47,144 bases of DNA from Archangiaceae bacterium (lineage in GTDB: Bacteria > Myxococcota > Myxococcia > Myxococcales > Myxococcaceae), in contig JAACJQ010000061.1 of assembly GCA_016879935.1 (NCBI GenBank), positions 1-47,144 on the forward strand, given 5' to 3'. A program made the translations under genes and the position numbers. The notes below the pieces were generated by a model. It made no database searches. It had not been told where the DNA came from and worked only from the letters and a program-made list of their open reading frames with translations. Positions 1 to 47,144 of this stretch are shown piece by piece; positions within the stretch are counted from its first letter, which is position 1, and each line of letters begins with the position of its first letter.

Positions 1-1
1 C

Positions 2-742
<741 letters not shown>

Positions 743-765
743 GCCGACCCCTCGGTGCTGTACCG

Positions 766-802
766 TCCGGCCTGCCAATCGCTCTGCGATCGGCGGGCCG
801 GA
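766..802 (+). terminator. Candidate terminator hairpin after rpoD
   Basis: An inverted repeat TCCGGCC (766-772) / GGCCGGA (796-802), with a weaker inner ATCG/CGAT stem, lies 24 bp after the rpoD stop. No run of T follows, so intrinsic termination is uncertain. A second hairpin, AGCCGCG/CGCGGCT (856-874), lies closer to the surE end. The two convergent genes may share them. Confidence 0.45.
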
Positions 803-936
803 GCCGTTTCAGGGGCACCGCATCGAGAGCAGCGGGCGTGGGCTGGTTGTCCGAAAGCCGCGAGGTCCGCGGCTGGTGTGGAGGCTGCGGGAATACGCAG
901 GCAGCGCCCGGAGCCGCCGCCCTTCTCTGCCCGCGC

Positions 937-3645
<2,709 letters not shown>

Positions 3646-5183
3646 CCGAAGCTGCAGCGTCGAGCAACTCAGCACCGTGGAGCGACTCAGCAGGTTGGCG
3701 CGAGCGACTCAGCGGCGGTCGAGCGACTCCGCAGCGTCGAGCGACTCAACAGCATCGAGCGACTCAACAGCATCGAGCGACTCAACAGCATCGAGCGACT
3801 CAACAGCATCGAGCGACTCAGCAGCCTCGAGCGACTCAACAGCATCGAGCAACTCAGCAGCCTCGAGCAACTCAGCAGCCTCGAGCAACTCAGCAGCCTC
3901 GAGCGACTCAGCGGCGTCGAGAGCCCTCAGCGGCGTCGTGTGACTCAGTGGCGTCGTGTGACTCAGTGGCGTCGAGCGACCTCAGCGGCGTCGAGCGACT
4001 CGACAGCATCGAACGACTCGACAGCATCGAGCGACTCAACAGCGTCGGGCGACTCAACAGCATCGAGCGATTCAGCGACGTGCAGCCACTCCAGCGACGT
4101 GGAGCGAGTCAGCACCGTCGAGCGACTCAAGCACCGTCGAGCGACTCAGCAGGTTGGAGCGAGCGACCCAGCGGCGTCGAGAGCCCTCAGCGCCGTCGAG
4201 CGATTCAGCGGCGTCGAGCGATTCAGCGGCGTCGAGCGATTCAGCGGCGTCGAGCGACTCAGGCGCCGTCGAGCGACTCAGGCGCCGTCGAGCGATTCAG
4301 CGGCGTCGAGCGATTCAGCGGCGTCGAGCGACTCAGGCGTCGTCGAGCGACTCAAGCACCGTCGAGCGACTCAGCAGGTTGGAGCGAGCGACTCAGCGGC
4401 GTCGAGAGCCCTCAGCACCGTCGAGCGATTCAGCGGCGTCGAGCGATTCAGCGGCGTCGAGCGATTCACCGGCGTCGAGCGATTCACCGGCGTCGAGCGA
4501 TTCACCGGCGTCGAGCGATTCACCGGCGTCGAGCGATTCAGCGGCGTCGAGCGACTCAGGCGTCGTCGAGCGACTCAGCGGAGTGGAGCGACTCAGCAAC
4601 GTGGTGCGGCTCAGCAACGTGGTGCGGCTCAGCGGCATGGAGCGACTCAGCGTGGAGCGACTCAGCAGCGTGGAGCGACTCAGCACCGTCGAGCGACTCA
4701 GCACCCTCGCGCGACTCAGCACCGTCGAGCGACCTCGCCGGCGTCGAGCGGCTGGGAGGACTAAGACTCCAGCGACTGGGAAGACTCGAGCGACTGGGAT
4801 GACTCGAGCAACCGCGAGGACAGACTGGGAGCACTCGAGCGACTCGCGGCGTCGAGCACATCGCAGCGTCGAGCGACTAAGCGTGGAGCGACTCAGCACC
4901 ATCGAGCGACTCAGCACCATCGAGCGACTCAGCACCATCGAGCGACTCAGCACCATCGAGCGACTCAGCACCGTCGTGCGACCTCGCCGCCGTCGAGCGG
5001 CTGGGAGGACTCGAGCGGCTGGGAGGACTCGAGCGGCTGGGAAGACTCCAGCGACTGGGAAGACTCGAGCGACTGGGATGACTCGAGCAACCGCGAGGAC
5101 CGACTGGGAGCACTCGAGCGACTCGCGGCGTCGAGCACATCGCGGCGTCGAGCACATCGCGGCGTCGAGCGACTCGGCCACGC
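3646..5183. repeat. 18-bp tandem repeat array with higher-order duplications
   Basis: About 1.54 kb is made almost wholly of degenerate 18-bp units, of order 80 copies. The main family is GCGTCGAGCGACTCAGCG-like, with variants ATCGAGCGACTCAACAGC (left), GCGTCGAGCGATTCAGCG (middle) and ACCATCGAGCGACTCAGC (4890-4975). A second family is GACTGGGAAGACTCGAGC-like (4741-4830 and 4990-5120). Longer blocks are themselves duplicated: 4764-4874 recurs at 5043-5153 with two mismatches, and about 4117-4243 recurs at 4342-4468 with two mismatches. Because 18 is a multiple of 3 and the unit has no stop in five frames, long open frames appear on both strands. The repeat register changes frame several times, so I treat it as non-coding. 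It lies between eno and the PHP gene and ends 8 bp before the PHP stop codon. Confidence 0.92.
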
Positions 5184-5191
5184 AAGCGGCC

Positions 5192-5908
5192 TCAGCGCGG
5201 CCAGCGACGCTTCTTCTTCTTCCGCTGCTGCTCCTCCTGCTTCGCTTCGCCGGGTCGACGCAGGTGCGGCAGCGCGCCCATCTGCACGGGCATGTAGTCG
5301 GAGCCCAGCAGCGCCTTCACCAGGTCGGCCTGCGTAGCGATGGGCTTCTTGAAGAGCGTGGCCGCGTAGCCGATCTCGTCGAGCGAGGTACGCGCGTCAC
5401 TGCCGGCGACACCCGGCAGCTTCATCGACTCCGAGGCCTCGAGCGCCAGCTCGTTGGCGCCCATGCGCACCTTCGGGTTGTAGACCTCGATGGCCGAGAG
5501 CAGTTTGAGCGTCTTGACGTAGTCGTTCGCCGGGTGGCTGAAGTCCTTGTCGAAGGGCCGAGCCGCGACGATGGCGGCTCCCAACGCCTTGAGCCTCGGC
5601 AGGCACTCGTCGGCGCTCCAGGCCTTCTCGCGGTTGCTTCCCCACAGCTGCACGGGCTCGGGCGCTCGCTCGGGCTTCTCGAAGAAGCACAGGTACTGGC
5701 CTTTGTCGGTCGCCAGCTCGAGGCCCACGAACACCTTCAGCTTCGTCGTCCGCTGCAGATCGAAGAGTTCGTCGCAGCCGTCCTGGGTGTTCGTCTCGGT
5801 GAAGGCGACGCCATCGAGGCCAAAGGACTCCGCACGCGAGAGCACGGCCTTGGGGTCGAGCGGGCAGTCACGAGACAGATAGGAGTGAACGTGGAGGTCG
5901 ATCAGCAT
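5192..5908 (-). CDS. PHP-domain metal-dependent phosphoesterase
   Basis: 238 aa. The start, MLIDLHVHSYLSRDC, carries the first PHP metal motif (HVH), followed by AFTETNTQDGCDELFD and VFVGLELATD. Near residue 190 GVAGSDARTSLDEIG supplies the late D-containing metal motif, where many PHP proteins have GSDAH. It is the size of stand-alone PHP proteins (polymerase and histidinol phosphatase superfamily), which are metal-dependent phosphoesterases; the substrate cannot be read from sequence. The last 20 residues are a very basic KKKKRR-type tail that is not part of the PHP fold and may bind nucleic acid. It is divergent from the small gene at 5959 and its 3' end abuts the repeat array. Confidence 0.85.
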   Translation of the reverse strand: MLIDLHVHSYLSRDCPLDPKAVLSRAESFGLDGVAFTETNTQDGCDELFDLQRTTKLKVFVGLELATDKGQYLCFFEKPERAPEPVQLWGSNREKAWSADECLPRLKALGAAIVAARPFDKDFSHPANDYVKTLKLLSAIEVYNPKVRMGANELALEASESMKLPGVAGSDARTSLDEIGYAATLFKKPIATQADLVKALLGSDYMPVQMGALPHLRRPGEAKQEEQQRKKKKRRWPR

Positions 5909-5922
5909 GTCGGGGTGGGCCC

Positions 5923-5952
5923 TTGTCTGGCTCGCGAGCCGCGTGGGATAAG
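5923..5952 (+). promoter_or_regulatory. Candidate promoter with 12-bp palindrome in spacer
   Basis: Between the divergent PHP and Cse60-like genes, TTGTCT (5923-5928), an 18-bp spacer and GATAAG (5947-5952) form a weak sigma-70-like promoter on the plus strand. The spacer contains the perfect palindrome GGCTCGCGAGCC (5929-5940), a possible operator. The -10-like box ends 6 nt before the ATG at 5959. Confidence 0.35.
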
Positions 5953-5958
5953 CAGCGC

Positions 5959-6144
5959 ATGTTCACTGGCGTCAAGGTGTTTTCGGCGACGAAGGCCAAA
6001 GAGCGCGAAGAGCTCAGTGAAAACATCAACCGGTGGATCAAGAGCAACGCCGATCTCGAGATCGTCGATCGAGTCGTCTGCCAGTCGAGCGACAACGAGT
6101 TTCACTGTTACTCGATGCTGCTCTTCTACAAGCCCAAGAGCTGA
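5959..6144 (+). CDS. Small Cse60-like protein
   Basis: 61 aa: an N-terminal VKVFSATKAKEREELSENIN segment, then RWIKSNADLEIVDRVV and a C-terminal FHCYSMLLFYK strand. The overall pattern (short beta-strand, helix ending in N-x-W, IVD strand, then an aromatic strand) recalls the Bacillus sporulation protein Cse60 family. That match is from memory and moderate. The ATG at 5959 is preferred over an upstream ATG (5923) because conserved-looking sequence starts there; it has no clear ribosome-binding site. No signal peptide or membrane segment. Function unknown; it could be a small cytoplasmic accessory protein. Confidence 0.7.
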   Translation: MFTGVKVFSATKAKEREELSENINRWIKSNADLEIVDRVVCQSSDNEFHCYSMLLFYKPKS

Positions 6145-6248
6145 GCCCCCGCTCGGTCCCGCGCGCTCCGTTTCGGTCTCGTCGGTGCCGGTCTGCCGGG
6201 CAATGCGGTCGTGCACCCGGAAGATCCGAGTTTTTCCCGCACCACAGT

Positions 6249-7367
6249 TCAAAGCTCCGACGAGCCCACCGACTTTCGGCGCTTCGGCACCACCAGCCCG
6301 CGAGAGAGTCGCTTGAGCACCACGTCACGCTGCCGCTGCTTGTAGCGCTCGTGTGAGTTCTCTCCCTTTTCGTTCTCGAACGCCTGCCGCTCGTCGGCGA
6401 TCTGAAACTCACAGGTCGCGAGGGTGATGCGACCACGGCGACTGCGATCGTCGTACTCGGGCGGAGGCAGGTATGCATCGAGCCGAATCGGAACGTCGGC
6501 CACGAAGTTCAAGATGCGGTACGTCGACCCCGAGAAGGCGTTGCCGCGCTTGGCCTCTTCACGCTCCTCGTAGTCGACGTCGAGGTGCAGCTGCTTGGCG
6601 TACTTCCGAAAGTTCGGGTACTGGCTCAGCAGCTCCTTGAAGCGCAGCAGCGTGTTCTCGGTTTGCGCCGGCACCATGAAGTTGAACGGAATGAGGCGCT
6701 GCGTGAGGAAGTAGAGCGTCGGGAGCACGTCGTCGCGCTCCTTCACGATGATGCGAAAGCGGGTGCGATCGTAAACGGCTGCTGCCGTCGACTCCTTCTT
6801 CGCGATGAGCTTGGTGATCACCGACTCTCGCGTCTTGATGGAGTCCGAGAACTCGACGATCGGCAGGCCTTTCAGCTTGGCCTCGTCGATCACCGCGACG
6901 ACCCGCTCCGTCACCATCTGCGCGAGGCCGGCCTCCGACACGGCCGTCTTGAACAGCAGGTCGCGGGCTTCGATGTGCTGAATGACGTGCATCACCTTCA
7001 GCACGATGCAGGCGATCTTCCGGTACTTCTTGTCGATCTGTCCCGAGGCCAGCAGGAACAGGTCGTGAATCATGTTGGGGTTGGCGACCGCGTCGGCCAC
7101 CTTGTAGTCGAACGTCTTGCGCAGGTACTCGACCGCGTCGGCCAGCACCTGACGAACCCAGGCTTCGTCGTGCTTCTGGGTGGGGTCGATCTGGGCGAGA
7201 CGAAGAAACCGATCGACCTCGTCCCAGGTGGTGAAGTGGAGGCGACGCCACTCGATGACGGAACCACCTCGCAGCACGAGACGAATGCGCTCGAGCTCCT
7301 TCAGGCCCATCTCTTCGACACGCCGAACCGGAAGGTCGGGGAGCGTCGGCTGGTGTTTCAGCGCCAC
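6249..7367 (-). CDS. RelA/SpoT-like nucleotidyltransferase-fold protein (TIGR04552-type)
   Basis: 372 aa. The N-terminal half is helical (residues 1-150). The middle segment KLIAKKESTAAAVYDRTRFR, followed by IIVKERDDVLPTLYFLTQRL, resembles the core of RelA/SpoT synthetase domains (K-rich loop, D-x-x-x-x-RIIV strand, then a helix). The gene matches what I remember of TIGR04552, an uncharacterised family found in myxobacteria. Whether it makes (p)ppGpp or another modified nucleotide is unknown; the hydrolase, TGS and ACT domains of full RelA are absent. The start is GTG (7365-7367) with a purine-rich GAGGG immediately upstream; an internal ATG at residue 20 is an alternative. The C-terminal tail (last 25 residues) is basic. 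It follows the exported Cys-rich gene by 53 bp on the same strand. Confidence 0.75.
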   Translation of the reverse strand: MALKHQPTLPDLPVRRVEEMGLKELERIRLVLRGGSVIEWRRLHFTTWDEVDRFLRLAQIDPTQKHDEAWVRQVLADAVEYLRKTFDYKVADAVANPNMIHDLFLLASGQIDKKYRKIACIVLKVMHVIQHIEARDLLFKTAVSEAGLAQMVTERVVAVIDEAKLKGLPIVEFSDSIKTRESVITKLIAKKESTAAAVYDRTRFRIIVKERDDVLPTLYFLTQRLIPFNFMVPAQTENTLLRFKELLSQYPNFRKYAKQLHLDVDYEEREEAKRGNAFSGSTYRILNFVADVPIRLDAYLPPPEYDDRSRRGRITLATCEFQIADERQAFENEKGENSHERYKQRQRDVVLKRLSRGLVVPKRRKSVGSSEL

Positions 7368-7420
7368 CCCTCGCAGTTAGCGGAAGGCACTGGGCCGCGA
7401 AAGTTCATTCGGCGTCGCCG

Positions 7421-8239
7421 TCATGGGAAGCGCACGCATGCACCGTTGCCGCCCTCGAAGGCGAAGCCCTGCGTGAGCATGGTCACCGAGTCGGGAGCGC
7501 AGAGGGCAATCTGAATCACCGCGTTCGCCCCGTCATTCGTCGCGCTGACCGACACGATCTGCTCGGGCAGCACCGCGGTGAGGGTCGTGTTCTCCCGATA
7601 GATGAAGAGCCGGGGTACGCCGCCGTCGTCGAAGCGCCGACGAAAGTCGTAGGCCTGGAGCTCAGCGACCCCTCGCCGCTGGGCCCCGAGGGGACAGCCG
7701 GCGTCGACGAGCTCGAACGATCGTGACTGAGCCGCAACGATGGCCGGGCCGAACGAGACCGCCGGGTTCCATCGCAGCGGTGCCGACTGCGACGAGAAGT
7801 TCGAGCAGCTCGGCCTCGGAATGTCGGCGCAGGTGCCAGTGAGCCCACAGAGGTGGCCCGCGCCGCACCCAGCCGGCTGCGGCTGGCCAGGGTTGCAGGC
7901 ACCAGGTGCCTCGCACTCGCCCGAAGCCGAGTTGCAGAAGAGCGTGGAGCCACAGAGCCCTGGCAGGCAGCCCCCGTCGATCGCCGCGACGATGCCCGCG
8001 TCGTCGTCGGGGCCTGCGTCACGCGCGACGCAAAGCTGCTTGAGGCATTGCCCCGCGCCACAGGCCTCGCACACGCCTCCACGTTTGCCGCAGGCAGCAA
8101 CCTCGGTGCCTGCCTGGCAGTCGTTGTTCTTGTCGCAGCAGCCGGCGCAGGTGTCGACCGAGCAGGGCTCGCGACACGAGACGTTGGCGACCGACAACCC
8201 GACCACGACCCCCACCACCAGCGCGACGCGCATCGACAT
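7421..8239 (-). CDS. Exported Cys-rich protein, probable lipoprotein
   Basis: About 272 aa. The N-terminus MSMRVALVVGVVVGLSVANV followed by SC is a signal peptide with a weak lipobox. Next comes a Cys-rich module (residues 22-75) with pattern C-x4-C-x2-CCD-x4-C-x7-ACG-x4-C-x2-CG, then Asp/Gly-rich linker and a second Cys cluster (GLCGSTLFC to GLTGTC). The last 120 residues are a beta-rich domain without recognised motif. The first Cys module is also found in the lipoprotein at 39092-40366, so the two are relatives at the N-terminus. Start sites at 8257 and 8233 are possible; none has a clear Shine-Dalgarno. Function unknown; the cell envelope is the likely location. Confidence 0.75.
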   Translation of the reverse strand: MSMRVALVVGVVVGLSVANVSCREPCSVDTCAGCCDKNNDCQAGTEVAACGKRGGVCEACGAGQCLKQLCVARDAGPDDDAGIVAAIDGGCLPGLCGSTLFCNSASGECEAPGACNPGQPQPAGCGAGHLCGLTGTCADIPRPSCSNFSSQSAPLRWNPAVSFGPAIVAAQSRSFELVDAGCPLGAQRRGVAELQAYDFRRRFDDGGVPRLFIYRENTTLTAVLPEQIVSVSATNDGANAVIQIALCAPDSVTMLTQGFAFEGGNGACVRFP

Positions 8240-8258
8240 GGGCAGGCACCAAAGCACA

Positions 8259-8290
8259 CGCCCCGCCGGTCTGGGTGACCGAACGGGGCG
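8259..8290 (-). terminator. Candidate terminator of the ribosomal protein cluster
   Basis: Downstream of rplQ, CGCCCCG (8259-8265) pairs with CGGGGCG (8284-8290). A second hairpin, CCCTTC/GAAGGG (8298-8318), lies between it and the rplQ stop. No strong T-run follows on the minus strand, so the mode of termination is uncertain. Confidence 0.5.
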
Positions 8291-8320
8291 CAGGCTTCCC
8301 TTCAGCTGGGGAGAAGGGTC

Positions 8321-8731
8321 TTAGTCCTTCTTCTCTTCACCTTCAGGGGCGGGAGCCGCCTCAGAGGCCTTCGCGGGCCGGTCGACGAGCTCGAGGATCG
8401 CCACGTCGGCGGCGTCGCCCTTGCGGAAGTGACCCTTGAGCAGACGCGTGTAACCGCCGTTGCGCTTGGCGTAGCGATCTTTGAGCTCGCTGAAGACCTT
8501 CTGGAGCACCGCACGGCTCTTCACGTGGCGCTGCGCGAGGCGAGCGTTGTGAACGCCACCCTTCTTGCCCAGCGTGATGATGCGCTCGGCGAGGCGGCGG
8601 GCCTCCTTCGCCTTCGGCAGGGTCGTCTCGATGCGCTCGTGCTCGAGGAGCGAGGTGACCATGTTGCGCAGCATCGCGATGCGGTGCGAGGTGGTGCGCT
8701 GCAGCTTTCGGTATCCGACTCGGTGTTCCAT
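8321..8731 (-). CDS. rplQ: 50S ribosomal protein L17
   Basis: 136 aa component of the large subunit near the exit tunnel. The signature [20 protein letters not shown] and the [20 protein letters not shown] segment fit L17 end to end. The last 20 residues are an acidic/Ala-rich tail ([15 protein letters not shown]) beyond the conserved core. It is the final gene of the giant ribosomal cluster, as usual downstream of rpoA. It is separated from rpoA by 190 bp holding three hairpins, so its level may be set partly by read-through or RNA processing. Confidence 0.97.
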
Positions 8732-8810
8732 GACGTCCTTCGATTGCCTGGCTCAACCGGCGCCGGGCGGTGAACCTCTTCGGCCGTGTGAGGTACCGGG
8801 AGGAGATAAT

Positions 8811-8912
8811 CGCGAGTGGTGATCTCGCGGTTTTGAGGAGCCACTTTCGCGGCTCCGTGAATACCAGCTGGCGACGACCGCGAGCTGGGGTGCGCTCCGG
8901 TTTCCCGGAGCG
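8811..8912 (-). promoter_or_regulatory. Three consecutive hairpins between rpoA and rplQ
   Basis: In the 190-bp gap: CGCTCCGG/CCGGAGCG (8893-8912, 8-bp stem, 4-nt loop), GGAGCC/GGCTCC (8837-8856) and CGCGAG/CTCGCG (8811-8829). The first lies 9 bp after the rpoA stop. They could be attenuating, processing or binding sites; no T-tract follows the strongest stem. Confidence 0.45.
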
Positions 8913-8921
8913 GCGAACGAC

Positions 8922-9962
8922 TTACATGCGCGGGCCGGTCGAGGGCGCCGGCATCGTCTTCGGAGGCCAGTTCTCGAGCTTCATGCCGAGCGAGAGGCCC
9001 ATCTCGGCGAGAATCTCTTTGATCTCCTTCAGCGACTTGCGGCCGAAGTTCTTCGTCTTGAGCATCTCGGCCTCGGTCTTCTGCACGAGGTCGCCGATGG
9101 TGCGAATGTTGGCCTGCTGCAGGCAGTTGGCCGAACGCACCGACAGCTCGAGCTCGTCGACGGAGCGGAAGAGGTTCTCGTTCAGCTTCGCCTCTTCACG
9201 CGGCGTCTCGACCGCCACGGGCTCTTCGGTCTCTTCGAAGTTGATGAAGACCGACAGCTGCTCCTTGAGGATCTTCGAGGCGTACGCCACCGCGTCCTGC
9301 GGGGTGACCGAGCCGTCAGTCCACACTTCGAGGGCAAGCTTGTCGTAGTCGGTCTGCTGCCCGACGCGCGCGTTGGTGACCTGGTAGTTCACCTTCACGA
9401 TCGGCGAGAAGAGCGAGTCGATCGCGATGCTGCCGATCGGCGAGCCGGCGACCTTGTTGTTCTGCGCCGAGACGTAGCCACGGCCGCGACGGGTGGTCAT
9501 CTCGATGCGAATCTTGCCGCCCTCGGCGAGGGTGCAGACGTGGTGACCGGGGTTGAGGATCTCGACCTGGTCGTCCGCGATGATGTCACCGGCCTTCACT
9601 TCCTTCGGGCCCTCCGCCTCGATGCGGATCGTCTTGGGCTCGTTGGTGTGCATGCGCAGACGCACTTCCTTGAGGTTCAGGACGATGTCCGTCACGTCCT
9701 CGCTCACCTCAGGAACCGCGGCGAACTCGTGCTCGACCATGCCGCCGTTGCCCTCGATCTTCACGGTGGTGATGGCGGCGCCCTGGAGCGACGACAGCAG
9801 CACGCGGCGAATCGAGTTGCCCAGCGTCGTGCCGAAGCCGCGCTCGAGGGGCTCGGCGACGAACTTGCCGTACGTGCCAGTGAGGGTCTCCGCGTCGACA
9901 TCGAGGCGACGGGGCTTGATGAGGTCACGCCAGTTCTTCGCGATCAGGGCCGGCTCTGCCAT
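8922..9962 (-). CDS. rpoA: RNA polymerase alpha subunit
   Basis: 346 aa, standard length. The N-terminal assembly domain (about residues 1-235) shows [20 protein letters not shown] and the dimerisation region. The C-terminal DNA-binding domain (about 255-330) shows [20 protein letters not shown] and [11 protein letters not shown], including the Arg of VRSANCL that contacts UP elements. The ATG at 9960-9962 is preceded by AAGGAG at a good distance, which rules out the 29-residue longer open frame. It sits between rpsD and rplQ, the normal alpha-operon position. A terminator-like hairpin with a T-run occupies the gap upstream of it. Confidence 0.98.
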
Positions 9963-10062
9963 GGGACTGCTCCTTGTGAACGAAGAAGGCCACCCACGTA
10001 CCCGCGATGGCGGGAGGACCTCTTCGGTGAAGCCCGCGCGATGAAGCACGGGGTGAAAGCTG

Positions 10063-10110
10063 AAAAAAGCGAAACGGCTGGGCGGTACCCGAAGGCAGCC
10101 GCACCAGCCG
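10063..10110 (-). terminator. Terminator/attenuator-like hairpin between rpsD and rpoA
   Basis: On the minus strand CGGCTGG (10104-10110) pairs with CCAGCCG (10075-10081) across a 22-nt loop. It is followed by TTTCGC and then six T (10063-10068). This is the shape of an intrinsic terminator placed inside the alpha operon, about 100 bp before the rpoA ATG. It may be a partial terminator that sets the ratio of rpsD to rpoA transcript. Confidence 0.55.
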
Positions 10111-10122
10111 AAGAACGCCGAA

Positions 10123-10749
10123 TTACTTCGAGTACAATTCGACGATCAGCTGCTCCTGGATCGGCATGGTGAGATCCTCGCGGTTCGGCGGGGTCTTCAC
10201 GGTGCCCTTGAGCGCCTTCTTGTCGACGTCGAGCCACTGGGGAATGCCGCGGCGGTCGACGGTCTCGATGGCCTCCTGAATGCGGAGGATCTTCTTCGAC
10301 TTCTCGTGAACCTCGACGACCGAGCCCGGCTTCGCGTTGAAGGCCGGCATGTTCACGCGCTTGCCATTCACGGTGAAGTGACCGTGGCGAACGAGCTGGC
10401 GAGCCTCGGCGCGGGTGTCAGCGAAGCCCATGCGGAAGACGACGTTGTCGAGGCGCAGCTCGAGCAGCTGAAGGAGCATTTCGCCCGTCTTGCCCTTCGA
10501 CGAGGCAGCGCGCGCGAAGTAGCCGCGGAACTGGCTCTCGAGCAGGCCGTACATGCGCTTGACCTTCTGCTTCTCGCGCAGCTGCACGCCGTAGTTCGAG
10601 AACTTCACGCGACCCTGGCCGTGCTGGCCAGGCGGGTACGGGCGGCGCTCGATGGCGCACTTGTCCGTGTAGCAACGGTCGCCCTTGAGGTACATCTTGA
10701 GGTTTTCGCGTCGGCAGATGCGGCAGACGCTGGCGGTATAACGAGCCAT
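10123..10749 (-). CDS. rpsD: 30S ribosomal protein S4
   Basis: 208 aa, primary 16S rRNA binder of the small subunit body. Cys9, Cys12, Cys26 and Cys31 form an intact zinc site, so this is the C+ form of S4. The S4 RNA-binding domain (about 97-160) contains [20 protein letters not shown] and [15 protein letters not shown]. In many bacteria S4 represses the alpha operon by binding its mRNA; whether the hairpin downstream of this gene plays that part is inference. It is followed by rpoA after 160 bp. Confidence 0.98.
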
Positions 10750-10785
10750 GGAAGTGGGTGTCCTTGAGGAGAAGAGAGTGAAGGG

Positions 10786-11235
10786 TCAGACGCGGCGGCG
10801 CTTGGCCTGACGGCAACCGTTGTGCGGAATCGGCGTCACGTCGCGGATGAGGGAGATCTTGAGGCCGGCGGCAGCAATCGCGCGCAGCGCCGACTCACGG
10901 CCCGCTCCGGGGCCCTTCACGAGCACCTGAACGTTCTTGAGGCCGTGCTCCATCGCCTTCGCGGCGGCGTCGCCGGCAGCGACCTGTGCGGCAAACGGGG
11001 TCGACTTGCGCGAGCCCTTGAAGCCACGAGCGCCTGCGGTCGACCACGAGATCACGTTCCCCGAGACGTCGGTGATGGTGATCATGGTGTTGTTGAAGGT
11101 CGACTGAATGTGAACGATCCCGTTGAGGATGTTCTTCTTGCCCTTCTTCGCCTTCGCCGACTTCTTGGCGTCGCCTTCTGCTGCGGGCGCAGCAGGAGCA
11201 GCGGCCGCCGGTGCTACTGGAGTCTCTTCAGCCAT
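10786..11235 (-). CDS. rpsK: 30S ribosomal protein S11
   Basis: 149 aa. The conserved core begins near residue 33 ([20 protein letters not shown]) and ends with [18 protein letters not shown]. The first 30 residues are an added Ala/Pro then Lys-rich extension ([20 protein letters not shown]) absent from the E. coli protein (129 aa). The extension is probably disordered. It is placed between rpsM (63 bp) and rpsD (36 bp) as in the standard alpha operon. Confidence 0.97.
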
Positions 11236-11298
11236 GGTGGTTCTTGCCTTGAGGTGATCAGCCGCGCGTCGAATCGAGCCCGCGCAGCCAGGGGTGAA

Positions 11299-11688
11299 TT
11301 ACTTCGCCGGAGCCGGAGCCGCGGGCTTGACGCGCTGAACGCCACGCTTCGGGCCCTTGCGGGTGCGCGCGTTGGTGTGGGTGCGCTGGCCGCGAACGGG
11401 CAGGCCCTTGCGGTGACGGAGGCCGCGGTAGCAGCCGAGGTCCATCAGGCGCTTGATGTTCATCGTGATCTCGCGACGCAGGTCGCCTTCGACCTTGTAG
11501 TCAGCCTCGATCACTTCACGAATCTTGCGGGCCTGATCATCGGTCAGGTCCTTCGTGCGGGTGGCCATGTCGATGCCAGCCTTCGTCACGATGTCGGCCG
11601 CCGACTTCTTGCCGATGCCGTAGATGTACTGAAGCGAGATGACGACGCGCTTCGCCACTGGGAGGTCAACGCCTGCGATACGAGCCAT
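11299..11688 (-). CDS. rpsM: 30S ribosomal protein S13
   Basis: 129 aa head protein of the small subunit that contacts the P-site tRNA and L5. It starts [20 protein letters not shown] and has the signature [12 protein letters not shown], then [20 protein letters not shown]. The tail is Pro/Ala/Lys-rich ([12 protein letters not shown]). It lies between rpmJ (42 bp upstream) and rpsK. Confidence 0.98.
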
Positions 11689-11730
11689 GGTGGTTCTTGT
11701 TCCTTCGGGAGGTGATCAGCTGAAAACGAC

Positions 11731-11847
11731 TCAGCCCTGACGCTGCTTGTGGCGGGGGTTGGCCGGGCAGATGATGCGAATGACGCCGGCGCGGCGAACC
11801 ACCTTGCACTTGTCGCAAATCTTCTTCACTGACGGACGGACCTTCAT
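11731..11847 (-). CDS. rpmJ: 50S ribosomal protein L36
   Basis: 38 codons plus stop; translation gives [20 protein letters not shown] and then [18 protein letters not shown]. Cys11, Cys14, Cys27 and His33 form the zinc ribbon, so this is the zinc-binding C+ paralogue. It stands in its usual place between infA and rpsM. Confidence 0.97.
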
Positions 11848-11878
11848 GACAACCCTCGTGACTGCGTGAAAAGTGTGA

Positions 11879-12097
11879 TCACTTCGCGCGGTAGGTGATG
11901 CGACCGCGGGTCAAATCGTACGGAGAGAGCTCGACCTTCACCTTGTCGCCCGGAAGGATTCGGATGAAGTGCATACGCATCTTCCCCGAGATGTGCGCGA
12001 GCACCTCGTGACCGTTCTCGAGCTGCACCTTGAACATGGCGTTCGGGAGCGGCTCCTTCACGGTTCCTTCCACTTCGATTGAGTCTTCCTTCGCCAA
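11879..12097 (-). CDS. infA: Translation initiation factor IF-1, TTG start
   Basis: 72 aa OB-fold protein that occupies the A-site during initiation. [20 protein letters not shown] and the end [20 protein letters not shown] are near-universal IF-1 sequence. The longer frame (ATG at 12127) adds ten residues found in no IF-1 I know. A TTG at 12095-12097 gives exactly the canonical start of the family and has GAGAGG 8 nt upstream, so I take TTG as the start. It follows adk after 138 bp; the map gene often found between them is not here. Confidence 0.93.
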
Positions 12098-12235
12098 ACG
12101 CCGCAACCTCTCTTCAAGGAGAACCACTCACTCCTGTGGGAGGGCGGCCCCTACTACCTTTGGTCACCACATGCAAGCGGGGTTGCGTGCACAGGGCCAA
12201 CGGACTCAGTCCTTGCTGCTCTGCCGGGCGATGTC

Positions 12236-12787
12236 TCAGTGCCCGATCGACTTCTTGATGCTCGCGTAGATCTCCTCGAGGGAGCCCACGCCATTGATCG
12301 TCCGGAGCAGACCTCGCTCCTGGTAGTACGCCTTGAGCGGCGCCGTGAGTTTGCGGAACTCGTCGAGCCGCTTCTGCACGGTGGCTGGCGAGTCGTCGGC
12401 GCGGCCGCGACCCTTCATTCGCTCGTGAATCACGTCGTCCGGCACCTCGAGCGAAACGACGTGCTCGATGCGCTTGCCCATCTTCTGGAGCACGACCTCG
12501 AGCGACTGCGCCTGAGGAATCGTGCGCGGAAAACCGTCGAGCAGGAAACCCTTGGTGCAGTCCTTCTCTTTGATGCGCTCCTCGACGATGCCGATGACGA
12601 GTTCGTCGGGCACCAGCTTGCCTGCCGCCATCAGCGGGCCAGCCTGCTTGCCCAGCGTGGTGCCGTTGGCGACCGCGGCGCGGAGGATGTCTCCGGTCGA
12701 GATCTGAGGAATGCCGAAGTCAGAGACGATGCGCTGGGCTTGCGTGCCCTTCCCTGCTCCCGGCGGTCCGAAGAAGACGAGGTGCAT
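12236..12787 (-). CDS. adk: Adenylate kinase, short form without LID insertion
   Basis: 183 aa; catalyses ATP + AMP = 2 ADP. P-loop GPPGAGKGTQ at residues 7-16, the AMP-binding STGDILRAAV, and GFLLDGFPRT are intact. Where long bacterial enzymes have a LID of about 38 residues with the VHxxSGR motif, this protein has only RGRADDSPATVQKRL, so it is the short (AK1-like) type. It lies between secY (14 bp) and infA, a typical spc-alpha junction. Confidence 0.96.
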   Translation of the reverse strand: MHLVFFGPPGAGKGTQAQRIVSDFGIPQISTGDILRAAVANGTTLGKQAGPLMAAGKLVPDELVIGIVEERIKEKDCTKGFLLDGFPRTIPQAQSLEVVLQKMGKRIEHVVSLEVPDDVIHERMKGRGRADDSPATVQKRLDEFRKLTAPLKAYYQERGLLRTINGVGSLEEIYASIKKSIGH

Positions 12788-12801
12788 GGTCCTTCCCCCG
12801 A

Positions 12802-14178
<1,377 letters not shown>

Positions 14179-14232
14179 GGTGCAGTCCCTCGATGCCTTA
14201 GAAAATCGGTGACGGCGACTTCAGAAACCAAA

Positions 14233-14290
14233 CGCCCCACGGGCCTTTAGGCGGTCCGAGGGGCGCGGTTCAACACCTGTTTGAACAGGT
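14233..14290 (-). promoter_or_regulatory. Two hairpins in the rplO-secY gap
   Basis: CGCCCC (14233-14238) pairs with GGGGCG (14260-14265), and ACCTGT (14275-14280) pairs with ACAGGT (14285-14290) around a 4-nt loop. They fill the 125 bp between the rplO stop and the secY start and may tune secY expression. Confidence 0.4.
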
Positions 14291-14303
14291 CGGCACGGCC
14301 AGA

Positions 14304-14810
14304 TCAGGCCTTCACGCCTTTGCCGGCGTGCGCCTTCGCGGCGGCCTCAGGCTTGTGCACCATGAGCGCGAGCTCTTCGACAGAGCCTCCCGCCTTGGTG
14401 ATCGCGTCCTTCGCGGTGCCCGAGAACTTGTGAGCCTTGACGGTGAGCTTCTTCTTCAGCTCGCCCTTCCCCAGCACCTTGATGCCGTCGAAGCGGCCCT
14501 TGATGATGCCGGCCTTCTTGAGCGCAGCCTGGTCGACCGAGGCGCCGTCTGCGAACTGCTGCAGATCGCCCAGGTTGACGATGGCCCACGCGAGCCGGTT
14601 CGGCGGGTTGAAGCCGAACTTCGGCAAGCGGCGCTGAAGGGGGCTCTGGCCACCTTCGAAGCCTTCGAAGCGCATGTTACCGGTGCGGGCCTTCTGGCCC
14701 TTGCCACCGCGGCCGGCCGTCTTGCCGAGACCGGAGCCCTGGCCGCGACCCACGCGCTTCTTGCGGTGGGTGGAGCGGTGCGGGGCCTTGAGCGTATGCA
14801 GCGTGGTCAT
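14304..14810 (-). CDS. rplO: 50S ribosomal protein L15
   Basis: 168 aa. After MTTLHTLKAPHRSTHRKKRV comes the Gly-rich rRNA-binding tract GRGQGSGLGKTAGRGGKGQ, then FEGGQSPLQRRLPKFGF, both diagnostic of L15. The ATG at 14808-14810 is chosen over one 36 bp upstream because it matches the family start. The C-terminus is Ala/Lys-rich (KAHAGKGVKA). It follows rpmD after 7 bp. Confidence 0.97.
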   Translation of the reverse strand: MTTLHTLKAPHRSTHRKKRVGRGQGSGLGKTAGRGGKGQKARTGNMRFEGFEGGQSPLQRRLPKFGFNPPNRLAWAIVNLGDLQQFADGASVDQAALKKAGIIKGRFDGIKVLGKGELKKKLTVKAHKFSGTAKDAITKAGGSVEELALMVHKPEAAAKAHAGKGVKA

Positions 14811-14817
14811 GATGTCC

Positions 14818-15072
14818 TCACTTGGCCTTTGCGCGAGCAGCGTCACGCACGCGAACGGCGCGGGGCTTCTGACGCGCGCGCACCTTGGGCTCGTCCTTCA
14901 CGACCTCGTGACTCACGAGGTGACGAACCTTGTTGATCATCCCGCGGATGGCGGGGGTGTCTTTCAGGAGCTTCTCCGAGCCGAACTTCTTGAGCCCCAG
15001 GCCGACGATGGTCGCGACCTGACGTTCAGAAGCGCCCGAGTGGCTCTTCACCAGCTTGACCTTGATTCCCAT
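14818..15072 (-). CDS. rpmD: 50S ribosomal protein L30
   Basis: 84 aa. The 59-residue core ([20 protein letters not shown], then [20 protein letters not shown]) is L30. It is followed by about 25 extra residues rich in Lys, Arg and Ala ([16 protein letters not shown]), longer than the 58-60 aa of E. coli. The start is 1 bp beyond the rpsE stop, implying coupled translation. Order rpsE-rpmD-rplO is standard. Confidence 0.96.
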
Positions 15073-15073
15073 G

Positions 15074-15589
15074 TCAGGCCTGCGCCTTCTTCCCGAAGTG
15101 AATTTCCTTACCGCGCAGGCGGGACACCTGCTCGGGGGAGCGGAGCTGCTTGAGCCCATCGACGACGGCCTTGAGGACGTTGTGCGGGTTGCGGCTGCCC
15201 TGCGACTTCGTGAGGATGTTGCGAATGCCAGCGGCCTCGAGCACGGCTCGAACGGCGCCACCGGCGATGACGCCAGTGCCTTCGCTCGCGGGGCGCAGGA
15301 AGACGCGACCAGCCCCGAAGTGACCGAGCGCCTCGTGAGGAATGGTGCTGCCCATGAGCGGAACGCGGAAGAGGTTCTTCTTCGCGTTCTCGCCGCCCTT
15401 GCGGATCGCCTCGGGCACTTCGTTCGCCTTGCCCAGGCCGACGCCGACGTGGCCGTTGCCATCACCGACGACGACGAGCGCGGCGAAGCTGAAGCGACGA
15501 CCGCCCTTCACGACCTTGGCGACGCGGTTGATACTGACGACCCTGTCGTTGAGATCGAGGTCGTTCGGATTGATCGGAGTGTTGCTCAT
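15074..15589 (-). CDS. rpsE: 30S ribosomal protein S5
   Basis: 171 aa protein of the decoding-accuracy centre. [20 protein letters not shown] and [20 protein letters not shown] are the S5 signature; [19 protein letters not shown] forms the C-terminal domain. The ATG at 15587-15589 gives a family-length protein; the open frame runs 150 bp further but has no S5-like sequence. It lies between rplR (16 bp) and rpmD (1 bp). Confidence 0.97.
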
Positions 15590-15605
15590 TGAATGATGTC
15601 CTCGC

Positions 15606-15962
15606 TCAGAACTGCAGGCCAGCTTCGCGCGCGCCGTCAGCCAGCGATGCGATGCGTCCGTGGTAGGGGAAGCCGTTGCGGTCGAAGACGACCTTCTCGA
15701 TCTTCGCGGCCTTGCAGCGCTCGGCGACCAACGCTCCAACCTTCTTGGCGGTGGCCTTCTTGTCGTCTTCGCCCAACTTGCCCTTGAGCTCCTTCGAGAG
15801 CGACGAAGCCTCGGCCAGCGTGCGGCCGGTGGAGTCGTCGATCACCTGGGCGATGATGTGCTTGAGCGACTTGTAGACGGTGAGGCGCGGCCGCTCGGTG
15901 GTCCCGTTGACCTTCTTGCGGATGCGCTCTTTGCGATTCAGACGCGGCGTGTTCTTGCTCAT
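15606..15962 (-). CDS. rplR: 50S ribosomal protein L18
   Basis: 118 aa 5S rRNA-binding protein. It starts with a basic tail ([20 protein letters not shown]) and has [20 protein letters not shown] and [20 protein letters not shown], the conserved L18 end. Gap of 59 bp to rplF and 16 bp to rpsE. Confidence 0.98.
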
Positions 15963-16021
15963 GTGTGGTTCCTTTCCTTCCGCTGACGATCAGGACGTCC
16001 GCCAGCGGATGAGGGACTGGC

Positions 16022-16588
16022 TTACGCCGTACCCGTCTTGCCTTCCTTGCGACGCACCGTCTCGTCGTGAAGCTTGATGCCCTTGCCCTTGTACGGCTCA
16101 GGGGGGCGCAGGTTGCGAATGCGAACCGCCGTCTCACCGAGCAGCTGGCGGTCAGCCGCGCGCAGGGTGACATCGATGGTCGGCAGCTGATCTTCCGTGC
16201 GCGGCGTCTTCGCGACTTCAGCCGTGACGCCCTCGGGGAGGTCGAACACGACGGGGTGCGAGTACCCAAGCGCCAGGTGGAGCTGCTTGCCCTTGACCTC
16301 GGCCTTGTAGCCCACCCCGCGAATCGCGAGCACGCGCTCCCAGCCCGTCGAGACGCCCTTCATGGCGTTCGCGAGAATGGCGCGGGTGAGGCCGTGCAGC
16401 GCGCGGTGCTTGCGGCTGTCGGAGGGACGGGTGACGTGCACTTCGCCGTCCTTCACGTCGACCTTCACGTCCGGGTGGAGAACGACCGACAGCTTGCCCT
16501 TCGGCCCGTCGAGGTTCACCTTGCCGCCAGCGACGGCGACCTTGGTCTTGTCTGCGACCTTGATCGACAACTTTCCAATTCGGCTCAT
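16022..16588 (-). CDS. rplF: 50S ribosomal protein L6
   Basis: 188 aa with two L6-fold repeats. It begins MSRIGKLSIKVADKTKVAVA and ends with the signature RIRNLRPPEPYKGKGIK followed by LHDETVRRKEGKTGTA. It binds 23S rRNA near the factor-binding centre. It follows rpsH by 10 bp, so the two are probably co-translated. Confidence 0.98.
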   Translation of the reverse strand: MSRIGKLSIKVADKTKVAVAGGKVNLDGPKGKLSVVLHPDVKVDVKDGEVHVTRPSDSRKHRALHGLTRAILANAMKGVSTGWERVLAIRGVGYKAEVKGKQLHLALGYSHPVVFDLPEGVTAEVAKTPRTEDQLPTIDVTLRAADRQLLGETAVRIRNLRPPEPYKGKGIKLHDETVRRKEGKTGTA

Positions 16589-16598
16589 GGTCGAGTCC

Positions 16599-16997
16599 TC
16601 AGTACACCGTGCAGATGAGCTCGCCGCCCACGTTCTGCTTGCGGGCTTCGGTGTCGCTCATCACGCCACGGGAAGTGGAGAGAATGGAGATGCCAGTGCC
16701 GCCGCGAACCTTGGGCAGCTTGCCGACGCTGACGTAGCGACGGAGGCCGGGCTTCGAGACGCGCTTGATGCCGGTGATGACCGACTCGCGGTTCGGGCCA
16801 TACTTCAGCATCACGGTGACTTCGTTCTGAGGCTTCTTCTCGTGGACGACGAAGTCAGCCACGAAGCCCTCTTCCTTGAGGACCTTGATGACCTCGACCT
16901 TCAGGTTCGACGAAGGGAGCGTCATCTTGTCGTGCCGCGCGAGCGTTGCGTTGCGCAGCCGGGTGACGAGGTCACCCACGGGATCATTGACCGCCAT
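16599..16997 (-). CDS. rpsH: 30S ribosomal protein S8
   Basis: 132 aa. It starts [20 protein letters not shown] and ends with the signature [20 protein letters not shown]. In E. coli S8 represses the spc operon by binding mRNA near rplE; the 142-bp gap upstream, with three hairpins, is a candidate site here (inference). The expected preceding gene, rpsN (S14), is missing. Confidence 0.98.
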
Positions 16998-17016
16998 GAT
17001 TCACATCTTCCTGCAG

Positions 17017-17126
17017 ACCGGGTGTCCCCCGGTCACGGAGCCTCGGGCGCCTTCCGGGACCATCCCGGTGGTTCGTCAGAGACAGGCACTTCAGTGAAAC
17101 AACCGCTCCCCTGCTTCGAGGAGCGG
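17017..17126 (-). promoter_or_regulatory. Three hairpins in the rplE-rpsH gap
   Basis: The 142-bp gap where rpsN normally sits contains ACCGGG/CCCGGT (17017-17033), CCGGGA/TCCCGG (17054-17068, 3-nt loop) and CCGCTCC/GGAGCGG (17103-17126). It is too short to encode S14 (about 61 aa) and no part translates to it. It may be a regulatory site for S8 or an RNA-processing site. Confidence 0.45.
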
Positions 17127-17139
17127 GCGAGCGGCCCTA

Positions 17140-17808
17140 TCAGGCCTTGAACGGAACGCCAATGGCCTTCAGCAGGGCCAGGGCGCGCTCGTCGTTTCCA
17201 GCCGAGGTCACGATGCTGACGTTCAGACCCTTCACCTTCTCGATCTGGTCGTAGTTGATCTCGGGGAAGATGATCTGCTCGCGGAGGCCGAGCGTGTAGT
17301 TGCCGCGGCCGTCGAACGCCTTGGGCGAGATGCCCTTGAAGTCACGCACGCGCGGGAGCGCGACGTTGATGAGGCGGTCGAGGAACTCGAACATGCGGTC
17401 GCCGCGCAGGGTGACCATGGCACCGATGGCCTGGCCTTCACGCAGCTTGAAGTTTGCGATGGCCTTGCGCGAGCGGGTGACGACCGGCTTCTGGCCCGTG
17501 ATGGCGCCGAGCTGATCGACGGCCGACTCGAGGATCTTGTTGTTCACGAGCGCTTCGCCAAGGCCCATGTTGACGACGACCTTGTTGATGCGCGGAACTT
17601 CCATCGGGTTCCGGCAGTTCAGCTCCTTCATCAGCTGGGGCACCACTTCCTTGCGGTAGCGGAGCTTCAACCGGGCAGGCTGAACCTGCAGGCCCTCTTC
17701 GATGTTGGCCGCAAAGCCGGCCTTCTTGACGTCTTCCTTCTTCCGCTTGCTGGCCTTCTCCTTCTTGGGAGCGGCAGGCGCGTCGGGCTTCTTGTCGTCT
17801 TCAGCCAT
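17140..17808 (-). CDS. rplE: 50S ribosomal protein L5 with N-terminal extension
   Basis: 222 aa. The L5 core starts near residue 44 ([20 protein letters not shown]) and includes [16 protein letters not shown] and [16 protein letters not shown]. The first 40 residues are a charged Lys/Asp/Ala tail ([20 protein letters not shown]), not in the usual 180-aa protein. L5 binds 5S rRNA and contacts S13. The gene is bounded by unusually long gaps (98 bp to rplX, 142 bp to rpsH), both with hairpins. Confidence 0.97.
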
Positions 17809-17847
17809 CGTGGTGCTTCCTCTTCAGGGCGGCTTGTTCTCCAGGTC

Positions 17848-17864
17848 CGCGGTCTTTCACCGCG
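17848..17864 (-). promoter_or_regulatory. Hairpin in the rplX-rplE gap
   Basis: CGCGGT (17848-17853) pairs with ACCGCG (17859-17864) around a 5-nt loop, in the 98 bp between rplX and rplE. No T-run follows. Confidence 0.35.
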
Positions 17865-17906
17865 CTCCGGAGGCCGGGGTTGTTGGGACTACGACTTCGC
17901 TCCGAC

Positions 17907-18233
17907 TCACTCGATGGTGGCGTCGCAGGTCTTGCAGAAACGCTTCTTCTTGCCGTCGACGGCGCGAACGCCAGCACGGGTCGCCTTGTCGCACTTCGGG
18001 CAGACCAGGGCGACGTTCGACAGCGCGATGGAGCCCGGCTTCTCGAGAATGCCACCGTCCGGGTTCGCGCGATCGCGGCCCTTCTTCGTGTGGCGCTTCA
18101 CGACGCGAAGACCCTCGACGCGCACGCGCTCTGCTTCGCGGTCGATCGAGATGATCTTGCCGCGATTGACGCTGGCCGAGCGCTCGGCGCCCGACATCAC
18201 TTGAACCGTGTCACCGACTTTGAGCTTCTGCAT
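17907..18233 (-). CDS. rplX: 50S ribosomal protein L24
   Basis: 108 aa assembly-initiator protein. The KOW motif is in [40 protein letters not shown] and [13 protein letters not shown] supply paired CxxC motifs typical of many bacterial L24 C-termini. It starts 3 bp after the rplN stop. Confidence 0.97.
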
Positions 18234-18236
18234 GAC

Positions 18237-18605
18237 TCAGAGCACCTCAGGCGCGAGGGAGATGATCTTCATGAACTTCTTGGCTCGCAGCTCACGCGCG
18301 ACGGGCCCGAAGATGCGGGTACCGATCGGCTCGAGCTCCTTGTTGATGAGCACCGCCGAGTTCACGTCGAACTTGATGTACGAACCATCGGCGCGACGGA
18401 TCTCCTTGGCAGTGCGGACGATGACGGCCTTCGCCACGTCGCCCTTCTTCACCTTGGAACCCGGAATCGCCTCGCGGATCGACACCGTGACGACGTCGCC
18501 GATCGACCCGTAGAACCGCTTCGAGCCTCCGGCGATGTTGATGAGGAACACTTTCTTGGCGCCCGAGTTGTCGGCGACCTCGAACTGACTGGTCATCTGC
18601 AGCAT
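18237..18605 (-). CDS. rplN: 50S ribosomal protein L14
   Basis: 122 aa, family length with no extension. It starts [20 protein letters not shown] and has [20 protein letters not shown] and the end [20 protein letters not shown]. It forms an intersubunit bridge. Its ribosome-binding site is GAAGGAGA, just downstream of the hairpin at 18623-18640. Confidence 0.98.
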
Positions 18606-18622
18606 GATCGTTCTCCTTCACG

Positions 18623-18640
18623 GCTCCTCGAACGAGGAGC
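18623..18640 (-). promoter_or_regulatory. Hairpin before rplN
   Basis: A perfect 7-bp stem GCTCCTC/GAGGAGC with a 4-nt loop lies in the 43-bp rpsQ-rplN gap, immediately upstream of the rplN ribosome-binding site. It could affect coupled translation. Confidence 0.4.
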
Positions 18641-18648
18641 GACGTGTC

Positions 18649-18960
18649 TCAGGCCTGGCCAGCCTTCTCGAGCACCTTCACGACGCGCCACCGCTTGTCC
18701 TTCGAGAACGGGCGCGTCTCGGCGATGAGGACCTTGTCGCCCTCGTTCACCGTGATCTTCTTGGGGTAGTCGTGATCTTCGGCGTGCGCCTTGTACTTCA
18801 CGCGCAGCGTCTGGATCTTTCCGTACTGCGCGTGAGCCGCGCGGCGACGGACCGTGACGACCACGGTCTTCTGCATCTTGTTCGACGTGACGACGCCGAT
18901 ACGGGTCTTGGGGCGGCCTCGGGAAGCGTCAGCAGCCTGGGTGGTGGTGGTCTCAGCCAT
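18649..18960 (-). CDS. rpsQ: 30S ribosomal protein S17
   Basis: 103 aa; core of about 84 residues with [20 protein letters not shown] and ARP-type loop [20 protein letters not shown]. The first 17 residues are a Thr/Ala-rich extension ([15 protein letters not shown]). 10 bp after rpmC. Confidence 0.97.
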
Positions 18961-18970
18961 GGTGGTTCCC

Positions 18971-19183
18971 TTACTTCTTCGCCGAAGCGGCCTTCTGCTT
19001 CTGGGTGATGACGGTCAGCACGCGCGCGAGATCGCGCTTGTGGCCCGTACGCTCCGACGGGTTGTCGAGAGCGCCCGTGCGCAGCTTGAGCTGGTCCTGA
19101 AACAGCGTCGCCTTGAGCTCCACGGCGCGGCGGTTCAGATCGTCGAGAGACAGTTCTTTGAGTTCCTTGGCGGTGGTGGCCAT
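18971..19183 (-). CDS. rpmC: 50S ribosomal protein L29
   Basis: 70 aa, two-helix protein at the exit tunnel. [40 protein letters not shown] and [15 protein letters not shown] fit L29. The tail KAASAKK is basic. It lies between rplP and rpsQ, 10 bp from each. Confidence 0.97.
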
Positions 19184-19193
19184 GGCGGTTCCT

Positions 19194-19613
19194 TTACAGG
19201 CTCTGCTCGGAGCGGTGGATGATGCGCGTCATCACGGGCAGCTTGGCAGCGGCCAGATTGAACGCGTCGACGGCGAGCTGCTTCTCCATGCCGTCCATCT
19301 CGTAGAGGACGCGGCCCGGCTTCACGACGGCCACGTAGTACTCGACGCCGCCCTTTCCGGTACCCTGGCGGGTCTCGGCCGGCTTCTTCGTGATGGGCTT
19401 GTCGGGGAAGATCCGGATCCAGATCTTGCCGCCGCGCTTGATCTTGCGGCTCATCGCGATACGCGCGGCCTCGATCTGGCGCGAGGTGATCCACCCCGGC
19501 TGGAGCGTCATCAGGCCGAACTCGCCGAACGCGAGGGTGGAGCCGCGGTACGCGCGGCCGGGCATACGGCCCTTTTGCATCTTGCGGTGCTTGGTGCGTG
19601 CAGGCTGAAGCAT
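19194..19613 (-). CDS. rplP: 50S ribosomal protein L16
   Basis: 139 aa protein near the peptidyl-transferase centre. Diagnostic: [19 protein letters not shown], then [20 protein letters not shown] and [20 protein letters not shown]. The loop [20 protein letters not shown] is intact. 22 bp after rpsC. Confidence 0.98.
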
Positions 19614-19635
19614 GACGTCCTCGTGTCCTTACCTG

Positions 19636-20310
<675 letters not shown>

Positions 20311-20332
20311 GTTCAGAGTCTCCTTGCTCGGG

Positions 20333-20692
20333 TTACTTCTTCGCCTTCTTGACTGCCTCGTCGCTCAGCACGACGTGCAGGTGGCTCGACTTCTTGTTCA
20401 CGCGGGTCGCACGACCCATGGCGCGCGGCAGGTACCGGCGCTGGGTGGGGCCCTGATCGACGTGGATCGACTTGACGTAGAGCTTGTCGATGTCGACAGC
20501 GCCCTTCGACTTGTCGGTGGCGTTGGCCATCGCGCTCTCGATGAGCTTCTTGATCGGCCCAGCCGCGGCGCGCTTCGTCCACGCCAGGGTGTGAATGGCC
20601 GACTCGACAGGCATGCCTCGCACGAGCGCCGCAACGACCGAGATCTTGCGGGGAGCCATGCGGAAGAAACGGAGATGAGCAGTCGCTTCCAT
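20333..20692 (-). CDS. rplV: 50S ribosomal protein L22
   Basis: 119 aa; its loop lines the exit tunnel. It starts [20 protein letters not shown]; the signature [20 protein letters not shown] and [20 protein letters not shown] is intact. Spacing 5 bp from rpsS. Confidence 0.97.
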
Positions 20693-20697
20693 GGTGG

Positions 20698-20991
20698 TTA
20701 GCCCTTCTTGCCCGGCGCGGGGGCAACCTTCTTCTCAGCCGAGTGGCCCGAGAAGGTGCGCGTGGGGGCGAACTCGCCCAGCTTGTGGCCGACCATGTTC
20801 TCGGTCACGTACACGGGAATGAACTTGCGCCCGTTGTGAACGGCGAACGTGTGACCGACCATGTCGGGAACGATCGTCGAGCGGCGCGACCAGGTCTTGA
20901 TGACCGTCTTCTTGTTGGCCTTGTTCATCGTATCGACCTTCTTCTGAAGGCTGATGTCGATGAAAGGGCCCTTCCAGGTTGAACGAGCCAT
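20698..20991 (-). CDS. rpsS: 30S ribosomal protein S19
   Basis: 97 aa head protein. It starts [40 protein letters not shown] and [20 protein letters not shown] are the signature. 13 bp from rplB and 5 bp from rplV. Confidence 0.98.
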
Positions 20992-21004
20992 GACTCAGTG
21001 CTCC

Positions 21005-21850
21005 TTACGTGCTCCGAACGCCCTGACGGCGCCCGGTGACGATGAACTTGTCGGTGCGCTTGATGACGCGCGTGGTGAGACCCTTCGTCTTCTTGCCCCA
21101 GGGCGAGACCGGGTGGGGGTTACCCTGACCGGACTTGCCTTCACCACCACCGTGCGGGTGGTCGACGGGGTTCATCGCGAGACCGCGAACGGTCGGGCGA
21201 ATGCCGAGCCAACGGCTCTTACCGGCCTTGCCGATGCGGATGATTTCGTGGTCGATGTTGCCCAGCTGCCCGATGACCGCGCGGCAGTTGATCAGCACCT
21301 TGCGAACGGCGCCCGAAGGCATGCGGACCTGCGCGTAGTCGCCTTCCTTCGCCATCAGCTGACCCCAGGAACCAGCCGACCGGATCATCTGGGCGCCGCG
21401 GCCAGGCTTCAGCTCGACGTTGTGAATGACGGTACCGACGGGGATGTTCTGGAGCGGCAGGTTGTTGCCCGGGCGGATGTCGACGTTGGCGCCCGAGTGA
21501 AGGGTGTCGCCCACGTTGAGGCCGGTCGGCGCGAGAATGTAGCGCTTCTCGCCATCGGCGTAGTGCAGGAGCGCGATGTTCGCCGTGCGGTTCGGGTCGT
21601 ACTCGATCGAGAAGACCTTGGCCGGCACGCCGTCCTTGTCGCGACGAACGAAGTCGATCACGCGGTAGCGGCGCTTGTGACCGCCACCCTGGTGACGGCG
21701 GGTGATGTGACCATCACCGTTGCGGCCGCCCGAGCGCTTCATCGACTCGGTGAGGCTCTTCTCGGGACGGTTGCGGGTGATCTCCGCGAAGTCCGAGACG
21801 GTCGTGAGTCGGCGCGCGGCCGACGTCGGCTTGAATTTCTTGATACCCAT
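21005..21850 (-). CDS. rplB: 50S ribosomal protein L2
   Basis: 281 aa protein essential for subunit association and the peptidyl-transferase region. It has [40 protein letters not shown] and the catalytic-region [20 protein letters not shown] with its conserved His. Its ATG overlaps the rplW stop by one base (TAATG), indicating coupled translation. Confidence 0.98.
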
Positions 21851-22143
21851 TAGACCGCCCCTCCCTCGAAGAGCTCGATCTTGTCGCCCTCTTTCAGGGT
21901 GACGAAGGCCTTCTTGAAGTTGGAGCGCTGGCCCATCGACATGCCAACGCGCTTGATCTTGCCGCGCATGATCAGCGTGCGCACGCCCGTGACCGTGACC
22001 TTGAACTGCGAGGTCACCGCGTTCGCGATGTCGTGCTTCGTCGCCTTCTTGTCGACGACGAACGAGTACTGGCGGAGCTTCTCGCGAGCCAGGTCGAGCT
22101 TCTCGGTGATGATCGGGCCCTTGATGACGTCATTCGCTTTCAT
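21850..22143 (-). CDS. rplW: 50S ribosomal protein L23
   Basis: 97 aa exit-tunnel protein and docking site for trigger factor and [43 protein letters not shown] and [20 protein letters not shown] match. It lies between rplD (2-bp gap) and rplB (1-bp overlap). Confidence 0.97.
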
Positions 22144-22145
22144 GG

Positions 22146-22790
22146 TCAGGCCTCCGCCTTGCCACGGGCGCGGCTGAGCGCCTCGTTGATGGCCTTGGCA
22201 GCCGCGACGGTCAGCACCAGCGTCTTGCGACGGAGCACCGACTCGACGTTGACGCCCTCGGGGGCGATGACGTCGAACTTCTCGAGGTTGCGAACGGCAC
22301 GGTGGAGCTTCGTGTTGGCCTTCGCCTCGACCACGAGCGCGTTCTCGAGCTTGAGGCCCTTGACGAGCTTCTCGGCGGCGGCCTTCGACTTCCCGTCAGA
22401 CGGGAACTCGTTGACGATCACGAGAGCCTTCTCGCCAGCGCGCAGGCTGATCGCCGAAGCGATCGCGTTGCGGCGCACGGTGCGAGGCGGACGGTAGGAA
22501 TAGTCACGAGCCTTGGGGCCCATGGCCTTGCCACCGCCGACCCAGTGCGAGGCGCGGGTCGAACCCTGACGCGCACGGCCGGTGCCCTTCTGCTTCCAGG
22601 GCTTCTTGCCACCACCCGACACGAGCGAGCTGTTCTTCACGCCCAGCGTGCCGCGGCGGCGGTTGATCTGCTGCATCTTGGCCGCCTCGTACAGCAGGTG
22701 GCCATTAGGCGTAGCAGCGAAGATCTCGTCGGAGAGTTCAATCTCCGAGACCTTCTTCATCGACAAATCGACGACGTCGAACTTGGCCAT
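22146..22790 (-). CDS. rplD: 50S ribosomal protein L4
   Basis: 214 aa. The exit-tunnel loop [20 protein letters not shown] and [20 protein letters not shown] is diagnostic, and so is the C-terminal lobe with [20 protein letters not shown]. The ATG at 22788-22790 gives the family start [20 protein letters not shown]; the longer open frame upstream is an overlap with rpsJ in another frame. In E. coli L4 represses this operon through the S10 leader; here the predicted leader is about 100 nt. The gene follows rpsJ directly (8 bp): rplC is absent. Confidence 0.97.
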
Positions 22791-22798
22791 GGCGTCCC

Positions 22799-23107
<309 letters not shown>

Positions 23108-23213
23108 TCTCGGTCAACCCCGTTTCGCGACTACCTAACCAACGTTGACGGATAAGACCGTCCCAGGGAGAAAACCGAGGGCTGTCACAGAGCCGTGCAA
23201 CGAAGGGGCGCCG

Positions 23214-23243
23214 CGTATACCCGGGCGCACATCACAGTGTCAA
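23214..23243 (-). promoter_or_regulatory. Predicted promoter of the S10-spc-alpha cluster
   Basis: On the minus strand a consensus -35 TTGACA (23238-23243) is followed after 18 bp by TATACG (23214-23219). The start would be near 23206, leaving a leader of about 100 nt before rpsJ. The leader contains the short stem GACGG/CCGTC. The promoter resembles that of ihfA, which shares TTGACAC and a GTGCGC-type spacer. Confidence 0.75.
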
Positions 23244-23260
23244 GCACCTGAATGCAGATG

Positions 23261-23284
23261 TTCGCGAAAAAGTTCGTTCGCGAA
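23261..23284. promoter_or_regulatory. Two TTCGCGAA palindromes between divergent genes
   Basis: The 8-bp palindrome TTCGCGAA occurs at 23261-23268 and 23277-23284, 16 bp centre to centre. It lies between the rpsJ promoter and the zinc-finger gene. This looks like a tandem operator, but no cognate regulator is identifiable. Confidence 0.4.
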
Positions 23285-23343
23285 TTGAGCGAGTGCTTTC
23301 AAGCGGTTCTGTGGCTTTGGTCTCGCCCTCTGGAGGGAATCAC

Positions 23344-23889
23344 ATGCCTGACGTCATCGAGGAGTCGAAGTCGAACCGCGCCAGCTGCCGCACCTGCCGA
23401 GAGAAGATCGACAAAGGTGTGCTGCGCTTCGGTGAAGAGACCATCAACACGTTCAGCTCCGACGGCGGCACCAGCTACTTCTGGCATCACCTCGCCTGCG
23501 CCGCCGGCAAGGTGCCCGCGAAGGTGAAGACGGCGATGGCCAGCTACGTGGGCGCGATTCCCGAGCGCGAGAAGATCGAAGCGATTCTCGCAGCGCCGCC
23601 GAAGGCGAGCGGCAAGTCGGGCGGGCCGAAGGCGGCGTACCCATATGCGGAGCGCGCGTCGACGGGTCGCTCGAAGTGTCTGCAGTGCGACGAGGCCATC
23701 GAGAAGGGCACGATGCGGGTGGCTGTCGAGCGGGAAGTCGACACGGGAACGTTCACGTCCACCGGGCCTGGCTATCTGCACCCGCGCTGCGCGGCGGAGT
23801 ACACTGGCGACGAGGGGCTGCTCGAGAAGATCAAGGCGAACGTCTCGCTCCCGGAAGAAGACATCGCGGCCCTCGGCGCGGAGCTCTGA
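23344..23889 (+). CDS. Twin PARP-type zinc-finger protein
   Basis: 181 aa with two copies of a PARP-type (CCHC) zinc finger. The first has [20 protein letters not shown] and later YFWHHLACA; ligands would be the C-x2-C pair and H-x2-C. The second has [20 protein letters not shown] and later [12 protein letters not shown] linker rich in Lys/Gly/Ala joins them, and the C-terminal 25 residues are acidic. In eukaryotic PARP-1 and DNA ligase III this finger senses DNA nicks and ends; a DNA-break or nucleic-acid binding role here is inference. No catalytic PARP domain is present. The ATG at 23344 has GGAGG 7 nt upstream. The gene is divergent from the ribosomal cluster. Confidence 0.85.
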
Positions 23890-24066
23890 CGGCACGGCCT
23901 CGCGGGCGCGACCAGGCTGATACGCGCGTGATTCTCTACGACCGTCGACTGGAACATCGCGAGCGTGGACGATGAATGCAACGTGCGCTCGATGACGCGG
24001 TTTTCGTGGTGCCTCGACGCTGAAGGGCTGGCCGCGAGCCAGTAGACGCGGGCACCTCGGGTGAGG

Positions 24067-25302
24067 TCACGCCGGCTCGGGCAGTCGTTCGTCCGCGCGG
24101 CGAAGCGACAGCGCCCACACTGCAGAGCCGAGCAGCACCACACTCGCGGCGAGAACGGGCATCGACGGCAACACGTCGACGGCCGCAAGCGCTCCGAACA
24201 ACACGACCGTGGCGACGAGACGACCAACCTCGAGGGGAACGGCCCAGCGCTTCGACTCGAGCATTGCGCTCCATGCGGTGGCCGCAGCCCAGAGCAGCAC
24301 GGCGAGGACGATCTTCAGCGCCCATGAGAGCGGCGACTTCTCGCTGCTCACCAGCACCATCAGCGCGAAGCCGAGCATCACCTGCGCGACGAGGTACGGC
24401 TTGCTGCCGGCGAGCGGGGTCGATTGGAACTTGATCTCCCTCCCCTCCTTCGTGCGCCACGCGCCCTTCTTGCGCTCGGGCACTCCCGCCGGCCGCCAGC
24501 CCGTCGGCATGAACCAGATACGCAGCTTGTCGAAGAAGCTCGGCGCGTCCCACGCGTCGCGAATGACTTCGCGCCACACCTGAAAGTTGATGAACGTCGG
24601 ATCCCACGTGTTGGGCGGGCTCGTCACGCCGTACGAGCACTCCTCGGTCTCGGGCTCGAAGCTGCCGAAGAGCTTGTCCCAGAGGATCAGGAAGCCGCCG
24701 TAGTTCTTGTCTAGGTAGCGATCGTTGCGCGCGTGGTGCACGCGGTGATGACTGGGCGTGTTCATCCACGACTCGATCCACACCGGCAGCTTCGGCACGA
24801 CCCGGGTGTGCGGAATGAGCTGGAGCACGAGGTGGAAGGCGACCATGCCGATCACCCACTGCGCGTCGAAGCCGATGAAGGCGAGCGGCCAGTAGAAGAA
24901 GAACGAGAAGAAGCGCTGGGTGACCGAGGCGCGCAGAGCGACGGCGTAGTTGAGCTCCTCGGTCGAGTGATGCGGCATGTGCGCGGCCCAGCCGATGTTC
25001 GTGCGGTGCCCGAAGCGGTGGAACCAGTAGAAGAGGAAGTCGACGCCGAGGAAGAGCGCGAGCCCTGTCCAGACCGAGGCTTCAATCTTGAACAGCCCAT
25101 GCGCCGAGAGCCAGCCGAGCACCGGGTACCAGATGACGGCGACGAGCACGTTCACGCACTGGTTGATGATGGCGGTGCCCAGGCTCGCGACCGAGTCCTG
25201 GAACTCGTAGTAGCCGTTCTTGCGCTTGAGGCAGAAGCCGACCTCGAGCGCGATGAGCACGAGCACGAACGGCGTGGCGATGGCGTAGACGTTGATCGGC
25301 AT
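24067..25302 (-). CDS. Sterol desaturase/fatty acid hydroxylase family membrane enzyme, alkylglycerol monooxygenase-like
   Basis: 411 aa. The three His motifs of the di-iron family are present: HRFGH (H-x3-H), HMPHH (H-x2-HH) in AAHMPHHSTEELNYAVALR, and HRVHH (H-x2-HH) in PSHHRVHHARNDRYLDKN. Hydrophobic segments lie before and after them, plus three to four more C-terminal membrane spans (about residues 310-400) beyond the catalytic domain. This layout and the sequence around the His boxes recall animal alkylglycerol monooxygenase (TMEM195) more than plain sterol desaturases. Myxobacteria make ether lipids, so cleavage or modification of those is plausible but not shown. It is divergent from a Crp-type regulator with a 14-bp palindrome between them. 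Confidence 0.85.
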   Translation of the reverse strand: MPINVYAIATPFVLVLIALEVGFCLKRKNGYYEFQDSVASLGTAIINQCVNVLVAVIWYPVLGWLSAHGLFKIEASVWTGLALFLGVDFLFYWFHRFGHRTNIGWAAHMPHHSTEELNYAVALRASVTQRFFSFFFYWPLAFIGFDAQWVIGMVAFHLVLQLIPHTRVVPKLPVWIESWMNTPSHHRVHHARNDRYLDKNYGGFLILWDKLFGSFEPETEECSYGVTSPPNTWDPTFINFQVWREVIRDAWDAPSFFDKLRIWFMPTGWRPAGVPERKKGAWRTKEGREIKFQSTPLAGSKPYLVAQVMLGFALMVLVSSEKSPLSWALKIVLAVLLWAAATAWSAMLESKRWAVPLEVGRLVATVVLFGALAAVDVLPSMPVLAASVVLLGSAVWALSLRRADERLPEPA

Positions 25303-25337
25303 GTGCGTGTTCGTACGCGGCAGCCGAGGTCGGCGCG

Positions 25338-25351
25338 TTAACCCGGGTTAA
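25338..25351. promoter_or_regulatory. 14-bp perfect palindrome, candidate operator
   Basis: TTAACCCGGGTTAA lies in the 52-bp space between the divergent desaturase-like gene and the Crp-type regulator, ending 3 bp before the regulator's GTG. A site for that regulator or for autoregulation is a reasonable guess; it does not resemble the E. coli CRP consensus. Confidence 0.45.
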
Positions 25352-25354
25352 GAA

Positions 25355-25951
25355 GTGAACGTGCTCTCGGACTCGGAGGCGACGGCGATTCGCAAGCGGC
25401 TGAACGCGATCGCGCCACTCTCGGCGAAGACGTGGGCGGCGATCGTCGCGATGGGCTCGAGGGAGTCACTCGCGAAGGGCCAGTTCTTCAGTCAGCCGGG
25501 CGATGCGGCCGATCGGTTCGGCATCGTGCTGTCGGGCCTCTTGCGCCACTACTACTCGGACTCGCGCGGGCGTGAATCGGTGAAGGCCTTTCGCGGGCCC
25601 CTCGAGCTCAGCGGCCCGTACGCCGAGATCATTCAGCGAAAGCCGTCGCGGACTTCGATCGAGGCGCTCACGCCGGTGGAGCTTCTCGTCTTTCGCGTCG
25701 CCGAGGTCGATGCCGCAGCCGAGTCGTCGCTCGAGCTGACGCACCTGATGCGCCGCTTCGTCGAAGCGCAGTTCGTCGCAAAGGAGCAGCGCGAGTACGA
25801 GTTTCTGCAGCTCTCGGCCGAGGAGCGGTACCGCCTGGTCTGCGAGCAGTTTCCCTCACTCGTGCAGCACATTCCTCAGCACCAGATCGCGTCGTACATC
25901 GGCATCACGCCCGTCGCGCTGAGTCGAATTCGAGGCCGTCGGCGGAGGTGA
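25355..25951 (+). CDS. Crp/Fnr-family transcriptional regulator
   Basis: 198 aa. The cyclic-nucleotide-binding-type beta-roll covers about residues 20-115 (LAKGQFFSQPGDAADRFGIV, LSGLLRHYYSDSRGRESVKA). A helical linker and a C-terminal helix-turn-helix follow (QHIPQHQIASYIGITPVALS, then RIRGRR). The phosphate-binding cassette of true cAMP binders (RSA) is not evident, so the effector is unknown. Start is GTG at 25355. Its stop abuts the stop of the convergent aldolase gene with no gap. Confidence 0.85.
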   Translation: MNVLSDSEATAIRKRLNAIAPLSAKTWAAIVAMGSRESLAKGQFFSQPGDAADRFGIVLSGLLRHYYSDSRGRESVKAFRGPLELSGPYAEIIQRKPSRTSIEALTPVELLVFRVAEVDAAAESSLELTHLMRRFVEAQFVAKEQREYEFLQLSAEERYRLVCEQFPSLVQHIPQHQIASYIGITPVALSRIRGRRRR

Positions 25952-26722
25952 TCACTCGAGCAGATCGGGCTGCTCGTGAACGATGCGCTGCCACAGCGGC
26001 TGGAACTGGAACCACCCCGCGAGCGGATTTCCGGTGATCAGAAACGCCTGCTGCGCGGCTTCTTCTTTGATCAGCTTCGGCTCTCCAGCAGCGCGCGCGA
26101 GGAGCTCGGCCTGGCAGGTGCGTTCCATCGTGATGAACCACCACGCTGCGGCTTCGACGGTCTCTCCCACCGTCAGCAGACCGTGATTCGCGAGGATCGC
26201 CGCCTTCTTCGTGCCGATCGCCTGAGCGATGCGCTGCCCTTCGTCGAGCTCGACCGCGACGCCGCCGAAGTCCTCGAAGAGCGCGTGGTCTTCGTAGAAC
26301 GCGCACGAGTCCTGGGTGATCGGCGAGAGCAGTCGATGCAGCGACGAGAAGGCCTTTCCGTGAAGCGAGTGCGCGTGCGCGGCGGCGATCACATCGGGGC
26401 GCGCGTGATGGACACGCGAGTGAATGACGAATGCGGCGCGGTTCACCGGCAGCTCGCCCTCGACGGTCTCGCCTTCGTGATCGACGCGAATGAGATCGCT
26501 GGTGCGAATGCGGCTGAAGGCGACTCCGAACGGGTTCACCCAGAACGTGTCGGGGTGTTCGGGGTCTCGGCAGGTGACGTGGCCTGCGACGCCTTCGTCG
26601 AAGCCGAACTTCGAGAAGAGCCGGAACGTGGCTGCGAGCCGCTGTTTGCGGTGCAGGCGCTCCTCTGCGGGTGAGTTGAAGGTCGGTGGTGCGAAGGAGA
26701 GCTTGAAGGGGCCAGCGTCCAT
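25952..26722 (-). CDS. Class II aldolase/adducin-family protein
   Basis: 256 aa. Zinc-site motif AAAHAHSLHGKAFSSL near residues 113-128 and ILANHGLLTVGETVEAAAWW near 175-195 are hallmarks of the family (fuculose-1-phosphate aldolase, RhaD, AraD, adducin head). The N-terminal RLFSKFGFDEGVAGHVTCRD carries the substrate-loop G-x-G-H/N pattern of family members. The substrate cannot be assigned; many such stand-alone bacterial proteins are uncharacterised decarboxylating or sugar-phosphate enzymes. It is divergent from the TPR gene at 26770, 47 bp away. Confidence 0.88.
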   Translation of the reverse strand: MDAGPFKLSFAPPTFNSPAEERLHRKQRLAATFRLFSKFGFDEGVAGHVTCRDPEHPDTFWVNPFGVAFSRIRTSDLIRVDHEGETVEGELPVNRAAFVIHSRVHHARPDVIAAAHAHSLHGKAFSSLHRLLSPITQDSCAFYEDHALFEDFGGVAVELDEGQRIAQAIGTKKAAILANHGLLTVGETVEAAAWWFITMERTCQAELLARAAGEPKLIKEEAAQQAFLITGNPLAGWFQFQPLWQRIVHEQPDLLE

Positions 26723-26769
26723 GGTGGGAGCTTGGCTGGCGCGCGCTCCTCGCCCAAGCTGTTTTCATC

Positions 26770-27273
26770 ATGAGCAAGCGAGTGAAGGAGCTTCGAAGGG
26801 CGCTCGAGGAGAAGCCTCAAGACCCGCAGTTGCTTCAGGAGTTGGCCTTCGCGCTCCTCAAGGTCGATGACGCCGACGGAGCCGCGGATGTCTACGGACA
26901 ACTCGCCGCCGTCCACGAACGTGACGGTTTTCACCTCAAGGCGGTCGCGATGCTCAGACAGGCGCAGAAGGTTCGGCCTCGAGCAGCGTTCGTACTTCGC
27001 CTGGCACGGTTACACGCCCAACTGCAGCTCAACGGGGAAGCGCTCGCGTATCTGGCTCAGCACCCACCGACGCTGGAGTCCCTGCGGCTGAAGGCCAGCC
27101 TTCGGCCTGACGATCGAGACACCCACCTGCAGCTGGCCGAGCTGCTCCTCGAGGTTGGTGACGAAGCAGGAGCAGTTGCGGCGGTTGCGCGCTTCGGTGT
27201 CGAACTCGAGCAGCTTCGCGAACGCCGACTGGTTGCACTGACGCGTTCACTCGATTTCTCCCGACCGAACTGA
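26770..27273 (+). CDS. TPR-like protein
   Basis: 167 aa, all-helical and Leu/Ala-rich. TPR-like units start at MSKRVKELRRALEEKPQDPQ, LLQELAFALLKVDDADGAAD and DTHLQLAELLLEVGDEAGAV. No signal peptide, so probably cytoplasmic. The segment DGAADVYGQLAAVHERDGFH with LKAVAMLRQAQKVRP is matched by the next gene (GAAEAYEQLATEHERAELFL, KAVATLKLAYGLDP), so the two are related and probably form one transcript (5-bp gap). Likely a protein-interaction role; partner unknown. Confidence 0.75.
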   Translation: MSKRVKELRRALEEKPQDPQLLQELAFALLKVDDADGAADVYGQLAAVHERDGFHLKAVAMLRQAQKVRPRAAFVLRLARLHAQLQLNGEALAYLAQHPPTLESLRLKASLRPDDRDTHLQLAELLLEVGDEAGAVAAVARFGVELEQLRERRLVALTRSLDFSRPN

Positions 27274-27278
27274 GCCCC

Positions 27279-27596
27279 ATGCCCCCGAACGAGCAACTGC
27301 TCCACGACCGCGCAAACGACCTTCTGATGAAGGGAGACAGAATCGGGGCGGCCGAGGCCTACGAGCAGCTCGCGACGGAGCACGAACGCGCGGAGCTCTT
27401 CCTCAAGGCAGTGGCCACCCTCAAGCTTGCGTACGGGCTCGACCCCAGGCCCTCGATCGCGCGTCGGATCGAGAGGATGCAGAGCGGCGTGATGGGGGGC
27501 CATTCGGGACCTCGTGAGCGAGAGGGTCGAAAGCGAGTGATGCTCAGTTCTTCACGGGCGCCATCGACAGCAACGCCTCGGCCTGCGCGAGCTTGA
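27279..27596 (+). CDS. Small TPR-like protein, paralogue of preceding gene
   Basis: 105 aa. Residues 1-70 (LHDRANDLLMKGDRIGAAEA, YEQLATEHERAELFLKAVAT) match the first TPR-like unit of the 26770 gene. The last 35 residues are basic and low in structure. The last 53 bp overlap the convergent HDOD gene, so the tail is also the antisense of HDOD codons. Confidence 0.65.
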   Translation: MPPNEQLLHDRANDLLMKGDRIGAAEAYEQLATEHERAELFLKAVATLKLAYGLDPRPSIARRIERMQSGVMGGHSGPREREGRKRVMLSSSRAPSTATPRPARA

Positions 27597-28428
27597 AGTG
27601 CACCTCGGCGACCGCGGCCTCGAGATCTTTCCGGTGCAGGCCGAGCAACTTCACGCAGCGCTCATCACCCTTTTGCGCGAACGCATCGACGCCGCCCGTG
27701 ACGAAGGTGAGCTCCGAGATCACCGCCGCCAGATGCAGCGCCGCGAGCGGCCTGGACTCGGGTCTCAGGTGCGGCTCGTGGTGGAAACGAATCAGCTCGA
27801 CCAGGGCGGGGCTGAAGTTCCATCGCTCTGCGAGCCGCGCGCCCAGCTCTGCGTGATGCACACCCAGCACCTGCAGCTCGGCTTCGAGGAACGTCTTCCC
27901 CTGCTCTTTCACCACGCGCTGAATCTCGACCGCCGCCGCCTCGACGTACTGGTTCAGCACGGACTTGCCGATGTCGTGGAGCAGGCCCGCCGTGAACAAG
28001 AGTCCGCCGGCGATCTCGAGCTTCGCCTGCCGCACGAGCTGTTCCGCCAGGAGAGACGTCGCGACGCTGTGCCGCCAGAGATTCCCCTCGGTGAGGTGGT
28101 AGCCGGGCTGGCTCGCCGCGAGGAACGGAGCCGACGCCGACGCGAACACGAGCTCACGGAAGCGGGAGTTGCCGAGCAGGCCCAGTGCCTGTTTCAGGTC
28201 GTCAACCCGCCGCGCGCGAGCGAACGCGGCCGAGTTCGCTGCCTTGAGCACGGCTGCCGTGACGCCCGCGTCGAGCGAGATCACGTCGGACAACTTCCCC
28301 GCGCTCACCATCGGATCGTCGAGCAACGAGAGCGCCTGCTGCGCGACCTTCGGGAACGGCTTCACCGCCGAGGCCGACGCGAGGATCTGATCGACGTGAG
28401 TGCCCACGATCAACGGTAAGGGGCTCAC
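27544..28428 (-). CDS. HDOD-domain signalling protein
   Basis: 294 aa. The HDOD domain fills residues 15-220: PFPKVAQQALSLLDDPMVSA, KLSDVISLDAGVTAAVLKAA, and RELVFASASAPF. Unlike many HDOD proteins it retains the HD pair (GLLFTAGLLHDIGKSVLNQY) and a following VHHAELGARLAERW, as in catalytic HD proteins. It may therefore keep phosphohydrolase activity; that is inference. No transmitter or receiver domain is fused. Start is GTG at 28426-28428. In myxobacteria HDOD proteins often act in motility or development signalling, but context here does not specify. Confidence 0.85.
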   Translation of the reverse strand: MSPLPLIVGTHVDQILASASAVKPFPKVAQQALSLLDDPMVSAGKLSDVISLDAGVTAAVLKAANSAAFARARRVDDLKQALGLLGNSRFRELVFASASAPFLAASQPGYHLTEGNLWRHSVATSLLAEQLVRQAKLEIAGGLLFTAGLLHDIGKSVLNQYVEAAAVEIQRVVKEQGKTFLEAELQVLGVHHAELGARLAERWNFSPALVELIRFHHEPHLRPESRPLAALHLAAVISELTFVTGGVDAFAQKGDERCVKLLGLHRKDLEAAVAEVHFKLAQAEALLSMAPVKN

Positions 28429-28467
28429 CTGGGGGCCGCAGCGGAAGGTTCGACTGATTGCGCTCGA

Positions 28468-28653
28468 TCAAGTGCGTCGACGCAGGCCCCAGGCCGCGAG
28501 CCTCGCCCCAGCGACGATCACGAGCCCTCCGACGATGACCGCGGCCAGCTCGGTCGCGAAGATGGCCGCTCCCCTGGCGAGCTGGATCGAGGCGTAGCCC
28601 GAACGTGCGTCTGCGCCGCTCGCTTCTTCAGCGGAGCACGCCGTGAGGCTCAT
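28468..28653 (-). CDS. Small membrane protein coupled to zinc-ribbon gene
   Basis: 61 aa starting MSLTACSAEEASGADARSGY. One hydrophobic segment (ATELAAVIVGGLVIVAGARL) is followed by an Arg-rich end (AAWGLRRRT), giving a single-pass membrane protein with a cytosolic C-terminus. Its ATG overlaps the stop of the upstream gene (ATGA, 28650-28653), which supports that it is real and translated by coupling. It may be related to the DUF1622 type of small membrane protein, but this is weak. Confidence 0.6.
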   Translation of the reverse strand: MSLTACSAEEASGADARSGYASIQLARGAAIFATELAAVIVGGLVIVAGARLAAWGLRRRT

Positions 28654-29372
28654 CCACCAAAGGGATTGGTGACATCCCCTAGCATCCTGCTGATGCGCGC
28701 CTCGAGCATCACCAGCTCTTTCGTGGGAACGGAGTGCGCAGGCCCAGCCGTCGCGCCGAACTGGCGGAGCGCGTGCGCGAGCGCCGACGCGATCTCGACG
28801 GGAGCCGCCTCGTGTTCGAAGCGCAGCTCGCGAACGGTTCCAGCGATGGGTCTGCGCATCACCTGGAGCAATTCGACTCGCAACCGTTTCTCCTCGACCC
28901 TGCTGAACTGAAGCTCGAACCAATCGGGTTCGGTGCAGATGCCAGTGGCTTTCATCGGAGCGCCTTCGAGAACGCCCAACAGCGCGATGAGCGACCCGTG
29001 GACGACGTCGGCGACGTACGACGCGTCGAGCGCAACTTCGTCCTTCCCGCTCCGCACGCGCAGGTCGAGCCAACCGCGCGTCGGCTTCCCAAAGTGAAGC
29101 TTGAAGCCCGACCGCGTGACACCACACGCAGCACACTGTCGCGCCTCTGGCGTGCGCAGCGGCTTGTCGCACGAGGGACAGGGCGGCCCGTACAGCTCGA
29201 CCGCGTGGTGCATGATCGCGTTGTGGTTCGACTCGGAGAAGCCAGTCAGGCGCAGGTACTCCGCGCGAACCGCATCGAACCGAGCGTCGATGTCGCCAGG
29301 CGCGTCCATCGCGGCCGAGTAGAGCCGACGAACCACTTCGAACTCGTGCGGCTCCAGCATGGGAATGTCCAT
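28650..29372 (-). CDS. Zinc-ribbon protein of unknown function
   Basis: 240 aa. The N-terminal domain (residues 5-64, MLEPHEFEVVRRLYSAAMDA and later YLRLTGFSESNHNAIMHHAV) leads into a zinc ribbon with Cys65, Cys68, Cys80 and Cys83 (GPPCPSCDKPLRTPEARQCA). This pair is a widespread bacterial hypothetical module, usually ending soon after the ribbon. Here about 155 more residues follow, forming an alpha/beta region without recognised motif. The ATG at 29370-29372 is taken; one 12 bp downstream is possible. It is the first gene of a pair with the small membrane protein. Confidence 0.7.
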   Translation of the reverse strand: MDIPMLEPHEFEVVRRLYSAAMDAPGDIDARFDAVRAEYLRLTGFSESNHNAIMHHAVELYGPPCPSCDKPLRTPEARQCAACGVTRSGFKLHFGKPTRGWLDLRVRSGKDEVALDASYVADVVHGSLIALLGVLEGAPMKATGICTEPDWFELQFSRVEEKRLRVELLQVMRRPIAGTVRELRFEHEAAPVEIASALAHALRQFGATAGPAHSVPTKELVMLEARISRMLGDVTNPFGG

Positions 29373-29413
29373 GCGACACCGACAGCACCAGAGCACTCTC
29401 ACGGCGAACCCGG

Positions 29414-29465
29414 AAAAACGAAGGCCCTGACTCCGTTGGCTTTCGCCTCGAGAATCAGGGCCTTC
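29414..29465 (-). terminator. Intrinsic terminator after tRNA-Pro
   Basis: An 11-bp inverted repeat GAAGGCCCTGA (29420-29430) / TCAGGGCCTTC (29455-29465) is followed on the minus strand by TTTTT (29414-29418), starting 3 nt after the CCA end of the tRNA gene. This is the clearest intrinsic terminator in the window and ends the ihfA-tRNA transcript. Confidence 0.85.
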
Positions 29466-29468
29466 AAA

Positions 29469-29545
<77 letters not shown>

Positions 29546-29627
29546 GGAACTGCAGGGTACTTCGGTGAGACGCGCGCCTTCTGCCAGTCTGACCAGAGAC
29601 CGTCAACAAGCATCGCGACGACTCAAC

Positions 29628-29981
29628 TCATTCGTCGTCTTCTTCGACGTCCGCGTCGGGGTTGTCGTCGAGATCTTCAGCCGAGATCTCGCCTTCGGGC
29701 ACGAAGCCGTCGTTCAGATCGGCCTTGAGACCAGTCGAAGGAACGAAGACCACCACGCGGCGCGCCGTGATCTCGATGGGCTGACCCGACTGCGGGTTGC
29801 GGCCCGGCCGTGAGCGCTTGAAGCGAGGCTGAAAGATGCCGAAGCCGACGATCTTCACTTTGTCGCCGCGCTCGAGCGTCTCTTTGACTGTGTCGAAGAC
29901 CATCTCGACCAGCTCCGCCGAGTCCTTCTTCGAGAAACCCACGCGCTCGTAGACGTTCTCGATGATGTCCGCCTTGGTCAT
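29628..29981 (-). CDS. ihfA: Integration host factor alpha subunit
   Basis: 117 aa DNA-bending protein. The start MTKADIIENVYERVGFSKKD, core VKIVGFGIFQPRFKRSRPGR and the DNA-intercalating arm GRNPQSGQPIEITARRVVVF are IHF/HU. Position behind pheT is typical of IHF-alpha. The C-terminal 20 residues are strongly acidic (AEDLDDNPDADVEEDDE), a tail absent from E. coli IHF and able to modulate DNA affinity. The ATG has no Shine-Dalgarno; a TTGACA promoter places the transcription start at or next to it. Confidence 0.95.
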   Translation of the reverse strand: MTKADIIENVYERVGFSKKDSAELVEMVFDTVKETLERGDKVKIVGFGIFQPRFKRSRPGRNPQSGQPIEITARRVVVFVPSTGLKADLNDGFVPEGEISAEDLDDNPDADVEEDDE

Positions 29982-29988
29982 GAACCGA

Positions 29989-30016
29989 AGCGTACCCGCG
30001 CGCACAAGGGTGTCAA
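29989..30016 (-). promoter_or_regulatory. Predicted ihfA promoter
   Basis: TTGACA (30011-30016), a 16-bp spacer and TACGCT (29989-29994) on the minus strand; the -10 box ends 7 nt before the ihfA ATG. This suggests ihfA has its own, probably leaderless, transcript besides read-through from pheT. Confidence 0.55.
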
Positions 30017-30131
30017 CATGCCGACTTTCCTGAACTTTTCGGCACCCTGCGTCAGAAGGCCTCCCGAGGCGGCAAATCGGCCTCGGAAGCGCTTTCAGAA
30101 AACGACCGAAGACCTCAACGACGGCGCCAGT

Positions 30132-32543
30132 TTACGCGCGTAGCGCCCCACCCAGCCGCCTCGTCACCTCGGCCACGATCTTGTCGTGGGCTTCGGTGAC
30201 TTCGGTGTCGGTGAGCGTCTTCTCGGGCGACCGATAGCGGAGGGCGTAGGCGAGGTTCTTTCGGCCAGCTCCGACCTGATGGCCTGAGTACACGTCGAAC
30301 ACCTGGGCGTCTTCGACGAGCGGGCGACCAACCTCGAGGATCACCTGGCGAACGGCCTCGCTCTGCATCTCGGCCGGCACGACGACGGCGAGATCGCGGA
30401 GCACGGCGGGGAACTTCGAGAGCCCCTTCGCCTGCGGCACGAGCACGGACACCGACTGCAGCGCCTCGACGTTCAGCTGGAACAACACGATGCCTGCGGG
30501 AGCGTCGAGCTTCTTCATGACGCGCGGGTGCAGCTCGCCGAGCGTGCCAAGCACGGTCTGGCCTTTGCGCACGAGCGTCGCCGAGCGTGGGTGGTACCAG
30601 GGCGACTCGAACGACTCGGTGGTGACGCCCTCGATGTGCAGCGCGCGCAGTGTCGACTCCACGATCGCGCGCGCGTCGAAGTAGTCGGCCTCGGCGTCCT
30701 TCGCGGTCCACGTGCGCTGACCGTGACGCATGCCCCACACGACGCCAGCGACCTCGAGCACTTCCTTCGCCACCGGCACCGCGCCCTTCCCGCCCGACTG
30801 GTCGGGCGAATAGCTGCGCGCCCACTCGTAGAACCGCACGCCCTGCGTCTGGTGCCGCGACGCACGAATGACGTTCTGCACGAGAGAGGGGAAGAGCGTG
30901 GTGCGCATCACCGCCTGCTCGACCGAGAGCGGGTTGCCCACGGCGATGGCGCCTTCTCCTGCGCTGAACGCGGCGAGCTCGGCCGGAGAGACGAACGAGT
31001 AGTTCACGACTTCGTCGACGCCCTGCCCTGCCATCGCCCCACGAATGAGCCGCTCGACGCGCATCGCCGGGCGCTCGGGCTCGAGCTCAGACAGGCCGCG
31101 CGGCAGCGCCTCGGGGATCGCGTCGAACCCGCGCACACGGGCGATCTCTTCGACGAGGTCCTCCTCGATGCTCACGTCGACGCGCACCGATGGCACCTCG
31201 AACGTCGCCGTCACGTCGTCACCCGAGAGCTTCTTGAAGCCGAGGCTCGCAAGAATTCGGTGGCAGTCGGCCGCGGGCACGACGACGCCCAGCACGTCAG
31301 CGACCTTCTGCGTGCGAAGCGTGACCTGACGCGCGGGCTTCGGAGCGGGGAACACATCGACACGGCCCTTGAGCACCGTGCCGCCACCGAGTTCGGCGAT
31401 CAGCGCGGCGGTGCGATCGAGCACCTCGGGCACCACGTTGATGTCGGTGCCTCGCTCGAAGCGGTGCGACGACTCCGTGTGAAGCGCGTGCCGTTTCGAC
31501 GAACGACGCACCGTGGTGGGCTGAAACGTCGCGCACTCGAGCAGCACCCGCGTGGTCTTCTCGGTCACTTCACTCGACGCTCCGCCCATGACGCCGGCGA
31601 GCACGAGCGGCGTGTCGCGATCACAGATGAGCAGATCGTCGGCGTGGAGCGCGCGCTCCTTGGCATCGAGCGTCGTGAGCTTCTCGCCGCCCTTCGCCGT
31701 ACGAACGACGATCTGCGCGCCGCCGATGCGATCGAGATCGAACGCGTGAAGCGGCTGGCCGTACTCGAGCAACACGTAGTTCGTGATGTCGACGAGGTTG
31801 TTGATGCCGCGCATGCCGGCCGCCTTGAGGCGATCCTGCATCCACTGCGGAGAAGGCTTCACGGTCACGCCCTCGATCACCCGCGCCGCGTACCGCCAGC
31901 AGCGCTCGGGGTCGTCGATGCGAATGGTGATCTTCGTCGAGGCTTCCGTCGCCGACTCCGCCAGCTTCACCTCGGGCTTCTTCAGCGGCACGTTGAACAG
32001 CGTGGCCACTTCGCGCGCGATGCCCAGGTGCGAGAGCGCGTCGGCGCGGTTCGGCGTGACGTTGACCGTGAAGACCACGTCATCGAGGCCCAGCGCTTCG
32101 GCGATCGGCTGCCCGACCTTCGCGTCAGCGTGGAGGATGAGGAGGCCAGAGCTCTCTTCGGTGATGCCGAGTTCCTTCGAGCTGCAGAGCATGCCGTGGC
32201 TGTCGACGCCTCGCAGCGGCGCCTGCTTGATCTCGACGCCGTTGGGCAGCTTCGTTCCCACCGTCGCGAGCGGCACCTTGTCGCCGACCTTGTAGTTCTT
32301 CGCGCCGCAGACGACCTGCAGCGGAGCGGCTCCGCCGAAGTCGATCTTCGTCACCGACAGCTTGTCGGCGTTCGGGTGTTTCTCGCTCTCGAGAATGCGA
32401 GCGACGACGACGCCCTTCAGCGCCTCGGCGGGCCGCTCGATGCCTTCGATCTCCAGCCCGGCCATGGTGAGCCGGCTGGCGAGTTCATCGACCGACGCGG
32501 GGAGCGCGACGTAGTCCTTGAGCCACTTGAGCGAGATGCGCAT
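30132..32543 (-). CDS. pheT: Phenylalanyl-tRNA synthetase beta subunit
   Basis: 803 aa. MRISLKWLKDYVALPASVDE start; OB/tRNA-binding domain at about 40-150 (ESEKHPNADKLSVTKIDFGG); B3/B4 editing domain at about 205-380; B5 domain at about 400-475; catalytic-like core; C-terminal ferredoxin-like anticodon-binding domain at about 710-803 (FPAVLRDLAVVVPAEMQSEA). Length and order are typical. It forms the alpha2-beta2 enzyme with PheS, whose gene is 30 bp upstream. Confidence 0.98.
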   Translation of the reverse strand: MRISLKWLKDYVALPASVDELASRLTMAGLEIEGIERPAEALKGVVVARILESEKHPNADKLSVTKIDFGGAAPLQVVCGAKNYKVGDKVPLATVGTKLPNGVEIKQAPLRGVDSHGMLCSSKELGITEESSGLLILHADAKVGQPIAEALGLDDVVFTVNVTPNRADALSHLGIAREVATLFNVPLKKPEVKLAESATEASTKITIRIDDPERCWRYAARVIEGVTVKPSPQWMQDRLKAAGMRGINNLVDITNYVLLEYGQPLHAFDLDRIGGAQIVVRTAKGGEKLTTLDAKERALHADDLLICDRDTPLVLAGVMGGASSEVTEKTTRVLLECATFQPTTVRRSSKRHALHTESSHRFERGTDINVVPEVLDRTAALIAELGGGTVLKGRVDVFPAPKPARQVTLRTQKVADVLGVVVPAADCHRILASLGFKKLSGDDVTATFEVPSVRVDVSIEEDLVEEIARVRGFDAIPEALPRGLSELEPERPAMRVERLIRGAMAGQGVDEVVNYSFVSPAELAAFSAGEGAIAVGNPLSVEQAVMRTTLFPSLVQNVIRASRHQTQGVRFYEWARSYSPDQSGGKGAVPVAKEVLEVAGVVWGMRHGQRTWTAKDAEADYFDARAIVESTLRALHIEGVTTESFESPWYHPRSATLVRKGQTVLGTLGELHPRVMKKLDAPAGIVLFQLNVEALQSVSVLVPQAKGLSKFPAVLRDLAVVVPAEMQSEAVRQVILEVGRPLVEDAQVFDVYSGHQVGAGRKNLAYALRYRSPEKTLTDTEVTEAHDKIVAEVTRRLGGALRA

Positions 32544-32573
32544 GAGAAGAGTCCTGGGAAGAAGTGGTGTGGA

Positions 32574-33626
32574 TCAGAACTGCGCGAGGAAGCGCGCGTC
32601 GTTCTCGAACATGGTGCGCAGATCGTCGATGCCGTACCGGAGCATCGCGAGCCGCTCGACGCCCATGCCGAACGCGGAGCCCGTCACCTTCGAAGCGTCG
32701 TAGCCGGCGTGCTTGAACACGTTCGGGTGCACCATGCCGCTGCCGAGCACCTCGAGCCAGCCGGTGTGCTTGCAGACACGGCAGCCCTTGCCGCTGCAGA
32801 AGACGCACGAGACGTCGACCTCGGCCGAGGGCTCGGTGAACGGGAAGAAGCTGGGTCGGAAGCGCGTCTTCGTCGAGGCTCCGAAGAAGGCCTTGGCGAA
32901 CGCGGCGAGCGTGCCCTTGAGCTCGGCGAAGGTGACCTTCTCGTCGACGAGCAGGCCCTCGACCTGGTGGAACATGGGCGTGTGCGTCTGATCGCTGTCC
33001 TTGCGGTACACGCGGCCAGGCATCACACCTCGCAGCGGCGGCTTGTGCGCGAGCATCGTGCGAATTTGCACAGGCGACGTGTGCGTGCGCAGCACGACGG
33101 GGCCGACGCCTTTCGGAAGCCAGGTGGCGTCGACGTAGAACGTGTCCTGCATGTCGCGCGCGGGGTGATCGGCCGGCACGTTGAGGGCTTCGAAGTTGTA
33201 CCAGTCGAGCTCGATCTCGGGCCCCGAGTAGACCTCGAAGCCCAGCCGCGAGAACACGCGCACGATGTCTTCGAGCGTCTGCGAGACGGGGTGACGGCGG
33301 CCGAACTGCGCGGCCCGGCCAGGCAACGTCACGTCGAGCTTCGGGCCCTTGAGCTCTTCTTCCAGCGCGGCGTCTTCGAGGCGGGTCTGCGCGGTGGCGA
33401 GCAGCTGCTCGACCTCGCCCTTCACCTTGTTCGCGATCTCACCGACGGCCTTGCGCTCTTCGGGCGCCAGCTTGCCCATCGACCCGAGCACCGCGGCGAG
33501 CTCGCCCTTCTTTCCGAGGAAGCGGCCTTTCAGCGCCTCGAGCTGCTGTGCGTTCTGGGCATTCGAGATGTCGGTACGAGCAGCCTCGGCCAGCGCCTTC
33601 AAGCGGTCTTGCATGTCGTCGGGCAT
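32574..33626 (-). CDS. pheS: Phenylalanyl-tRNA synthetase alpha subunit
   Basis: 350 aa class II synthetase catalytic subunit. N-terminal coiled coil (residues 1-85), then motif 2 region HTSPVQIRTMLAHKPPLRGV and YRKDSDQTHTPMFHQVEGLL, and motif 3 GSAFGMGVERLAMLRYGIDD. An additional Cys-rich segment VSCVFCSGKGCRVCKHTGWL is as in many bacterial PheS. The ATG at 33624-33626 overlaps the stop of the upstream gene by one base (TAATG); an ATG at 33614 is the alternative. Confidence 0.98.
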   Translation of the reverse strand: MPDDMQDRLKALAEAARTDISNAQNAQQLEALKGRFLGKKGELAAVLGSMGKLAPEERKAVGEIANKVKGEVEQLLATAQTRLEDAALEEELKGPKLDVTLPGRAAQFGRRHPVSQTLEDIVRVFSRLGFEVYSGPEIELDWYNFEALNVPADHPARDMQDTFYVDATWLPKGVGPVVLRTHTSPVQIRTMLAHKPPLRGVMPGRVYRKDSDQTHTPMFHQVEGLLVDEKVTFAELKGTLAAFAKAFFGASTKTRFRPSFFPFTEPSAEVDVSCVFCSGKGCRVCKHTGWLEVLGSGMVHPNVFKHAGYDASKVTGSAFGMGVERLAMLRYGIDDLRTMFENDARFLAQF

Positions 33627-34198
33627 TACCCGAAATGACGCGTCGCCTCTACGGCCACTGACGAGACGTGCATCACACCGAAGAACTCGCGCACCAGCAC
33701 GAACACGCCGACCAGATCGAAGCGCAGGCTCAGATCGAACCGGGGCTGTGAGCTGCCGACGCGAACGTCGGCCTGCACCCGCACCAGCGACATCGCGCCG
33801 AACGAAGCGCTGATGATCGCGCCGTCGACGGCAGGCTGAGAGAGGTTCACCGTCGGCCCCGCGCCCAGCGTCAGCGCCGGCCCGTTCAGCTCGATGAGCG
33901 CCGAGAGAACGGGCTCGAAGGTGACGGCCCGTGCTCCCGAGAAGAGGAGGTTCGCGACGAACTCTCCGCCCCACGCGCGCACCAGCGGTTCACGCACGAG
34001 CGTGACTCCCTCAACGGTCTCGCGACGCGTGGTCTGATCGCGCACCAGCGAAGCCCCGCCGAAGATCACGACAGGCGCTTCGACGGTGGGACTCGAGGTG
34101 TTCGCTCCGACGCCGACGCCGACACCAGCGATGGGACGCGAGCGCGTCTCCGCAAAGGCGAACGCCGGCATCACCAGCATGAGCAACGTCAAACGCAT
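33626..34198 (-). CDS. Exported protein, possible small outer-membrane barrel
   Basis: 190 aa. MRLTLLMLVMPAFAFAETRS is a good signal peptide with cleavage after AFA. The mature part alternates hydrophobic and polar residues with many Val/Gly (GVGVGVGANTSS, FVANLLFSGARAVTFEPVLS, FDLSLRFDLVGVFVLVREFF) and ends in ATRHFG. This resembles a short beta-barrel, though the final residue is not an aromatic as in classic barrels. It sits between rplT and pheS; its stop overlaps the pheS start, so pheS translation may be coupled to it. Function unknown. Confidence 0.7.
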   Translation of the reverse strand: MRLTLLMLVMPAFAFAETRSRPIAGVGVGVGANTSSPTVEAPVVIFGGASLVRDQTTRRETVEGVTLVREPLVRAWGGEFVANLLFSGARAVTFEPVLSALIELNGPALTLGAGPTVNLSQPAVDGAIISASFGAMSLVRVQADVRVGSSQPRFDLSLRFDLVGVFVLVREFFGVMHVSSVAVEATRHFG

Positions 34199-34215
34199 CT
34201 GGCTCCAGAAACGAC

Positions 34216-34250
34216 TCGGGGCCGCCTCTCCAGTGGAGACGCAGCCCCGA
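34216..34250 (-). terminator. Candidate terminator after rplT
   Basis: TCGGGGC (34216-34222) / GCCCCGA (34244-34250) with an inner TCTCC/GGAGA stem forms a long hairpin in the 73 bp between rplT and the exported-protein gene. The following T-run is poor, so it may be partial. Confidence 0.5.
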
Positions 34251-34271
34251 ACGAACCACGAAGACTGAACC

Positions 34272-34616
34272 TCAGGCCTTCGCGAGCGCGGCGACGGCGT
34301 TGAAGCCGGCGGGATCGTGAACCGCGAGGTCCGCGAGGATCTTGCGGTCGATGGCAACCTTCGCCTTGTTGAGGCCGTCGATCAGCCGCGAGTACGAAAG
34401 CCCCGTGAGACGGGCCGCGGCGTTGATGCGAACGATCCACAGGCTGCGGAAGTCGCGCTTCTTGCGAGCACGATCACGCGAGGCGTAGTCGAGCGCGCGC
34501 TCGACGGCCTGGTTCGCGCGCTTGTAGCAGTTCTTGCGGCGGCCCCGGAAACCCTTGGCGAGCTTCAGGATTGAATTGCGGCGACGACGCGCCTTGACGC
34601 CTTTCTTGACGCGCAT
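34272..34616 (-). CDS. rplT: 50S ribosomal protein L20
   Basis: 114 aa. [40 protein letters not shown] and [20 protein letters not shown] are diagnostic. L20 in other bacteria represses its own operon by binding mRNA. It follows rpmI by 3 bp. Confidence 0.98.
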
Positions 34617-34619
34617 GAC

Positions 34620-34829
34620 TCAGTTCGCTCCGTAGGGGAAAAGTTCTTTGACGACCTTCTTCGCGTCCATGTCGCGGAGAAGACCGGTGCCGCGGTTGCG
34701 GCGGCGCTGGTCCATCGACTTGGCGTGGGTGAACAGGTGCTTGCCGAACGCCTTGGCGTGCTTCACCTTGCCAGACTTCTTCACGTGGAGGCGCTTCTTC
34801 GCCCCACTGCGGGTCTTCAACTTGGGCAT
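34620..34829 (-). CDS. rpmI: 50S ribosomal protein L35
   Basis: 69 aa, MPKLKTRSGAKKRLHVKKSG at the start and DMDAKKVVKELFPYGAN at the end. The ATG at 34827-34829 gives the family start. It lies 73 bp after infC and 3 bp before rplT. Confidence 0.97.
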   Translation of the reverse strand: MPKLKTRSGAKKRLHVKKSGKVKHAKAFGKHLFTHAKSMDQRRRNRGTGLLRDMDAKKVVKELFPYGAN

Positions 34830-34902
34830 GACGAGATTCCTTGAACTCCGGAAAAGGACGGCGGCACTACCGCCAACCTCCGAAGCTGTCAACTGGTGAA
34901 GC

Positions 34903-35598
34903 TCAGGCCTTGGGCGGCTCGGCAGACGCAGCGGGAGGAGGCGGCGCGACCATGGGCGCTTCGGCGGCGTCATCAGCGGCGCCAGTGCGCGGAGCAGACG
35001 GCGAGACACCCTTGCGCTCGGCCTTCTCCTTCTCTGACTCGATGAGGGCCTGACGGTGCAGGTCGCGCGCACGCTGAGCGATCTTCGGGTTGGGCCCGAG
35101 GACGATGAACATCGTCTTGCCTTCGAGGCGAACCTGCTGGTCGACGACCGCGATGTCTTTCGTGTCGGTCATCACGTCGTCGAGAATGGCGGTGCCGAGC
35201 TCGCGGTGCGTGATCTCACGGCCACGGAACATGATCGTGATCTTCGCCTTGTTACCTTCTTCGATGAACTCGCGAACGTGGCGGAGCTTGGTCTCGTAGT
35301 CGTGCTCTTCGGTCTTCGGGCGAAGCTTCACTTCCTTCACCTTGACGACGACCTGCTTCTTCTTGGCCTCGTTGGCCTTCTTCTTCTCTTCGTACTTGAA
35401 GCGGCCGTAGTCCATGATCTTGCAGACCGGAGGACGGGCCATCGGGTTGACTTCAACGAGGTTCAAGCCTTCGGCCTGAGCGCGCGCCAGCGCCTGGTCG
35501 GTCGGCATCACGCCGAGCTGTTCACCCTGTGATCCGACGACTCGGACTTCACGGGCTTTGATGCGGCGGTCGGTTCTCTGGTCGCGTGCGGTAGCGAT
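34903..35598 (-). CDS. infC: Translation initiation factor IF-3, probable AUC start
   Basis: 231 aa. The conserved IF-3 N-terminus, RRIKAREVRVVGSQGEQLGV, lies upstream of the first ATG/GTG in frame (35511), so the start must be a rare codon. ATC at 35596-35598 fits: GGAG lies 8 nt upstream and no ATG, GTG or TTG precedes it in frame nearby. E. coli infC uses AUU for autoregulation, and I recall an AUC start for the Myxococcus xanthus IF-3 gene (dsgA). The core CKIMDYGRFKYEEKKK and RGREITHRELG are intact. The C-terminus carries about 45 extra residues rich in Ala/Pro (APMVAPPPPAASAEPPKA). First gene of infC-rpmI-rplT. Confidence 0.92.
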   Translation of the reverse strand: MATARDQRTDRRIKAREVRVVGSQGEQLGVMPTDQALARAQAEGLNLVEVNPMARPPVCKIMDYGRFKYEEKKKANEAKKKQVVVKVKEVKLRPKTEEHDYETKLRHVREFIEEGNKAKITIMFRGREITHRELGTAILDDVMTDTKDIAVVDQQVRLEGKTMFIVLGPNPKIAQRARDLHRQALIESEKEKAERKGVSPSAPRTGAADDAAEAPMVAPPPPAASAEPPKA

Positions 35599-35791
35599 GG
35601 CACTGTCTCCGAAGCAAGTGGGTACGGCGTGACGGCGCGCGCTTCATCAGCGATCGACCCCCCGAAGTCAAGAATGCCCAGCCGTTCCATCTCCTCACAG
35701 CGACTGTTCGCGTGGTGGGTCTTGTCGAAGCGATGAAACAGACTCCATTCTTCGAGTTGTTCGAACACCGGGTACCGGCATCGGGGGCAGT

Positions 35792-36103
35792 ATGGACATC
35801 ACCGACGTGAAGATCTTCCCGGTCGAGGAAGACAAGCTGCGCGCGTACGTCACGATCACCCTCGACGGGTGTTTCGTCGTCAGAGACCTCAAGGTGATCA
35901 GCGGCGCGGCGGGGCTGTTCGTCGCGATGCCGGCGAAGAAACGAAAAGACGGCAGCTACAAAGACATCGCACACCCGCTGAACGCAGAGACACGGGAGCG
36001 CTTCGAGAAGATCGTGCTGGCCGAGTACGAGAAGGTGACGAACTCGATGGTGTCGCCGCGGCCCAGTGCGCCCCCGGTCGAGGCGTACGCCGACCCCGAT
36101 TGA
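35792..36103 (+). CDS. spoVG: SpoVG family protein
   Basis: 103 aa. MDITDVKIFPVEEDKLRAYV, GCFVVRDLKVISGAAGLFVA and MPAKKRKDGSYKDIAHPLNA are the SpoVG signature. In Firmicutes and Borrelia it is a small DNA/RNA-binding regulator. Family members are also found in Myxococcota. The ATG has GGGGGC upstream. It is divergent from infC and 62 bp upstream of prs, an adjacency also seen in Bacillus, where spoVG lies close to prs. Confidence 0.95.
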   Translation: MDITDVKIFPVEEDKLRAYVTITLDGCFVVRDLKVISGAAGLFVAMPAKKRKDGSYKDIAHPLNAETRERFEKIVLAEYEKVTNSMVSPRPSAPPVEAYADPD

Positions 36104-36129
36104 TCCATCGCGTGATCGTCGCGCCCACA

Positions 36130-36158
36130 TTGAAGCCGTCAAAGTGATCGGGTACTCC
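36130..36158 (+). promoter_or_regulatory. Candidate prs promoter
   Basis: TTGAAG (36130-36135), 17-bp spacer and TACTCC (36153-36158); the box ends 7 nt before the prs ATG, which has no Shine-Dalgarno. The -10 is weak, so this is tentative, but the spacing equals that at eno and ihfA. Confidence 0.35.
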
Positions 36159-36165
36159 GCGCGTC

Positions 36166-37119
36166 ATGCCCGTCAGTCACGACTTCAAGGTCTTCTCCGG
36201 TAACTCGAACCGTGCCCTGGCCGATCGCATCTGCGAGTACCTCAAGCGCCCGCTCTCGAAGTGCGACGTGAACCGCTTCAGCGACGGCGAGATTCAGGTC
36301 GAGATCGGCGAGAACGTTCGCGGCTTCGACTCCTTCGTGATCCAGTCGACCTGCCCGCCGGTGAACGATCACATCATGGAGCTGCTGATCATGTGCGACG
36401 CGCTCAAGCGCGCGAGCGCGGCGTCGATCACGGCGGTGGTGCCCTACTACGGGTACGCGAGGCAGGACCGGAAGGTGGCGGCGCGCACGCCCATCACCGC
36501 GAAGCTGGTCGCCGATCTCTTCGAGACGGCCGGCGTGACGCGCGTGGTGTCGATGGACATGCACGCGGGGCAGATTCAGGGGTTCTTCAACATTCCCACC
36601 GATCACCTCTACGCCTCGCCGGTCTTCCTCGACGATCTGCGCAAGAAGTTCCCCAACACCGACGAGTTGGTGATCGTGTCGCCCGACGCGGGTGGCGTCG
36701 AGCGGGCGCGCGCGTACTCGAAGCGCCTGAACTGCCCCCTCGCCATCATCGACAAGCGGCGCCCGCGCCCGAACGCGTCTGAGGTGATGAACCTCATCGG
36801 CGACGTGAAGGGCCGCGACGCGATCATCGTCGACGACATCATCGACACGGGCGGCACGCTCACCCAGGGCGCTGCGGCGCTCCGTGAGAAGGGCGCCCGC
36901 CGCGTCTACGCGTACATCGTGCACCCGATTCTCTCGGGGCCGGCGATCTCGCGCGTGAACGAGTCGGCGCTCGAAGAGCTCGTGGTGGCCGACACGGTGC
37001 CGCTGTCGAAGTCGGCGCAGTCGTGCTCGAAGATTCGCGCGGTCGGTTCGGAGCGCCTCTTCGGCGAGGCCATCGCCCGCATCTATCGCGCCGAGTCGCT
37101 GTCGAGCCTCTTCGTCTGA
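36166..37119 (+). CDS. prs: Ribose-phosphate pyrophosphokinase
   Basis: 317 aa; makes PRPP from ribose 5-phosphate and ATP. FSDGEIQVEIGENVRGFDSF, YGYARQDRKVAARTPITAKL and the PRPP-binding loop IIVDDIIDTGGTLTQGAAAL are intact; length is standard. Its stop overlaps the frame of a lipoprotein-like gene that follows (CTGA). Confidence 0.98.
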   Translation: MPVSHDFKVFSGNSNRALADRICEYLKRPLSKCDVNRFSDGEIQVEIGENVRGFDSFVIQSTCPPVNDHIMELLIMCDALKRASAASITAVVPYYGYARQDRKVAARTPITAKLVADLFETAGVTRVVSMDMHAGQIQGFFNIPTDHLYASPVFLDDLRKKFPNTDELVIVSPDAGGVERARAYSKRLNCPLAIIDKRRPRPNASEVMNLIGDVKGRDAIIVDDIIDTGGTLTQGAAALREKGARRVYAYIVHPILSGPAISRVNESALEELVVADTVPLSKSAQSCSKIRAVGSERLFGEAIARIYRAESLSSLFV

Positions 37120-37460
37120 GAGCGCTGCTGCCACTGCTGGTGGTGCTCGCCTGTGTGCCGAAGCGCGAGACGGCATGGGCGTACGCGAAGAGCGGCACCT
37201 GCACCCAACCGGCGATGCCCGTCGAGGCGATTCCCGACGACCTTCGGGCGTGCCGTGTCGACAGCGAGTGCCTCAAGGCCGCGACCGACGGGTGTTGCTC
37301 CCATCACGTGGGAGCCGTGCGCGCCGACTTCCTCGGGTGCGTCCTGCCCGCGACCGGAGGCGTGAACTGCGATCAGGTGTGCGATCGCGTCTCGGTCACG
37401 CCACCCAACGCGCTCACGCTCTCCGCCGTCTGCGTCAAGGGGCGCTGCGAGCTTCGCTGA
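37116..37460 (+). CDS. Cys-rich lipoprotein, start uncertain
   Basis: About 114 aa. LRALLPLLVVLACVPKRE is a lipoprotein signal with lipobox VLAC. The mature part has eight or more Cys in a pattern like C-x2-D-x2-C...DGCCS...NC-x2-VC...C-x2-GRC, a module common in exported bacterial proteins. No ATG, GTG or TTG stands right before the signal: the nearest in-frame GTG (37023) would overlap prs by 97 bp. A CTG at 37116 overlapping the prs stop (CTGA) would be an economical start but is non-canonical. Function unknown. Confidence 0.6.
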   Translation: MRALLPLLVVLACVPKRETAWAYAKSGTCTQPAMPVEAIPDDLRACRVDSECLKAATDGCCSHHVGAVRADFLGCVLPATGGVNCDQVCDRVSVTPPNALTLSAVCVKGRCELR

Positions 37461-37500
37461 CGGGCTTCCACTCGGGGTGCTCCTCGGTGAAGGTCACGCC

Positions 37501-39015
37501 ATGCGACTGCTGCTGACGAGCCTCGTGCTCTGACTCTCGTGCGCGCCTGCGCCGAAGCCGTTCCCCGATGGTTTTCTGTTCGGTGCGTCGATCGCCGGCT
37601 TTCAAGTCGACATGGGCTGCCCCACCCTGCCCGCCGAGCAATGTGAAGATCGCCGGAGCGACTGGTACCAGCTGATCAGGGGGAAGGCGCAGGTCAGCCC
37701 AGCCGTGGCGTCGAACTTCACGTGGGATCCCCCGTCGTCGGGCCCTGGCCACTGGGAGCTGTACGAGCAGGACTTCGTCCGCGCGAAGGACGAGCTGGGC
37801 CTGTCGGGCATGCGGCTGTCACTCGAGTGGAGCCGAATCTTCCCCAACGCGACCGACGGCCTCGAGGGCGCGCAGCTCGCGGCCGCTGCGAACGCCGACG
37901 CGATCGCGCGCTACCACGCGATGTTCGCGTCGCTCAAAGCGAAGGGCATCACGCCGCTGGTGACGCTCAACCACTACACGTTGCCGGTGTGGATTCACGA
38001 CGGCCTCGCCTGCCACCAGAACCTGAGCACGTGCACGAACCGCGGCTGGCTCGACAAGGAGCGCCTGCACCGCGAGATCGCGAAGTACGCCGGCTTCGTC
38101 GCGAAGGAGTTCGGCGGCGAGGTCGATCTCTGGGCGACGCTCAACGAGCCGTTCGCCGTCGTCATCCCCGGCTACCTGCAGCCGGGGAAGGATCGCGTGA
38201 ACCCTCCGGCGGTGTCGCTGAAGTTCGAGGAGGCGCGAACGGTTGCCATCGCGATGATCGAAGGCCACGCGCGCATGTACGACGCGGTGAAGCAGAACGA
38301 TCTCGCCGACGCTGACGGCAACGGGAAGGCGGCCGAGATCGGCATCGTGTACCCGATCGCGCCGGCGCTGCCGAAGAACCCCGAGAGCGCGCTCGACAAA
38401 CGCGGCGCCGAGAACGTCTTCTATTTGAACAACCAGCTCTTCCTCGACGGCGTCATCAACGGAACGATGGACGCGAACATCGACGGCAAGCCCGACGGCC
38501 CGCCGCGCGACGATCTCGTGGGCCGCTGTGACTGGCTCGGCATCAACTACTACTCCCGCGCCAAGGTGGTGGGCACCGAGGCTCCGAGCTTTCCGCAGTT
38601 CTCGGTGCTGTCGACGTTCGACCCGTTCTCGCTCGAGCTGTGGGACGACACGCCGCAGGGCATCTTCGACGCGATCACCTGGGCGAAGGGCCGCTACGGC
38701 AAGCCGATCTACATCACCGAGACCGGCACCGACGCCGCGCCCGACGCCGAGCGAACCGCGAGCTGGCTCGTGCGCTACCTCGCGATGACGCAGAAGGCGA
38801 TTCACGCGGGCGCCGACGTGCGCGGGTTCTTCTTCTGGTCGCTGCTCGACAACTACGAGTGGAACCACGGCATGGCGATGAAGTTCGGGCTGTACGCGAT
38901 CGGCACCGACGCCCAGAAGACGCGCACGCCCCGCTCCGCCGTCAACGCGTACCAGCAGATCACGAAGGTGAAGGACCTGCCTGCAGCGCTGAAGAAGCAG
39001 TACGGCGCGGAGTAA
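37501..39015 (+). pseudogene. GH1 beta-glucosidase lipoprotein interrupted by in-frame TGA
   Basis: Reading from ATG 37501: ten residues of a signal peptide (MRLLLTSLVL), then TGA (37531-37533), then LSCAPAPKPFPDGFLFGASI in the same frame and a full GH1 domain to 39015. The TGA replaces the -3 residue of a lipobox (x-L-S-C). Downstream the enzyme looks intact: GMRLSLEWSRIFP, acid/base Glu in TLNEPF, nucleophile Glu in YITETG, and FFFWSLLDNYEWNHG. The next ATG (37612) would skip the first beta-strand FGASIAGFQVD, including the sugar-binding Gln, and the signal. No ATG, GTG or TTG lies between. So the gene is disabled or truncated, is read through, or has a base error. A GAAGG sequence stands before ATG 37501, as expected of the true start. 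Confidence 0.8.
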
Positions 39016-39091
39016 CGCTCAGCTGAAGCCCTGAAGCTCCTTGTCGCCCCATCGCGGCGAATGGCGACTCGTGTTCAGAGAACTGCACCGA

Positions 39092-40366
39092 TCAGTTGCA
39101 GACGCCGACGGTTCCCGAGGAAAAAGCTTGGCAGGCGCCAGACGCGCACGCGGGAGAGCCCGAAGTCGAACAGAACGAGCGGCACGTGCCTGTTCCAGAG
39201 GTGCCGATGCACATCAGACCGCGCTGGCAGCTGTTGGCGCTCGTGCAGCTTCCGCCCAGCGGCACGGTTCCAAATGGAAGACAGCCGGCCCCAAAACCCT
39301 GTGCGTAGAACAGACAGGTCAAGTTCGATGGGCACGTGGACTGGTTCAGCGGGTCGCACGCCATTGGAGCAGCGCACACCAGGTGCCGCTCACCGCCCGG
39401 AGAAGCTCCGACCTGGATGAGCGTGTTGCAAAAGGTTCCAATGGTGCAAGTGACGGACGGCCCACAGAACTCACGACAGAGGCTCTGGCCCGACAGATTG
39501 ATGCACTGCGACCCCGCGACGCACTGATCGGAAGACTGAGTGCAGCTGGCGCCAGGCGTGAGGGTACTCGTTCCTGAAGGAACGCAGACCCGACGAACTC
39601 CGCCGTCGGTCGCGGTTGCGAACACGCACTTGTTCTGGCCAATGCAGTTCTGGGCGACGAGGTCGCAGTCGCCTGGCAGACACGTTCCCGCGGTCGTCAC
39701 TGCGCCATTCAGGACGCACGTCGTTCCGGTAGGACAACTTGGCGAGGTGAAGAAGTCGCAGGTTGCGGCAGCCCCTCCGCCCGTTCCCGACGTGCCGCCG
39801 CCCGTTCCCGACGTGCCGCCGCCCGTTCCCGACGTGCCGCCGCCCGTTCCCGACGTGCCGCCACCCGTTCCCGACGTGCCGCCGCCCGTTCCGGAGATGC
39901 CGCCGCCCGTTCCCGACGTGCCGCCACCCGTTCCCGACGTGCCGCCACCCGTTCCCGACGTGCCGCCGCCCGTTCCCGACGTGCCGCCGCCCGTTCCGGA
40001 GATGCCGCCACCCGTGCCGGACGTGCCGCCACCCGTACCCGACGTGCCGCCACCCGTTCCCGACGTGCCGCCACCCGTTCCCGACGTGCCGCCACCCGTG
40101 CTCGAAGTGCCGCCGCCCGTTCCCGACGTCCCCGCGCCAGTGCTGCCGAGGCACGGTCCGAAACTGCACGAAGCGCCGAGACCGCACGCGGTGCAAGTGT
40201 TCCCCCTCGAGCCGCATGCGCCACTCGAAGTGCCGTTCTGACAGACTCCAGAGGAGTCGCAGCACCCGGTCGAGCACGTCGTGGAGTTACAGCGCGGGGT
40301 CGGCGCGCCACACGAAACAACCGAGAGGCCGAAGAGCACCGTCGCGATCAGTGACAATCGATTCAT
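39092..40366 (-). CDS. Cys-rich lipoprotein with heptapeptide repeat linker
   Basis: 424 aa. MNRLSLIATVLFGLSVVSCG is a lipoprotein signal (lipobox VVSC, Cys19). A Cys module follows (residues 26-72: TTCSTGCCDSSGVCQNGT, then ACGSRGNTCTACGLG) like that at 7421-8239. Residues 80-198 are 17 tandem heptapeptides TSGTGGG (one TSSTGGG, two ISGTGGG), a flexible linker. The C-terminal 225 residues contain about 25 Cys in repeated C-x4-C-x2-GxxC units (CVAGSQCINLSGQSLCREFC, CTIGTFCN), suggesting disulphide-stabilised extracellular domains. Probably surface-exposed; function unknown. Confidence 0.85.
   Translation of the reverse strand: MNRLSLIATVLFGLSVVSCGAPTPRCNSTTCSTGCCDSSGVCQNGTSSGACGSRGNTCTACGLGASCSFGPCLGSTGAGTSGTGGGTSSTGGGTSGTGGGTSGTGGGTSGTGGGTSGTGGGISGTGGGTSGTGGGTSGTGGGTSGTGGGTSGTGGGISGTGGGTSGTGGGTSGTGGGTSGTGGGTSGTGGGTSGTGGGAAATCDFFTSPSCPTGTTCVLNGAVTTAGTCLPGDCDLVAQNCIGQNKCVFATATDGGVRRVCVPSGTSTLTPGASCTQSSDQCVAGSQCINLSGQSLCREFCGPSVTCTIGTFCNTLIQVGASPGGERHLVCAAPMACDPLNQSTCPSNLTCLFYAQGFGAGCLPFGTVPLGGSCTSANSCQRGLMCIGTSGTGTCRSFCSTSGSPACASGACQAFSSGTVGVCN
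39773..40129 (-). repeat. 21-bp tandem repeat encoding heptapeptide linker
   Basis: Seventeen in-frame 21-bp units (minus-strand sense ACGTCGGGAACGGGCGGCGGC-like) code for the TSGTGGG heptads of the lipoprotein. The copies are nearly identical at DNA level, so copy number is likely variable between strains. Confidence 0.9.
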
Positions 40367-40395
40367 GCGTGGCGCCGTAGCACTGCTTCTGCGTG

Positions 40396-41337
40396 ATGCG
40401 ATACGCGGCAGCGATGCGCGTCACACTGTGGTGTCTGACAGTCGCTGCTGCTGGCTGTCAGTGTTCGAAGTCGGAGGCCGCTTTCGACGCGGGGCCATCG
40501 GGGCCAGTTCCCACGGCGGCGATTCAGGCGGGCGTCGACGCGGCGCTCGCGAAGCGTCAACAGGGAGACTCGCTCGCGGCGTCGACGTTGCTCCTCGAGC
40601 TGGCCGCGAAGGCACGCGCGGCGAACGATGTGGCTGGAGAAGCCCTGGCGCTCCACCGGGCGGGCGACACGCTCCTCGACCGGCACGAGTGCGGCCCTTC
40701 GAGAAAGCGGTACCTCGAGGCGCTCGCGCTGCACCGTCAGGGAAACGATCGCATCAAGCTCGGCCTCGTCGCGAACGATCTGGGCCTGTGGTCGAAGCAC
40801 TGCCAGCTCGAAGAGGCCGTCGGGTGGTTCTCGCTGGCGATGTCGTACCGGCGAGGCGACGACGGGGCCTTCGGTGTCAGCGCCAACAACCTCGGGGCCG
40901 TGTTCTGGAACATCAACCGGCCCGAAGAAGCGAACCTCGCATACCAGGAGGCGCTCGTGGCGGCGGAGCGGGCGAGCGACCCGGTGCTGCAGCGGAAGGT
41001 GCTCGCCAACCTCGCCCTGCTCTGGGTGCTGATCGCCGAAGGCCACTACGACTTCGACCCGCTCGCCGAGAATGCGCCGATCGACGCGCTGCTCGAGAGC
41101 GACGCCGGTGTCGACGATCTGCTCCGCGCGCTCGATGCCCGAACGAGCCGCTTCGACCACGACGACACCGAGCCTCGCCCCATTCCACCGGGCAGCCCGG
41201 CGCTCGCGACCGCCCGCGACTACTTCAGGCGCGCCATCGAGGCCGCGAAGAAGGCTGGCGAAGATCCCATCGTCGTCTGCAGTTCGCTCGGAAGCTTCGA
41301 CAACCGGTGCGAGGTGCTGAACCCGAAGACGCCCTGA
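40396..41337 (+). CDS. TPR lipoprotein
   Basis: 313 aa. MRYAAAMRVTLWCLTVAAAG followed by Cys21 is a lipoprotein signal. An Asp/Gly/Pro-rich linker leads into TPR-like helical repeats (about residues 45-210: ALHRAGDTLLDRHECGPSRK, GLVANDLGLWSKHCQLEEAV, VSANNLGAVFWNINRPEEAN, LAYQEALVAAERASD). A last helical pair is near 275-300. TPR lipoproteins usually act as scaffolds in envelope complexes; the partner is not known. The start could also be ATG 40414. The divergent lipoprotein gene begins only 29 bp away, so their promoters must lie within each other's 5' coding sequence. Confidence 0.8.
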   Translation: MRYAAAMRVTLWCLTVAAAGCQCSKSEAAFDAGPSGPVPTAAIQAGVDAALAKRQQGDSLAASTLLLELAAKARAANDVAGEALALHRAGDTLLDRHECGPSRKRYLEALALHRQGNDRIKLGLVANDLGLWSKHCQLEEAVGWFSLAMSYRRGDDGAFGVSANNLGAVFWNINRPEEANLAYQEALVAAERASDPVLQRKVLANLALLWVLIAEGHYDFDPLAENAPIDALLESDAGVDDLLRALDARTSRFDHDDTEPRPIPPGSPALATARDYFRRAIEAAKKAGEDPIVVCSSLGSFDNRCEVLNPKTP

Positions 41338-41341
41338 GCCT

Positions 41342-43108
41342 TCACTTCGAGTGGCCCGCAGCGAGCTCGCACCACCATGAGCCGATCCACAGCTCGGCGA
41401 GCGACTCGGTCTTCTGCCGGTCTGAGCCTTCCCGGGCGGCGCGCGCGTTCAGGAATCTCAGCCGCGCGGCGAGCGGAATCATCTTGGCTTCCCGCTTGGC
41501 GCGACCGCACGACTGCAACACCTGAAGCCGAGCACGTTCGAGCTGCGTCGAGAGCCCGCGCGTGTTTCGGACGCTGAAGACGCCGGTGCCGTCGACCGAC
41601 CCACCGAGCGTGGAGTACGTGTTCACGAGATACGCCGAGTAGATGTCGTGACGAGCGGCCAGAACGAGCCGGGCGCGCGGGTCTCGTTCGGTGCGCAAGA
41701 TCTCGCCGGCGCCAGCCAGCTCAGCCGCCGTCGGGTCGTCCTGCATGTCGGGCGTGAGCTGCTTCTCGAGGGCGGCGTACGACGCTGCGCTGGCGGCTGC
41801 GAACGCTGCGGCCAGGCGCTCGGTCTCGAGCGGAGGTGCCTCCTTGACCGTCGGGAGCGCGATGTAGAGCTCGTAGAACCGTCGACCGTTCCTCACCCGT
41901 TCGCGCGACTGCGCCAGCTCTTCGATGAACTCGTGGGCGAGCTGACCGAGCTCGGCGGAACCCGGGGCGAGCGCGCTGAGCTTCTTCACGCGGGCGCCCG
42001 GAGCAGGCTCGGCGCCTTCGGGAGCGATGCTCTCGAGCAGATCCATCGCGTACAGGTCATTCGCGCGGTTGTTGTGGGGGAAGCGGAGCTCGATCTCCTG
42101 CCGGAACTCGAGCCGCTCACGCACCAGCGCCTCTTCGAGCCGCTGCACCGCGGCGATGCTGTCGGCCTGCTCGTCTTCCAGTACGTGCAGCTCGGCGCCG
42201 ACCCGAACCATGCCGAGCGCGGCGCTCCACACGACGAGGCCTCGCACCGCGTCGCCGCCCTGCTCGAAGTCGGTGGCTTGTTTGGCGATGCGATCGAGCC
42301 GCTGCCGAATGGCTGCCACGCCCCCGGGGTTCACGCGCTCGACACCCTCTTCGTACGGCGTGCGCTCGGTCTCGAACTGACGCCGCACCTGCGCGCTGCT
42401 CTTCGCGACGGCGGCGAGCTCGGCGGGCCACAGCTCCAGATCGGTCTCCTTCGCCGCGGCGGGTCGAGGCAGCACGTCGCCGGTGAGAAAGCCGTAGGCG
42501 TCGTCGAGACTGCCGAGCTCCTTGACCGTGACGCCGAGCCGCTGCCCCTCGCTGAGGAGATCGACGACGGCGCCCGAGGTGTCGGTCTGCTGCCGATTCC
42601 CCGTGGGGAAGCCGAAGCGCTTCACGCCAGCAGACGCGGCTTCCCGGAGCCGACCGAGCGCATCGTCGACCGGCGCGATGGTGCCGTCGGGGTTGAGGGC
42701 GCCGGTCATCGTGGTGTTGGCGAGCGGCTTCTTGTTGCGAAGCAGCGCGACCAGCGTCGAGGCCAGGAGCATTCCCGACGAGGGCCCATCGTTCGCCTCG
42801 TCGACCCGCAGCGAAAACTCGTGCTCGAGCACCGTCGAGCCGGTGGCAGCGGCCGCGACGAAGGCCGCTCGCCAGAACGTCGGAACCCACTGCTCGGCGG
42901 CCGAACCCGTCACCACGACCGCGGGCTGGTGATCTCGGCTGGACCCCACCTTCGCGGCGAGGGGCACCGAGCGCGCTGCGACTCCACCGTCGACCGACAG
43001 GCGGGCGATCGCTCGAACCTCGGCCTCACGCACCGAAGCCTTCGGCCCCGCCTGGGCCGACGACGCCAACCCGAGGCACACGGCGAGGAGGAACCGGACG
43101 GGAGTCAT
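41342..43108 (-). CDS. Exported Lon-like (S16 fold) protein
   Basis: 588 aa. Signal peptide MTPVRFLLAVCLGLASSAQA. Residues about 35-215 resemble the Lon proteolytic domain: the Ser loop EANDGPSSGMLLASTLVALL (Lon: DGPSAG) and TTMTGALNPDGTIAPVDDAL followed by GRLREAASAGVKRFGFP (Lon: TGEI...LPIGGLKEKLLAAHRAGIK). By this alignment the catalytic Ser (about 110) is kept but the catalytic Lys aligns with Arg153, so activity is doubtful. No ATPase domain. The remaining 370 residues are helical and unrecognised. The start at 43108 is chosen because it begins the signal peptide. Confidence 0.75.
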   Translation of the reverse strand: MTPVRFLLAVCLGLASSAQAGPKASVREAEVRAIARLSVDGGVAARSVPLAAKVGSSRDHQPAVVVTGSAAEQWVPTFWRAAFVAAAATGSTVLEHEFSLRVDEANDGPSSGMLLASTLVALLRNKKPLANTTMTGALNPDGTIAPVDDALGRLREAASAGVKRFGFPTGNRQQTDTSGAVVDLLSEGQRLGVTVKELGSLDDAYGFLTGDVLPRPAAAKETDLELWPAELAAVAKSSAQVRRQFETERTPYEEGVERVNPGGVAAIRQRLDRIAKQATDFEQGGDAVRGLVVWSAALGMVRVGAELHVLEDEQADSIAAVQRLEEALVRERLEFRQEIELRFPHNNRANDLYAMDLLESIAPEGAEPAPGARVKKLSALAPGSAELGQLAHEFIEELAQSRERVRNGRRFYELYIALPTVKEAPPLETERLAAAFAAASAASYAALEKQLTPDMQDDPTAAELAGAGEILRTERDPRARLVLAARHDIYSAYLVNTYSTLGGSVDGTGVFSVRNTRGLSTQLERARLQVLQSCGRAKREAKMIPLAARLRFLNARAAREGSDRQKTESLAELWIGSWWCELAAGHSK

Positions 43109-43137
43109 GGGCGCGACGCTACCGTTGAACGAGCCGC

Positions 43138-44202
43138 TCAGTAGACGAAAGGAATGATTCGCCACCGCACCCGCTTCACGTACGCGTCCCACAGCGGGCC
43201 GTACTTCTTCGCGCAGCGGCGATCGTCATCGAGCTGCCGCGGGAACAGCAGCGCCACGTAGTAGAGCGGGTACGCCCACGGCTGCCACGAGGTCAGGTGG
43301 CCGAGGGACAGCGCCAGGCCAGACGCCATCAACAGCTCGCCCAGGTAGTTCACGTGGCGCGAGAGGCCCCAGAACCCATTCACGAGCACCCTGCCCTCGA
43401 GCGCTTCGGGAACGATCAACCCGAAGGCCTTCTTCGTCGGGTCGCGCTTGAACCAGAACTTCTGCATGTTGGCGCCGCGCGCGAACATCCACCCCGTGAA
43501 GAAGACGGTGGCGACGAGCGGCATCGCCCAGAACGGAAGGTGCGGGTTCGGCGCCTCGGCCAGGCCCCAGAGCCCGACGCAATAGAAGTACGGGTAGAAG
43601 ACCAGACACCCCCACGTCAGCTTGAAGCCCACGCGCTCGGCGACGAAGTCGTACGTGTAGAGGTGCACCTCTTCGAAGAACAGGTACTCGCAGAGGAAGA
43701 ACGAGAAGAGCGCGACGTAGAGGTACACGCCGGGGTTCGGGTCGGAGGCGTGCAGCTGAACGTGGTGCGCCGCGAACGAGAGCAGGTTCAGCTCGAGAAT
43801 CACCGCGCCGACCAGGTACAGGTACATCTTCGCGTCGACGCGCCCGCTCCAGAGCTGCGGCTGCTCGATGCGCCCGAGGAAGAAGTCCTTCAGCGGGTTC
43901 GTGGTGACGGGCTTCGCCATGAAGACGATCACCGCCGACGCGACGAGGCCGGTGACGCAGGCGCCGATCACGAGCTCCCACCGGTGCACGAAGAGCGCGT
44001 TCCACGGCAGCAGGCCCTGCCAGCACACGAGCGCCCAGAGCCCGACCGAGAGGAACAGCACGATCAGCCCGTTGAGGTGGTAGCGGTACTTCTTCCCCGT
44101 CTCGGCGTTCACCACGTAGCCGTCGACCCAACGCCCGGGGACGATCACGTTCAGCGCGAACACGGCGAGGTACATCACCAGCGGCCACAGATACGCAGGC
44201 AT
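43138..44202 (-). CDS. Sterol C14/C24-reductase-like (ERG4/ERG24 family) membrane enzyme
   Basis: 354 aa, about nine hydrophobic spans. The motif NPLKDFFLGRIEQPQ matches the N-terminal loop of ERG24/DHCR enzymes. The C-terminal LVNGFWGLSRHVNYLGELLM and RQLDDDRRCAKKYGPLWDAY, ending WRIIPFVY, are the NADPH-site signatures of sterol reductases (delta-14, delta-7, delta-24(28)). Some myxobacteria make sterols, so a true sterol reductase is possible; other bacterial members could reduce other prenoid double bonds. Its ATG overlaps the trmD stop by one base (TGATG), so it is translationally coupled to a tRNA methyltransferase. Confidence 0.85.
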   Translation of the reverse strand: MPAYLWPLVMYLAVFALNVIVPGRWVDGYVVNAETGKKYRYHLNGLIVLFLSVGLWALVCWQGLLPWNALFVHRWELVIGACVTGLVASAVIVFMAKPVTTNPLKDFFLGRIEQPQLWSGRVDAKMYLYLVGAVILELNLLSFAAHHVQLHASDPNPGVYLYVALFSFFLCEYLFFEEVHLYTYDFVAERVGFKLTWGCLVFYPYFYCVGLWGLAEAPNPHLPFWAMPLVATVFFTGWMFARGANMQKFWFKRDPTKKAFGLIVPEALEGRVLVNGFWGLSRHVNYLGELLMASGLALSLGHLTSWQPWAYPLYYVALLFPRQLDDDRRCAKKYGPLWDAYVKRVRWRIIPFVY

Positions 44203-44930
44203 CAGAGCTTCTCCAGCGGCGTCGACAGCAGCTTCTTGTCTTCCTTCGTGAGCTCGAGCTTCGCGAACAGATCGGGCCGGCGCTCCTGCGTCAGGCGCAG
44301 CGCGTGCCAGCGCCTCCAGCGCGCGATGCGAGCGTGATCACCACCCTGCAGCACCTCGGGCACCGTCATGCCGCGGAAGTCGACGGGGCGCGTGTACTGC
44401 GGGTGCTCGAGCAGGTTCGACTCGAAGCTCTCGGTGACGGCCGAGGTCGCGTTGCCGAGCACGCCGGGGACCAGTCGCGCCACGGCGTCGATCACCACGA
44501 GGGCCGCCAGCTCTCCGCCCGTCAGCACGAAGTCGCCGAGCGAGAGCTCTTCGTCGATGAAGGCCAGCGCGCGTTCGTCGACGCCCTCGTAGCGGCCACA
44601 CACCAGAATCGCGGAGCCGTGCGTCGCGAGCTGCCGCGCCTTCGTCTGCGAGAAGGTCGGCCCGCGCGGGCTCATGAGAATCACCTTCGCCTCGGGCAGC
44701 TTCGCCTTCGCGGCCTCGATGGCGCCGACCAGTGACTCGACCTTCATCACCATGCCCGCGCCGCCGCCGTAGGGCGTGTCGTCGGTGTTGCGGTGCTTGT
44801 TGTGCGCGTGATCACGAATGTCGATCGTCTCGACCGACAAGAGGCCCTTCTCGCGCGCCTTGCCGATGATCGACTCCGACGCGTAGCCGGTGATCATCGT
44901 GGGGAACAACGTGAGGACCTCGAAGCGCAT
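44202..44930 (-). CDS. trmD: tRNA (guanine-N1)-methyltransferase TrmD
   Basis: 242 aa; methylates G37 of tRNAs reading CNN/GGN codons. SPOUT-fold signatures: [33 protein letters not shown] and [20 protein letters not shown]. It usually sits in rpsP-rimM-trmD-rplS. Here rimM is 2.1 kb upstream with two extra genes between, and rplS is not downstream. Confidence 0.97.
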
Positions 44931-44956
44931 GAAGGCGCTTCCCTATCTCATTTCGT

Positions 44957-46456
44957 TCACGGGTCGACGACGACGATGAGGCGCAGAATCGTGCCGTCGG
45001 GGAGTTCGACGCCGATCGCGCCTTCGCCCAGCTGCTCCGACGAGACCACCACGAGGCCCCCCTGCTTCACGGCGTTGAGCGACTCCGCGTGCATGCCCAC
45101 GAACGGCGCTCCGGGATCGAGGGCGACGACCTCGCCGCGCGTCAGGTGCAGCACAGGCCCGGCCTCGGGCCACTTCAGGGTTCGTGCGGGGGTCGCCCTG
45201 GTCACGTCGCTTCCGCTGACCACGATCACGACCGACTTCGATGTTCCCGAGGGGTCGACGAACTCGAGGGTGCCGGTGCCTGCGACCTCGCCCTTGAGCA
45301 GCAGGCTCGCGCCCAACACCTTGCCGCTCGCCAGGCCCGGAGGCGTCACCTTCCACGTCGAGCCGCTGCTGATCCACAGCACCCGCTGACGACCGACGTC
45401 GAGCTTCAGCTCGGTCGAGGGAGCACGAACGACGACGGGCCAGGTGCGGTGCTCGCCCTCTGAGAACCAGGCCTCGAGCGTCGTCGCGCCTGCGCGCTTG
45501 CCCCTGAGCTCGAGGACCGGGCCTCGTTCGACGACCTCGACGAGTTCGGCGTCGCCGATCGACCAGCGCACGCGGCCAGGCGCCAGGATCTGCTTCGCGA
45601 CACCGACGCCCAGCGTCACGGTGTGCGGCTGTGAGATCTCGTCGACGACGGTGACCTCGAGTTCCGAGACGCCGCCGTCGCGATCGAGGCGCAGCACGGT
45701 CGAACCAACCGCCATCGCCTCGAGCGACCAGACGAACCCAGTCGCCGAGACTCTGACGACGCCGGCTGGCTGGGTCGCGGTCACGGCGGCGCCCATGAGG
45801 TAGCGGTCGCCGCGGCGCAGTCGAAGCGTGGGGCGCAGAAGGCCAGCGTCTGGTGCTCCCGCGTCGACGATGGCTGCGCCCGCGTCGAAACCACCGGCAT
45901 CGGGCCTGGCCGGAGCGATGGCGAAGAGCAGCGCGGACGCAGCGACGACGACAGACGCATCGGCACGAAGGGGCATGGGTGGGGCTCCTCGAATGGGCTT
46001 CCCGGTTCCATGCAGAGGGGCTGCGACCGGTTCCATCGTGAGTGCGGTCTCGACGGGCGTGTGACGGCCAGCATCGTCGAAGCCCGGGGGCAGCGCGGGG
46101 GTGAACCGGTCGAGCTCGAGCGTCGTCTCGGTGCGCACGGCGATCGCAACACCCGCGTCGACGATCGTGCTGGAGGAGCCGGCGCACGAGCTTCGCCCGA
46201 GCAGCGCTGCGCCCGCGACGAGCAGCAGCGCCACCAGCACGCCGAACGGCCACGAGGTGCGCCGAGGAGCCCAGGCAGTGTGGTCGGCGGCGGTCGGCGC
46301 AGCAGCCTTCGCGACTGCCTCGAGCGCCTGGAGTCGTCGGGCCGCCTGAGCGAGCTGAGGCTCCGTGGTGAAGCGCGCCTCGAGCGTGGCGCGGGCCTCG
46401 TCGCCGAGCGTTCCGTCGAGCCACTCCGACAAGAGGAGCCAGTCGTTCTCGGTCAT
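44957..46456 (-). CDS. Anti-sigma factor fused to repeated pilus-N/BON-like periplasmic domains
   Basis: 499 aa. Residues 1-60 (WLLLSEWLDGTLGDEARATL) look like an anti-sigma N-terminus without zinc ligands; one membrane span is at about 70-88. From residue 161 a second signal-like stretch starts (MPLRADASVVVAASALLFAI). Residues 205-499 contain about four domains of roughly 70 residues; the second (TVTLGVGVAKQILAPGRVRW, SIGDAELVEVVERGPVLELR, GKRAGATTLEAWF) matches the N-terminal domain of CpaC-type secretins. Its ATG overlaps the sigma gene stop (ATGA). An internal ATG (45976) has GAGGAG 8 nt upstream, so two products, or two fused genes, are possible. Confidence 0.7.
   Translation of the reverse strand: MTENDWLLLSEWLDGTLGDEARATLEARFTTEPQLAQAARRLQALEAVAKAAAPTAADHTAWAPRRTSWPFGVLVALLLVAGAALLGRSSCAGSSSTIVDAGVAIAVRTETTLELDRFTPALPPGFDDAGRHTPVETALTMEPVAAPLHGTGKPIRGAPPMPLRADASVVVAASALLFAIAPARPDAGGFDAGAAIVDAGAPDAGLLRPTLRLRRGDRYLMGAAVTATQPAGVVRVSATGFVWSLEAMAVGSTVLRLDRDGGVSELEVTVVDEISQPHTVTLGVGVAKQILAPGRVRWSIGDAELVEVVERGPVLELRGKRAGATTLEAWFSEGEHRTWPVVVRAPSTELKLDVGRQRVLWISSGSTWKVTPPGLASGKVLGASLLLKGEVAGTGTLEFVDPSGTSKSVVIVVSGSDVTRATPARTLKWPEAGPVLHLTRGEVVALDPGAPFVGMHAESLNAVKQGGLVVVSSEQLGEGAIGVELPDGTILRLIVVVDP
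46006..46039 (-). promoter_or_regulatory. Repeated promoter-like motif, copy A (inside anti-sigma gene)
   Basis: Minus strand ACGATGGAACCGG (46027-46039), 13 bp, then GCATGGAA (46006-46013). The same arrangement with identical spacing lies before the ECF sigma gene (copy B). GGAACC is a common ECF -35 element. Copy A is followed by GAGGAG and an ATG (45976) starting a signal-like sequence, the expected layout of an internal promoter. Confidence 0.5.
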
Positions 46457-47010
46457 GGCGAGCCTCCCTTCGTCGAGCGATCGAGCAAGGGCCCCATCGT
46501 CAGCACCAACGCCATGCGCGCGCGGGCCAGCCGTGACTTGATGGTTCCGACGGGCACGTCTTCGAGCGCAGCGATCTCGTCGAGCGGCAGGCCTTCGATC
46601 GACGCGAGCACGAACGCGCGGCGTTGGGCGAGCGGCAGTCCCTCGAGCGCCCGGTCGAGCGCGGCCTCGAGCGAGCGGCCCTCGGCGACAGCGGCGGGAT
46701 CGGCGGCGGGCGACGGCTGCGGCTCGTCATCGAGGGTGACGAACTCGGGGCGCTTCTTGCGCAGCTCCATCAGCAGGAACCGCGTCGCCACCGTGGTCGC
46801 CCAGGTCGAGAACTTCGCCGAGCCTGAAGGATCGAAGCGACCCATCACCTCGACGAGATGGGCCGACACCGCCTGGAGCTGATCGGCGCGCTCGCCGGGA
46901 AGACCCAGCCGCCGCACCAACGCTGCGAGCAGTGGCCCCACCTGCGCGAACAACGTCGCGACGGCCTCACGGTCTTTCGATTGAGCGCGGCGAACGAGCT
47001 CGGGGCTCAC
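46453..47010 (-). CDS. ECF-type RNA polymerase sigma factor
   Basis: 185 aa. Region 2 is residues about 15-85 (GRFDPSGSAKFSTWATTVAT then RFLLMELRKKRPEF) and region 4 about 115-165 (LEGLPLAQRRAFVLASIEGL and DEIAALEDVPVGTIKSRLAR). A Pro/Ala linker joins them; regions 1 and 3 are absent, as in ECF sigma factors. The start is GTG at 47008-47010. It is followed by an anti-sigma-like gene with an ATGA overlap. It lies between rimM and trmD. Confidence 0.92.
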   Translation of the reverse strand: MSPELVRRAQSKDREAVATLFAQVGPLLAALVRRLGLPGERADQLQAVSAHLVEVMGRFDPSGSAKFSTWATTVATRFLLMELRKKRPEFVTLDDEPQPSPAADPAAVAEGRSLEAALDRALEGLPLAQRRAFVLASIEGLPLDEIAALEDVPVGTIKSRLARARMALVLTMGPLLDRSTKGGSP

Positions 47011-47017
47011 GTCGCCA

Positions 47018-47051
47018 TTCCATGCGCGAGGGGCCCGGCCGGTTCCATCGT
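47018..47051 (-). promoter_or_regulatory. Repeated promoter-like motif, copy B (before ECF sigma gene)
   Basis: Minus strand ACGATGGAACCGG (47039-47051), 13 bp, then GCATGGAA (47018-47025), ending 7 nt before the GTG of the sigma gene and overlapping the rimM stop codon. Same elements and spacing as copy A; a candidate autoregulated ECF promoter. Confidence 0.5.
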
Positions 47052-47144
47052 CAGCTCTCGGTGTCGTACTCCAGCGGCTTGAGCACGATGGTGCGGCTCG
47101 CGAGATCGACCTTCACCACGAAGTCTTCGGCGAACGGAATCATC
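47051..47144 (-). CDS. rimM: Ribosome maturation factor RimM, C-terminal end (partial)
   Basis: The last 30 codons are visible: MIPFAEDFVVKVDLASRTIV then LKPLEYDTES. This is the typical PRC-barrel end of RimM (…IPF…V..VDL....I.V.P). The 5' part lies beyond the window. RimM assists 30S head maturation and is normally next to trmD. Here the ECF sigma pair separates them. Confidence 0.82.
   Translation of the reverse strand, partial: MIPFAEDFVVKVDLASRTIVLKPLEYDTES

Follow-up and report, generated by a model that had tools for sequence, protein, structure and literature searches.

What can PARP1-type zinc fingers do in a bacterial protein that carries no enzyme? In eukaryotes, such fingers are a main means of sensing DNA nicks, and most descriptions have them joined to an enzyme. 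The window, that is, the whole stretch of DNA analyzed, covers positions 1-47,144 of contig JAACJQ010000061.1 from an Archangiaceae bacterium (Myxococcota; assembly GCA_016879935.1). An earlier note had described the open reading frame at 23344-23889 as two PARP-type CCHC fingers that form almost the whole protein, divergent to a ribosomal promoter and without a catalytic domain. Our analysis bore out this description, and rpsJ indeed lies on the opposite strand, 236 bp away. The features of the locus are as follows.

22799..23107, minus strand: rpsJ (S10), the first gene of the S10 ribosomal operon and the divergent neighbor.
23108..23343, no strand: intergenic region of 236 bp common to the zf-PARP gene and the divergent rpsJ.
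23344..23889, plus strand: tandem zf-PARP open reading frame, ATG to TGA, 181 amino acids plus stop (182 codons).
23353..23598, plus strand: finger 1 domain, residues 4-85 (Pfam, PDB sequence match, alignment, and fold with Z 8.2 to 1v9x).
23599..23631, plus strand: flexible linker, residues 86-96 (AlphaFold2 pLDDT <50 at residues 90-94).
23632..23886, plus strand: finger 2 domain and C-terminal helices, residues 97-181 (Pfam, alignment, and fold with Z 10.1 to 3ode_A).

The zf-PARP gene is under purifying selection, with a dN/dS of ~0.12-0.13 against four relatives from the same genus (dN 0.07-0.12, dS 0.58-1.03). Because of this ratio and a third-position GC of 0.87, and with the S10 operon adjoining, we regard the gene as real and native rather than as contamination. 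Searches for a mobile or phage origin gave no match among plasmids, phages and IMG/VR viral contigs. As for a role in defence, PADLOC returned weak, short Cas8b matches (8.9e-6, 63-position model) and nothing else, which probably reflects a generic zinc-knuckle resemblance. Elsewhere in the window, two repeat arrays were observed. Positions 3654-5088 hold ~1.4 kb of 18-bp tandem repeats of GCAGCGTCGAGCGACTCA (~74 copies, 81% matches), which keep several frames open and so create long spurious open reading frames; positions 39777-40129 hold 16.8 copies of a 21-bp repeat encoding TGGGTSG-type units, within a cysteine-rich open reading frame at 39092-40366 on the minus strand.

Domain searches identified the protein clearly. 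In hmmscan against Pfam, zf-PARP (PF00645) matched in two stretches with an E-value of 6.7e-24 and 84.9 bits for the whole protein, compared with a curated gathering cut-off of 39.3 bits; scored apart in the whole-genome zf-PARP search, the two fingers gave 1.5e-13 and 1.2e-6. No NCBIfam family matched. The ligand pattern is CxxC-x30-HxxC in both fingers (C15-x2-C18-x30-H49-x2-C52 in finger 1 and C112-x2-C115-x30-H146-x2-C149 in finger 2), and both are predicted from the sequence to bind zinc. The best PDB sequence match was PARP1 F1F2 bound to a single-strand break (2n8a, 5e-10), followed by the DNA ligase III finger (1uw0, 2.2e-8), which aligned to finger 1 with 37.5 bits over 53 residues. 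The tandem F1-F2 arrangement at the N terminus, a feature of PARP1, was recovered by Pfam, Foldseek and VIA-align. The PARP catalytic domain (PF00644) was found neither in the 181-amino-acid protein nor in its genome assembly by a search that did find PF00644 in relatives. An ATP-dependent ligase core is absent as well, as the protein stops after finger 2 with no further domain in Pfam or NCBIfam.

The predicted fold agrees with this identification. An AlphaFold2 model built on a 17-row homolog alignment reached a mean pLDDT of 89.4 and a pTM of 0.51, with a floppy linker at residues 90-94. Its best PDB matches in Foldseek were PARP1 F1F2 on nicked DNA (2n8a, 9mi8), ranks 1-28 were all PARP1 or ligase III fingers, and the rmsd to a PARP1 finger on DNA (3oda_B) was 0.8 Å over 51 columns. 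In VIA-align, residues ~96-181 gave Z-scores of 10.3 (7s6h_C), 10.1 (3ode_A, PARP1 Zn2 on DNA, over 83 residues) and 9.8 (4av1_C), and finger 1 (residues 1-91) gave 8.2 to 1v9x; PARP1 finger matches thus scored 8-10 over 81-88 residues, while unrelated rows started at ~5. The model contains the three-stranded sheet and two helices characteristic of zf-PARP, and both fingers are therefore predicted to take the PARP1 finger fold. A fold unrelated to zf-PARP, which would have counted against the earlier note, was not what the model and both structural searches returned.

The protein belongs to a family that is old but patchily distributed. Among 195 Myxococcota genomes from 90 genera, zf-PARP matches occurred in 18 genomes and 12 genera. 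Seventeen stand-alone homologs, the 181-amino-acid protein included, are 173-216 amino acids long and align end to end, and the others share 29-89% identity with it. All eight zinc ligands are invariant in the 17 sequences, so the lack of conserved Cys/His that would have counted against the earlier note was not observed; the full set of invariant columns is E6, R12, C15, C18, I22, L27, R28, H49, C52, A53, A54, E103, C112, C115, R125, G141, H146 and C149. In a poorly resolved tree of single fingers, finger 1 stood apart from finger 2 across the stand-alone family (96/98), with the human fingers forming one group inside the finger-1 side. As the two fingers fall into two groups, the tandem is old and maintained, and it predates the sampled diversity. 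The domain family itself is known; a literature search, which did not reach subscription papers, found no paper on bacterial zf-PARP-only proteins and hence none that had studied this stand-alone tandem in bacteria.

We consider, with some hesitation, that this is probably a stand-alone, non-catalytic protein that binds DNA strand breaks, since its fingers are of the kind that grips broken DNA and the enzyme part is absent. In finger 2 of PARP1, mutations at K119, S120, R122, K134, R138 and W157 abolish or strongly lower DNA binding (PMC3094755), and R18/R122 form the backbone grip of PARP1 (PMC8150716). Alignment places K9, S10, R12, K24, R28 and W47 of finger 1 at the six former positions, and these residues are kept in 14, 16, 17, 16, 17 and 16 of the 17 homologs, respectively. 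F37, present in 16/17, occupies the same place as the Phe in the NPF loop of ligase III and, judging from the sequence, may stand in for PARP1 F44 as a candidate base-stacking residue. In finger 2, R109 (16/17), K121 (14/17) and R125 (17/17) are kept and Y144 replaces the Trp, and the base-stacking L151/I154 of PARP1 F2 have no obvious equivalent. The DNA face of finger 2 carries a net charge of ~0 in most members compared with +5 in PARP1 F2. The pI of the whole protein is 6.0 (5.2-9.7 among homologs), compared with 9.0-9.2 for the human finger stretches. The case for DNA reading is stronger for finger 1, because the contact residues are kept there and finger 2 lacks a basic face.

This neutral to acidic charge, together with the neutral finger 2 face, would also fit fingers that act as a zinc module for protein contacts or structure and whose DNA contacts are an ancestral remnant. 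Longer relatives speak for the same explanation. The genome of the window encodes three zf-PARP proteins, namely the 181-amino-acid protein and two longer ones (contigs C316 and C332), and six paralogs or relatives in all (G000:C316 = L051, G000:C332 = L052, and L053-L056) carry one or two fingers within 340-740 amino acids. L055 has a TIGR02996 match and L053 a weak LRR-like match, and LRR-like repeats commonly mediate protein contacts. However, the equivalents of the DNA-contact residues (R12, R28 and R125, plus K24, W47 and F37) are among the most conserved non-ligand residues, which argues against lost DNA binding since loss would predict drift. We consider this alternative unlikely. As a separate observation, zf-PARP within longer proteins (L051, L052, L053, L055), of which some match TIGR02996 or, weakly, LRR-like/STM4015 models, is possibly an unreported combination.

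For a break-binding protein, we provide a putative mechanism. As in PARP1 F1 and F2 and in the finger of DNA ligase III, each finger would fold around one Zn2+. At a nick, a gap or the end of a duplex, K9, S10, R12, K24 and R28 of finger 1 would hold the phosphate backbone, W47 and probably also F37 would face the exposed base, and finger 2 may act as a weaker or cooperating partner, by analogy with F1-F2 cooperation in PARP1. Because no enzyme is attached, the protein would act by occupying the lesion, either shielding the ends or bringing in or licensing repair factors that other genes of the cell supply. The repair served would most plausibly be nick sealing or Ku-type end joining. We infer DNA binding, a lesion preference and a repair role for the protein, and its detection of DNA breaks is plausible from the kept contact residues. 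Such binding is favored by the PARP1 fold match, the kept contact residues, the old tandem and an enrichment of Ku that the SET control does not show. Against it stand the pI of 6.0, the uncharged finger 2 face and the lack of obvious L151/I154 equivalents, as well as the patchy presence, with relatives viable without the gene.

Co-occurrence was counted across 18 finger carriers and 177 non-carriers in Myxococcota. Ku was present in 16/18 carriers and 78/177 others (p 3e-4), including all ten carriers within the taxonomic family; part of this association is phylogenetic (p 0.002 within the family and 0.05 outside it), which counts against the break-binding reading. SET, whose overall frequency is close to that of Ku, showed no enrichment (9/18 versus 90/177, p 1), and SPRY was too rare (2 genomes) to serve as a control. 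Strong PARP catalytic matches, defined by an E-value below 1e-20, were found in five genomes (G070, G151, G183, G185, G194), every one a finger carrier (5/18 versus 0/177; without correction for relatedness, Fisher's test gave 3.8e-6 for genomes and 1.8e-5 for genera). Two of these PARPs were scanned, and both consist of WGR, PARP_reg and PARP, without fingers. These co-occurrence results are suggestive of a pathway rather than proof of one.

The PARP association raises the idea of a split PARP1 in some Myxococcota, in which the tandem fingers would sense the break and then switch on, in trans, a WGR-PARP_reg-PARP enzyme encoded by another gene, so that two proteins would share the work of the single PARP1 chain. 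Other repair machinery would be the partner where the enzyme is absent, and the arrangement could represent a state before the PARP1 fusion in eukaryotes. However, 13 of the 18 carriers have no PARP, the genome of the window among them, and three further, weaker PARP matches all fall in non-carriers. Additionally, the PARP genes are on other contigs than the finger genes, the PARP loci showed no finger motif, and microbial PARG is not enriched in carriers (3/18 versus 49/177). The same association could also come from shared ecology or gene uptake. We therefore judge a split PARP1 to be distinctly improbable. The genome of the window does encode a microbial PARG (PF10021; G000:C6:13801-14226), and no PARP was detected there.

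The earlier note had also suggested that the protein, encoded divergently to the ribosomal promoter, might couple damage to gene expression, and its genomic context did not sustain a link of this kind to the ribosomal genes. Adjacency to rpsJ is common only to genus relatives L033-L036, and spacing and orientation vary even there: the genes are tightly divergent in L033, 1.6-2.5 kb apart in L034 and L036, and oriented the same way in L035. In other members of the phylum, the zf-PARP gene lies at unrelated places. No conserved operon partner was found beyond the genus, and no recurrent neighbor family adjoins the gene outside it, except between the related L044 and L045. As S10 adjacency is limited to the genus and neighbors are not conserved elsewhere, a ribosomal-expression link is unsupported. 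In L044 and L045, SNF2-type helicase genes lie near the finger gene (L044:6696-9623 and L045:4987-7911), the former directly downstream on the same strand after a 53 bp gap; the break-binding reading is weakened in that its neighborhood link to repair genes is limited to these two genomes. Two TTCGCGAA palindromes, 16 bp apart, lie at 23261-23284 between rpsJ and the zf-PARP gene and form the only such pair in the assembly; a sigma-70 promoter scan found no promoter. That the protein regulates transcription from the neighboring S10 operon or its own divergent promoter, as the divergent layout and this unique double palindrome in the 236-bp region might suggest, is nevertheless highly improbable, as the layout is not kept even inside the genus and does not occur elsewhere in the phylum, none of the other 16 homologs has the TTCGCGAA pair in its upstream 160 bp, and known PARP-type fingers show no sequence preference when they bind DNA (PMC8150716).

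A maintained fingers-only bacterial protein would demonstrate that the sensing of breaks can stand as a component of its own, would give a minimal system for what the fingers do alone, and would bear on how PARP1 was assembled; in Ku-carrying bacteria, the protein is a candidate reader of nicks and ends. Compared with F1 and F2 of human PARP1 (2n8a, 4av1, 3oda, 3odc), it has the same two tandem CCHC zf-PARP domains, fold, ligand pattern and backbone-grip residues. In contrast to human PARP1, its 181 amino acids contain no Zn3, BRCT, WGR, regulatory or ART domain, its pI is neutral and its finger 2 base-stacking loop differs. The single finger of DNA ligase III (1uw0) strongly matches finger 1, NPF-like loop included, but that protein combines one finger with a ligase, whereas the protein described here has two fingers and no ligase. 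Longer Myxococcota paralogs have homologous fingers and differ in their 340-740 amino acids with an extra region. Bacterial PARPs, such as C. difficile CD160 and that of Herpetosiphon, likewise consist of PARP1-related modules with a sporadic distribution, and in the parts of the sources consulted they are described as WGR with or without PARP_reg, followed by PARP (PMC5966428, PMC4245714). In the architectures described there, these proteins are catalytic and lack zf-PARP fingers, and the myxobacterial protein is the reverse.
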